Part shown: in pieces, positions 1 to 64,000 of the stretch | How the letters are laid out: every line of letters begins with the position of its first letter | How positions within the stretch are numbered: position 1 is the first letter of the stretch | Source: Symbiodinium natans | Taxonomy: Eukaryota; Sar; Dinophyceae; Suessiales; Symbiodiniaceae | DNA: 64,000 nucleotides | Reading direction: 5' to 3' | Assembly: GCA_905221605.1 (NCBI GenBank) | Contig: CAJNDS010002369.1 | Span: 355,655-419,654, forward strand | Translations under genes and position numbers: made by a program | The notes under the pieces: generated by a model | Database searches by the model: none | What the model saw: the letters and a program-made list of their open reading frames with translations, nothing else | What the model was told of the DNA's origin: nothing

Positions 1-2892
1 TGGCCTCCTTGTTGTCTCTCCTCTCTCACTTCTCTTTCCCTTCTCTCCACTTGTTTCCTTTTAACTGATAAAACACAAGAAAGGAACTTGTATGATAAGG
101 CAGTGGAAGGGTAAGCAGAGGGTGACTCCTTGCGCGTGGACCTTGCCATACTTCATCATATCCCTCTTTTCGGCCTATCTCTTCTGCTCTTTTCCTTACC
201 CTTCTCCTTTTCATAATTCTTCCTGTTTAGTTTTCTTATTTCGAAAAGAAAGAGGGAAGGGAGAGATAAGGGAGAGGGGATAGATTAAGAAGAGTGCCAT
301 CTTCTTTGTGCCTCTTTTGTCTCTCCCTCTCCTATATTCATCTCTCTTCCATTCTTTTCTTGGCTCTTCCCATTAAAATTGTGTTCCTTTTATCGCTCCT
401 CTCTCCTTCTCTTTCCCTTCTCTTCTCCTGTTCCCCTTTATATGACAAAAACACAAGAAAGGAAGAACAAGAGGGGAATGGAGGCCCTGTTCCTTTCTTC
501 TCCTATTTCAATGGATGGGGAAATTGAGCGGGGTTGGCTCTTTGCCCGTAGACCCTCCCCATGCTTCTGTTCCCAAACGGAAAAGCGAACGGGTTCCTGA
601 AGAGGAGAGAGGGCGCCTGTTTTTTAATTATAGAGGGAAAAGGGAAAGACAAGGAAGGGAGAGATGATAGATAAAGAAGAGTGCCATCCGTTTCCTTGTT
701 TCTTGTCTCTTCTCTTCTTTTCGATACCCTTCCAGAAAATTAAGATGGCCTCCCTGTTGTCTCTCCTCTCTCACTTCACTTTCCCTTCTCTCCTTCTGTT
801 TCCTTTTAACTGATAAAACACAAGAAAGGAACTTGTATGATAAGGCAGTGGAAGGGTATGCAGAGGGTAACTCCTTGCGCGTGGACCTTGCCATACTTCA
901 TCATATCACTCTTTTCGGCCTATCTCTTCTGCTCTTTTCCTTACCCTTCTCCTTTTCATAAATTCTTCCTGTTTAGTTTTCTTATTTCGAAAAGAAAGAG
1001 GGAAGGGAGAGATAAGGGAGAGGGGATAGATTAAGAAGAGTGCCGTCTTCTTTGCACCTTGTTTTGTCTCCCCTCTCCTTTATTCATCTCTCTTCCATTC
1101 TTTTCTTGGCTCTTCCCATTAAAATTGTGTTCCTTTTATCGCTCCTCTCTCCTTTTCTTTCCCTTCTCTTCTCCTGTTCCCCTTTATATGACAAAAACAC
1201 AAGAAAGGAAGAACAGGCCCTTGTCCTGTCTCCTCCTGTTGCAATGAATAAGGAAAAGAGCATAGGAGATAAGGAAGGGAAGTGAAGAGTAAATGGGCGA
1301 TGGAACGGGTGTTCTTTTTGAGAGTTTTCTGCATCTTCAAGGGAGAAAAAAGGACACCCCCCAAGAAGGAAAAGTAACATAAGAGATAGGGAGGAAAATT
1401 GACAAGCTCCTCTCTTTACCTAGTCATTCCCTGTCCTCGCTTCTTATCTGTTGTTTTTCTTATTCGCTTCAAAAAGCAAAATAAGGGAAAGGCGATTTCC
1501 TGAAGAGGAAGAAGGGCACCTATCTGTGAAGAGCAAGATTGGCTTTTTTCTAATTAGGGAGAGACTTGCCCCGCCTGAGCCTCCCTGGCCTGCTTGTTGT
1601 GGCCACATTCCGGTACAGTTGCGCTTCCAGAAAAATGCCATCCTTGTTATCTCTCCTCTCTCACTTCCCTTTCCCTTCTCTCCTTCTGTTTCCTTTTAAC
1701 TGATAAAACACAAGAAAGGAACTTGTATGATAAGGCAGTGGAAGGGTAAGCAGAGGGTGACTCCTTGCGCGTGGACCTTGCCATCTTCATCATACCCCTC
1801 CTATCGGCCTATCCCTTCTGTTCCTTTCCGTCCCCTTCTCCTTCTCATAGTTCTTCCTTTTTGTTTTCTTATTTCGAAAAGAAAAAGGGCAGGGAGAGAT
1901 AAGGGAGAGAGGATAGATAAAGAAGAGTGCCATCTTCTCTGCGCCTTATTTTGTCTCTCCCTCTCCTTTATTCATGTCTCTTCTATTCTTTTCTTGGCTC
2001 TTCCCAGTACAAATGCAATCCTTTTTGTCTCTCCTCTCTCCTTCTCTCTCCCTTCTCTTCTCCTGTTCCCCTTGATATGACAAAAACACAAGAAAGGAAG
2101 AACAAGAGGGGAATGGAGGCCTTGTTCCTTTCTTCTCTTGTTTCAATGGATGGGGAAAGTGAACGGGGTTGGCTCCTTGTCCGTAGACCCTCCCCATGCT
2201 TCAGCAAAGCCCTCCTCTCGCCCTATCGCCTCTGTTCTTTTCCTTCTTCCCAAACGGAAAAAGAAAACGGGTTCCTTTGCATGTTCATTGTTCTTCCTTT
2301 TGTTTTTTTTGAAAGGGAAAAGAACAAGAGAAGAAAGATGAACACGAGCACCATCTTCTCTTAGCCTGATTTTGCACTTCCCTCTTCTGTCTTCATTTCT
2401 CTTCCATTCTTTTCATTGCTCTTCCCGTAAAAATTGCATTCCTTTTGATCTCTCCTCTCTCCTTTCTCTCTCCCTTCCCTTCTCTTGTTCTCCTTTAAAT
2501 CTCAAAAACACACAAAAGGAAGCTTCTTTTCCTTATTGAATGAAAAAGAAAAGGAAGAAAAGAGATAGGGAAAGACACTGAAGAGCTCCACTGCCTATTG
2601 TTTCATTCCCTTTCCTCTCTTTCTATGTGTTGTTTTCCTTGTCGTTCAGAAAGCAAGCAAAATACGGGCAAGGGGGCTTCCTGAAGAGGAGAGAGATCTG
2701 CGAAGAGCAAGAATAGTCTTGTCTTTTGAATTCTAGAGGGAAACGGAAGAGACAAGGAAGGGAGAGATGATAGATAAAGAAGAGTGCCATCCGTCTCCTT
2801 GTTTATTGTCTCTTTTCTTTTTTTCAATACCCTTCCAGAAAATTAAAATGGCCTCCTTGTTGTCTCTCTTCTCTCACTTCTCTTTCCCTTCT
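1..2892. repeat. Higher-order tandem array of pyrimidine-rich monomers
   Basis: Related blocks begin near 2, 747, 1637 and 2850, each opening with a TCTCTCCTCTCTCACTTC-like stretch followed by an AAAACACAAGAAAGGAA box. A second, diverged copy of the same opening lies 370-390 bp inside each block (near 391, 1135 and 2025, and again near 2440), so the base unit is roughly 0.35-0.45 kb and the large units (745, 890 and 1213 bp) are multimers. The last copy stops abruptly at about 2892, where ordinary unique sequence starts. Short open frames in the copies (for example at 92, 837 and 1727, all beginning MIRQWKG) are similar only because the DNA is repeated; no protein function is claimed. Confidence 0.8.
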
Positions 2893-3804
2893 GACGCAGC
2901 CAAACAGCGACTTTTTCACGCAGGCTGAAAAAAGAACACGCATACACAGATAGCAAAGAGAAACAAATAAAAATAGGAATAATCTGAAATTCGCAGTTCG
3001 TAATGGCATGCGGCTAGGCCTAGAACCGCTGGGCATGAGATTTGTGTGCCATATGTAGGCGTAAATATGTATTTTTGTATTACGATATTTATATCCGCTC
3101 TTTTAAAGCAATAAGAAAAACCCAAAGCTAAATAGACCCTAAAGGCGGCGGGCTCATATATATATATATATAATGTATATGTATCGATTTGAGTATGGGA
3201 TAAAGGTAAACAAAGCATTGCGCCAAATAGAACATAAAGGTCCTTGCCACAAAGGAGTTTCGTGTTCCCGGGGCATCGAAGAATGTGCAGATTTCTCGCA
3301 GAGCTGAGGGCAGATGTCATGCAAGTGATTTGTAGTTAGGCCCCAGGCTTTAAGGATCGCCCCCTGAACTGCCTCCAAGTCGCACGAGCTGGTTCTCCGT
3401 AAAGTTGATCCCCAGTTCGGGCACTGGTTTCTGATTATCCCGGCAAAACTGCCGATATTCCTCGTACCTGGCGTGTGCGAAAGTGTGGACTGATTAACAT
3501 GCGCCTACCCGGCTCAACCTTTTCAAGCTTCCGGAACTAAAACGATGGCCACAAACGCCACTCCCGTGTCTCTACAGAAGGGCACGCACGTGTTCTGTAG
3601 CAATGCAGGGAGAGAAGTACTTGTCCATCACGGATTGAACTCTACTTCCTACACTGTCTAAACTGTTTTTTTTGTGAGTTCGCCATCGACTCCATGCCCC
3701 AAACCCACGGCAAAGCCCTGAACACTGAAACCTGGGCGCAAAAGCGGGTGGCTTAGCTGCGCACACACGATTCAGGAGCTCTTCCACGCCTTTCACCTTG
3801 GCCA
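2893..3804. other. Unique segment, no gene named; short AT microsatellite
   Basis: A (TA)n tract lies at about 3156-3172. The stretch 3742-3803 reads on the minus strand as LAKVKGVEELLNRVCAAK, followed by a GTGTGTG donor-like site, and may be an exon, but no acceptor is evident. Nothing else is recognised. Confidence 0.4.
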
Positions 3805-3941
3805 GGTTTAGGGTTTAGGGTTTAGGGTTTAGGTTTAGGGTTTAGGATTTAGGGTTTAGGGTTTAGGGCCTTTTAGGGTTTAGGGTTTAGGGTTTAGGGT
3901 TTAGGGTTTAGGGTTTAGGGTTTAGGGTTTAGGGTTTAGGG
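3805..3941 (+). repeat. Interstitial (TTTAGGG)n array
   Basis: About nineteen TTTAGGG units with a few one-base slips. This is the plant/alga-type telomere repeat, here internal. It is followed after 100 bp of unique DNA by an array of the opposite orientation. Confidence 0.95.
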
Positions 3942-4042
3942 CCAGACTTTGGGGATCCTTGAAATTGGCTCCTTGCTGCGGCGCGTTTCGGCTAGTGGTG
4001 TCCAGGGGATCCGACAAGCCTGGCGTTCCCCAAACCCTTGCA

Positions 4043-4118
4043 ACCCTAAACCCTAAACCCCAAACCCCAAACCCTAAACCCTAACCCTAAACCCTAACCC
4101 TAAACCCCAAACCCTATA
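4043..4118 (-). repeat. Interstitial (CCCTAAA)n array
   Basis: About ten units with CCCCAAA and CCCTAA variants, in the opposite orientation to the array at 3805-3941. Confidence 0.9.
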
Positions 4119-4469
4119 AGCTCTCAACTCCGGGAATGATACCTGCATTTCTGGACTGGCAGTTCCTCGCTTTGTCTATCGGGGCTGAGGTTTAGGGGCT
4201 GTGTGGTTTGTAGGTTTTAGGGTTTAGGGCTGATGGGGTTTGTAGCCCGGGTTTGCAGGCTTTGTAAGGCTTGCAGCGTTCTTGGTTTGTAGGGCTTACA
4301 AGGGGTGGATATCAGTCTTATAAACTATTTTGATAGGCTTCGTGCACTAGCATTTTCAGCTGTCGCATGAACGGCCATCCTCCTTGACTTCCCTGGGGTC
4401 CCTATGTGGTTTAGGGTTTAGGGTTTAGGGTGCAGGTCTGCCGGTCAGATCAACTGGCTGAGCCCTCAC

Positions 4470-4729
4470 CTGCCTAGGTCCATGCACTCACGGGGATAGT
4501 ATGACCGTGGCTTTATGCACTCGAAGTTGATGCCGCAGACCTTGCAGTCCTTGTTCTTGTTTCATCGAGCCTCACCGTTGCAAATCGGTAGCTTCGGGGG
4601 CTCTTCATGATGTTCAAGATGGCTCTTGACGGCATCGGACTCGTCTGCTGTGCGCTGCGCGATGTCCTCCCGCACCCTCGATGCGGGCGCGGCAAGCAGC
4701 ACGATGAGGATGGACAGCAAGCGCACCAT
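4470..4729 (-). pseudogene. Candidate exon of a small secreted Cys-rich protein, with in-frame stop
   Basis: On the minus strand an ATG at 4729 opens MVRLLSILIVLLAAPASRVR, a typical hydrophobic signal peptide, and runs in frame to a TGA at 4562-4564. The same frame continues after that TGA as NKNKDCKVCGINFECIKPR and a further Cys, then ends at a consensus splice donor GGCAG|GTGAGG (4470). The spaced Cys residues and even codon composition suggest a real coding exon that is either broken by the TGA or read differently in the cell. The family is not recognised. The alternative is chance open frame. No acceptor is needed if the ATG is the true start. Confidence 0.35.
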
Positions 4730-4759
4730 GTCCACGATAATCCGTTCTTGTTTTCTCAA

Positions 4760-4868
4760 TAGCCCAGTAACTATATTGCAACAAAGGTAATTGCCCTGTT
4801 TGGGTTGGTTGCTGTACAAGGGAACCTTGGTCCCCCCAAAAAAGGAAAGTGGTGCCAGTGGCCTACCA
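4760..4868. mobile_element. Hairpin element, family 3 (AGCCCAGTAAC / GGCCTACC ends)
   Basis: The segment starts AGCCCAGTAAC and ends with a CCCCAAAAAAGG box plus GTGCCAGTGGCCTACC. The same right-hand half (AAAGGG..GGCACCACTGGGCTACC) recurs near 25580-25612, 28723-28753, 59488-59521 and 60808-60838, and the left half recurs near 14768. The ends are roughly inverted. I read these as copies of one short non-autonomous element. Confidence 0.5.
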
Positions 4869-5233
4869 AGGCTTTAGTGTCAGTGTAGGAAGCTTCCGAG
4901 CACTCGAGGCCCTAAACCCGAAGCCAAACACCGGAGGGTTTGGAGTTAAGGGTTTAGGGATTAGGCTTCAGAGTGACAGCTACAATGGGCTTTCTCAGGG
5001 TTTCGGGTCAACAAAAAACAAAAGTGGCTCAGGGTTTAAGGTTTCGGGTTTAGGGTTTAGGGTTTAGGGTTTTATCCTAAAACATCTAGGCTTGGTGACC
5101 CTGAACCCTAAAGGCCTAAACCCCAAACCCTAGGAGGCCGAAATGGTGTTTGTCCTTGAAAATCCGGAACCCCCTTGAGTGCCGAGGAACAGCGGTCCTG
5201 TATCCTTCCTGACCTGGTTCGAGTCGCTCTACG

Positions 5234-5281
5234 GGTTTAGGGTTTAGGGTTTAGGGTTTAGGGTTTAGGGTTTAGGGTTTC
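5234..5281 (+). repeat. Interstitial (TTTAGGG)n array
   Basis: Seven near-perfect units. Confidence 0.9.
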
Positions 5282-5398
5282 TAAACGTCTTGGTGTTCAG
5301 GGCTTAAGGGACTTTGGGGGTCTCCCTAACGTCCCAGACAAGGGGTTTTTGAGTACGTGCCCTGGCAAAATCCACATGATTTGCTCGGTGCCCTCCTA

Positions 5399-5508
5399 CT
5401 AAACCCTAAACCCTAAACCCTAAACCCTAAACCCTAAACCCTAAACCCTAAACCCTAAACCCTAAACCCTAAACCCCTAAACCCCAAAACCCTAAACCCT
5501 AAACCCTA
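5399..5508 (-). repeat. Interstitial (CCCTAAA)n array
   Basis: About fifteen units, perfect at first and then with CCCCTAAA slips towards 5508. Confidence 0.95.
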
Positions 5509-5940
5509 ATAGACCATGGTGTCGAGAGCGGGCTGGTGGCTTCGCGTTTGGGAAATAAGACACCAAGCCCCGGAACTCAATTCTCAACCCCCGCCAAAAA
5601 AAGAAAAAAAGGTTCCCAGAAATTCCCGAACAGGTTTAGGGTTTAGGGTTTAGGGTTTAGGGTTTAGGGCTTAGACGAGGCCAGGGAGAAGGCCAGCCCT
5701 TGTTTTCGCCAGCCCCCCCAAACAAGACTACAGCCCCTTTACAAACCAAACCCTCTGCAACTACATTATTCGACCCCGTGTCGGAGAGGTTGAATCAATT
5801 AAGGGGGGCCTGGGGGGTGATTTTTGGCAGGTGAACATTATAAGGTTGAGGGGCGTTAAGGCCTTAAGACAGTGGTTTCAGGTAGGGTGCAGGGCTCGGG
5901 TTTACCGCTTCAGGGTGCTGTTCGGGGCCTTGATTTTTTT

Positions 5941-6466
<526 letters not shown>

Positions 6467-6539
6467 TCTTTTTGTCTAATTAGGGACAATACAAATGTGT
6501 GTGATCATGAGGGTCTAAACTAATGTAGAGCAGCTCTAG

Positions 6540-6823
6540 CCCCAACTTGAAACCCTGGCCTCTACTCCTCCAGCTAAACCCTTAGCCCTGAACCACAAAA
6601 CTCTAAACCCCAAGCAACGGCTCTAAACCCCGAACCCCCTAAACCCAAAATCCTAAACCCTGAACCCCTAAAACTCCAAACCCTAAGCCCCTAAAACCCT
6701 GAACTCTAAACCAAAACTCACCCTAGACCCTGTAAACTCCAAACAAAAGCCCCCCCCCCCCCCCCCCTAAACCCTAAACCCTAAACCCTGAACCCTAAAC
6801 CCTAAACCCTAAACCCTAAACCC
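6540..6823 (-). repeat. Degenerate then perfect CCCTAAA array with internal poly-C
   Basis: Decayed units (CCCTGAA, CCCCTAA, CCAAACC) up to about 6745, a C tract of about 16 at 6751-6766, then eight clean CCCTAAA units. The gradient from decayed to clean suggests a younger array re-seeded next to an old one. Confidence 0.85.
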
Positions 6824-6910
6824 TCTCCCACCCGGCCTGCTTAGGCCGTACCCACCCTTTACAAGGGTGCCTGGACCCAGAAGACATCCGGCAGTGACGG
6901 ACACCTTTAC

Positions 6911-7131
6911 TGGATGGACAATGGGTGGAGCCATTGGAGCCCCCGGGGCTCGCCTCGCCTATGGCCAGCTGTCGCTGGGCCACCCAGGCCACAGAGTATC
7001 AGATACTCCCCTTCAAGAGAATACCCTAAACCCACGCGCCAAATCCCGGGACCCTCTATTCGTTGGCCCAAAAATCCTTACCCCTTCCGGAGCCAAAAAC
7101 CGCCGTGCCAGGATGCTGGCCATTTGCGCCC
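6911..7131 (-). CDS. Candidate exons downstream of the KH gene
   Basis: On the minus strand 7082-7131 reads AQMASILARRFLAPEG between a GTCAG acceptor and a GTAAGG donor. The stretch 6911-7005 reads YLILCGLGGPATAGH and onward to a GTAAAG donor, with intron phases that fit the first exon. They could be the next exons of the KH gene at 7633-9471, but no domain supports this. The plus strand of 6860-6960 is also open and contains SDGHLYWMDNGWSHWSP, which looks faintly like a WW domain, so the strand is uncertain. Confidence 0.3.
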
Positions 7132-7507
7132 CTGACCCCCCTGGCCCCCTTCCCGCCTGCCCGCCTGCCCCCCCCCCCTAACCCCTCGCCCCCCTGGTGG
7201 CCCCCCCCCCCCCTGGCCCTTCCCCGGCTTCGTTCTTTGTCTGCACAAAAATGTTTGGTTTCATCGAGATTTGAATCGTTTTCATGGTGGGAATTGAGGG
7301 CGACAGCCCTAAACCCTAAAAGGTAGTGGTTTGGGTGGTGGCCTGTGAAAGCTCACAGCGGGTGGGGAGAAAGAACCCAGCACCGATGAAATTGTTGGAT
7401 TACATTCAAAACAGATGCCTTCGCGTGACATGCCGCCCCCCCACACCCCCTGGGTGTGTAGGGGCGCCATTTACACATGGCACTTTCTGCCGCTGCGCGG
7501 CGAGACG

Positions 7508-7620
7508 CCCTAAACCCTAAACCCTAAACCCTAAACCCTAAACCCTAAACCCTAAACCCTAAACCCTAAACCCTAAACCCTAAACCCTAAAACCTAAACC
7601 CTAACCCCCCCCCCCCCCCC
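7508..7620 (-). repeat. (CCCTAAA)n array ending in poly-C
   Basis: About thirteen CCCTAAA units end in a C tract of about 17 bases. It lies just downstream (minus sense) of the fourth KH exon. Confidence 0.9.
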
Positions 7621-7632
7621 ACCCCGCAGGAC

Positions 7633-9471
7633 CGAACATCTGGGCGCCCAGACTCGTGCACGAGATGCAAAGCTGTAGGGGCTCCGAGCTTTCTTTCTGG
7701 CCGGCTCCCTGGCAAGGTCTGGGGGCTGAGTGTTTCGGGTTTGGGGGGGTTTCGGGTTTAGGGTTTAGGGTTTAGGGTTTAGGAGTTATAGCTCTTCTGC
7801 ACCTTCGAGGTTGAGGAGCGACATGCACCGTGCCATGCGATTTGACATCATCGGTGGCCAAAACCGACTCGAGTTCAGGCCTTCACTCAACTACGGGTCG
7901 GGACCGAAACGCCTTAAAATGGTCAAGAATAAACACCTCCCTAAATCCTAAATCAAAAGCCCCTAAGAACCCGAAAGCCCCCCTCAAAACAGTAAAGCCT
8001 CTAAAGCCTCTAAAAACCTCACAACTCGAACCCTGAACCCTTTACCCTACACCTCTACAAACCCTAAACCCTAAACCCTAAACCCTAAACCCTAAACCCT
8101 AAACCCTAAACCCTAAACCCTAAACCCTAAACCTCCCTAAACAAATCTGGAACCCTGGGCCTCGAAATAGCCAGAACCCACACCACGGAGTCGCAGCTTG
8201 GCTTCCGTCTGCCTGACGATGCCTCAACTGGGGTTTAGGGTTTAGGGTTTAGGGTTTAGGGTTGAGGGTTTAGGGTTTGGGGGTTAGGGTTTAGGGTTTA
8301 GGGTTTAAGGTTCAGGGTTCAGGGTTTAGGGCTCAGGGTTTAGGGCTCAGGGTTTAGGGCTCAGGGTTTCGGGTTTCGGGGTGTAGGGTTTGGCCTTTCG
8401 TCCCATACTCAAATTCCCCAAGAACCGAAGGCAATACAGTGCACCCAGCTTTCCTTCATGGGGCTTGTTTCGCCCGAAGCCCTCTCAGCCCTGCATCATG
8501 AGCCGAACCCTAAACCCTAAACCCTAAACCCTAAAGCCTAAACGCATTCCTCAGCTTCCTGCGTTTCATGTTCGTGCCCTTGGCACCGATGATACGACGC
8601 GCCACCTGCACGCGGCTGAGGGTTCAGGGCACATGGCCTTTCGGGGATGGGCAAGGGGTTAGGTGCAGGTGGCCTTGAGGGAATATGTCAATTCAAAGCC
8701 TTATCCGTAAAAACCCTACAGCCGAAACCGAAAACGCCCTAAACTCACAGGGTTTAGGGTTTAGGGTTTAGGGTTTAGGGTTTAGGGTTTAGAGACCCTA
8801 AGCCCGAAACCCGAAACCCTAAACAGACCCTAAACTCACAGGGTTTAGGGGGGGAAGCCTTCATGGCTTCTCCGTGAATCCTCCATGTCCAAGTGTGGCG
8901 GCCGGTTTCCGGCAGGTGGTTTCAGAGGATGCTTCGAGACGGCTCCCCTAGAACCGACCAAATTAGAGAGAAAAACCAACAAAAACACATGGTTTCCCAA
9001 ACAAAACTACGGATCTTGGCGGCTCAAGTTCATCTGCTTTTTGTTTTCGGAATTGCTGCTGTGCTTTTTGAGGCCTTGCATTGCCCGGTGACGTGTAAAA
9101 AGCATGGTGGGGATGTTACTTTCTTTGGCCTTTTGGGGGGCTCTTGGAGCGTCTCTGTTCCAAATGGCGGCGCTTCCGCCTCGGTTTGGGGTTTGGGGTT
9201 TAGGGTTTACGGGCAGAACTGTCCTCTTCATTCATGTGTCGGCTTGGTGTTTAATCTGGTGGAATTCACTTCTGGATCTTTCCCTTCTCAGGTGAAATGC
9301 TACGATGAAAACTGCTATGGTTAGTCCTGCTGTCATTAGGCTTGCTCTCATTCTTACTACGTACTTTGTTACAATCTTGCGACTAGTGCTGCACATCCGG
9401 CTTCAATCCCCTAGGCCGTCGCCTGGAAGTCTTTGTCGTTCTCGATCCCGATGATGAAGCGGCAAGTGTAC
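7633..9471 (-). CDS. KH-domain RNA-binding protein, four exons (partial)
   Basis: Four minus-strand islands join in frame: 9423-9471 (YTCRFIIGIENDKDFQ), 8563-8605 (VARRIIGAKGTNMKR), 8154-8222 (IVRQTEAKLRLRGVGSGY...) and 7633-7704 (GQKESSEPLQLCISCTS...). Together they spell one KH domain: the GXXG loop is G-A-K-G in exon 2, preceded by the I-I-G strand and followed by the R-L-R-G-x-G-S-G segment. KH domains bind single-stranded RNA or DNA through this loop. Intron phases agree at every junction. Introns 1 and 2 use GC donors (CAG|GCGACG and AAAC|GCAGG) with AG acceptors; intron 3 uses GT. The introns hold TTTAGGG/CCCTAAA arrays. The 5' end and 3' end are missing; exon 4 could stop earlier, at ACGA|GTCTGG. 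The domain call is firm; the exact protein is unknown. Confidence 0.75.
8060..8134 (-). repeat. (CCCTAAA)n array inside KH gene intron
   Basis: About ten clean units, within the intron between KH exons 3 and 4. On the sense (minus) strand of that gene they read TTTAGGG. Confidence 0.9.
8230..8393 (+). repeat. TTTAGGG array with TTCAGGG/CTCAGGG variants
   Basis: Five clean units followed by decayed ones. It starts eight bases from the acceptor of KH exon 3 and so fills the intron between exons 2 and 3. Confidence 0.9.
8750..8792 (+). repeat. Short (TTTAGGG)n array
   Basis: Six units inside the intron between KH exons 1 and 2. The remaining 500 bp of this intron hold no recognised feature. 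Confidence 0.85.
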
Positions 9472-9722
9472 CTTCACAGGTGGGCAGAGTTGCCAACAGT
9501 TGCCATGCGACCCAAATAATTAAAAACAGAACAAAATACATAAATACCTATATCTAAATATGAAAATGTAATACGTGATATTTTCTGACAACACGGGGCT
9601 CAGAGTAGGGGGTTCGGGTTGGGGGCAGGGGGGAGGGGGGGGGGGGGGGGAGGGTTTCGGATCTGGGGTTCAGGGTGAGTATGGGGTTTGGGGGTGCGCT
9701 TCTGGGGCTATTTCTTGTCAAG

Positions 9723-10226
9723 CGTGAGGCTGAAGCCCCAAGTGACAAGCCGGCGAAAATCCCAAGCAGCGAGGGTTCAAGGTTTTGGGATGCTCAAAAC
9801 CCTCAGCATCGGGCATCTTAACCTGCTTTGTGGGGGGCGGGGAGGGCTAAACCCTAAGCCCTAAACCCTAAACCCTAAATCCGAAACTCTAACCCTAAGC
9901 CCTAAGCATTCTTGTGACCCCCCCCCCCCCCACCTTCGGCTACATTTCGGTCCAAGAGCTGGCTTTCCTGGAAGTGGCGACCTTGCCTTGCCAGTGCCGT
10001 GGCCACGAGCCCCCTATAGCGGCCCTAAACCCCTAAAGCCGAAAACTCCTAAACCCCAAACCCTAAACCCCAAAACCCCTGAACCCCTAAACCCCCAAGC
10101 CTCTAAACCCCAAAACCCCAAAACCCCTAAACCCCAAACAGCCACAAAGACTGGATGGAAGGGCACTTCCGCTGGCTCTTTCCCGGAGACTTGTCCGCCT
10201 CCGCGGGAGCTTGCACCCGGTTCATA
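9723..10226 (+). CDS. Candidate plus-strand exons, unknown gene
   Basis: Plus-strand 9723-9781 reads REAEAPSDKPAKIPSSEGS between a GTCAAG acceptor and an AAG|GTTTTG donor. Plus-strand 10150-10226 reads WMEGHFRWLFPGDLSASAG and onward between a CAAAG acceptor and a GTTTAC donor. An intermediate piece near 9968-10000 could bridge the phases. The minus strand of both islands is also open (10150-10226 gives YEPGASSRGGGQVSGKEP), so the strand is not settled. If the plus reading is right, a gene diverges here from the KH gene. No family recognised. Confidence 0.3.
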
Positions 10227-10261
10227 GTTTACGGGCTTTCCCTCAAGGGCCTTTTACCCAT

Positions 10262-10380
10262 AGCTACATCTATATCTATCAGTCTATCTCCCTCTCTCTC
10301 CATATATACATATATACACATAGAGGTAAAGAGAGAGCGAGAGAGAGAGAGAGATAGAGAGAGTGAGAGAGAGAGATAGT
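10262..10380. repeat. TA/TC/GA microsatellite cluster
   Basis: Consecutive (TATC)-like, (TC)n, (ATAT/AC)n and (GA)n tracts; compound microsatellite. Confidence 0.9.
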
Positions 10381-10640
10381 ATCTACTGGGGAGTTCCTAT
10401 ACAGTAGCTTTAATGAGGGCCCAAGTATATTCTCTACACAGGTACATGGACCCCAAGGACTCACAATGCTCCAGGCGCTTCTCAGAAGCTAAATGGGAGA
10501 GGAGGAGGGGACGGGGGGCAGCCTTCTCTTCAATCTTGCTTGAAGAGACTCAGAACTTGAACCAAGAACCGACGAACCTGCAACCATGACCCCTTCAACC
10601 TGAAGCCTCTGACGGATTTCCGTTTTGGGGCTTAGCCCTA

Positions 10641-10735
10641 TATATTATATATTATATATTATATATTATATATTATATATATTATATATATTATATGTAT
10701 TCTATATTATATATATATTATATTATATGTTTCTT
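10641..10735. repeat. AT-rich (TATATAT)n tract
   Basis: About 95 bp of TATATAT units with TTA interruptions, the most AT-rich stretch of the window. Confidence 0.9.
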
Positions 10736-10960
10736 ATTCGGATTACGAAATACTCTTCAACAAGATGCCACATTGGAGCCTGCTGAGGCCAAGCTTCGGC
10801 AAAGCCTAAAGCTACAGACCCGAAGCCCTACACTGCCTGAGCCAGAAACCCACCTAAACTCACCTAAACCCACCTAAACAACCCTAAACCCTAAACCCTA
10901 AACCCTAAACCCTAAACCCCAAACCCCAAACCCCAAACCCCGGAACCCCGAAAGCCCAAG

Positions 10961-11013
10961 CACTGCGGCTGTTGAGGCGACCGCGGAGGAAGCCGGCCCC
11001 GCCCCGGCCGCAG
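10961..11013 (+). CDS. Candidate exon, Ala/Glu-rich
   Basis: The plus strand reads AAVEATAEEAGPAPAA between a CCCAAG acceptor-like site and a GCAG|GTGGCAG donor. The minus strand gives a Pro/Arg-rich frame that looks less like protein. No family recognised. Confidence 0.3.
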
Positions 11014-11345
11014 GTGGCAGGGCCGCACCCTAAGATGGACCAGAGTTGAACTGGGTTTAGGGTTTAGGGTTTAGCCGTTCGGGTGAAAGGATTTTCTTGC
11101 AGCTTTCAACCTCAATGTCCTGAGCATTGTCGACGCGTGGACCCAACCAGCCACCCTCAACCCTAAGCCCTAACCCAAACTCTGAAACTCGAAAACCCCT
11201 AAACGTACATTTCTGTGGGATATATGAATATGGATAGGAATGCTATCAGGAGTTCTCGGGCGTACTACCAATGACCTCACAAGGCCCTCTCAGGTAACCT
11301 ACGAAACAGAGTCGACTCGGTCCTCATAAGGCACCACACCCCCTC

Positions 11346-21882: not shown

Positions 21883-22970
21883 TAGGGTTCCATGCAAGAC
21901 TTCTGGCAACACTTGTGCCCGTGAATTATGGGATACCCCGGCTTGCACCATGCCAGAAGCCTTGCCTTGAGGATGCGCTTACAGGCAGAGCCGACACACG
22001 TCTCAGATGAATTCCAACTGGGCCAGTGAGGCAACCAACTGTACGCGGCTGAGGCACAGCCCCGAAGCCCTGCGCGGTTGATCCGTGGTGAGACAATCTG
22101 GGATCGGAATCGCATTCATCTCATTCCCCCAAAGCATAGATCTACTGCGAATGATCGGTCGAGGCTTTGCAGCGTTGGTGCTTCGCCGGGCTAGAAGGAT
22201 GACACACAACAACGAACATGCCGCGTGAGAATAAGTCGAGTCCCAACGAGTCCCAACCCCCGTGCCCGTTTCGTGCCCGCGATTGAAACTTTCGTCACGA
22301 GGTGAAATCGCACAAAGGGTAGAAACACTCGCGTGTGGCATCTGCGAAGGCCCTAAACTGAAGTGAGCCCAGGGTTTATACTGTATGCTCGGCTAAAGCT
22401 TAGGTAGGCTAAGCCTTCACAAATCACACGCAACAAATCCATTCTGGCCCCATTCGTTCGGTGTTTGGCCGAATTTCGCAGGGTCGGAGAGCACGTGGCA
22501 ACCTGACCGGCGTTCTTTGGGGTTAACTCGGCGCTGCCTCTGTGTGGGGTTTAGGGTTTAGGGGTGTTGGGTTCAGGGTTTGGGGTGTTGAGGGGCTTTG
22601 GGTTTTGGGGCTGCAATCCCTTACCCCAAAAGATCTAAGTCGCAACCCGTGGGCATAAGCCCCAAGCCCTAAGTGTCCAAGTACCTGTATAGCATATACT
22701 AGCTTCCTAAAGCTGCTCGATGGGAACCCCTTTAAGACCCAAGTATACACGATATCAATATACGTACATGGACCGAATCGAAACCCCCCACCCTGGATCC
22801 GCGACCTCCTGCACCACTCCAGAAACGCTCCCAAGTCCCACATGAAGTGGGGGTTTAGGGTTGGGGTTCATGAAAAATCTCAGGCGGCCTACCCTACTTA
22901 TGAGAGTGGCAACTGATCAACAGGCCCAAAGACCAATAACACCGGAATGGACGCACATGACATAGGACGA
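21883..22970. other. Unique kilobase, no gene recognised
   Basis: A 112-codon minus-strand frame (22003-22341) has no recognisable features. Near 22670-22775 there is a decayed relative of the hairpin element at 30617-30715 (shared CCAAGTAT and GTACATGGACC). Confidence 0.35.
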
Positions 22971-23199
22971 TACCCTAAACCCCAAACCCTAAACCCTAAA
23001 CCCCGAACCCCAAACCCTAAACCCTAAACCCTAAACCCTAAACCTAAACCCGAAATCCTAAACCCTAACCCCCAAACCCCCCACCTGCGAGCCGGAGCCA
23101 TGCGTCACGTGGAGGGGTTCACATTCTCCGTGACCTCGACGCACGTGGGGGTCCAAGCCTCGGGCCTTGCTAGTTACTTGGGCTATGTTGGGCTTATGC

Positions 23200-23301
23200 A
23201 CATATATAAACCTATGATTCAATAAATCTATGATTAAATTAAATACATACACATATCTAAACCTATGAATAAAAAAATCTATGATTAAATTAAATACATA
23301 C
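23200..23301. repeat. Tandem duplication, 2 x 51 bp, AT-rich
   Basis: Two copies (23200-23250 and 23251-23301) with few differences, each ending AAATTAAATACATAC. Confidence 0.9.
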
Positions 23302-23937
23302 GTATGGAAAGGATTTGTAGGGCTTCTAGGATTTCTGGGGCTTGAAGTAGGGGTTATAGGGTTCAAAAGGCTTCATAGCGTTCAGCATTTGCGTTGCCTT
23401 GAGCCTAAAGACTTCCTTCCACCCCGTAAAGACGGCTGCCAATTTGGGGGGGTATTCAATCAGCAAACGCGGCACCCTAAACCCTACACCCTAAATGAAC
23501 CAAAACACCTAACACTCCCAAACACCAAAAAAACAAAAACACTCCAAACCCAAAAGCCCTAGAGCACCGAAACCCTACAACCCTGAGACCCTAAAATCCC
23601 GAGCTGAAGAGCCGAACAAGACGCCCTACTGTAAACTCTAAAAACCTATATACACCCTAAACCCTAAACCCTAAACCTTAAACCCCTAAAACCCTAAGAC
23701 CCTAAAACCCTAAACCATAAAGCCCTCAGAAGCCGACAACCGTAGAGCCGCTGAGCCCCACAGACCTCAGCCCCAAATCTTACAACAATCAAACCCTAAA
23801 CCTCTGAACTTTCATCCCTACACTAGCCTCAAATAGTTCTCTTCAACCCGAAACCCTAGATACCCTTAAAATCCGAAGCCTGTATCCTAAACCCTCAAAA
23901 CCCCCAAACCCCGAAAAACTCTCCCAGAGTCTTCGCA

Positions 23938-23999
23938 GCAACCCTAAACCCTAAACCCTAAACCCTAAACCCTAAACCCTAAACCCTAAACCCTAAACG
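23938..23999 (-). repeat. (CCCTAAA)n array supplying a stop codon
   Basis: Nine perfect units. Read on the minus strand they continue the CFAP91-like frame as GCG TTT AGG GTT TAG, stop at 23986-23988. Confidence 0.85.
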
Positions 24000-26900
24000 C
24001 GTGGCAGTCCTTCTTGTATGTCTCGTCCAGCGCACTTCGAGCCGCCTTTATCAAGTTCGCTTTGACAAGTCGGCTTAGGGTTTAGGGTTTAGGGTTTAGG
24101 GTTTAGGGTTTAGGGTTTAGGGTTTAGGGTTTAGGGTTTAGGGTTTAGGGTTTAGGGTTTAGGGCTGAGAATTGTATGAGAGGGGGGTTTAGGGTTGAGG
24201 GTTCAGGGTAGGGTTGATGGTTTGAGGTCTCGGGCCCCTGCCCTTAACCGCTAGCCTTGATTGGGGCTCTGAAGAGACCTAAGAGCCCCTCCCCCCCCCT
24301 GCCCCACTCCTTTCTTCAACTCAATAAGGGTGGCATACGCCAAGCTCCTTGAAGCTGAGTCGTGAAACGCTCTAAGGTGGAATCTTGCCGAAACTCGAAA
24401 GGTCTACGCCTAAGGCCTGACATCTGCAAAGCCAATTTCGAAAACCAGAGGCTTTTCACCCCTGGACCCTGACCCCAAGCCCCCATGGCAATAGAAGAGG
24501 GTTCAGGGTTTCGGGCTCCGCGCCCGTCCTCTGAGAACCTCTGGTTCTCCTGGGCGACACGCCGCTGAAGGACCTTCACTGCACAAGCTGCTGGGCAGCA
24601 GGTGTTGGGGGGGGGGGGGGGTGGTAGGGTTTACGGGAGTGTCATGGCAAGAAAGTTCAAGTGAAGTTCAAGTTTGTTGGAGGAGATGCCAGGGGCCTCG
24701 GAGGATTGAGGTCTTTAAGTCAGTGGAAGTTTCCGAACAGGGATCCAAATCTTTGCGGGATTCCAACAGTGGGCACGTCAGCAAGACGGCAGGGTGGAGT
24801 CCTTATATGCCCACGACCTTACCCGCAACCATTCAGCTCGCTCGAGCACGCATAGGCTAAGTGCATGGACTCCTGGCTCATCCGTTCAAAAGAAGCCAAA
24901 AAGCCCATCTGCTTCAAATCTGTAAAAGCTGAAGCTGATAGGGTTTACGCCCTGAAAGCACAAACCCTGATCTTTGGTCCTGTAGGACACTTTACCTTTG
25001 TGGGCGATGTCATCCTTTGACACTAAGCATCTGCAGGGTTTGCCTAACCCCAAACGGTTTAGGGTTTTGGGTTTTGGGTTTAGGGTCCAAAGTGCCTCTC
25101 TCTGGACGTGTGGCAGGTTGAAGGAGTGGACGAGTTCGCGCACGACGACCTCCGGCTCCTCAAGGGTGCTGCGGGAGAGGGACGGGGGGAGGGGAGGGTT
25201 TAGGGTTTAGGGTTTGGGGTTCGGCTTTCGGGGTTCAGGGCAAAACTAACAAGTCGGGGTTGAGAGGCTACAAGGCCTGCAGGCTGTAGGCTACAAGGCC
25301 TGCAGGCTGTGCGGGCTTTACAAGGCCTTCAAGGATCTCCGGGGGGGGGGGGGGGCGGAACTAAACTCAAGTGACAAAAGGACGGACCTTTATAAGGGAC
25401 CTTCTTTGGGAGTCATTTAGGGCTACTAAGGTATATAGGGACTGTATACGGTGTAGCGGAGGTTATATAGGGGAATGATGTGTTCGGAATCTGAAATTGA
25501 CGGGGTATCCCAGGAACCATACCACAATAAGGGTGCCCCTTTTGGGGGTTGGCAACTTTACACGGGACCCTTGATCCAAAAAAAGGGAAAAGGGCACCAC
25601 TGGGCTACCAGAGTTGAGGCAAATGTCGAAGCAACCCTAAACCCAAAACCCTAAACCCAACTCTGAACCCTGAACCCTGAACCCTGAACCCTGAACCCTA
25701 AACCCTAACCCTAAACCCTAAACCCTAAGCCCTAAACCCTAAACCTTAAACCCCAAACCAAGTTGAGGACCCTTTTTGGGGGCTTCGAGGCTTCTCAGCG
25801 AGCCGGCGGATCTCCTGCGCCGAAGCTTCGAGCATGTCCACCACCTGATTGATCTTGGCGGCCTCAGAAAGAAGGAGGGTTTAGGGTTTAGGGTTTAGGG
25901 TTTAGGGTTTAGGGTTTAGGATTTGGGGTTTAGGGTTTAGGGTTTAGGGTTTAGGGAGGGTTAAGGAGGTGGGCGGCTTAGGACTCAGGGCTCGGGTTCT
26001 TGGAAGTTTGGTTGGGGGCGCTCGGCCTCTTGGGGGCCTGGCGCTTGGAACCTCTCAACCTCTCAACCTCTCAACCTCTCAACCTCTCAACCTCTCAACC
26101 TCTCAACCTCTCAACCCCTGATTCTCTCAACCCTAAACCCTAAACCCCTCCTAAACCCGGAACAACTCTAAGCTAGGGTTTCGGGTTTAGGGTTTAGGGT
26201 TTAGTGTTTAGGGTTTAAGGTTTAAGGTTTAGGGTTTGGGGTTAACCCCTATCCCACCAACACCAGCCCCCTACAAACCCTATCAACTAGAGCCTCAACC
26301 GCGAAGCCTCTCCCTCCCCAAGGAACCAAACCCCATGTCAAACCCCTGAAGCCCTAAACCCCTAAAAAGCCCCCCCCAAATCCCTGACTGCCAAACCCGA
26401 ACCAAGTACCCCTAAAACCCCAAAGCCCCTAAACAGCCCTACGCCTGAAACCCTTAAACCCCACTAAGCCCCCCGAAACCCCAAAAACCCAAAGCTACGT
26501 GGCAGCCTTGAGCCGCGCTTCTGTGAGTGCCCGGGACTGCGCTGCCTATGGCAGGAGGAGCTTTGGGGGGGAGGGCGCGTCAGGCGGGTTGAGGTTTGGG
26601 GGGCCGCAAAAAGGGTTTAGGGTTTAGGGTTTATAGGGTTTAGGGTTTGGGGTTTAGGGTTTAGGGACTATGGAGTAGCTTCTGGATTCTTCAGCATCCT
26701 CTCCACGAGCAAGTTGTCAACCCTAAACCCCTTCGCTTTCCATACTCACCACTGGTGAGTAGGGAACGAAGGAAGACCAGCCAAGCGTAAGCGCAAGAGA
26801 AGCAAGCCCCTGAGCCCTAAACCCTAAACCCTGACCCTAAACCCTTCGAACCCGATAAACCCTTAAAGTCTAAATCCTTAAACCCAAAACCCTGGAAGTC

Positions 26901-29900
26901 CAAGGCTGTCCAGCCTGCTCGACCGTATTAGTCAGCACCTCCTGAGCAGCAGGTTTAGGGCTTCAGGGTTTCGGGGTTAGAGAGAGACGTCAATGTGGGG
27001 AGCTAAGGATTTACCAGGGTCTGAAACTTAGGACTTGTTGCGTTACAGAAACCCAAAGCCCAAAGCCCTAAACCCTAAACCCTAAACCCTAAACCCTAAA
27101 CCCAAGCGATGCCTTTGAGAGTACGAGGCCTCTCCAGGGAGAGTTTAGTCTGAAGGCCTTAGGAACGGGCTGCCAGGGTTATGGGGCTGACGCATGCAGG
27201 CCGCAGACCTTCAGAGCTACGTGTTTAGGGTTTAGGGTTTAGGGCTAGGGTTGAGGGTGCTTTCAAAGTTCAGGGCGGTTGCCCAGCTACCTAAACCCTA
27301 CACACGCAAGGGCCAAAACTTGCCCGAAGGCCTCAGGAGCAAGCTAGCCTGGTACCCCAAAAGGCATCTCCAACTGAGACAGGTATCCCAAATGCCTCCA
27401 AAGTACCAGAGCCATTGGCTTGAAGCCCTCAACCCTAAACCCTAAACCCTAAAACCCTAAACCCTAAACCCTAAACCCTAAACCCTCAACTCAGACCCTA
27501 CAAAATCCCGCTGGCTTATTCGGGCAGGCACTTCGGGCTGTTGTGGAATCACTTTCCGTGCAATAAGGAGACCGCACCGCCCGAAGCCTATAGTGAACCC
27601 TAAACCCTACAAAGCCCTACAAAACCCTGCAAACCTTTGTAAACGCTCTAGACCATCTAATCTCTAAACCCTACAAACCCCATAAGGCCCGCAAACCCTG
27701 TAAACCCGACGCACCCTATGAACCCTACAAATCCTCTAATTAAACCCTATAAACCTGTAAGCCCTACAAATCCTCTAAACCCTGCTGGCAAACCCCATAT
27801 GTAAAGCCACAAGCCCTCTAAACCCTCAACCGGCACACCTGGGGGTTTACGAACATAAGGGGACCCCGAATATAGACCTAACTGACCTAACCCTAAACCC
27901 TAAACCCTAATAAGGACCCTAAACAGGTTACCCCCACCTCCAGGTAGGAGTCCACAGTCCCCTGGTGCACCCCCATGATCTGGCGGAACATCTCGTCCTC
28001 CACTCTGCACCCTAAAGCCTTAACCCTACAAACCTTACATAGGGTTTAGGGGTTTAGGGTTTGGGGCGTAAGGTTTATTGCTTAGGATGTAAGACGTCGG
28101 GATTAGGGTATAAGACCTAAGCGGGTCAAAGCTTATCCATCCTAAAGGCTCCGAACCCAAAGGGGTTCCGTAGGCGGTTCGCGTCGTCCTCGAAACCCTA
28201 AACCCTACGGCCCACATGCCATGAAGTGAGCCCTAAACCCTAAACCCTAAACCCTAAACCCTAAACCCGTCATCAGACTGAGGGATTGAGGGGGAGCCAG
28301 CCACCATGCAACCCTACCAATTGCTTAAGAACCCCCAAAACATAAAAACATTCTTCCTTTCAAGGGGAATGTAGGGATTATTATTTCATTTTTTGGGGTT
28401 CTTAAGCAAATAGCAGAACCATGCCACCATATGCAGCTTAAGGCCTATGTGTGCCACGAAGCGTGTGTTTGCTCTCTCGCCTACCTAGTGTCCGTGTTTG
28501 ACGATTGTGTCGCATGGTATATTTGGACATAGTTGGACGATACTGCCGGAGTACAAGCAGATGACCCCATCCGTAAAACCCTAAACCCCAACCTCACCAT
28601 CGTCACTCAATAGCCCCAAAGCCCTCGCAGCCTCAGAGCTTGGCAGCCCGGAAGCCACATTATGACAAGGGTAGTACCTGTGTTTTCGGGGTTACGTCAT
28701 AAGGGAAGCTTGAACCCCAAAAAAGAGGGAAAACGACACCACTGGGCTACCAGGAGACCCAACTAAACCCTAAACCCTAAACGCTCCAAAATCCCTAAAA
28801 CCCCAAAAAACCACCCAAAAAAAACAAAAAAACCCAAAAACAAAACCCAAAAAACCAAAAAAAAACCAAAAACGAACAAAATCCCCAAAAAAACATGAAC
28901 CTCAAGTAGGTCTTACCGCTCCTCCCGCGCGCGCAGTCGCTCTTCTGCTTGGCGACGCCCGCTCTCCATCGCCTGATTGGAAGCTGCGGGGGTTTAGGGT
29001 TTAGGGTTTAGGGTTTAGGGTTTAGGGTTTGGGGTTTAGGGTTTGGGGTTTAGGGTTTAGGGTTTAGGGCTTTGGGAAGTTTGGGGAACACTGAAAGGCA
29101 AGCGAACCTCAAATCTTAAAGATCTCATCTGGAGAGCGCCTCAGCCTGCAAGCTGGGTGTTGGGATGAAAATAGTAGCATCACTGTGACCACCATTGTCA
29201 AAATGATGGTTGTAGCTATTGTTCACTGTTGTTATTATAGCGATCGCTGTGCTTCCATAATGAGTTCTACTAACATGAAACGTTCTCTTCTATCAAGGGG
29301 CAATGATGATGATCGTGGGTCGTGCCATTGTTAGTCGTCTCCAGTTCTTGCTTATCTTGTCTGCTTAGGCATCAGGGTTTAGGGTAGAACTGTTACTATA
29401 TGGGGGAACATCCCAGTTTAGGGTGTAGGATCTCAAATCATATCAAACCCCTACCCTAGACCCTAGACCCTAAACCCTAAACCCTAAACCCTAAACCCTA
29501 AAAGCTAAAAGCTAAAAGCTAAAAGGCCACCCCAACAGCGCACAAACCTAGGCTTGCCCTGTTCGCCTGCCGGTCTTGCCGGTCTCGCTCCGCTAACTTC
29601 CTAGGGAGGGCAGTTCGGGGGGCTTTGGGCCTTTAAGGCTTAGTAGGGTTTAGGGTTTAGGGTTTAGGGTTTGGGGTTTAGGGTTTAGGGTTTAGGGTTT
29701 AGGGCTAGGGCTTTTGGGTCTAGGGTCTGCGGGGCTTGGTAAGGGTTACAGGGTTTAGGGTCAGGAAGTCAGGGTCTAGGGTTTAGGGTTCAGGGTTGAC
29801 CCGGACACCGAAAGGACCCCCGTTTCGCCGGTACTGATGTAAGGCAAAAGTCAGCACAATGGCAGGTCTGGGGTTTAGAGCTTGGGGCTTCGAAACCATT

Positions 29901-32900
29901 CACGGGAAGATTTCAATGCGTGAGCCTTGTGCCTGGAGCAGATCGAGTTCCAGAATACCCTAAACTCTGAATCCTAAACCTCCACAATTCTAAGAGCCTC
30001 AAGCCCAAAACCCCATGAAAGCTGGTAGTTGTATAGCAGCCAGGGGTCCCTAGACCGGTATACATGGTAGGCTCCCTAAATGAGAGCTCCTTGTCAGGGT
30101 AACTTCATGATATCTGCGCCGAAATGAGGAGCCCCACATGATCCCTATACCCTATGAAGCCAAAACTCTAAACCCTGAACCCCAAACCCTATACCCTAAA
30201 CCCTAGACCCTAAACCCTAAACCCTAAACCCTAAACCCTAAACCCTAAACCCTAAACCCTAAACCCTAAACCCTAAACCCTAGCCCTAAACCCTAAACCC
30301 CAAACCCTCACACGCCGCCAGGCTGCACCATGGCCGCGATGCGGCGCTCCTCTTGGAATCGGAGGAGCTCCTCTTGCGGAAGAACCCGCAGGCCCTGAAC
30401 CCTAGACCCTAGCCCTAAACCCTAAACCCTTAACACTTGAAACTTGAGGGCTTTTAGGTATCACCCCCCCCCCCCCCCCCACAACCAAGGGAGATCCCGA
30501 CATCTGGCTCCTGCCCGCGACCCAGTGACCCTAGAAAAGCTACACAGGCCACACCCCCAAATGGCGCACAAAACAGACATGCAACAACGCGGGGCCCCAC
30601 AGCGTACCTTTCCCTAAGGGTCCACGTACCTCATTATTATATACTTGGGCCCCAAAGTCCCTAAATAGGAAGTACTTTAAGGCCCAAGTATTCCCTAGTT
30701 AGGTGCACGGACCCTGAGGGCCCTAAACCCTAAACCCTAAACCCTAAACCCTAAACCCTAAACCCTAAACCCTAAGCTTCTGAAAACAAAAAACGGAATG
30801 TGCCTTCGAGAGCTGATCCAAAGTCTCGGAGATGACGCCACCTTGGACGGACCTCACAACCGTGCCGGAGGGGTTTAGGGTTTAGCGTTCACTCGCGCTT
30901 CGGACTCTACCTTTTCTGCCACAGCTCAAGGGCCCTTCGAGAGGTAACAGCAACAGCAAACAAAATGTACAACATGCAAACTGCTGCTCTCAGAACTACA
31001 CATGAAAAGGCACGCACTCAAGCTATACATGCAAGAATCGAGGTGATATTCACACCCGTCTTACTTATTGATGCGTGCCTGGGGCTCATTCGAGGTTTTG
31101 GTTGAATTCTGAGTGTGACTATACAGTGTCTATACAGATAGGCCTCTACCAGACTGCGATTCCTTGGCAACTACTAGCTCACTATTCCTGACGGTGATGT
31201 CTGTACATCTTTGTTCCCGTCACTCATTTGTAGTCATCTTCTGGATTTCACTCTTGGTGAGCTTGCGATCGGGATCTGATAGCTGCACACTCGCTTCTTC
31301 CATCAAGCGAAATAGCTGATGCGGTTTCATCGACTTGGTGAGGGCATCGGCGATCTGGGTTGCAGTATCCGTCCAGCGAAGCCTGTCTCCATGTGGACTG
31401 TACAACTGCCATGTCGCTGTCTCGCCATCCCAAAGTTGTTGCCTCATTGCAGTAAGTTCGATCATGAGTCGCTTGTCCGACACCTTGTTCACTTGCTGGC
31501 TGTTGAGGTGGTCGCTCAAACTTCGACAATCCGTGACCCATAAGTGCTTCATCTGCCTCTGAGTCTCTTCTAGCCATCCCTTCAGGCTTGGCAACTGTCC
31601 GCGTAACTCACAGATGATTGCTCTCAAACGGTCACCGTTCTCCACTGCCGTCTGCATGGCAAAAGTCTCCGATGCCAAAGTACTGCGACACACCCGCTTG
31701 ATCGTTGTCGATCCGAAACTCAAGACATGAGCGACGTGGTCATTGCCGTCGGACGCACTCTCTGCCGTCAAGTAGTGCAGCCTGCCCTGTTGACTTCGGA
31801 AACCTGGTTCCTGTGCGAATGAAGCGTCTGAGAACGTTACAATGCAGAGATCACTCCAATTCAACGCTCCGGCTGGGTAGTACAACGATCTTCCTTGATC
31901 TGCTTGCGCCAATTCCACAACGCGGTTGGCCTCTTTGAGATCAGCCACTGTCGCGGTTGAGCAGGCCCGTTGCAAACAGTTCACCTTGTAGCAAAGGTCT
32001 GGTCTGGCAAAACGCGCTACCCAAGCTAAGGATCCTACCACGCTCCTGAGGCTTGTCACTTCTGCCTCGGTCGCGTGATCACTTGCCTTGCGCCCTGCCG
32101 GGATCACAATCTTCCTGATCTGTCTCGTGTTGTCCTCTGCATCTATACGCACACTGTAGTCTTCACCTTGCCGGAATCTTCGACCGCAAAACCTGAAATC
32201 TGAGTGCTCTATCTTTCCTACGTCAAACTTCGCCAGGATTCGTTCCATGGTGTCGCTTCCTTCGGGCGTTGCGCACCATAGTAGATCGTCCACGTGCGTT
32301 GCGAGGATGATGGCCGGCAAGTTATCAGTGCCCAACAGGTAGTAGAGACCCGGAGCGATCTTGCTCACTGTCAATCCTTCCGTCTTCGCTTCCGAGCTCA
32401 ATCTGTTGTAGAACCCGCGCCCCGCGTCAATGGTCCCGTAGATCGGGAGCCTGCATAGAAGCATGGCATCCTCGGGCACATCGGGTAGTCCACCTGTTGG
32501 CTGCCTCATCAACAGCACGCGCTCCAAAGGCGAGGATTGAAAGTATGCACTCGAAATGTCGCCACAATACAACTTGAGGCACCGCGATGCTGCATAGCTC
32601 GCGATGAGACAGTGCACTTCGGAATCTGCTGTCGGGCTGTCGCACCGCAGCTCGTCCCTTCCTACTGCCTCAAGATGACCGCATGCCACTAGGCGACTGC
32701 GATATTTCGGGGAATAATCTGCACTCCCCTTTTGATGTTCGTGTTTGTCAACATCAATCCATTGTGACGGTATGGGTTTGTGACCCTCATCGAGGAGTTG
32801 TCGCAACATCTCTCCTCGGATGGGTATCGCGGCGTTATACTTTTGATATTTGTTCCACTCATCTCGGCGCGAACCTTTGATCCCCTCCTTGACGCGGTCT

Positions 32901-35900
32901 TCACACTTGAACACGTTTATCTTCCGGGGTTTCTTGCCCGCTTGAGCTTCCACCTCCATACCAAACCTTTCCGCCATGAAGGCTCGGAACTCCGGATCAT
33001 CCATCTTCACCTCGGGCAAACTCGATAGATCAACCGGGCTTTCGCTCCGGACACGAAACAAGCTGAAACCGGTCCACGCCAAGTTCGTTGCTCCATTTGC
33101 TTCTTGGATCATTCCCCACTCGTCATGCACGACATCGTTCGTGCCGTCCTCGAAGTACCTATGGGTTTCCCTAGAGTAGCCAATCTTGCCGAGGTCACCT
33201 GGGAAATCATTTTCCTTGGGGTCAAACATCAAGCGACGGGGCTTCACATGTACTCTGAAGCACACATTCCGACCAACCTTCCAGTGGTCCTCGTCTCCGC
33301 ATACACCCATCAGATCTGCCATACGTTCAGGCGATTCTCTCGAGGTCTCTTCCTTTTTCACGTCATTGGGTGGTTCCTCAACACTTCCTAGACACGACAC
33401 GGGAACGCAGTCATTTTCGATGCCGAAACCCAACTCTCTCAGCATGTCCCGCTCCCGATCCCCAAGATTCATGATTCCCCTACTTGTGAATGCGCTGATT
33501 GACCATCGTTCTCCATCGAAAGGCAAGGTAGCGTGGACTTCATTGGGATCGAAAGACGCTATCCTGTTATGGCACTCCAAGACACGGCCTGGAACTCCAT
33601 TCATCATCACATCTCCGTCCTGATTTTGCAGCCACAATTGGCCACCTGCGTGATTTCCCAATGTCGTGATCTGGTTCACGCTGCCTTTCAGGTTGTTTGA
33701 GTCCTTGTGGGGCAAAGCCTTTAGGTCCCTACCAATCTGGAGCGATGACCACATGCCTGATGCACCCTTCGCCTTCATGTAGCCATTCAGGTAACTGACC
33801 AAGTTCGGGTGTCGTTTCGTCGACTCGGTGACCCCCGCGAACCCGCCATGTGCATACACTCCGAAGCTGTAGGCGCGTCCATCTCTCACAGCTCCACGTT
33901 TTCCTTTTCTCACTAAGGGTGCCTCATTTAGGAGCCTTAAACACGTTGCTGGGCGAAAATCACCTGCCTCCAATGCGTCCATGGCGTCCTGCTCCGAGTC
34001 GATGATGTTCATCGTGCCTTGCACGACGTCCGCCTCATTTTCCTGGAGCACATCCACGACCACCTGACTGGCCTGTACATCTCTGCTCGGGCGCTGGTCC
34101 TCCTCATCAGATGAGCTGCTTGAACTTGAGCTCGAGCTTGGGGCTTCAGGAGGTTCGATTTCTTCCTGCTTTCTCTTCCTAGCTGATGCGCTCGGCTTGC
34201 TCGATTTCCTTTCCGGCTTTTCTTCTTCTTCTCTCGCATCTACGTATCCCTTCTTTCTCTTCTTAGGACCCTCTGTAAGCGTCTCAGGTAGAACAGGTAT
34301 CCCGTTAAGAAGGCAATGCGCCAGCACTTCCTCCTCAGATGCCGGCCTCAGCGAGTGAGTCGAGCAAAGGACTGGGACCCCTCCGTTCACCACCCATATC
34401 GCTTCTGCGCTTTCTCTACCGATTACCCTGGATGTCGTGCTCCATTTCGTGCCGCCCGCTTGGGCGTCTCTCCGATACACGACATAGTCACCGGTGTTGT
34501 ACTCTTCCTTGATCGGTACCGCATTCTTTGTTAGCGCTTTCTGGATCCTACGGCTGGTGTCCAGTTTCACCATTGCTTTCTTTGCTTCGATGCGGCTTTT
34601 CTGTCTTAGAGCAAAGGCCTCGGCACCGCTGAACTTGCCCTCCATGGCGCCGATGTCGTTCCAGGTGTCCTCGTCGGTGAGCGTGCCAGGTTCCCTCGGG
34701 TTGCGACCTAACACCCACTGACTAGGCGAAAAACCCGACACGTTCATGGACATGTTCTTGACGGCGACGACTTCCTGGATCACACTCCTCATCGCCTCAG
34801 GCCCAACGGTGCTCACGCCTGCCACGGTCTTTCGGATGACCGCCTTCGCGAGCCCTCCGTGCCTCTCGGTTTTACCGAGCATGTGGGGCGACTCGGTTGC
34901 GGCGAACCTGATGTCCACCCCCTTCTCCGTGAGATAGCTCACAAAGGCTCCTCTGTTATGAGTACCTCTGTCCAGCATCACGGTCCGCGGGAGGCCCGCC
35001 CAAGTAATCCACCTCTGGAACGCTTCAAGACACATCTCTGACGGAGGAGGTCCTTGACTGTCCTTGGTGACTTCCCTCAGCAACTCGATCTGTTGGAAGC
35101 CCGTTGCTAGGTCTACCACGTTGAAACACTGATATCGGCGACGGTTTGAGTCTGTCGTCTCTAGGACATCCACTCCTACCGTGTCCCCGAACACGTAGTT
35201 CCCGTGGCCAACCCCCACAGGGTGTGACCTGGGCTTGGGGCTCGTGCGCTCACAGCTTTCGCACTTGATGAGCTTGGCCGCTTCGATGAACTCCTTGGCT
35301 GCTCCTCCTGCTCTCAGGATGGCCTGCAACGTCCTAGGAGTGGGGTGGTTGAAGGACCTATGCAAGCGACGAAGTGCCACGCGAACGCGCTGGGGCAAAC
35401 GCCTCCAGGCCTCCCTTCGCTTGGCCTCTGTTTGCGGAGTGCCTGGGAGTGGCAAGGATTCCAACCACACTCGTTCGCGATCTGCAGGGCTTAGCTCTGG
35501 CTCCTGGTTTTCAGGATCTGGGTGCTGCTGTTCGGGATCGTGGGGCGCTACATCGCCATCTCCTCCTAGCTCTTCATCCGAAGCTCCCAAACCCTCAGCA
35601 TCCGTATCTACCCCTGCCCCTGCTACATAAGCTGTGCTCATCGCATCAAGGTAAGCCTCCTCACCGATGGACATTATCGCGTTGAAGAAGCTGCTTCCAT
35701 TCATGTCACAGAAGGCCTTCGGGGTGTATCCTGTTCCTTCACACCATGAGCTCAAGCTCTCAACAATGCGGCTGGCCAACGGTCCAACACAAGCAATGCA
35801 TGCATCACCGGCCGTTTCAACCACCTCAGCCCCAATGTCATCTGCACTCAGCTTGCCCAACGGTGCAAGCACACACACATTGATGTCGGAAGCATCGGCT

Positions 35901-38900
35901 TCACAAAACAGGTTGATGCACAGATTCGAGTTGGGATCCCCTGATTTGTACAAAACCAGGCCCGGCCTGAACTCGTTCACCTCGTGGGTGAACCGATTCC
36001 ACTTGAAGTCCTTCGCTGAGTGTTCAGATATGCCGGGGAGATCTACTGGGGCATTGTCATGGATCAAGAAGGTGCACTTCGGGGCTTTGATCAACGAGGT
36101 TGAGTCTTCCCGCTGGGTTTGCACTCCAGCTACCATTGCAGTGAATGTATCCATCTCTTCCAATGTCCTCAACTCCCTATTGAACACACCCATCTGCTCC
36201 CTTGTCATGATCCTTGTCGTCACATACGCTCTCTTTTCAGCCTCATATGGGAACTGTGCGACGAGAACAAACTCTGCATCTCCAGCAATGCCAGTTGTCA
36301 AACGAGTAGATCCAGCGTGCGCATAGCCGATCCATCGCCATCCCGTCCGAGGAAGATAGGCCCAGCCGGCCTCCCACCATCCAGCGGGAAACCTTGGATC
36401 CAGCGCAGACTTGCTTGGCCGCTGCCCCACCTCGTCATATGCAATCAGTTTAAAGCCGACACGAGCGTTCTCCCTAAAGTCGTTGCCAACTCCTGGTCCT
36501 ATCCAGGTTGCAGCTTTGGCTCTCTTCAAGTGCCTGCCCCCGCAAGGTTGCATATTCTCAGTGGCCAAACGACGCAGCTGATCCAACATGCCCGGAGGCC
36601 AACAGTCGTACGGCGTAATAGCGCGCCAATCACAGCCTGGTTCGGGGCGCTTATCCAAAAGAAGGTCCTCATACGGGATCTCGTGCCAGGAATCGGTGTC
36701 AAGAACTCGGCCCCCTGTAGCAATCGCAGCAGTGCCCGACGCGCCGCGCGTTGGCATCGTCCTAATCGCAAAAGTATGCCTAGAGGGCGCCCGCTCCTCT
36801 GCCCGTGCAATCGGGGATCTCGATCTGGTCCGCCTGTCCCGGCCTCTGGACCTAGAGCGTCTCCTGCTCCGCGATCGCCTCCTCGACCTCGAGCGACGGC
36901 GCAGCTCGTTCCTCAGAGTGCCAACCTCGCGACCCAGAGACTCGACTCGTTGCATCAGCGCCTTATTCTGGGCCTCCAAAACAGATACGCCGCGCTCATC
37001 ACGGGTCTCCAAAGAAAATCTGCGCGCTGGCCTGCGGCTGGAACTGGGCTCCTCCTCGGCCTCGGTCAAATCGACCGTCCCAGCGGCAGAACTCGCAGAT
37101 GGCCTAGGGCGTCCCGCTCCTGGCCTAGGCATCGGCTTGCTCTTCGGGCCGGCTCCAAGCGACGGTCGCGCGGCGATCTCAAAATGGCGGATGCAAGACG
37201 GAGCGTCGATGCGACCCTTCCAGGAGAGGTACTCCTCTACTCTCTCCATGTGCTCAACTACCGCCAGCTGAGCTTCGTGCGCGCTGTGGTCGCATGTCCC
37301 GCAGGATCCGCGGCATCTGCCCGCCATACTGTCCCAAGAGCCGTTGCACATTCCGTCGTGGCTGATCGTTGTGCGGAACTTTCCAGAGAGCGCCTGTGCC
37401 AAAGTTACGCTGCTCGCCACAGACCTGTGTCGGCCCTGGGTGCAAATGCAAATGCAGATAATCTGCTCCAAAGACGCGGGTGCCTCGCGAACAGCCTGGT
37501 GCACGTAGAAGATCATGTCTCTGAACTCAGGATTCTCCCATTGATTGGTCAGGTTTCCAGGGTGCGAGCCAATATGCCCCTTCAGCCAGGACAACGAACC
37601 CGACTGAATCTCGGGGTTAGAAAAATCCAGACAATTGCAGATCAAGATCGCAGTGCTCCCAGTCAAGGGCCCGTGCAGGGCCTCGGCCAATGCCTTCGCA
37701 GACTCCTGCCCAGGGCTGTAGATGTAAGATGAGGCCTCGCGGCGCCATCGAGTCCCCGTAGAGACAATGTGGACACTCGGCATCTGCTTGCTAGACCGAG
37801 GATCACTGCTTGCCACGTTGGCCTGAATGTTACCCTGGTGGTTTCCACCCGAATCTGTGACTGAGGTGTGTGCGCCTTTGTCCTTAATCCTTTGAGGATG
37901 CTGCTTACGCTCATCGGGATGCTTCTGGGGATCTGTGTCCTGCTTCTGGGAATCTGTGTCCTGCTTCTGGGAATCTGTGTCCTGCTTCTGGGAATCTGTG
38001 TCCTGCTTCTGGGAATCTGTGTTCTGCTTCTGGGAATCTGTGTTCTGCTTCTGGGGATCTAAGTCCTTGGATGTCAAACCTTCGTGCCCTTCACCCTTAC
38101 GAATCTTCCTCTCCAACGGCGCTCTGTAAGGTCGAAGCGGACGAGGTATTCGATCCAGAAGGCGGATACCGGAGGAGAGGTTCACTGCAAGCAAATTGCT
38201 CCCTTTAACCCTGAACAGGGGCAACCTCCACAGTTCTCCATTGTTCCTCTGTATCAAGCAGGTGAACGACTTCATGTCCTTCAACAAACCCAGGGTGCTC
38301 TGCGCGAATAAGGATAGAAGTAGGGGCGTTTCGCTCCCAGAGGTCACGTGGCAATCAAGGATACCGGGGACTAGCGGGTCCTTACCATCCTCCTTCTCAC
38401 CCTGATACTCGCATTGAATGCAGAAGCACAGACGTCGATCGCCCAAGGTCTTAGTCATCCCACCAAGTCCTCTGAACTGAATGCCTTCTTGGCTCAACCA
38501 GGGGAATTCGAAACCCAGTTTGGCCAGTTTCATCTGGGCGTTGTCACACCATCTCTCCCCGCAAACTGAGCTATTCGCACCATCATCCAAGACACCCCAA
38601 ATATCCTCATGATCGTAAATATCCACTTCCGCAAGGGTCAACGGAACCACCGAGGATAGGGAGTTGGTCTTCATGGACATGTACGCTGCGCTTTCCCCAT
38701 CTGTCCTTCTCCGGTCTTGCGATCCGGAGCCAGCTGCCCGTTGCGGTGCAGCTCTCGACATCTCGCCAGGCGACGCTCTGACGGATGACGGAGATTCCTG
38801 AGATACCACTGCTGCTTCCACGACATCATTGAGGATCTCATGTAAGTCCTTCGGGGAAATCCTTGGGTCGTCAATACCCTCGACATTCTGGGCCACTAGA

Positions 38901-41900
38901 CAATCTTCAACTTGGGACCTGAACTCATCCAACAATGTCATGGTCTGCGTTGCATCCAGGCTTGCCTCATCGAGCACATTCCTAGAGATGTTCGAGATGA
39001 GATCAAACGAAGCCGAAGTCGCAGTCTCAAGTTCCTGCGCAGCCTGACGCCTGATTCGGGCTTCTGCTTGGGGCATTTCATCTATCACATGACCACAATC
39101 CTTACAGAAAGTCTTCATGATGGCCTTGTTCGAGCCCAGTCTACTGGTGTTTGCATGCCTGCACAATGTGGGGTCCTTCTTCTCGAAGGTCTTCTTCTCC
39201 TTAAACACCTTTCCACACACCCTGCAGGTCTTCACTGTCACGTAGGCATTTGTCCCCACGTACGAAAAGTTGGTGCATGTCTGACAACTCACAGGCAAAG
39301 GGGGATTTGGGGGCTTGCTTTTGGCTGTCACATGGGAGGATGCTGCTGGCACCGCAACACTCTGCTGGGCTTGCGCTCCAGGCATTTGCGGCACCTCATC
39401 TAGAGGGATGTCTCGCCTCATTACCTCCATGCTTTCCTCATTCACGATGTAGTAATTCTGAACCCAATTCAGAAATGCCGCCAAATCCCGAGATCCCGCC
39501 GATTTCAAGGAACGTCCCCAGATGACATATGCAGTGTAGCGATGAAGAACCTCCTCGAAACTAAGCCCACGATGCTGGCCAACAGTGAAGACACGGTCCC
39601 CACCGGGAGGCATCGTGTCTCGAGCGGCATTCCTGGCTGTCCTTGAAGCTCGAGCGCCTTCCCTGCGATAGGCCATGTACGCTTTAGGGCTACCTTCTGA
39701 GGGGCCACTGTCAATGTACACACACTCCATGTCATCCTCGCTCTCACTAGTCACTGGAACTGCCATGAAAGCTTGCTTTGTTCCCGACTTCGATCCCTTG
39801 GAATCTCCCTTGGACTTGCCCTTGCCATCCGAACCGGACTGTGAAGATCGACCTTTGGGGCATTGAGGATCCCCGCTCCAATGTCCTGTTTGCCCACATC
39901 GCAGGCAACGGCTCTTAGCCTTGAGTTCCCTGAGCTTCTCTTTCCTCTCTTCAACTGACAATTGCAAGCGACTGCGCACTACCGGAAATCCTTTTCCCTT
40001 GCCACCGGATGATCCTTTACCCTTACCTGCCTTGCCCAATGCAACATGAGCCGCACACTGCAACTGAATCGCTTCGCCCGTGGCCTCGGGAAAGCTCTCG
40101 TAGTCGCAGTCCTCCATCGCATTCAAGGCGACGGCAACCTCGCTGTCGGAAACGATCACGTCCTCCTCGGAAGGAGCATATCCTGGTGAACCACCCGGCT
40201 GATCAGTCCAAGCGTTCCACCCCACATCTTCGGCATCTTCCTGTACCTCATCTTGGTACCACTCATCAGCATAATGATCATCTGCCCTATGTTCTTGCGA
40301 TACATAGGCTGAATCAATGACATCACTCACATAAGCGGTTGTCACTGACCCTGGTGAACGGCTCCCAAACTTGCCTGATCCCTTCGACTGCCATCTGCGG
40401 GTATCTCTATCGAAACCAGGGCTTCGAAGGGGTGTTGAATCAAGTAGTTTGTTCCCCCGCAAGTGAATCAACCCATGATGCTCGGTCATGATCTTTGCGT
40501 ATGTCTCAAAATCATGGGCACCGCCTGAACAAGCCTTCACCATCAACTGCTGATCACGTGACAACCCGCTCAACTCGAGCAACAATTCTGCTCTCAAACT
40601 ATCCGACAGAGATATCCTCGGATCGAGCTGCGTCATCAAGGTCCACCATCTGCGTCTCCTTCCTATATAGGAAACAACTGATTCCCCGTCCTGACGACTC
40701 AAAGGACCTCGAATGGCTTGCCCACTGCGAAACAAGGCCTGGGCCTCCAAAGTTCCTAGCGGGAAGACCATTGCCTTGATCTCGGAGATCAGGGTCCTTA
40801 GCCCTCCGGGTCCTGACAGGGTCGCGATTCCAATGTCCTTAGCCTTTTGGAAGGCGTCTCCTCTGAGACCCTCCATGACGCGAAGAACAGTGTCCACAGC
40901 CCCATCATCCCCGTCTGAGCTGCTCTCGTGCGCAACCACACTGGCCGCTGGCGAGTCAGGGACAGGAATGGTGGGTCTCCCTGACGCAGCTGCCGGTCTC
41001 CCGGCTACACCACCTTCGGCTGGAGCACTCGCTTCCGCCTGAGGTGTTCTCTCCTCTCTTCCTTGCTCAGGACCGCCTGACGAAAACGAAGTGTCTTTCT
41101 TCTCTCTCTTCTCCTTCTTCTTTCGGCGCTTCTCCTGCTGCTCATGCGCCGCAATGCGTAGCTCGGTTCTGAACTCCCATTCATGGTAGTCAGCAGGGTT
41201 TCCGTCGAAAATGAACACTCCGTTCTTTGTGACACTGGGCGTTGAAGAATACGCTTTGTTTCGGAATCTGAGGCCTGCAACTGTCATGCCCAAACTCCTT
41301 CGTCAGATCCAGTCACTGAACAAACCAACTGCTTTGCTGTTCTGCGGAAAAACGTTGCCCCGATCTTACGATTCGAGGACTTCTCTTCTCACACTCCTCT
41401 CAAACACAACCAGTCCAAAGGCCAGCTGGAACTACCCCCTGCACTATGAGGGGAGCAGCTCCGCTACCAGTTAGCGTTCACTCGCGCTTCGGACTCTACC
41501 TTTTCTGCCACAGCTCAAGGGCCCTTCGAGAGGTAACAGCAACAGCAAACAAAATGTACAACATGCAAACTGCTGCTCTCAGAACTACACATGAAAAGGC
41601 ACGCACTCAAGCTATACATGCAAGAATCGAGGTGATATTCACAAGGGTTTAGGGTTTAGGGTTTCGGGTTTAGGGTTTAGGGTTGCAGGGTTTAGGCTTA
41701 GGGTTTAGGGTTTAGGGTTTAGGGTTGCAGGGTTTAGGGATGCTGGATGATCCATGCGTCAGGTTTGGGGTTCAGGGAAGGGCTTGGATCCCCCCAAAAC
41801 CCCTCACTGGGCCGGTCATGTCCCTTATTCGCGCCGGCTGCGACCCTTCCGAGCTGAGTTCAGGGCTCCAGAACCCCCTCGAAGGCCTTGTCGCGCAGCT

Positions 41901-44767
41901 GGTCCACATACCTGGGACCACCCTAAACCCTAACCCTAAACCCTAAACCCTAAGCCCTAAACCGTAAACCCTAAACCCTAAACCCTAAACCCTAAACGCT
42001 AAACCCCAGACCAGGCCCTCGAACTATCAAACCCCTTCCACCCCTTGCTTGCTCCCTTTGTGTGTACCCTGATTGTTGAGGGGGCTCTTCAGGGCCCGCC
42101 TTATAATAAGGAGCCCCAAAAGGGACCGTATTTAGAGAACTGACCGTTTGGTGCTCTTTTGGGCTTTTGTGTGAAAAGCCTTGGGATGCTCTTCGTTTCG
42201 CGGAGCCCTGGATCTTGAGAATCTTTACTACCCTAGTCTCGGCATCAAAAGGCCCTGCAACCTAGACATTAAACCTGCGGGCACCTTTTTTCTGAGGATT
42301 GAGAAAGGATCCAAAGCCCCAGAAAAGTGATTAAGCATACCCTTGCTGGTCCACAAGACAACGACAAAACCCCAAGCCTCCGAAAGCCAAAGCCCCGCCA
42401 AACCCTAAGCCGTAAGCCCCCCCGCCCCCCCATTCCTAAGCCCCCCTAAGCCCTAATTAAACCCCAAGCCCCCTTCAACCCTAAACCCTAAACTCTACAC
42501 CCTAAACCCTACGCCCCCCTGAACCCTATCCTTGCCCCAGCCCGCCTCTTTTCCTCTGTCGTCGTGGCCGTCTCAGCAAAGCGCTCGGCTGCACGCAACT
42601 CGTTGATGAGGTCCAGGCCTATCGCGTGCTGGAAGGCTTCATAGCGAAACTTTGCGCTCAAACCCTAAACATAAACCCTAAACCCCAAACCCTAAACCCT
42701 AAATCCTAAACCCTAAACCCTAGCCCTAAACCCTAAACCCTAAACCCTATAAGGGTTTAGGGCGTAGGGGGCTAGGATGCCTCGACTCCAACATCCAAGC
42801 CCTCGAGCCCTACACACTCCTAAAGCCCCAAAATGACCTTCGAGCCTTGAGATCTTTAGAACCCTTAACGGGGTTTAGGGTTTAGGGTTTAGGGTTTAGG
42901 GTTTAGGGTTTAGGGTTTAGGGTTTAGGGTAACGGTCTTGAAGACATGTCTTTTGGGTCATATCTACGTATACATTGTTTTGATTTACTGATTTAATTGT
43001 TTTGATCTGTATTTGTTCTTTTGCGGGGAGGGAGGGGGGGGGGGTAGGCTTTTTGTTTTAGTTGAAGATTGCCATTGTTCATCCGAAACAAGATTGGCAC
43101 GTCAAAAGTCCTACAAACAGGTGAGGCTCAGCAATCTCGGACAGCGTCCCGAGGCAGGTACGCTTCTCCTTACCTTCGAACATGAGGTTCTGGTACCTGG
43201 CGCTGCGTCATACTAATAGGGCCCCAGAAAAGCACATAAGCAAAAATTAGGATAGGGTATCCCATATACACCCCCTTATAATGAAGCCCAATAAGGTAGG
43301 CATATCCCTATAAAATGCTTATGCTTATGTCCTTTTGGGTCCCTAACACTAGAGCCGAAGTCATAGTACCAATTCTATAGTTGAAAGGAGCCCCGATGTG
43401 ACCCGAGCTTTACTGGCCTGTGGGGCTCTTGGATAAGTCTGCAACCAGACAGAGTTGCCCCCTTAAAATTGTTCTTGGCCGGCGTGAATGTTAGGGCTTA
43501 TAGGGCTCTCTTGTTGCCTTGCTTTTGGATGTAGCTGCAGTACCAGGCGGGCTAGACCCATGCTGCGGCTTTCATAGAATGAGCTTCTTAGGCTAAAGGG
43601 CAAAGGACACCAAGTGGCAAGTCTGATGATCAACAGATGCCGGCGATCTTGCCACGGATGGGTATTGACACCTCAAACCCGAACCCCTAAGCCCTAAACC
43701 CTAAAAACCCTAAACCCTCAACCCGAAACCCAAAACCCTAAACCCCAAACCCTAAACCCTAGACTCCAAATCCTAACCCCTGAAACGAAAACCCTGATGA
43801 AGCAAGCAAGGTCTGCGCTCGGCCACGGATGATGCGCTGCAGGAGCAGCACAGCCTTTTTGAGTGCAGAGGCCTATGTGCCCCACACTTCTGCTTGGCTG
43901 CATGTGCATGTCGCCTTAAACAACCACTTTGAAAGCCCTCCGACCCGAATCACATCGCGGACACACAACCAGGCGGCATGCCCGACACTCACCCAAGAGC
44001 CTTAGTTGTCCAGTAACCTGGGGGAATCAAAGGTTAACCTTTGGGATTATAGGGGGATTATGCTACCCCAAAAAGGATAGAGGTTACTTACTCTACTACT
44101 AGGGAGCTGAGGGTGTGGGGCAAGCCGCTGCAGGATGAGTTCGGCGCATTATGGGGGCCTACATAGGGGCTCCAGGCATACGAACCATGTTGAACCAAAA
44201 TGCCTGGGGCGAAGGCCCCGAAACCCTGAACCCTAACCCTAGACCCTAGACCCTAAACCCGAAACCCTAAACCTAAACCCTAAACCCTAAACCCCAAACC
44301 CTAAACCCAGTCATCGGGGGCCCGGCTGATTCCTGCTCCTCCTCTTCGGGTAGCACCTGCAGTACGGGCGCTGTGCTGCGAAGAATGCGCTTGGGATCGA
44401 GTGTTCAACCTTGTGGGTATCGTTTAGGGTTTAGGGTTTAAGGTTTAAGGGTTCAGGGTTAAGGGTTAAAGGCTAAGGCTTAAGGGCTAAGTGTTTAGGG
44501 CTATTCAGGATACCTCCTCAGCATACCCAAGAGGAGTCCCGCGGAACTGTGGCCATGGCCCCAACACCCGACGGCCAAGCACTTCAAACAATCGGTGGTC
44601 TTGAGCCATGAAAACCAGCAGCTAAACCCTTAACCCTAAACCCTAAACCCTAAACCCCGAACCCTAAACCCTAAACCCTGTAAACAAAGTCAGGGCTGTG
44701 TAGGTGAGCCGCATCGTTCTTGTCCCGGGGCGAGTCCGGCCGGTCCAGAATGTTGCGGACGTGGAAC
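23986..44767 (-). CDS. CFAP91: CFAP91/MAATS1-like radial-spoke protein, about 15 exons (5' partial)
   Basis: Minus-strand exons, in sense order: 44686-44767, 44307-44389, about 43815-43854 (AVLLLQRIIRGRAQ), 42546-42649 (FRYEAFQHAIGLDLINELRA...), 41867-41911 (YVDQLRDKAFEG), 30804-30852 (SVQGGVISETLDQLSK), 30314-30370 (ELLRFQEERRIAAMVQ), 29548-29596 (LAERDRQDRQANRASL), 28917-28983, 27938-28004 (EDEMFRQIMGVHQGTVDSYL), 26915-26941, 25791-25862 (AAKINQVVDMLEASAQEIRR), 25101-25168 (VVVRELVHSFNLPHVQ), about 24525-24578 (KVLQRRVAQENQRF) and 23986-24059 (NLIKAARSALDETYKKD). Order and wording match what I recall of the C-terminal half of CFAP91, a base-of-radial-spoke protein of motile cilia. Most phases fit; several donors are GC or GA. 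The frame ends at a TAG inside a telomere-type array. One intron holds the 10.8-kb LTR element. Some boundaries are approximate; N-terminal exons are not assigned. Confidence 0.7.
24075..24165 (+). repeat. (TTTAGGG)n array
   Basis: Thirteen perfect units, just upstream (minus sense) of the last CFAP91-like exon, i.e. CCCTAAA in that intron. Confidence 0.95.
25511..25612. mobile_element. Hairpin element, family 3
   Basis: Shares GGGTGCCCCTTTTGGGGG and CACCACTGGGCTACCAGAG with the copies at 4760-4868 and 28660-28753. Lies in a CFAP91-like intron. Confidence 0.5.
25635..25957. repeat. CCCTAAA and TTTAGGG arrays flanking a CFAP91-like exon
   Basis: CCCTGAA/CCCTAAA units at 25635-25760 and TTTAGGG units at 25875-25957 sit on either side of the 72-nt exon 25791-25862. 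Confidence 0.85.
26049..26117. repeat. 8-bp minisatellite (AACCTCTC)n
   Basis: About eight perfect units of AACCTCTC, unrelated to the telomere unit except for AACC. Confidence 0.95.
28321..28409. mobile_element. Hairpin element, 89 bp (TTGCTTAAGAACCCC ends)
   Basis: Left TTGCTTAAGAACCCCCAAAA, right end TTTTTGGGGTTCTTAAGCAA: an inverted repeat of about 20 bp. A single diverged end (TTTGCTTAAGAACTTTC) recurs near 59590. No target duplication found. Confidence 0.65.
28660..28753. mobile_element. Hairpin element, family 3
   Basis: Right half ACACCACTGGGCTACC matches the copies at 25511 and 59412; left half has the GGGTAGTACC form. It is followed at 28790-28890 by an A/C-rich low-complexity tract. 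Confidence 0.5.
28991..29072 (+). repeat. (TTTAGGG)n array next to an exon acceptor
   Basis: About eleven units, some TTTGGGG. Only a few bases separate it from the CCCGCAG acceptor of the exon at 28917-28983. Confidence 0.9.
29387..29415. mobile_element. MITE family 1, half copy
   Basis: A single right-hand arm, AACTGTTACTATATGGGGGA followed by ACATCCCA; no left arm. Another truncated arm lies at 48793-48820. Confidence 0.6.
30183..30308 (-). repeat. (CCCTAAA)n array
   Basis: About sixteen units, ends irregular; starts 5 bp from the donor of the exon at 30314-30370. Confidence 0.9.
30617..30715. mobile_element. Hairpin element, family 2 (AGGGTCCACGTACC ends)
   Basis: Left AGGGTCCACGTACC, right end the inverted GGTGCACGGACCCT, with a second inverted pair ATACTTGGGCC / GGCCCAAGTAT inside. 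Related, more decayed copies at about 10385-10460 and 22670-22775. It lies between two CFAP91-like exons. Confidence 0.6.
30720..30775 (-). repeat. (CCCTAAA)n array
   Basis: Seven to eight perfect units. Confidence 0.95.
30882..31054 (-). repeat. 3' LTR (173 bp)
   Basis: Identical to 41471-41643. Begins TGTGAATATCACC and ends CGCTAA in element sense, so the 3' terminus is AA rather than the usual CA. Just before it is AAGTAAGACGGG, a weak purine-rich priming tract. Confidence 0.95.
31055..31219 (-). other. 3' untranslated part of the retrotransposon
   Basis: Non-coding 165 bp between the stop codon and the 3' LTR. The purine-rich AAGACGGG adjoining the LTR is the likely plus-strand primer site. 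Confidence 0.6.
31220..41287 (-). CDS. Ty1/copia Gag-Pol polyprotein with extra domains, 3355 aa
   Basis: The first ATG is at 41287; a TTG at 41293 is also in frame and a TGA lies at 41303-41305. Domains: zinc knuckle about 461-476 (CLRCGQTGHW..C); second Cys-rich region about 666-733; protease with LDDGA, catalytic Asp 901; seven 7-residue D-S/P-QKQ-N/D-T repeats 1077-1125; CTQGRHRS loop, Cys1282 and Arg1288; coiled coil then SR/RS tract about 1461-1496; unrecognised 1500-1870; integrase HHCC near 1975-2012 and Asp2040, Asp2106, Glu2141; Ser/acidic spacer; 2-oxoglutarate/Fe(II) dioxygenase-like domain with His2527-x-Asp2529, His2585, Arg2594; reverse transcriptase Asp2910 and HVDD 2998-3001; RNase H Asp3154, Glu3207, Asp3253, Asp3314. 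All catalytic residues are present and no frameshift is seen, so the element may be active. Most copia polyproteins are 1300-1500 aa. Confidence 0.95.
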   Translation of the reverse strand: MTVAGLRFRNKAYSSTPSVTKNGVFIFDGNPADYHEWEFRTELRIAAHEQQEKRRKKKEKREKKDTSFSSGGPEQGREERTPQAEASAPAEGGVAGRPAAASGRPTIPVPDSPAASVVAHESSSDGDDGAVDTVLRVMEGLRGDAFQKAKDIGIATLSGPGGLRTLISEIKAMVFPLGTLEAQALFRSGQAIRGPLSRQDGESVVSYIGRRRRWWTLMTQLDPRISLSDSLRAELLLELSGLSRDQQLMVKACSGGAHDFETYAKIMTEHHGLIHLRGNKLLDSTPLRSPGFDRDTRRWQSKGSGKFGSRSPGSVTTAYVSDVIDSAYVSQEHRADDHYADEWYQDEVQEDAEDVGWNAWTDQPGGSPGYAPSEEDVIVSDSEVAVALNAMEDCDYESFPEATGEAIQLQCAAHVALGKAGKGKGSSGGKGKGFPVVRSRLQLSVEERKEKLRELKAKSRCLRCGQTGHWSGDPQCPKGRSSQSGSDGKGKSKGDSKGSKSGTKQAFMAVPVTSESEDDMECVYIDSGPSEGSPKAYMAYRREGARASRTARNAARDTMPPGGDRVFTVGQHRGLSFEEVLHRYTAYVIWGRSLKSAGSRDLAAFLNWVQNYYIVNEESMEVMRRDIPLDEVPQMPGAQAQQSVAVPAASSHVTAKSKPPNPPLPVSCQTCTNFSYVGTNAYVTVKTCRVCGKVFKEKKTFEKKDPTLCRHANTSRLGSNKAIMKTFCKDCGHVIDEMPQAEARIRRQAAQELETATSASFDLISNISRNVLDEASLDATQTMTLLDEFRSQVEDCLVAQNVEGIDDPRISPKDLHEILNDVVEAAVVSQESPSSVRASPGEMSRAAPQRAAGSGSQDRRRTDGESAAYMSMKTNSLSSVVPLTLAEVDIYDHEDIWGVLDDGANSSVCGERWCDNAQMKLAKLGFEFPWLSQEGIQFRGLGGMTKTLGDRRLCFCIQCEYQGEKEDGKDPLVPGILDCHVTSGSETPLLLSLFAQSTLGLLKDMKSFTCLIQRNNGELWRLPLFRVKGSNLLAVNLSSGIRLLDRIPRPLRPYRAPLERKIRKGEGHEGLTSKDLDPQKQNTDSQKQNTDSQKQDTDSQKQDTDSQKQDTDSQKQDTDPQKHPDERKQHPQRIKDKGAHTSVTDSGGNHQGNIQANVASSDPRSSKQMPSVHIVSTGTRWRREASSYIYSPGQESAKALAEALHGPLTGSTAILICNCLDFSNPEIQSGSLSWLKGHIGSHPGNLTNQWENPEFRDMIFYVHQAVREAPASLEQIICICICTQGRHRSVASSVTLAQALSGKFRTTISHDGMCNGSWDSMAGRCRGSCGTCDHSAHEAQLAVVEHMERVEEYLSWKGRIDAPSCIRHFEIAARPSLGAGPKSKPMPRPGAGRPRPSASSAAGTVDLTEAEEEPSSSRRPARRFSLETRDERGVSVLEAQNKALMQRVESLGREVGTLRNELRRRSRSRRRSRSRRRSRSRGRDRRTRSRSPIARAEERAPSRHTFAIRTMPTRGASGTAAIATGGRVLDTDSWHEIPYEDLLLDKRPEPGCDWRAITPYDCWPPGMLDQLRRLATENMQPCGGRHLKRAKAATWIGPGVGNDFRENARVGFKLIAYDEVGQRPSKSALDPRFPAGWWEAGWAYLPRTGWRWIGYAHAGSTRLTTGIAGDAEFVLVAQFPYEAEKRAYVTTRIMTREQMGVFNRELRTLEEMDTFTAMVAGVQTQREDSTSLIKAPKCTFLIHDNAPVDLPGISEHSAKDFKWNRFTHEVNEFRPGLVLYKSGDPNSNLCINLFCEADASDINVCVLAPLGKLSADDIGAEVVETAGDACIACVGPLASRIVESLSSWCEGTGYTPKAFCDMNGSSFFNAIMSIGEEAYLDAMSTAYVAGAGVDTDAEGLGASDEELGGDGDVAPHDPEQQHPDPENQEPELSPADRERVWLESLPLPGTPQTEAKRREAWRRLPQRVRVALRRLHRSFNHPTPRTLQAILRAGGAAKEFIEAAKLIKCESCERTSPKPRSHPVGVGHGNYVFGDTVGVDVLETTDSNRRRYQCFNVVDLATGFQQIELLREVTKDSQGPPPSEMCLEAFQRWITWAGLPRTVMLDRGTHNRGAFVSYLTEKGVDIRFAATESPHMLGKTERHGGLAKAVIRKTVAGVSTVGPEAMRSVIQEVVAVKNMSMNVSGFSPSQWVLGRNPREPGTLTDEDTWNDIGAMEGKFSGAEAFALRQKSRIEAKKAMVKLDTSRRIQKALTKNAVPIKEEYNTGDYVVYRRDAQAGGTKWSTTSRVIGRESAEAIWVVNGGVPVLCSTHSLRPASEEEVLAHCLLNGIPVLPETLTEGPKKRKKGYVDAREEEEKPERKSSKPSASARKRKQEEIEPPEAPSSSSSSSSSSDEEDQRPSRDVQASQVVVDVLQENEADVVQGTMNIIDSEQDAMDALEAGDFRPATCLRLLNEAPLVRKGKRGAVRDGRAYSFGVYAHGGFAGVTESTKRHPNLVSYLNGYMKAKGASGMWSSLQIGRDLKALPHKDSNNLKGSVNQITTLGNHAGGQLWLQNQDGDVMMNGVPGRVLECHNRIASFDPNEVHATLPFDGERWSISAFTSRGIMNLGDRERDMLRELGFGIENDCVPVSCLGSVEEPPNDVKKEETSRESPERMADLMGVCGDEDHWKVGRNVCFRVHVKPRRLMFDPKENDFPGDLGKIGYSRETHRYFEDGTNDVVHDEWGMIQEANGATNLAWTGFSLFRVRSESPVDLSSLPEVKMDDPEFRAFMAERFGMEVEAQAGKKPRKINVFKCEDRVKEGIKGSRRDEWNKYQKYNAAIPIRGEMLRQLLDEGHKPIPSQWIDVDKHEHQKGSADYSPKYRSRLVACGHLEAVGRDELRCDSPTADSEVHCLIASYAASRCLKLYCGDISSAYFQSSPLERVLLMRQPTGGLPDVPEDAMLLCRLPIYGTIDAGRGFYNRLSSEAKTEGLTVSKIAPGLYYLLGTDNLPAIILATHVDDLLWCATPEGSDTMERILAKFDVGKIEHSDFRFCGRRFRQGEDYSVRIDAEDNTRQIRKIVIPAGRKASDHATEAEVTSLRSVVGSLAWVARFARPDLCYKVNCLQRACSTATVADLKEANRVVELAQADQGRSLYYPAGALNWSDLCIVTFSDASFAQEPGFRSQQGRLHYLTAESASDGNDHVAHVLSFGSTTIKRVCRSTLASETFAMQTAVENGDRLRAIICELRGQLPSLKGWLEETQRQMKHLWVTDCRSLSDHLNSQQVNKVSDKRLMIELTAMRQQLWDGETATWQLYSPHGDRLRWTDTATQIADALTKSMKPHQLFRLMEEASVQLSDPDRKLTKSEIQKMTTNE
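37913..38059 (-). repeat. Coding minisatellite, 7 x 21 bp in the polyprotein
   Basis: Seven exact-length 21-bp units encoding DPQKQNT/DSQKQDT variants, in frame, between protease and the CxxGxxRS region. A hydrophilic flexible linker; unit number is likely variable between copies. Confidence 0.95.
41458..41469 (-). promoter_or_regulatory. Primer binding site, tRNA-iMet-like
   Basis: One base inside the 5' LTR the element reads TGGTAGCGGAGC. Plant copia elements typically have TGGTATCAGAGC, complementary to the 3' end of initiator-Met tRNA; nine of twelve positions agree. The host tRNA may differ, or another tRNA may be used. Confidence 0.75.
41471..41643 (-). repeat. 5' LTR (173 bp)
   Basis: Identical over all 173 bases to 30882-31054; very short for a copia LTR. 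It should hold the promoter, but no TATA box is obvious, in line with dinoflagellate promoters. Confidence 0.95.
41644..41740 (+). repeat. (TTTAGGG)n array, target of the retrotransposon
   Basis: About thirteen units with two GGGTTGCAGGG interruptions. Continuous with the 1.5 units at 30871-30881 before insertion. Confidence 0.9.
42662..42930. repeat. CCCTAAA and TTTAGGG arrays
   Basis: CCCTAAA at 42662-42750 and eight TTTAGGG units at 42871-42930, both in a CFAP91-like intron. Confidence 0.9.
43217..43345. mobile_element. Hairpin element, 129 bp (TAGGGCCCCAGAAAAG ends)
   Basis: Left TAGGGCCCCAGAAAAGCACA followed by TAAGCA, inverted at the right as TGCTTATGTCCTTTTGGGTC. A single related end (AGCCCCAGAAAAGTGATTAA) lies near 42315. 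No target duplication found. Confidence 0.65.
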
Positions 44768-44904
44768 CTCACAGAGCCCAGAAGCAACACACGAAAGGGT
44801 TTGGGGCTTAGGGTTTAAGGTTGGGTTGAGGGTTTACCCTCAGCAAACACACTGAACACTAAACTCCCTAGACTCCCTAAACCCTGAACCCTGCACCCTA
44901 AACG

Positions 44905-44965
44905 CCGTGAACATGACCCGCCCTGTCTTCCAGCATCTTCGGACCAGAACATGCTGAACATCTTC
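44905..44965 (-). CDS. Candidate exon upstream of the CFAP91-like gene
   Basis: The minus strand reads KMFSMFWSEDAGRQGG after a GTTGCAG acceptor. It may be an earlier CFAP91-like exon; not proven. Confidence 0.35.
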
Positions 44966-44999
44966 TGCAACACATGTGCGTAGGGCTCAAGCAGGGCTT

Positions 45000-46180
45000 A
45001 GTGTTTAGGATTTAGGGTTTAGGGATGCTGACGAAGGAGAGTATTCTGCTCAGAGCTCCCTGGGAAGGTGCTTCTTCTCTTTGCGAGGATACGTGAGCCA
45101 GAAAAGGCTACAGCCAACCAGGGCCAGGCACCTACATCAACCTCACCTCACCCCTCCTCTGGTAAATTCAACTCAAAGCACCCCTAAACCGCCAAACCCG
45201 GTCTGGGGTTAGGCTTAGGGTTTGGGTAACATGGGGTCTCCATCTAATTCTACTTTAGGATTCTTTAGGGGTTCGGGGTTCGACGGTAGATGCCATCGGG
45301 TTTTGAAGTCCTCCGCAGACATCAGACCTGCTGGACCCTGTAAGCTCCGTTCTCCCCTTTAACACCACAACCCTAGACACGGAAACCCCAAAGCCCTAAA
45401 CCCAAAATGGCCCAAACCCCAAACCCCTGAACCCCAGAACCCTAACTTGCTGGGGACCACACTTCTTAAGCCCGCCGCTGGTGGTGGGACTAGCGTCCTG
45501 GAGAAGCATGGGGGAAAGGGGGGGGGAGTGGGGTTTAGGGTGTCGGGTTTAGGGTTCTAAAAGGGATTTCGGATTTAATACGCTCTTGTTGGGGGGTGTT
45601 GGCCGGTTTTGAGGTTGAGCGATGAAGCTTTTTTATGATGGAATTCCTTCCGAAGAAACCCACACTTTGTCGATCTGCTTTGGTGATGTTTGGGACCTGC
45701 TCCGGGCTTGGAACATACCTGGCCTGGGCTGTTGAGCTTGTAGGGCTTGTGGCTAGAACTCGAAGATTTGGGGATTATCGGCTTTGGGCTGATAGGGCTG
45801 ATCGGAGCTTAAGGGATTATAGATTTCATAGGGCTGGTAAGGGTTGATTCATCGACAAAGCAACGTCCATTGTTGGGTTGTGGGTGGACGGGGCCTTGAC
45901 TGAGGCAATAGCTGTCAGGCTGAGGGTTGAGGCGTTCGGGCTTGAAGATCTCGGAGCTTCTAAGCCCTTCTCTCCCATCCGCCTTGATGATTCGGGTGCA
46001 CTTCCCGGTTTGGGGCTTAGGGTTTAAGATGCTTTACCGTACTTGTCCCGAAACCCTAAACCCTAACACCAAACCCTAAACCCTAAGGTAGTTTTTCGCA
46101 GTCTTGGCCCCTCAGAAACTTACCCTAGACCCTAAACCCCAAACTCTAAGCGACAAGGGACCCTCAGAAACATGTTCTGG
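45000..46180. other. Repeat-rich intergenic or intronic DNA, no gene recognised
   Basis: Scattered decayed TTTAGGG/CCCTAAA units and G-rich tracts. The 70-codon plus frame at 45635-45847 has no recognisable features. Confidence 0.4.
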
Positions 46181-46183
46181 CAT

Positions 46184-46218
46184 TTTGGCACCTTGCCGGC
46201 ACCGCCGTCGCCCTCGCT
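46184..46218 (-). CDS. Candidate short exon
   Basis: The minus strand reads ELQSEGDGGAGK between CTCTGCAG and AAG|GTGCCA. An in-frame ATG lies 12 nt upstream (MALQ), so it could instead be a first exon. Confidence 0.35.
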
Positions 46219-47159
46219 CTGAAGCTCCTGCAGAGCCATGAGACTAGGGTTTAGGGTTTTAGGGTTTTAGGATTTTAGGGTTCTAGGGTTTGGGGTTTAG
46301 GGTTTTAGAATTTTAGGGTTTTAGGAGGGTTTAGGGTTTAGGGTTTCAAGGTTAAGGGTCTTAGGGTTTAGGGTTTCAGAACCTTGGGGATCCGTGATTG
46401 GGTTTGGGATTTAGGGCTCAGGCTCCTAAGGCAAGCCCCCATCCTGAGTTGAGGGTAGTACATTCTGGCCCCACTTCTACCCCCAAACTGCGGCCCTAAG
46501 GGCTGCGGGGCTGGGTTTGGAGTAGTTAAGGTGGGCTTTTTCCAGCTGGGGGTTCAGGTCTTAGGGCAGGACCCCTTGATGCAAGAAATGCTGGGTTGGA
46601 AGGTGCCTCTCAACTAAAACATCCCCAACGCAACTTGGTCTAGTCCGCTAGCCGCATGACGAGCACCGCAATTTCTGGCTTCGGGTCGGGGTTTCGGGAG
46701 TGAGGGCTTTGAGATGGGGACTTGTGCTACAACATTTGTTGCTTCTTGCTTCGGGTTTCAGATTCTCAGCGAGGAAAGGCTGCAGCCTAGATAGGGCTGC
46801 CACTTAAAATAAAACCCTCGAACCCGAAATCACCAAATCTCGAGCTTCAGGGACTGGGGACCCGAGATACCTTCTTGATGCTCTCCATGGCCGTCTTAAG
46901 GGCGTTCGTCATCTCCAACTCCTGGCCGGTCTAGCTTGGAGCAAGGGAGGTGCGAGGAAGCTATCGAGACAGCAGAACTCACTGTCGACAGATTGCCCTA
47001 AGAAGAGCTCCTAAACCTTTTCCCTTCCTCACCACTCGGTCCAAACCCTAAACACTTGCAAACCTAAACTCCACATACGAAAACCCTAAAATTCCCGAAG
47101 CCCCTATAAACCTTGAGTTCCACACACGCCCCCTCAGACTTGGGAAGCGCCTTGCGAAC

Positions 47160-47210
47160 CTGGTGGCTGGACTTTTTCTTCTTGTCCATGTCCTCATACT
47201 TGCTTCGGTG
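47160..47210 (-). CDS. Candidate exon, Lys-rich
   Basis: Minus strand, 51 nt, 17 codons, HRSKYEDMDKKKKSSHQ, between CTAAAAAG and CAG|GTTCGC. It could be an N-terminal exon of the CFAP91-like gene or of the gene before it. Confidence 0.45.
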
Positions 47211-47768
47211 CTTTTTAGGGTCTGTAGGGTTTAGGGTTAGGGTTTATGGCTAGGGTCTAGGGTTCACCCAAAGCGTGCCTGTTGCTTTGAAGGAGTTTAC
47301 AAGAGATCCGAACCCTAATCGGGGTGTAGGGCTTAGATACGATCATCTTTGTTGGCAGGAGACATGGTTGAAGCGGCTCCGGGCCTGAAACCTGGCTGAC
47401 ATGATGCTTGGTTTCGACTAAAGGCTCGGGGTTTAGGACTCAGGGTTTAGGGTTTAGGGTTTAGGGTTTAGGGCCTATTACCCAGCACCTCTACTTGAGA
47501 GACCTGCATCACCGCATGCCGTGGATCTCCCCGTCCTTCGGATGCTTCTCTGGTGCGCGCAGCACCGACGGATGAAGAGACCTGGGCTAGGGAAACCCTG
47601 AACCTAGAACCCTCTAACCCTATGTAAGCCCTCAACCTTCCTATAAACCCTAGTTAAAGGCGAAACCCGGTAAGCCCAAAATCTGAAAACCCTGAACCTT
47701 AAAAGCTACAAACCCTACAACCCCAACCAACCGTGCAAACCCTACACCCCGCAAAAGCCCCCAACACC

Positions 47769-47873
47769 CATCTAGGGGTTTCCGAGGTACCGATTTGAAA
47801 CCCCGAATAGAACAGAATCCCCTTAAAGGGCCCCCCGTAAAGGGTACCCCTCTTTTCGGAAACCTCCATCTAG
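47769..47873. mobile_element. Hairpin element, about 105 bp
   Basis: Left CATCTAGGGGTTTCCGAGGT, right end with inverted GGAAACCTCCATCTAG and inner GGTACC pair. Related boxes (GGGTTTTCGAAGTTAGGGGT, GGGTTTCCGAAATTAGGGGT) occur near 50840 and 56250, suggesting further decayed copies. Confidence 0.5.
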
Positions 47874-48281
47874 CCCTGTAGTCCATAAACCAGTGGGGTC
47901 CACACGCTTCAAGCTGCACCAGCCCAGGGTACGTGGACAGATCCTGAGCTTTCATGGGCTTCGGGCTTGGGGCTTAGGACTTTTGGGTTCAGGCTTCAGG
48001 CCTTCGAGGGCTTGAATAAGGCTTTTAGATTCATGGCTTAGGGTGTAGTTGAGTTAGTAGGGTCCCGGGTTTGGGGTTCAGAGTGTGGGACTCAGGCATG
48101 GTGGTGGGTCTCAGAAAGCTTTCGTTGCCTCTTTGAGAAGCGGGCAGCGCCGAAAACCCCTAGAGCCCTCTAAACCCTAAACCCTAAACCCCTAAGCAGC
48201 CTGGGAAGCCTGGGCCCCGGGCCGATGGTTGCACCTCGCGCACGGAGGCTGAACCGCAAGATTGGCGGCCAGCGTTGTTTG

Positions 48282-48390
48282 GGGTTTGGGGTTTAGGGTT
48301 TGGGGTTTAGGGTTTGGGGTTTAGGGTTTGGGGTTTAGGGTTTAGGGTTGGGGTTTAGGGCTTGGGGTTTAGGGTTTGGGGTTTAGGGTA
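48282..48390 (+). repeat. Alternating TTTGGGG / TTTAGGG array
   Basis: Fourteen-base dimers, TTTGGGG plus TTTAGGG, repeated about seven times: a mutated pair that was later amplified as a unit. Confidence 0.9.
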
Positions 48391-48399
48391 CTTATCTCC

Positions 48400-50240
48400 A
48401 AGGGAGGCTTGAAGTAGGAGGGTTTTTAAGAGAGGGGAGTTCCTTTTTTTTCAGTTGTCCGCGATTCAGAGGTCCAGTGCCGCTTAAGCCTATTTTTCAA
48501 ACCCTAAGCTCCAAACTCCTAAAGCCTAAGCCCCAAACCCAATTTCGTACTACACAGGTTGACGTTGGGACGGTTTTCCCGCAATGCGCACGCACCGAAA
48601 CACAACATCAACTTCTTGTGGGAAGTCCATGTCTCTTTCGCAGGAATCGAGCGCTTTGGTGAAATATAAGACATGTTGAGGATATGGGAAAGCAAGCCCA
48701 AACCCTGCGGCACATGGGCTTGGCACGGCTTCACCCCGGCAGGTTCGACTTAAACCTACCACTAGTAATAGGGGGTATTCTCTTCCCTCTGAAGGACTGT
48801 TCGCATAAGGGGGAACACCCCGACCTAAACCCACCACCCCACAAGGTTTAGGGTCTGGGGCAAAACCCCGAACCCTGAACCTGGTCGGCTCACTGCCATC
48901 CACCAATGCCCGGCGACTGAGGCCCTGTAGAGCCTGCAAACATTATCGGCCGCCTGCAAGGGAAACAAGCAATCTCGATTTTAATAACCCCCATCCTGCT
49001 GAAATGCCCCGAAACCAGTTGGGCCCTCAGCCCAGCCTCAATCTTCGCCGTGTTGTAGTCCGGCACATGCCCATGACCTTCGAAACACTCAGTCCCATCA
49101 AGTGACCACCCCCTAAGAGTTCAGATAAATCAGCCGCACTTATCGATGCTAAACCCTAAACCCTAAACCCTGAACCCTAAAGTTGCTATTCTTGCAGCCC
49201 TTAGTCCGTCTTTGAAGGAATGGGTGCATCGGACTTAAGAGAAGAGAAAACCTGTGATTTGCAGGTTCCCTACTGACCTACAAACATGTTGCTTAGAAAG
49301 ACCTGAGGGAGGGGGGAAACACTTGCCTTAGCACCTAGCTTCAAAGCAGCTCCCGAACCGATTGGCTTCGAGAATTTTGGAGTGACCTATGAACCCTATA
49401 AACCCTCTAGACCCTCTAAACCCTATAAGCCCTGAAAACCCTACAATGACCCGAAATCCTGAACTTAGGGCACGCCAGTTTTGGTGGGCCCACCTCCATC
49501 TCAGGATACACATGCGGTCTCCCCTAGTTTCCCCGCAAAAAACACACTCCGCCCTCTCATCCCTGAAGACCTCAAACACTACACCCTGCACCCTAAACCC
49601 TGAACCCGAAATCCTAAACCGGGAGCCCTGAACCCTCCTGGAGCCCTGAACCTTAAACCCTGAACCTTCAACCCTGAACCTTAAACCCTGAACCTTAAAC
49701 CCTGAACCTGAAACCCTGTTCCCTCAACCCTAAACTTCCCCAAGTCCAAACACTAAAGGTTCAGAGTATGGGCCGTTGAGCTCTCGAGCCCTTAAATGAC
49801 ATATGCCCCGGGGCGCGCACGTGCCAACGGTGCATACACCTGCGAGGACTTGCACTCCAGGGGCCGAAGGAGGGGATGAGATGCTATAGGGTTTAGGGTT
49901 TAGGGTTTAGGGCTTAGGGCTTAGGGCTTAGGGTTGAGGGGTTAGGGTTGAGGGGTTAGGGAGGGTCAGGGTGTTGAATTTAGGTCTCGGGTGGTTTCGG
50001 GCTCCAGCTTCGAGGCTCATAGGCACCCCAAAAAAGCCCTGATCCCCGAAACCCCCCAAAAAATCTCTGCGCAGCTCAACCCTGAACCCAAACCGGCATC
50101 GCTCCAGACATGCTGGACAGCTGACAATAGCCACAAGACAAACTCGGCCTCCCCTCTCCATCCAAACTTCACCCAGAACAAACCCCAAACTCAATTTTAA
50201 ACATCTTGCACTCCATCCCAGATTCCAGCCGCTCTGCTCT
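48400..50240. other. Unique DNA with decayed repeats, no gene recognised
   Basis: Contains a truncated MITE family 1 arm at 48793-48820 and CCCTGAACCTTAAA-type decayed repeats at 49620-49740. Several open frames exist but none with clear splice signals. Confidence 0.35.
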
Positions 50241-50291
50241 CTGTCACCCACAAGGAGGACGCCTGAACCCGAAACCCCAAACCCGAGCTAC

Positions 50292-50331
50292 CTCAGAGGT
50301 GAAGTCCGCATACTCGGCGATCACGTCCCGC
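50292..50331 (-). CDS. Candidate exon, 40 nt
   Basis: The minus strand reads RDVIAEYADFTSE between CGCCCAG and GAG|GTAGCT. The preceding 150 bp of the same strand are also open (GIVRVFGAFRAKHFDGVEQF). Unknown protein. Confidence 0.45.
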
Positions 50332-51039
50332 CTGGGCGCGGGGTTCTCGGGACTTGAGGTGCAGAGCTTGGGAGCTCTGGCGTGTTTAGGCGCTTGCGGG
50401 GGATTTGTTTCTGAAAACTGGGGAAACTGTTCCACGCCGTCAAAATGCTTGGCCCGAAAGGCCCCAAAGACTCGAACGATGCCGCTTTCGTAGGTGTTTA
50501 TACGGTTTAGCGGGATTGCGGGGTGTGCAGAGTGGGGACTTGGGGTGTAGGAGACCTCGCTTTTCGAGCCCCTAGCATGCGACGAGTCGATGTTCAGGTC
50601 GCCTCTTGGAGTACGACACATGTCGAGCCGACAGCAGAAAGGCAGACATCACGACTTGAACACAGGACTAACCTAGAGCCTAAACCCAGAGCCTAAACCC
50701 TAAGCAAAGGGAATAAGGGGCTACTCTGGACCTGCATGTCCGAGGGAAGGCCCTCGGTACTTTCAGACCAATCCTTGACAAAGAGGAAGAATGTCAAACC
50801 TCTTCCTGGGCCTTCATAGGGCAAAAGCAACTGGGGGTTTTCGAAGTTAGGGGTGCCTCCTTGACGTCCTTCTTCTAAGGTATGAGGATAAAAAGGATTA
50901 AAGGCCCCCTATTTTCGGACCGAAGTGGAGGTGAAAGGCTGCCTAAGGCCGCATACAAAAGGCTGCAAAACGTCCTGGTGGCCGCCAACATTCCTCTCTT
51001 GCACCACTCCTAAACCTCCCTAAGCTCGAAACCCGAAAC

Positions 51040-51300
51040 CCCTAAGCCCCTAAGCCCCTAAACCCCTAAACCCCCAAAACCCCCAAAACCCCTAAACCCC
51101 AAAAGCCCCTAAAGCCCCTAAAGCCCCTACACGCCTAAGCCCCCAAAAACCCTACCACCCCCCCCCACCACCCCCTAAACCCCTAAACCCCAAAAGCCCC
51201 TAAAGCCCCTAAAGCCCCTGAAGCCCCTAAAGCCCCTAAAGCCCCTAAAGCCCCTAGCCCTATAACCCTAACCCTACCCCCCCCCCCCCCCCCCGCCCCC
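51040..51300 (-). repeat. CCCCTAAAG variant array with poly-C
   Basis: Eight- to nine-base CCCCTAAA(G) units, interrupted by C tracts (about 51155-51165, 51280-51300). Confidence 0.9.
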
Positions 51301-51868
51301 CCCATCCCCCCTCATCATGCCATCCCACGAGGAGGCTGAAAAACCAGAGCCCGGCACTTCATGGCTGGCGCATCCGCCTCGGGTCTTTGGCATGCTTGGA
51401 AGCATCAACGGCCTCAAACCCTAAACCCTAAACCCTAGACCCTAAACCTAATAAACCCCAACCCCGACACCCAAAATGCCACCCCCGGAACCCCGAAAAA
51501 CTGAACCCAACATTTGTTTAGGCCTTGCGTCCTTTGAGGGTCTAGGGATGTTTAGGGTGTAGTGTGTAGCTGTCCTCTCTTGCAGTGCCTGCTCTCTCTT
51601 GGGTAGCTGGGCGTCTAGGGGGTCCGATTTGAGAGTTTGGGGTTGAGTTTTGGGGGTGTAATTGGTGCAAAAAATAAGGCTTCGAACCAGCTCGGGGGTT
51701 CCGGCTTTAGAGTTTCGGTTGAAGCCGGGTTTAAGGTGGTAAGGGCTTAGGGCTTAGGGTTGATCCAAGGAGGGTCTGAAGTTTGAGCAGCAGCTAAGAT
51801 TCCGCCTCCGACACCAGAACTCTGCAGGTCATTTCTTGGGCTTTTGCTTTTGCAAGTGGGGGGGTTGC

Positions 51869-51960
51869 TTGAGAATTCTGAGCCGAAGGCGTCGATGGCC
51901 AATTCTGAGAGCCGCGCGCGCGTCCGCTCCTTCTGCATCTTTCTGAGCACCTGGCGCCAT
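51869..51960 (-). CDS. Candidate exon, helical
   Basis: The minus strand reads WRQVLRKMQKERTRARLSEL and then AIDAFGSEFS after an AAACAAG acceptor. The charged, amphipathic sequence looks like a coiled-coil protein. The end is a possible GC donor (TCAA|GCAACC). Unknown protein. Confidence 0.5.
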
Positions 51961-51999
51961 CTTGTTTCCCAATTTTAGAGATCAACTGGGGGGTTCGGA

Positions 52000-53640
52000 G
52001 AAATCACCAGGGGTTGTTCTATGGGGCTCGTATACGAGAAGGACTATTAGGGTGCTTTTTTGGGGGGTCCATCAAGGTTGTCCTGGTTTTTAAAGTTCCC
52101 TTTTGCCAGCCCTGAGCCTAGCCCCCAGAAATTTTGGGACTGGCTAATGAGGTTGTTCCGTGCGTTGGTGCCATGCAGACGGTAACGACCTGCGACGACA
52201 GCACCCTCAAACCCCACACCTCAACCCTAACCCTAAACCCCAAAACCCCAAAACCCGCAAAACCATAAACCCCCTAAACCCCTAAAACCCTTAACCCTAA
52301 GACAACGAAACCCTAAAACCCTAAGACTTGCTCGTGCCTTGGTGCGAAGGCGCTGGCAGGCTGCCAATTTCCGGTCGCGTTCCTTCGGGCAGCAGAGGAG
52401 CAGACACACAGAGAACCCCCCCAAACTGAACAACCCTAAACCCTCAACCCGCTTATACCAACCCTAAACCCTAAACCCTGAACCTTTGGAAAACAACACA
52501 TGTCTGCAACTGTTGTGACGACACCCGGCTCAATGGGGGGGGGGGGGTTTAGATGCATGGGTTTGGCGTCTTGAAACTTGCAAAAGGCATCCCCGAAATC
52601 GTGCACCCAAAGCCCTAAACCCTAAACCTTAAACCGCACTGGCACGGCTCTGGCTTTTGGGGGGAGGGATGAAGTCCTCCACCTGCTGGAAGAAATCCGA
52701 AACCGACAGAAGCCCGAACAAAAACCCACATCAAGAAGAGTGAGACTAACACGGGAAACTGCATGGTTTAGGGCTTAGGGTTTAGGGTTTATGGTTTAGG
52801 GTTCTGAATCCTGAAACCAGATTTTGTGAATTAGTTGCACATGTTGCACTTGTGGCACCTGTTCTGAAAAGCAATAGATGCCTCCTCTTTTCGTTGTCGA
52901 ACACGATCCACCTGTGCGTAAAATGGGGGTGGGAAGCGGAATCCGTCTACGGCTCTGTGCCTCTCCTAGCTTCAGGTAAACAAGGATTAAACCAGGAAAA
53001 CTATGCGAGATCTACAAGGGCTTGTGGGAAATCTAGGCTGCTTTAGCCGACTTGTTCTTTACGGCGCATGGTGTTTGTGGAGTTAATTTGGTTGCAGGGC
53101 TACTTGGGAGATCTGTTTCATGCATGAAGTGCCGTGCTTAAGCATCTAGGCCATGGCATAAGGAAGCTGGAAGCAGCTGTGGGACATGGCAAACCCCAAA
53201 GTAAACTCAGACCGAACCGTAACCACAATTAAGCCCTGAAAGCAAACCCCTCTTACTATATCAGAGCCTTTGAAGCACAACTCGAAGCCCTATAACCCCA
53301 CAGACCATAAACCTTTCTCCCCAGAACCTCACACTTTGGTAGCGAAAACTACCCTAAACCCCCAACCCCAAACCCGAAACCCTAAACCCCAAAAGGCCCA
53401 AACCCCCCCAAACCCTAAAATGGCCAAACCCTATAAGCCATAAGCCCTAAACCCATCAAGGCAAGATGCCCCCCTCAATACCCTATAAACCCTAAACCCT
53501 AAACCCTAAACCCTAAACCCTAAACCCTATACCCCTAATGCTTCCTTCAATCCCCAAGATGCCTTGCTGATTTGCGCGTCCTCCCGCTTCAGGTCGCGCT
53601 CAACAAGCGCCTCAAGGCTGCGTGGTGCGGCGAGAGCCGG
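52000..53640. other. Mixed unique and repeat DNA, no gene recognised
   Basis: Decayed CCCTAAA blocks around 52220-52320 and 53355-53530; a G tract at 52537-52548. No supported exon. Confidence 0.35.
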
Positions 53641-53669
53641 TCGAGGGTTTAGGGTGCTTAGGGTTTAGG

Positions 53670-53873
53670 TAGGGTTTGGGGGTTTAGGGGTTTAGGGGTT
53701 TAGGGGTTTAGGGGTTTAGGAGTTTAGGAGTTTAGGAGTTTAGGAGTTTAGGAGTTTAGGAGTTTAGGAGTTTAGGAGTTTAGGAGTTTAGGAGTTTAGG
53801 AGAGTAGGAGTTTAGGAGTTTAGGAGTTTAGGAGTTTAGGAGTTTAGGAGTTTAGGAGTTTAGGAGTTTAGGG
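53670..53873 (+). repeat. 8-bp variant array GGAGTTTA
   Basis: Starts as GGGGTTTA units and switches to about twenty GGAGTTTA units, a homogenised derivative of the telomere repeat. Confidence 0.95.
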
Positions 53874-54784
53874 TTTGGGCTTAGGGTCTAGGCCGACACT
53901 TTCCCCAAGCCCCCAAACTTTACAAGCATTCGCCCAAGCCCTATTATATTACAATCCCTGAGTGCTGTTGGCTTCATCTCAGTTCACGCTCTACAGGCCT
54001 TAAAAAACGTCGAAACCTGCAAAGCCCAGTCGTCCTGACCAGAACGAAGCAAGTACCCCTTTATGCATCGCCGCCTGCTCGAGCAGCTTCAGCCGCTTGT
54101 CCTACCCCGGGGGAGCCGGGTTTTTGTGGGGGGCTTTTGAGGCTGGGACGCTTGCGGTTGAGGGTTTAGGGCCAGGGGGTTTTGGGATTTAGCATTATTG
54201 GGCACCAGGGCTTTCGACTCTTAGGGGGGGTTCGGGCTTCCCAGAGTTTTAAGTCTAAAGTTTTGAGTTTAGGGTGTCGATTCTGGGGCTTAGCAAGGAT
54301 GGACTCACATCGATTTCGGCCTTATGTGGTGGTTGCCTTGCAGAGTCACGTGCCTGCTAGGCGCCGTCGCTACACAGGCCCTTAATCCCTAATCTCTTAA
54401 AACACAAAACCCGAAAGCCTTCCCTAAATGCAAACATCCGGCATCCGGCCTGCAGGTCCTTGATCGTTCGCTCACCTTGCACAGGCACAGAACATGCAGA
54501 AGATGCCAATAGCTAGACCCTAAGCCTGAGTAGATACATTTTATAAACCTACACACCCTACCAAAAAAAACAGAAAACCTACAACCCCTAAACCTGATGA
54601 AGCTCGAGGGGCATGAGGATTCAGCGCCTTAGGGTTGAAAGCGCTCCCACCATTCTGGCTGGTAGACTCCGCAACATGTCACGACCTGCCTCACACAGGG
54701 CATAGGGTTTAGGCACCCCCAATCCTAAGCCCCCTGAACACCCTAATGGCACCCGGAAGCCGATAACCCGAACCCCGAAACCAC

Positions 54785-54864
54785 CCTGCCCCTCCGCCCA
54801 TTGTGCGGTGCAGTCGCGATCCGCCCACTCGCGGAACTCTTGCGCCTGGCGGAGCAGCAACGAA
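54785..54864 (-). CDS. Candidate exon, helical
   Basis: The minus strand reads LLLRQAQEFREWADRDCTAQ and then WAEGQG, between ACGGAG and CAGG|GTGGTT. Balanced composition; unknown protein. Confidence 0.5.
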
Positions 54865-54959
54865 CTCCGTAAAGCTCACCATACCTTGGTGACCTCACAG
54901 CCTGCAAAGACCTTCAAACTTTAAACCTTCCTGCCTCGACGCCTGAAAAGTCTGAAGAA

Positions 54960-56580
54960 ATTACCCCACATCCTCAACCCTAAGCCCAAATCCCTAAAGA
55001 ATCATGTGACCCTAGACCCTAACCCCCCGCCCCCCTCTTCAGCAGTCCTCCATGAGCTGCACGCGAACCTCCATTCCGAACCTGATTTTAGGATTTAGGG
55101 TTTTAGGCTCTTCTCCTGTTGGGGGATGTCGGGGGGGCTCTGCGGAGTTTTGGGTTCAGGGTTTAGGGGCTGAGGCGCCCCGTGCAGATGTTAAACCCTA
55201 AACCCTACACCCTAAACTCTACACCCTAAACCCTAAACCCTACACCCTAAACTCTACACCCTAAACCCTAAACCTTTGTAGGAGTTTCGGGGGTGGGCAG
55301 GGGTGTGCGGACTGCCAGGTAGGCCCACCAAGGCCTCCTCCAATCTGGTTCCGAACTCGAAAACCCGAAACGCTGAGGATTTAGGGCTGGGTTTAGGGCT
55401 TAGGGTTCAGGGTTTAGGGCTTAAGGGAGAAGAAAGCCCTCAAGAACCCAGAACCTTAAGCCCTGAACCCTAAGTAACCCTAAGTTTCCCTAAGCCCAAA
55501 TGATCCAAAAGACCTAGCCCCAAAACCCAGATCCCCAGAACTCCTAAACTCTAGACTCTAAACCCTCAACCTCCAAACCTCAAAACCCTGCAAGCCCCTA
55601 AACTCTATCCCCATGCCCTAGGACCCAAAACCTCACAACCCTGACGCCCCTAAACTCTAGACCCTGAACCCTAAAACCCTATAAAACCATAACCTCAAAA
55701 CCCGAAAGCCCTTTACCCAAAACCTCAAAACCCTAAAGCCCCTAAAACCGCCAATTCCAAGAACCCAAAACCGGGCCCAAACCCCCACAGCTTGCAACGC
55801 TACATGGGGCCGGTGCTCATCGCAGGGAGGCGGCAGCATCTGTTTGAATAGGCGCTTTTGCCTGGCGAGCAGAAGTTGAGAAGCAAGAGGGCTGTTGGGG
55901 GGTTTACCAGCAGCCCCCCCAACTACGGGGGGTGCAGGAGTTTAGGGTTTAGGGTTTCGGGTTTTTGGGGATAAGGGCTGAGGGGTTGAGGCGTTTCGGG
56001 TAGGGGCCTTCAGGGGGCTGTAGGTTGCTCTCTGACTCTCCCAGGGAGACTGCCTGCTGTGGCTAGATTTAAGGTATCTTTGGGGTTTAGGATTTAGGAT
56101 CTAGAGTTGTTTAGGGCTTATGCCTCTAGAAAAGCAGCCAAACCCCCCAAAGTACCCATGAGACTTTCCGACATCCGGGCATCCCTGGTGGGCAGGTGGC
56201 CATGTTGTCATGAGGGTCCCCTTTTTGATGTTGGTTCCTTATTTGGGGGTTTCCGAAATTAGGGGTACTGTACCTTATTTTAGGAGTTAGTAAGGACTAT
56301 TTGGGGGTCTATATTCGGGGTCCCTTAGTTTCGAAACCCCCCATTTAAGGAGCGGGCAACCAAGCATCAAGGCCGTATGGGCAAGCATCTTGATACTTTT
56401 GGGGCGCGCGCAACTCGATCTCCGAAAAGCCCCCTGTAAACCCCCTAAGACCCTATGCAACCTAGGAAGCAGATCGCCCGCCAAAGGAACCATAAACCCG
56501 AAATCCTTTTGACCTGACACGCCTGCTCTTCGGCTCTAGGCTACAGCAGGTCCCTCCGACTAGGGGAGAAGAAAAGCCCT
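54960..56580. other. Decayed repeats and unique DNA
   Basis: CCCTACACCCTAAACTCTA array at 55190-55275, a block of decayed CCCTAAA at 55440-55760, and a small open island at 55790-55845 (minus MLPPPCDEHRPHVALQA) that may be an exon. No other gene is recognised. Confidence 0.4.
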
Positions 56581-56588
56581 CACGGAAC

Positions 56589-56660
56589 TCTTCGCCTTGT
56601 GCGCTCGATGATCTGCAGTTCTGCCTCTGTCGCTGGCAGCCCCGCTCCTGGCCGCAAGCT
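56589..56660 (-). CDS. Candidate exon, 24 codons
   Basis: The minus strand reads SLRPGAGLPATEAELQIIER and then TRRR between GCCGGCAG and AGA|GTTCCG, both phase 0. Unknown protein. Confidence 0.5.
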
Positions 56661-57892
56661 CTGCCGGCTTGTGAACCCTGTACCCGAACCTCGAAACCCT
56701 CATCTCGAAACCCCCAGGTCCCGCGAACTAAGGCCCAGGGTCTGGGGTTTAGGTGCCACGAAAGAACTATAGAACCCTCAGGGTCGAGGGGTTAGGGCCA
56801 ACCCTAAACCCTAAACCCGAAATCCTAAACCCTAAACTCAGGTTTGGGGTCTTTGGGTTCCCCCCCCCCCCCCCCAAGTGGTTCAGTGAGTATGGTTTCC
56901 GAAAATTTCTGGTATTTCCATGATGGCACTTGATGTGGGCCGCTGCTCAGTGGATGCCCCCTTGAACACACGGCACAAAAACGGTGCAGACCCGACCTTC
57001 CCGAACTCAGAGAAACAAAACCCTGAACCTGGGCACTTCCCAACATTGGGGGGGGGGGGGGGGGGCGGTTTAGGGTTTAGGGTTTGGGTTTAGGTGTAGG
57101 GGGAGGGGGGGGGGGGGTGTGCCCCCTCTTTGCAGGATTAGGCAGCCTAATTTTTGGAAACCCCAATGCCATAACCACCAAGAGCGACAAAACCCGAAGC
57201 CTGAACCCTGAAGCCCTCAACCCCTAAACCCGCAACATTCCAAACACTCAAACCTTCGAACTCCTGTAAACACATAACTCGAACCACTAGCCCAAAACCC
57301 ACCCCACCAAATACATTATAGAATGAAGATGTTGGGTTTGGGTTTTAAACCCTAAAACCCGAAACCCTAAACCCGAAACCCTAAACCCTAAAACCTAAAC
57401 CCTAACCCCCCCCGCCCCTCTCTAAAATCGCAGGCTGGGCCATACGTCAAGTGTGTCAGCTGCAAGACCTCAGGCACCTGCGGATTAGGGTTTGGGGTTT
57501 AGGGTTTAGGGTGTCTGCAGGTTTCAATTCCCATGGGTGCCTTTGCATGGGATCCTTTTTGTCACTATGATTCGTTGCTATAACGACTATTTAAGCATAT
57601 CAGATATGTACAAATGTGTAGCACTGTTGTGTCCACTTTGTATTCGATCGATACCTATCAGTTAGGGAAGCAGTGGCGCTTGTAGGTGGTCGATGCGTGT
57701 CTGGGGCTGGGAGATAAGGATGAAGGGCTTAGGGTTTAGGGCGATTGCGATTTCCAGTTCTAGCCCCCTAAACCCGACACCCTAAACCCTGAACACGCAG
57801 GCTCCAGACTGAAAGGCGCCCCCCCCAACGCACAGAGGAGTTCGGGGCTCAACTCTTTTTGTGAAGCTGTGAATCCCCATGCATCTTTTCGT

Positions 57893-57895
<3 letters not shown>

Positions 57896-57961
<66 letters not shown>
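57896..57961 (+). repeat. Poly-G tract, 66 bases
   Basis: An unbroken run of 66 G. Many other G or C tracts of 10-17 occur in the window, but this is by far the longest. It may be real, or a base-calling or gap artefact. Confidence 0.9.
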
Positions 57962-57963
<2 letters not shown>

Positions 57964-58349
57964 CTGAACATCAGGGGGTTCTCAATGTCGGGGTGCCCTT
58001 TCTTGGGGCCAAGGATCATAGGGTGTAGGGCATTGGGGGGGTCCCCCCATGTCTCGCCTGATTCGGCTGGATCTGGTAGTCTGGCGAGTACGGGTCTGTC
58101 TGCGCTTCAGACCTGCGAGCGACCAGCAGCCACTTGAGGACACAGCTCGATTGCTATTTAGGATTCTGGGCTTATAGGGTGAAGGGTTTAGGGCTTAGGG
58201 TTTAGGGTTTAAGGGTTAAAGGTTTAAGGGTTGAAGGGTTTAAGGGTTTAAGGTTTGGGTTTTAAGGTTTAGGCATTTAAGGTTCAGGAGTTGTAAGTTT
58301 TGGGTTGAAGCAACGAGTGTGGGGAGCTCTATACGGCCCAAGAAATCAC

Positions 58350-58445
58350 AGCCGCGCAATGACTTCCTGGTGGATGCAGAACATCTGAGGGAGCTGCTCC
58401 CGAAAGACCGACTGCGTGCCGACTGTCCTCAGTGTTTCAGAGACG
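58350..58445 (-). CDS. Candidate exon, 96 nt
   Basis: The minus strand reads VSETLRTVGTQSVFREQLPQ and then MFCIHQEVIARL. The acceptor TTTCTGGCCCAG has a pyrimidine-rich lead; the donor is GGCT|GTGATT. The plus strand is open too (DFLVDAEHLRELLPKDRLRA) but lacks good splice sites. Unknown protein. Confidence 0.5.
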
Positions 58446-59059
58446 CTGGGCCAGAAATCTTTCTGAAACTGTTCCTGAGAGAGAGACACCCCCCCCCCCC
58501 CCCGCGTTTCACTGAATAAGGGAAATGCAGTCTATGCTGAGGATCCTACCTAGAACCCTGTTGCGGTTCTGGGGTTGAAGGGTCGCAGGTTTCAGGGTTT
58601 GGAGTTTAGAGTCTAGAGCCGTCAGCACTGAGCCAACACCACTCCAAGTGTCTTCGTGGCTGGCTCGGCCGCGTTGACGCCTGCATCGGCCGGAAAAGCG
58701 CTGCAACCCTCAACCCTCAACCCTCAAACCTCAACCCTCAACCCTCAACCGAATGACACCTCCAGACTCGGATAGCAAGCGCAACCAACGCGTTGACAAT
58801 GGCTTGGGATAGAATGATCTAAGCCCCCGAGCCCTAAACGCCAAGCCCTGTAGCCTGATCACGGGTGAGACTTAAAGCCCTAAATCCTAAACCCGAAAAC
58901 CCTAAACCCTAAACCCCAAACCCTAAACCCTAAACCCTGAACCCTTTTAGGGTTTAGGGTTTCGGGCAAAGGCCTGCACCCCTGACACCCAAGACCCCCA
59001 AGATCCCCAACCCCAACTCATAAGGCAAGGCATCCCCTCCAACCCTCAAGCCAAAAGCG

Positions 59060-59245
59060 GGTTTAGGGTTTAGGGTTTAGGGTTTGCGGTTTAGGGTTTA
59101 GGGTTTGGGGGTTAGGGTTTAGGGTTAGGGTTTAGGGTTTAGGGTTTAGGGTTTAGGGTTTAGGGTTTAGGGTTTAGGGTTTAGGGTTTAGGGTTTAGGG
59201 TTTAGGGTTTAGGGTTTAGGGTTTAGGGTTAGGGTTTAGGCTTTC
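59060..59245 (+). repeat. (TTTAGGG)n array
   Basis: About 25 units, one of the longest clean arrays. Confidence 0.95.
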
Positions 59246-59411
59246 AGGGGGCCTTCGGTAGGGAAGCCAGTGCCATGGCTCGACTTGAAGGCATACTGGA
59301 CGATGTGAGGCAGCCTGTGTAACTGTAGGGGCCTTAATAACTAGAATAGGGTTTAGGGTTTAGGGTTTAGGGTTCAGGGTTTAGGATTTAGGAGCTTGTT
59401 AGGGCTAGGTT

Positions 59412-59521
59412 CCCCAGCTACTCCTTCATAAATAAGGGTACCCTTTCTCCAGTCTTAGTACGGAACCCCCCCCCCCCCCCCCAAACAAAAAAGGGAGCAA
59501 GGGTACTACTGGGGGACCTGG
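59412..59521. mobile_element. Hairpin element, family 3
   Basis: CCCCAGCTACTCC at the left, AAAGGGAGCAAGGGTACTAC and TGGGGGACC at the right, with a C tract of about 16 in the middle. A right half alone lies at 60797-60840. Confidence 0.5.
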
Positions 59522-60012
59522 AGGGTGTAGGAGGTTCAGGAGCTTGGGGTGTGGGATTTGGGAGTTTAGGGTTTAGGAAAGACGACTATTTGCTTAAGAA
59601 CTTTCGGAGTTGAAGGTTTAGGAATGACTACTGTCTGTAACCCCCCGGGGTTTTGAAAGAATCTGGAGTTTTTGGTGAAGGTTCTTGCTTATAGGGTCCA
59701 GGGATTTAGGGAACAGGGCCATAATGTAGAGAATCGACGACATGCTGGGTTGGGGGGCTTGATCTCGCGAATGGGCGACCGACAGCAAACTTCGTTCCGC
59801 AGAAGAAGTCAGGAAAGACTGGATATTGGGGGGAGGGGTTTGGGGTCTAGGGTTTAGGGTGATTCTATGGAACCTGGATGGAACTCAACCCTCTTCACAA
59901 ATTCGAAGACTCATTGAAAAACAACAGAGGTCGAACCCAGGGGTGAAACTTCGGTTCAAACCTCCCCCCCTCCGACCTTAGTAAGGGCCCAGAAACTAGC
60001 ACAACTCCCTCA

Positions 60013-60068
60013 TGACACCTCAGATCCTGAAAAGATTCTATGACACCCCAGATCCTGAAAAGATTCTA
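60013..60068. repeat. Tandem duplication, 2 x 28 bp
   Basis: Two copies differing at one base, ending GATCCTGAAAAGATTCTA. Confidence 0.9.
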
Positions 60069-60088
60069 TAGCCCCAAGCCAGCTCTGA

Positions 60089-60402
60089 ACGCAAACCCTA
60101 AACCCTAAACCCTATACCCTAAACCCTAAACCCTAAACACTAAACCCTAAACCCTAAACCCCTGCAGCCCCGCAGCCCGAAAGCGCCTATGGAACCCGAA
60201 AGCCCTGATGAGACTTCTTGGGCCCCGCGGCGTGCTCAGCATCTGCTTGTTGGGCCACGCCTGGAACTTGAAGCGGTGGCTTCCATACCTCGGGTTGGAT
60301 TTAGGGTTTAGGGTTTAGGGTTTAGGGCTTAGGGTTTAGGGTTTAGGGTTTAGGGTTTAGGGTTTAGAGTTTAGGGTTTAGGGTTTAGGGTTTAGGGTTG
60401 GG
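60089..60402. repeat. CCCTAAA array, exon island, TTTAGGG array
   Basis: Ten CCCTAAA units at 60089-60165 and fourteen TTTAGGG units at 60297-60402 bracket the candidate exon 60215-60288. Confidence 0.9.
60215..60288 (-). CDS. Candidate exon, 74 nt
   Basis: The minus strand reads YGSHRFKFQAWPNKQMLSTP after an AACCCGAG acceptor that adjoins the TTTAGGG array. A possible donor is AGAA|GTCTCA. Unknown protein. Confidence 0.45.
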
Positions 60403-60926
60403 AAGGTAGGCTCGGGAAGCTGAGGTTTACAGGGACTTGGGGTGCCAAAGGGCGCCTCTGGCTTGAACCCTAAACCCTAAACCCTAAACCCTAAACCCTA
60501 AACTGGCCCTAAACACTAAACCGACCCTACACCCACCTTTGGCAGCACCGCCCCCCCTGGGGTGCCCCAAGCACGTACGCAACTCGCAGGTGGTGGCGCG
60601 TCTGTGCTTCTAGGCGCCATCCGCAATGGTGTTCTTAGAGCTCCAGTGCCGAGGACTGCTGAGGGGTTTTCGGGTCTTGCACTTAAGGTGCCTTCAATAC
60701 CAACAACCAGGCGCTGAGGCCCTGTAAGCGGTACACTTTCAACTGCTTCCCTGCTTCCCCCGCAACCGAGGAGGAACAGTTTCTCGACACCTTATCAAGG
60801 GAATAGGGAGAAAGGGCACCACTGGGTGTCTTGGAAAACTTTGCGCCCGAAACTTTCTAGTTCTTAGCAGGGAAAGAGGGAAAAAACCCTAAGCCCCTTA
60901 CAGAAGTCTAAGCCGCAAAAGCGTAC

Positions 60927-60994
60927 AGGTCCGGGGCTCCCTGCACCACATCCTGATTGGGGTCGACCGTCCGCTCCGCAGGGGAGAACCAGTC
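60927..60994 (-). CDS. Candidate exon, 68 nt
   Basis: The minus strand reads DWFSPAERTVDPNQDVVQGA and then PDL, between AAGCCAG and CCT|GTACGC. Clear coding character; unknown protein. Confidence 0.55.
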
Positions 60995-61312
60995 CTGGCT
61001 TAGGGGTTAGGGTTTAGGGTTTAGGGTTTTAGGGGCTTTAGGTTCCCCCCCTTCTTCCAAGAATGCCAGATGCAAGTAGGGTTGAGTGCCTTCTGCAAGA
61101 TCAGGTGCGCGATGTGATTGGGGTGCTGGCTTTAGGGTTTAGTGTGCAGGGCTTAGGGTTCATGGCCTACAGCATGTGAGGCTCGTGTGCGCGGCGCCCG
61201 AAACCCCAAACCCCAAACATACTGTGTCATGCGCTTCGCCCCAACACCCTGCAATAGGAGTCCCCAGACCCTGAGGGTTATGTTTTGGGGTTTAGGGGTT
61301 GATGGTTTTGGG

Positions 61313-61592
61313 ACCCTAAACCCTACACCCTAAACCCTAAACCCCAAACCCTAAACCCTAAACCCTAAACCCTAAACCCTAAACCCTGAACCCTAAATCC
61401 TAAACCCTGAGACCTAAACCCTAAACCCCAAACCCCAAACCCTGAACCCTAAGCCCAAAACCCTAAACCCCAAACCCCAAACCCTAAACCCTAAACCCTG
61501 AACCCTAAACCCCAAACCCCAAAACCCTAAACCCTAAACCCTAAACCCTGAACCCTAAACCCTAAACCCCCAAACCCTAAACCCCAAACCCA
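61313..61592 (-). repeat. Long CCCTAAA array with CCCCAAA/CCCTGAA variants
   Basis: About forty units, the longest array in the window. It begins 12 bp past the stop codon (minus sense) of the exon at 61604-61675. Confidence 0.95.
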
Positions 61593-61603
61593 TTCAGCGG
61601 TTG

Positions 61604-61675
61604 CTAGCTTCGGCTTTGGGACTTGGCCGCCAGAGCCTTGTCCACGTGCCTGGGAAGCGCCTCTTTGCTTGTCAC
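61604..61675 (-). CDS. C-terminal exon of an unknown gene
   Basis: The minus strand reads VTSKEALPRHVDKALAAKSQ and then SRS-stop, 24 codons including TAG, after a CTCGCAG acceptor. The stop lies before the array 61313-61592. Unknown protein. Confidence 0.5.
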   Translation of the reverse strand: MTSKEALPRHVDKALAAKSQSRS

Positions 61676-61949
61676 CTGCGAGTCTGGAGGCCCAAGATTT
61701 AGGGTTTAGGGTTTAGGGTTCAGGGTTCAGGGTTTAGGACCCTCCATGGTTTAGGGTTTGGTGGTTTAGGGGTTTGAGGGGGTTTAGGGTTTAGGGTTGG
61801 GGTTATAAGGTGTTGGGATTTAGAGCTGGGAGTGGCACGCTGCACACTGCTTGCTGTATTCCCGGCCCCCCCTCCCCCCAAACAGACCTCGTCGCATGTG
61901 CTCGCCGAAGCAGGCAAACAGCAAACATGTCTCTATAGAGGGTCACCCT

Positions 61950-62049
61950 TTGGGATGTTGCCCCTTATACTACCAGTCCTTAATCGGGAGTACAATCAGG
62001 GTACTATAATCCCGGTTAGGGACTGTTAGTATAAGGGGGAACATCTCAA
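61950..62049. mobile_element. MITE family 1, copy C (100 bp)
   Basis: Arms TTGGGATGTTGCCCCTTATA and its inverse at the right, matching over about 41 bp. Flanked by a perfect 8-bp duplication, GTCACCCT, at 61942-61949 and 62050-62057. Confidence 0.95.
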
Positions 62050-62615
62050 GTCACCCTACTCAATTGGGTGCAACATCAGCAACTGTACAGGTTTCTGGGT
62101 GTAGTGTTCAGGGGGTACAGGGTTTAGGTTTAGGAGTTCGAGGCGCTCGAGGGCTCAAGCGTCCGGGATTCGGGTACGTAGCCCTAAACCCTAAACCCTA
62201 AACCCTAAACCCCAAACCCTAAACCCTAAACCCTAAGCCTTGAGAGCCCTGCCGCACGGGGGTGCTCCATGCAGGAAGGGGATTGGTGCCCTTTTTCCGA
62301 CTTTGCCAAGTCGTGTCTAGTGATGGAAGCAATTCATGTTGATGCCGGCCTCTGGATTCCTTCGGGGTCTAGGGTCTAGGTTTTAGGGTTAGGGTTTCGG
62401 GTTTGAGGTTGGAGTTTGGGGTGTGGGGTTTGGGGGAGCTGCCAATGTAGCGGCCATATGGCATATTGACACGCTCTCCCTCTGTTCCTGCAGAGATGGG
62501 GGTCCCCGCGTAACATGTTTTAAGGGGCCTGCAGCCTAACTGATCCTACGAACTAAGGGGACCTCAATGTCTGGCACAGCCGATTCCTCACGTGCTAGCC
62601 AAGCCCTTCTTGGGC

Positions 62616-62699
62616 TCAGTAGGGAGGGTTGCTGACGGCGGTGAAGTACTCTGTGAGGAATGGCACGCCATAGGCGAAGAATAACCTTGGGCAGCGCAG
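62616..62699 (-). CDS. C-terminal exon of an unknown gene
   Basis: The minus strand reads CPRLFFAYGVPFLTEYFTAV and then SNPPY-stop (TGA at 62616-62618), 28 codons in phase 0 after a TGTACAG acceptor. Aromatic-rich C-terminus; family not recognised. Confidence 0.55.
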   Translation of the reverse strand: MRCPRLFFAYGVPFLTEYFTAVSNPPY

Positions 62700-62719
62700 C
62701 TGTACACACATGAACAAGG

Positions 62720-63590
62720 CCTCGGGTTTCGAGTTTCGGGTTTAAGGTTTAGGGTTTATAAGGTTTAGGGTTAACGGGTTCCTGTCAAGGTTTTAGGGTG
62801 TAGGGTTTAGGGTTGAGGGTTTGGGTCTCAACACAAACACCCACAAAATGTGCACACAGCCAAACGGTTAGGCTAGGTTGAGGAGTTTAGTCTCGGACAA
62901 AGACCCTCCACTCAAGCCCCCTTCACACAGAGGCTCACGGACCTCTCTATCAGTATCAAGGGATTAAGACTCGTACCTCTAAGGTCGGGGAATATGGCCC
63001 TTAATACTACATTAAGGATCTTTAACAAGGGTCCCCAAAACCCAAGGGTACAACCTTAAGGGTCCAAGGTAAAACCCCTACACAGTAGTTTGGACCTTCT
63101 AGGCACCCACCCCTGCGCGCCTGAAGACGCAAGCAGCCTGGCCCCTAAGAACTCTCGTCTCTGAGCTCGAACTCCCTGGAGACAAGCCGTCAACGGACTA
63201 CCCTAATCCCGAAAGATAAACCCTATACCCAAAACCCGAAAGATAAACCCTACACCCTCGATGCCTACAAAGGTCCCTTCTTTGGCAAATCAACATTTAA
63301 GGGCCCGAAAAAAAACCAAGAAAAAACAATCCTAGTCTAGGGAGCGCACTCGAAACCTTAAACCCTAAACTCCAACCAAATTCAGAAGCTCGTGACTCAA
63401 ATGAACCTATCCGGGTTCCAGGGCCGGCGATTGGGCTTTGTGGCTCCTAATCTGAATGTCCTCGTACACCATGCACAAGCTGTCACGCCCTCGACCGGAA
63501 ATCCTACATTCCACATTCGATCCAGAACCACTTTGTGCCCAACACGTACAACCCAACATCCTGAACCACCATTTAAACTACCTTAAAGCC
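62720..63590. other. Unique DNA, no gene recognised
   Basis: A few decayed TTTAGGG units near 62740-62820 and an imperfect hairpin at about 63000-63075 (AAGGGTCC pairs). No supported exon. Confidence 0.35.
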
Positions 63591-63596
63591 CAACAG

Positions 63597-63700
63597 TTGG
63601 GATGCTCCCCCTTATACTAATAGCCCTTAGTAGGGATGATGATAGGGGTACTACAAATCCCTTATAAAGGACTCTTAGTATATCAGGGGGGACATCCCAA
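63597..63700. mobile_element. MITE family 1, copy D (104 bp)
   Basis: Arms TTGGGATGCTCCCCCTTATA and inverse. Perfect 8-bp duplication CCCAACAG at 63589-63596 and 63701-63708. The right-hand duplicate ends in CAG exactly where a plus-strand exon frame opens. Confidence 0.95.
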
Positions 63701-63708
63701 CCCAACAG

Positions 63709-63780
63709 CTTGAGGCATCGCTGCAGCAGAGCGTCAACGAGCCGGCCACCGCAAGGACCAGAGCTGCTGTCGTCTCATTG
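63709..63780 (+). CDS. Candidate plus-strand exon beginning at a MITE edge
   Basis: The plus strand reads LEASLQQSVNEPATARTRAA and then VVSL, 24 codons in phase 0, between AACAG (the MITE target duplicate) and TTG|GTTTCC. Unknown protein; it would be the only well-supported plus-strand exon in the right half. Confidence 0.4.
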
Positions 63781-64000
63781 GTTTCCTCGGACTCTCCCAG
63801 GCTCAGCTTCAAACCCCCAAACCCTAAACCCTATAAACCCCTAAACCCCCGAAGCCCCTAAACACCTTTTTAGGGTTTAGGGGGTGCGGCTTCAGAATCG
63901 CAGGTTTAAGGATTTCGGGTGGTTCGAGGTTCGGGCTTAGGGTTTAGGGTCGCGGTTTCGGGTTTACGGCTTAGGAAGCCCTGAGACCTAGACACTGGCC

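Follow-up and report, generated by a model that had tools for sequence, protein, structure and literature searches.

A putative TET/JBP-like oxygenase domain within the Gag-Pol polyprotein of a copia-type retrotransposon

The known cargo of mobile elements includes DNA methyltransferases, the TET/JBP enzymes of fungal DNA transposons and, in orchid Gypsy elements, an AlkB RNA demethylase. Passages of a 2025 survey of fungi report no retrotransposon with a TET/JBP dioxygenase and offer high copy number as a possible reason (PMC12730594). The nearest precedent in an LTR element, according to parts of PMC9289625, is the orchid Gypsy AlkB, which is encoded in a separate ORF. For dinoflagellates, passages of PMC5890265 describe CG hypermethylation and DNMT-bearing retrotransposons. 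In Breviolum minutum 5-hydroxymethyluracil (5-hmU) is enriched over most repeats, most strongly over Maverick/Polinton elements, and the passages of PMC11071213 that report this name no enzyme for the mark. Among the matches listed in a literature search with partial coverage of journals, no title or abstract start mentions a retrotransposon with a TET/JBP-type domain.

The window analysed here (the whole stretch of DNA, 64 kb) had been described in an earlier note as encoding a 2-oxoglutarate/Fe(II) (2OG-Fe(II)) oxygenase-like domain in a retrotransposon polyprotein. This description is borne out by all four active-site residues, by homology and by the predicted fold. The features of the element, with residues counted from the TTG codon of the ORF, are:

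30882..41643, minus strand: LTR retrotransposon, to all appearances complete, 10,762 bp long, with its domains in Ty1/copia order (LTRs identical, ACCCT at either flank, RVT_2 at E 3.1e-13)
41471..41643, minus strand: 5' LTR, 173 nt, TGTGAATATC...ACGCTAA, 100% identical to the 3' LTR
41458..41469, minus strand: putative primer-binding site TGGTAGCGGAGC, 1 base past the 5' LTR (from sequence and position)
31220..41293, minus strand: single uninterrupted Gag-Pol ORF, 3357 aa counted from TTG; the first ATG is codon 3, at 41287
39860..39907, minus strand: Gag CCHC zinc knuckle, aa 463-478 (motif, by eye)
38558..38587, minus strand: aspartic protease motif DDGANSSVCG, aa 903-912 (motif, by eye; without a Pfam match)
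37358..37504, minus strand: second accessory domain resembling RapZ-C, aa 1264-1312, located after the protease and before the integrase and containing CTQGRHRSV (Pfam PapZ_C, E 4.1e-5, 24.2 bits, under the cut-off of 27)
34853..35362, minus strand: integrase, with HHCC zinc motif (aa 1978-2014) and D...D...E triad (aa 2036-2147) (motifs, by eye; without a Pfam match)
33398..34000, minus strand: 2OG-Fe(II), TET-like oxygenase domain, aa 2432-2632 (extent from comparison with P0002)
33248..33289, minus strand: DHWKVGRNVCFRVH motif past the oxygenase, also in P0003 and P0004 (the surrounding stretch aligns to P0002, E 1.5e-7)
32213..32788, minus strand: reverse transcriptase (RVT_2), aa 2836-3027, with HVDD (Pfam E 3.1e-13)
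31517..31834, minus strand: RNase H motifs D (FSDASFA), E (ASETFAMQ) and D (VTDCRSL) (by eye)
30882..31054, minus strand: 3' LTR, 173 nt, 100% identical to the 5' LTR

A single Pol in which an integrase, recognised by motif alone, precedes an RVT_2 reverse transcriptase is the Ty1/copia arrangement, and we consider the element probably intact and autonomous. Since the LTRs are identical the insertion appears to be recent, and from its sequence the element looks complete. The LTR terminus is AA instead of CA, and TGGTAGCGGAGC after the 5' LTR may resemble initiator-tRNA-Met binding sites. Read in the orientation of the element, the flanking sequences are ...AAACCCT and ACCCTAAACC..., with the 5-bp ACCCT on both sides. 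This is possibly a target duplication, although the match could be due to chance because the insertion site is a telomere-like CCCTAAA repeat. TTTAGGG/CCCTAAA repeats occur in both orientations all through positions 1-30881 and 41644-64000 of the window and are nearly absent within the element, which appears to have inserted into such an array. The observed/expected ratio of CpG is 0.83 in the element versus 0.50-0.53 in the flanks; as the latter are full of CpG-free telomere-like repeats, this contrast was set aside. Within the ORF, in-frame 21-nt tandem repeats (37899-38087) code for QKQ(D/N)TDS repeats. For the RapZ-like stretch no confident structure was predicted from the single sequence (pLDDT 35.9), and scans for a spliced-leader motif, Rfam families and tRNAs gave no match within the 64-kb window. 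The RT motifs and the relatives presumably point to dinoflagellate copia elements.

Relatives of the oxygenase were collected in steps. A first search with the 207-aa domain returned one protein, P0001 (49% identity), and a search by polyprotein region added P0002, a 4,193-aa copia polyprotein with RVT_2. A profile including the window, P0001, P0002 and a relative on a virus contig found 186 proteins at E <= 1. The alignment A6 comprises the window and 107 of the 120 proteins listed out of these 186; P0002 is not in A6, and inspection by eye excluded 13 others, either short pieces or proteins of the FkbM type (P0020, P0023, P0030, P0033, P0044, P0053, P0060, P0061, P0069, P0076, P0082, P0085 and P0092). 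Five of these (P0044, P0053, P0060, P0061 and P0082) are oxygenase relatives that also bear an FkbM-type methyltransferase domain (PF05050). Precomputed labels among the 120 proteins listed are Tet_JBP (5/120) and 2OG-FeII_Oxy_3 (6/120).

The motifs quoted in the earlier note were all recovered on the minus strand in one uninterrupted ORF (PHKD at 33701-33712, GGQLWL at 33629-33646 and VHATLPFDGERW at 33503-33538). Its residue numbers are exact when counted from the ATG (codon 3); counted from TTG they become His2529, Asp2531, His2587 and Arg2596. The domain does lie between integrase and RT, as the integrase motifs precede it and the RT follows. Its extent is wider than the ~2470-2615 given there: aa 2432-2632 (33398-34000) by comparison with P0002, or aa 2436-2618 (33440-33988) by HMM. 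The positions of the active site, with their conservation in A6, are:

33707..33709, minus strand: His2529, first Fe ligand (HxD); H in 106/108 rows
33701..33703, minus strand: Asp2531, second Fe ligand (HxD); D in 108/108 rows
33692..33694, minus strand: Asn2534, HxD+3, at the position of TET2 Asn1387 / NgTET1 Asp234 (base N4 contact; role from passages of PMC7854593 and PMC11040006); N in 104/108 rows
33533..33535, minus strand: His2587, third Fe ligand; H in 108/108 rows
33506..33508, minus strand: Arg2596, at the position of the 2OG-binding Arg (TET2 Arg1896 / NgTET1 Arg289; role from passages of the literature); R in 105/108 rows
33488..33490, minus strand: Phe2602, R+6, at the base-stacking aromatic position (TET2 Tyr1902 / NgTET1 Phe295; role from passages of the literature); Y or F in 100/108 rows

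The iron triad HxD...H and the 2OG-binding Arg that define the 2OG-Fe(II) superfamily are all in place, and the domain is probably catalytically competent. In TET2/NgTET1 the base is contacted, according to passages of PMC7854593 and PMC11040006, at HxD+3 (Asn1387/Asp234), R+6 (Tyr1902/Phe295) and R+8 (His1904/His297). Two of these three positions are of the TET type in the window (N2534 and F2602); at the third, Ser2604 is found where TET has the His that contacts base N3, and this position is variable across the family. Asn at HxD+3 was considered as a pointer to thymine and dropped: it cannot tell 5-methylcytosine (5mC) from T, since human TET2 also has Asn and the D350N mutant of CMD1 gained no activity on T.

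The fold predicted for the domain (AF2, pLDDT 89.3, pTM 0.84) contains the double-stranded beta-helix whose absence would have spoken against the earlier note. Foldseek gave 128 PDB matches at E <= 0.001, and the 50 listed of these 128 are all 2OG oxygenases. TET ranks first in both fold comparisons among the matches listed. With the A6 profile the best-supported tie in the PDB is again to TET: NgTET1 was found at E 3.6e-4, its HxD, H and R aligned with those of the family, and TETs are the only PDB sequences below E 0.001. A 14-row profile (A8) placed NgTET1 at E 0.034-0.044, behind two Tet4 Variant chains (E 0.028) whose matched stretch falls outside the HxD region. The tie to TET runs via the wider family, since a five-row profile (A5) that includes the window found no oxygenase, and hence no TET, in the PDB. 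As single queries against the PDB, the window sequence gave nothing below E 0.34 and P0058 gave CcTet at E 0.48, behind an unrelated chain. Against the tie to TET stands Pfam: the gathering score of Tet_JBP (PF12851), 34.9, is not reached by the window (12.4 bits) or by the best of ten members scanned singly (28.0), while for the remaining members, for which there are E-values only, the best is 5e-8. The window domain alone has just this sub-threshold Tet_JBP match in Pfam (E 0.05-0.09) and none in NCBIfam or PHROGs; scattered PHROGs matches over the 108 rows, to entries called, for example, DNA endonuclease (24 and 15 rows), were set aside. Taken together, the domain family appears to be close to the TET/JBP base oxygenases, which we hold to be the better-than-even assignment, and we found no description of it. 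A nucleic acid is quite probably its substrate, and DNA bases are somewhat favoured.

Among other 2OG oxygenases, AlkB and FTO lie within one Z unit of TET among the nearest solved folds, and prolyl hydroxylases also appear in the Foldseek list. A rival reading is an RNA-directed AlkB/FTO-like demethylase that strips marks such as m6A from the RNA of the element, an activity demonstrated in vitro for the AlkB of orchid Gypsy elements. We regard this as unlikely: no AlkB or FTO chain was found with A6 in the PDB up to E 10, and in the alignments shown structural identity is 9-13% to AlkB/FTO against 16-18% to NgTET1/TET2. Passages of PMC11040006 report that in conventional TETs 6mA is blocked by the HxD+3 residue, which in TET2 is Asn.

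To an equal degree we doubt that the domain is a protein hydroxylase, P4H/EGLN- or PKHD-like, acting on Gag, integrase or a host protein, even though several similarities point that way. The spacing from the distal His to the Arg is 9 in 104/107 rows, as in EGLN/P4H, and 10 in NgTET1 (read off the alignment). The motif HxDxxN is no proof of TET either, because it occurs in EGLN prolyl hydroxylases too. The Pfam family 2OG-FeII_Oxy_3 (PF13640) matches 29/108 relatives, and P0023 passes its cut-off (29.5 versus 27), whereas the window domain has no listed match at an E limit of 10 (HMMER filters on). The bacterial P4H 4j25 was found by Foldseek at E 1.2e-5 with 19% identity; PiuC is matched weakly (E 2.2 with A6, E 0.3 with P0023 alone), and the NCBIfam Fe2+-dependent dioxygenase PRK05467 matches 3/108 rows (best E 0.001). 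Against these stand the higher rank of the TET structures, the restriction to TET of the A6 matches below E 0.001, and the fact that the window matches Tet_JBP only.

A homologous domain is present in a second, very divergent copia polyprotein, P0002, at residues 544-761, by eye between a protease-like motif and the integrase motifs, whereas that of the window lies between integrase and RT. The two oxygenases share 32.6% identity (E 1.85e-37) and the stretch that follows 26% (E 1.5e-7); elsewhere the best matches are E 0.43 (PR), E 1.7 (IN) and E 0.088 (RT-RNase H). The stretch in question (aa ~2666-2748, around 33248-33289, between oxygenase and RT) is common to P0002 and without a Pfam match. 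P0002 also has CCCH zinc fingers near its N-terminus, and well over 1,500 residues of unknown make-up past the RNase H region. In an unrooted tree of the A6 rows with at least 110 aa in the cut (107/108) plus P0002, the window, P0001, P0002, P0003, P0004 and P0019 fall on one side of a branch with support 100/89. The label "element" for P0001 and P0019 is a guess from similarity; in P0003 and P0004 the Pol motif that follows the oxygenase is present as well. Because the oxygenases are similar, the PR, IN and RT regions hardly alike and the tree unrooted, both one origin with later shuffling between copia lineages and two captures from one source would fit.

These relatives also bear on whether the oxygenase is a passenger, the product of a single capture that is now in decay and does nothing for the element. 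The gene models of P0003 and P0004, the closest relatives among the matches listed, span 341 and 235 aa and hold the oxygenase domain and bits of the adjoining Pol but no RT. They look like relics, since the first metal His is lost (Arg in P0003, Cys in P0004) and their terminal branches are longer (0.32 and 0.26, versus 0.091 for the window); they are probably decayed copies. The Asp is likewise replaced in the virus-contig relative (PHRV). The expectation in the earlier note that intact copies keep the ligands therefore held in part, for P0001 and P0002 and not for P0003 and P0004. That the window, P0001 and P0002 retain all four residues at 33-49% identity, that the terminal branch of the window is short compared with 0.26-0.56 across P0001, P0003 and P0004, and that the domain is conserved between two elements with hardly similar RT make a mere passenger very unlikely.

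The remaining relatives are scattered. Among the matches listed, the short ones (P0005-P0121 and L001/L004, from metagenomes, protists and one virus contig) have 79-380 aa and reach E 1.8e-51 with the profile that includes the virus-contig copy, and none was seen within a retrotransposon. The first scan of virus contigs returned no relative, and all later ones the same single contig (L001/L004, IMGVR_UViG_3300044246_000721). Pieces of an oxygenase relative lie at the beginning of this contig and ~2.5 kb before its end, and the first of them has PHRV and not PHxD; P0005, close to this copy, has PHRD. The contig, which is probably polinton-like, also has genes for a packaging ATPase of the A32 type (PF04665, E 1.2e-10) and for an HNH endonuclease. 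No oxygenase relative was found in the bacterial and archaeal genome contigs scanned; in phages there was no match with the window domain and one weak match with P0058.

The bare pattern H.D-30..80-H-8..9-R has 5 start sites in the polyprotein and means little, since 542/1000 shuffled polyproteins contain one. A stricter pattern including the GG strand, composed after the motif was seen, occurs once and in 0/1000 shuffles. An HMM built from 103 relatives, with the window and the four closest rows left out, scores the domain at 79.8 bits (E 9e-24), while none of the other 853 six-frame segments exceeds 2.9 bits and none of 220 shuffled or reversed polyproteins exceeds 0.8 bits; this test is not wholly independent, as the 103 proteins were gathered with a profile that included the window. 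That the motifs arose by chance in so long an ORF is ruled out by this E-value and the confident fold, and a 2OG-Fe(II) domain with its Fe/2OG site is almost certainly present.

We thus favour, with some confidence, an intact copia element with an in-frame oxygenase between integrase and RT that is near the TET/JBP base oxygenases. The domain and its predicted fold, the Fe and 2OG residues, the TET-type residues at two of three base contacts and the intact element are computed results. The oxygenase is most likely a base oxidase acting on element DNA, where all that goes beyond the active site is conditional. It would be released, or carried along with IN or RT, and would act either inside the virus-like particle or on the copy just integrated. 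There it could use O2 and 2OG to hydroxylate the methyl group of a flipped-out pyrimidine in the DNA of the element, either 5-methylcytosine or thymine, the latter yielding 5-hmU. As a result the new copy might evade methylation-based silencing, or the unmodified cDNA might gain the modification pattern of the host.

The element may then chemically edit its own or the host's nucleic acid, given that the closest solved relatives of the oxygenase oxidise DNA bases, and the testable question arises whether a retroelement modifies the bases of its own new copy. The lineage is perhaps that of the dinoflagellates, whose genomes are reported to be rich in 5mC and 5-hmU. If the enzyme hydroxylates thymine, it would be a candidate source of the 5-hmU enrichment over dinoflagellate repeats. 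A wider scheme is tentative and rather improbable: copia elements of a dinoflagellate-like host would encode a TET/JBP-like oxygenase in Pol that writes 5-hmU or oxidised 5mC on their own DNA, the module having moved between copia lineages and being shared with polinton-like viruses, and mobile elements would supply part of the modified-base landscape of the host.

Among the known systems, the TET/JBP enzymes (NgTET1, CcTet, TET2, CMD1, JBP1) are nearest to the window family by A6 profile and fold. They share the double-stranded beta-helix, HxD...H...R and the aromatic residue at R+6, and TET2 the Asn at HxD+3; unlike them, the window stays under the Pfam Tet_JBP cut-off, has Ser at the His position of R+8 and sits in a retrotransposon polyprotein, and its activity is a prediction. 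The domain family itself includes the short relatives P0005-P0121 and L001/L004, which were not seen inside a retroelement. In the fungal elements Kyakuja, Dileera, Plavaka, ESTA and some Helitrons a mobile element likewise carries a TET/JBP-type dioxygenase, but these are DNA transposons or Helitrons (passages of PMC12730594). From beyond the range of that survey, a copia element that is intact and has a TET-like domain in Pol would provide a counterexample. The dinoflagellate SymbioLINE-Dnmt and SymbioDIRS-Dnmt3 are, like the element in the window, retroelements with a captured DNA-base-modifying enzyme; there it is a methyltransferase in LINE and DIRS elements, and Copia is without a DNMT domain in the passages of PMC5890265. 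Finally, the orchid Ty3/Gypsy element with its AlkB m6A demethylase is, as described in parts of PMC9289625, also an LTR retrotransposon with a 2OG-Fe(II) oxygenase acting on nucleic acid. In this plant element, however, the enzyme is of the AlkB type and encoded by a separate ORF2 outside Gag-Pol, whereas the window has a TET-like domain inside a copia Pol.
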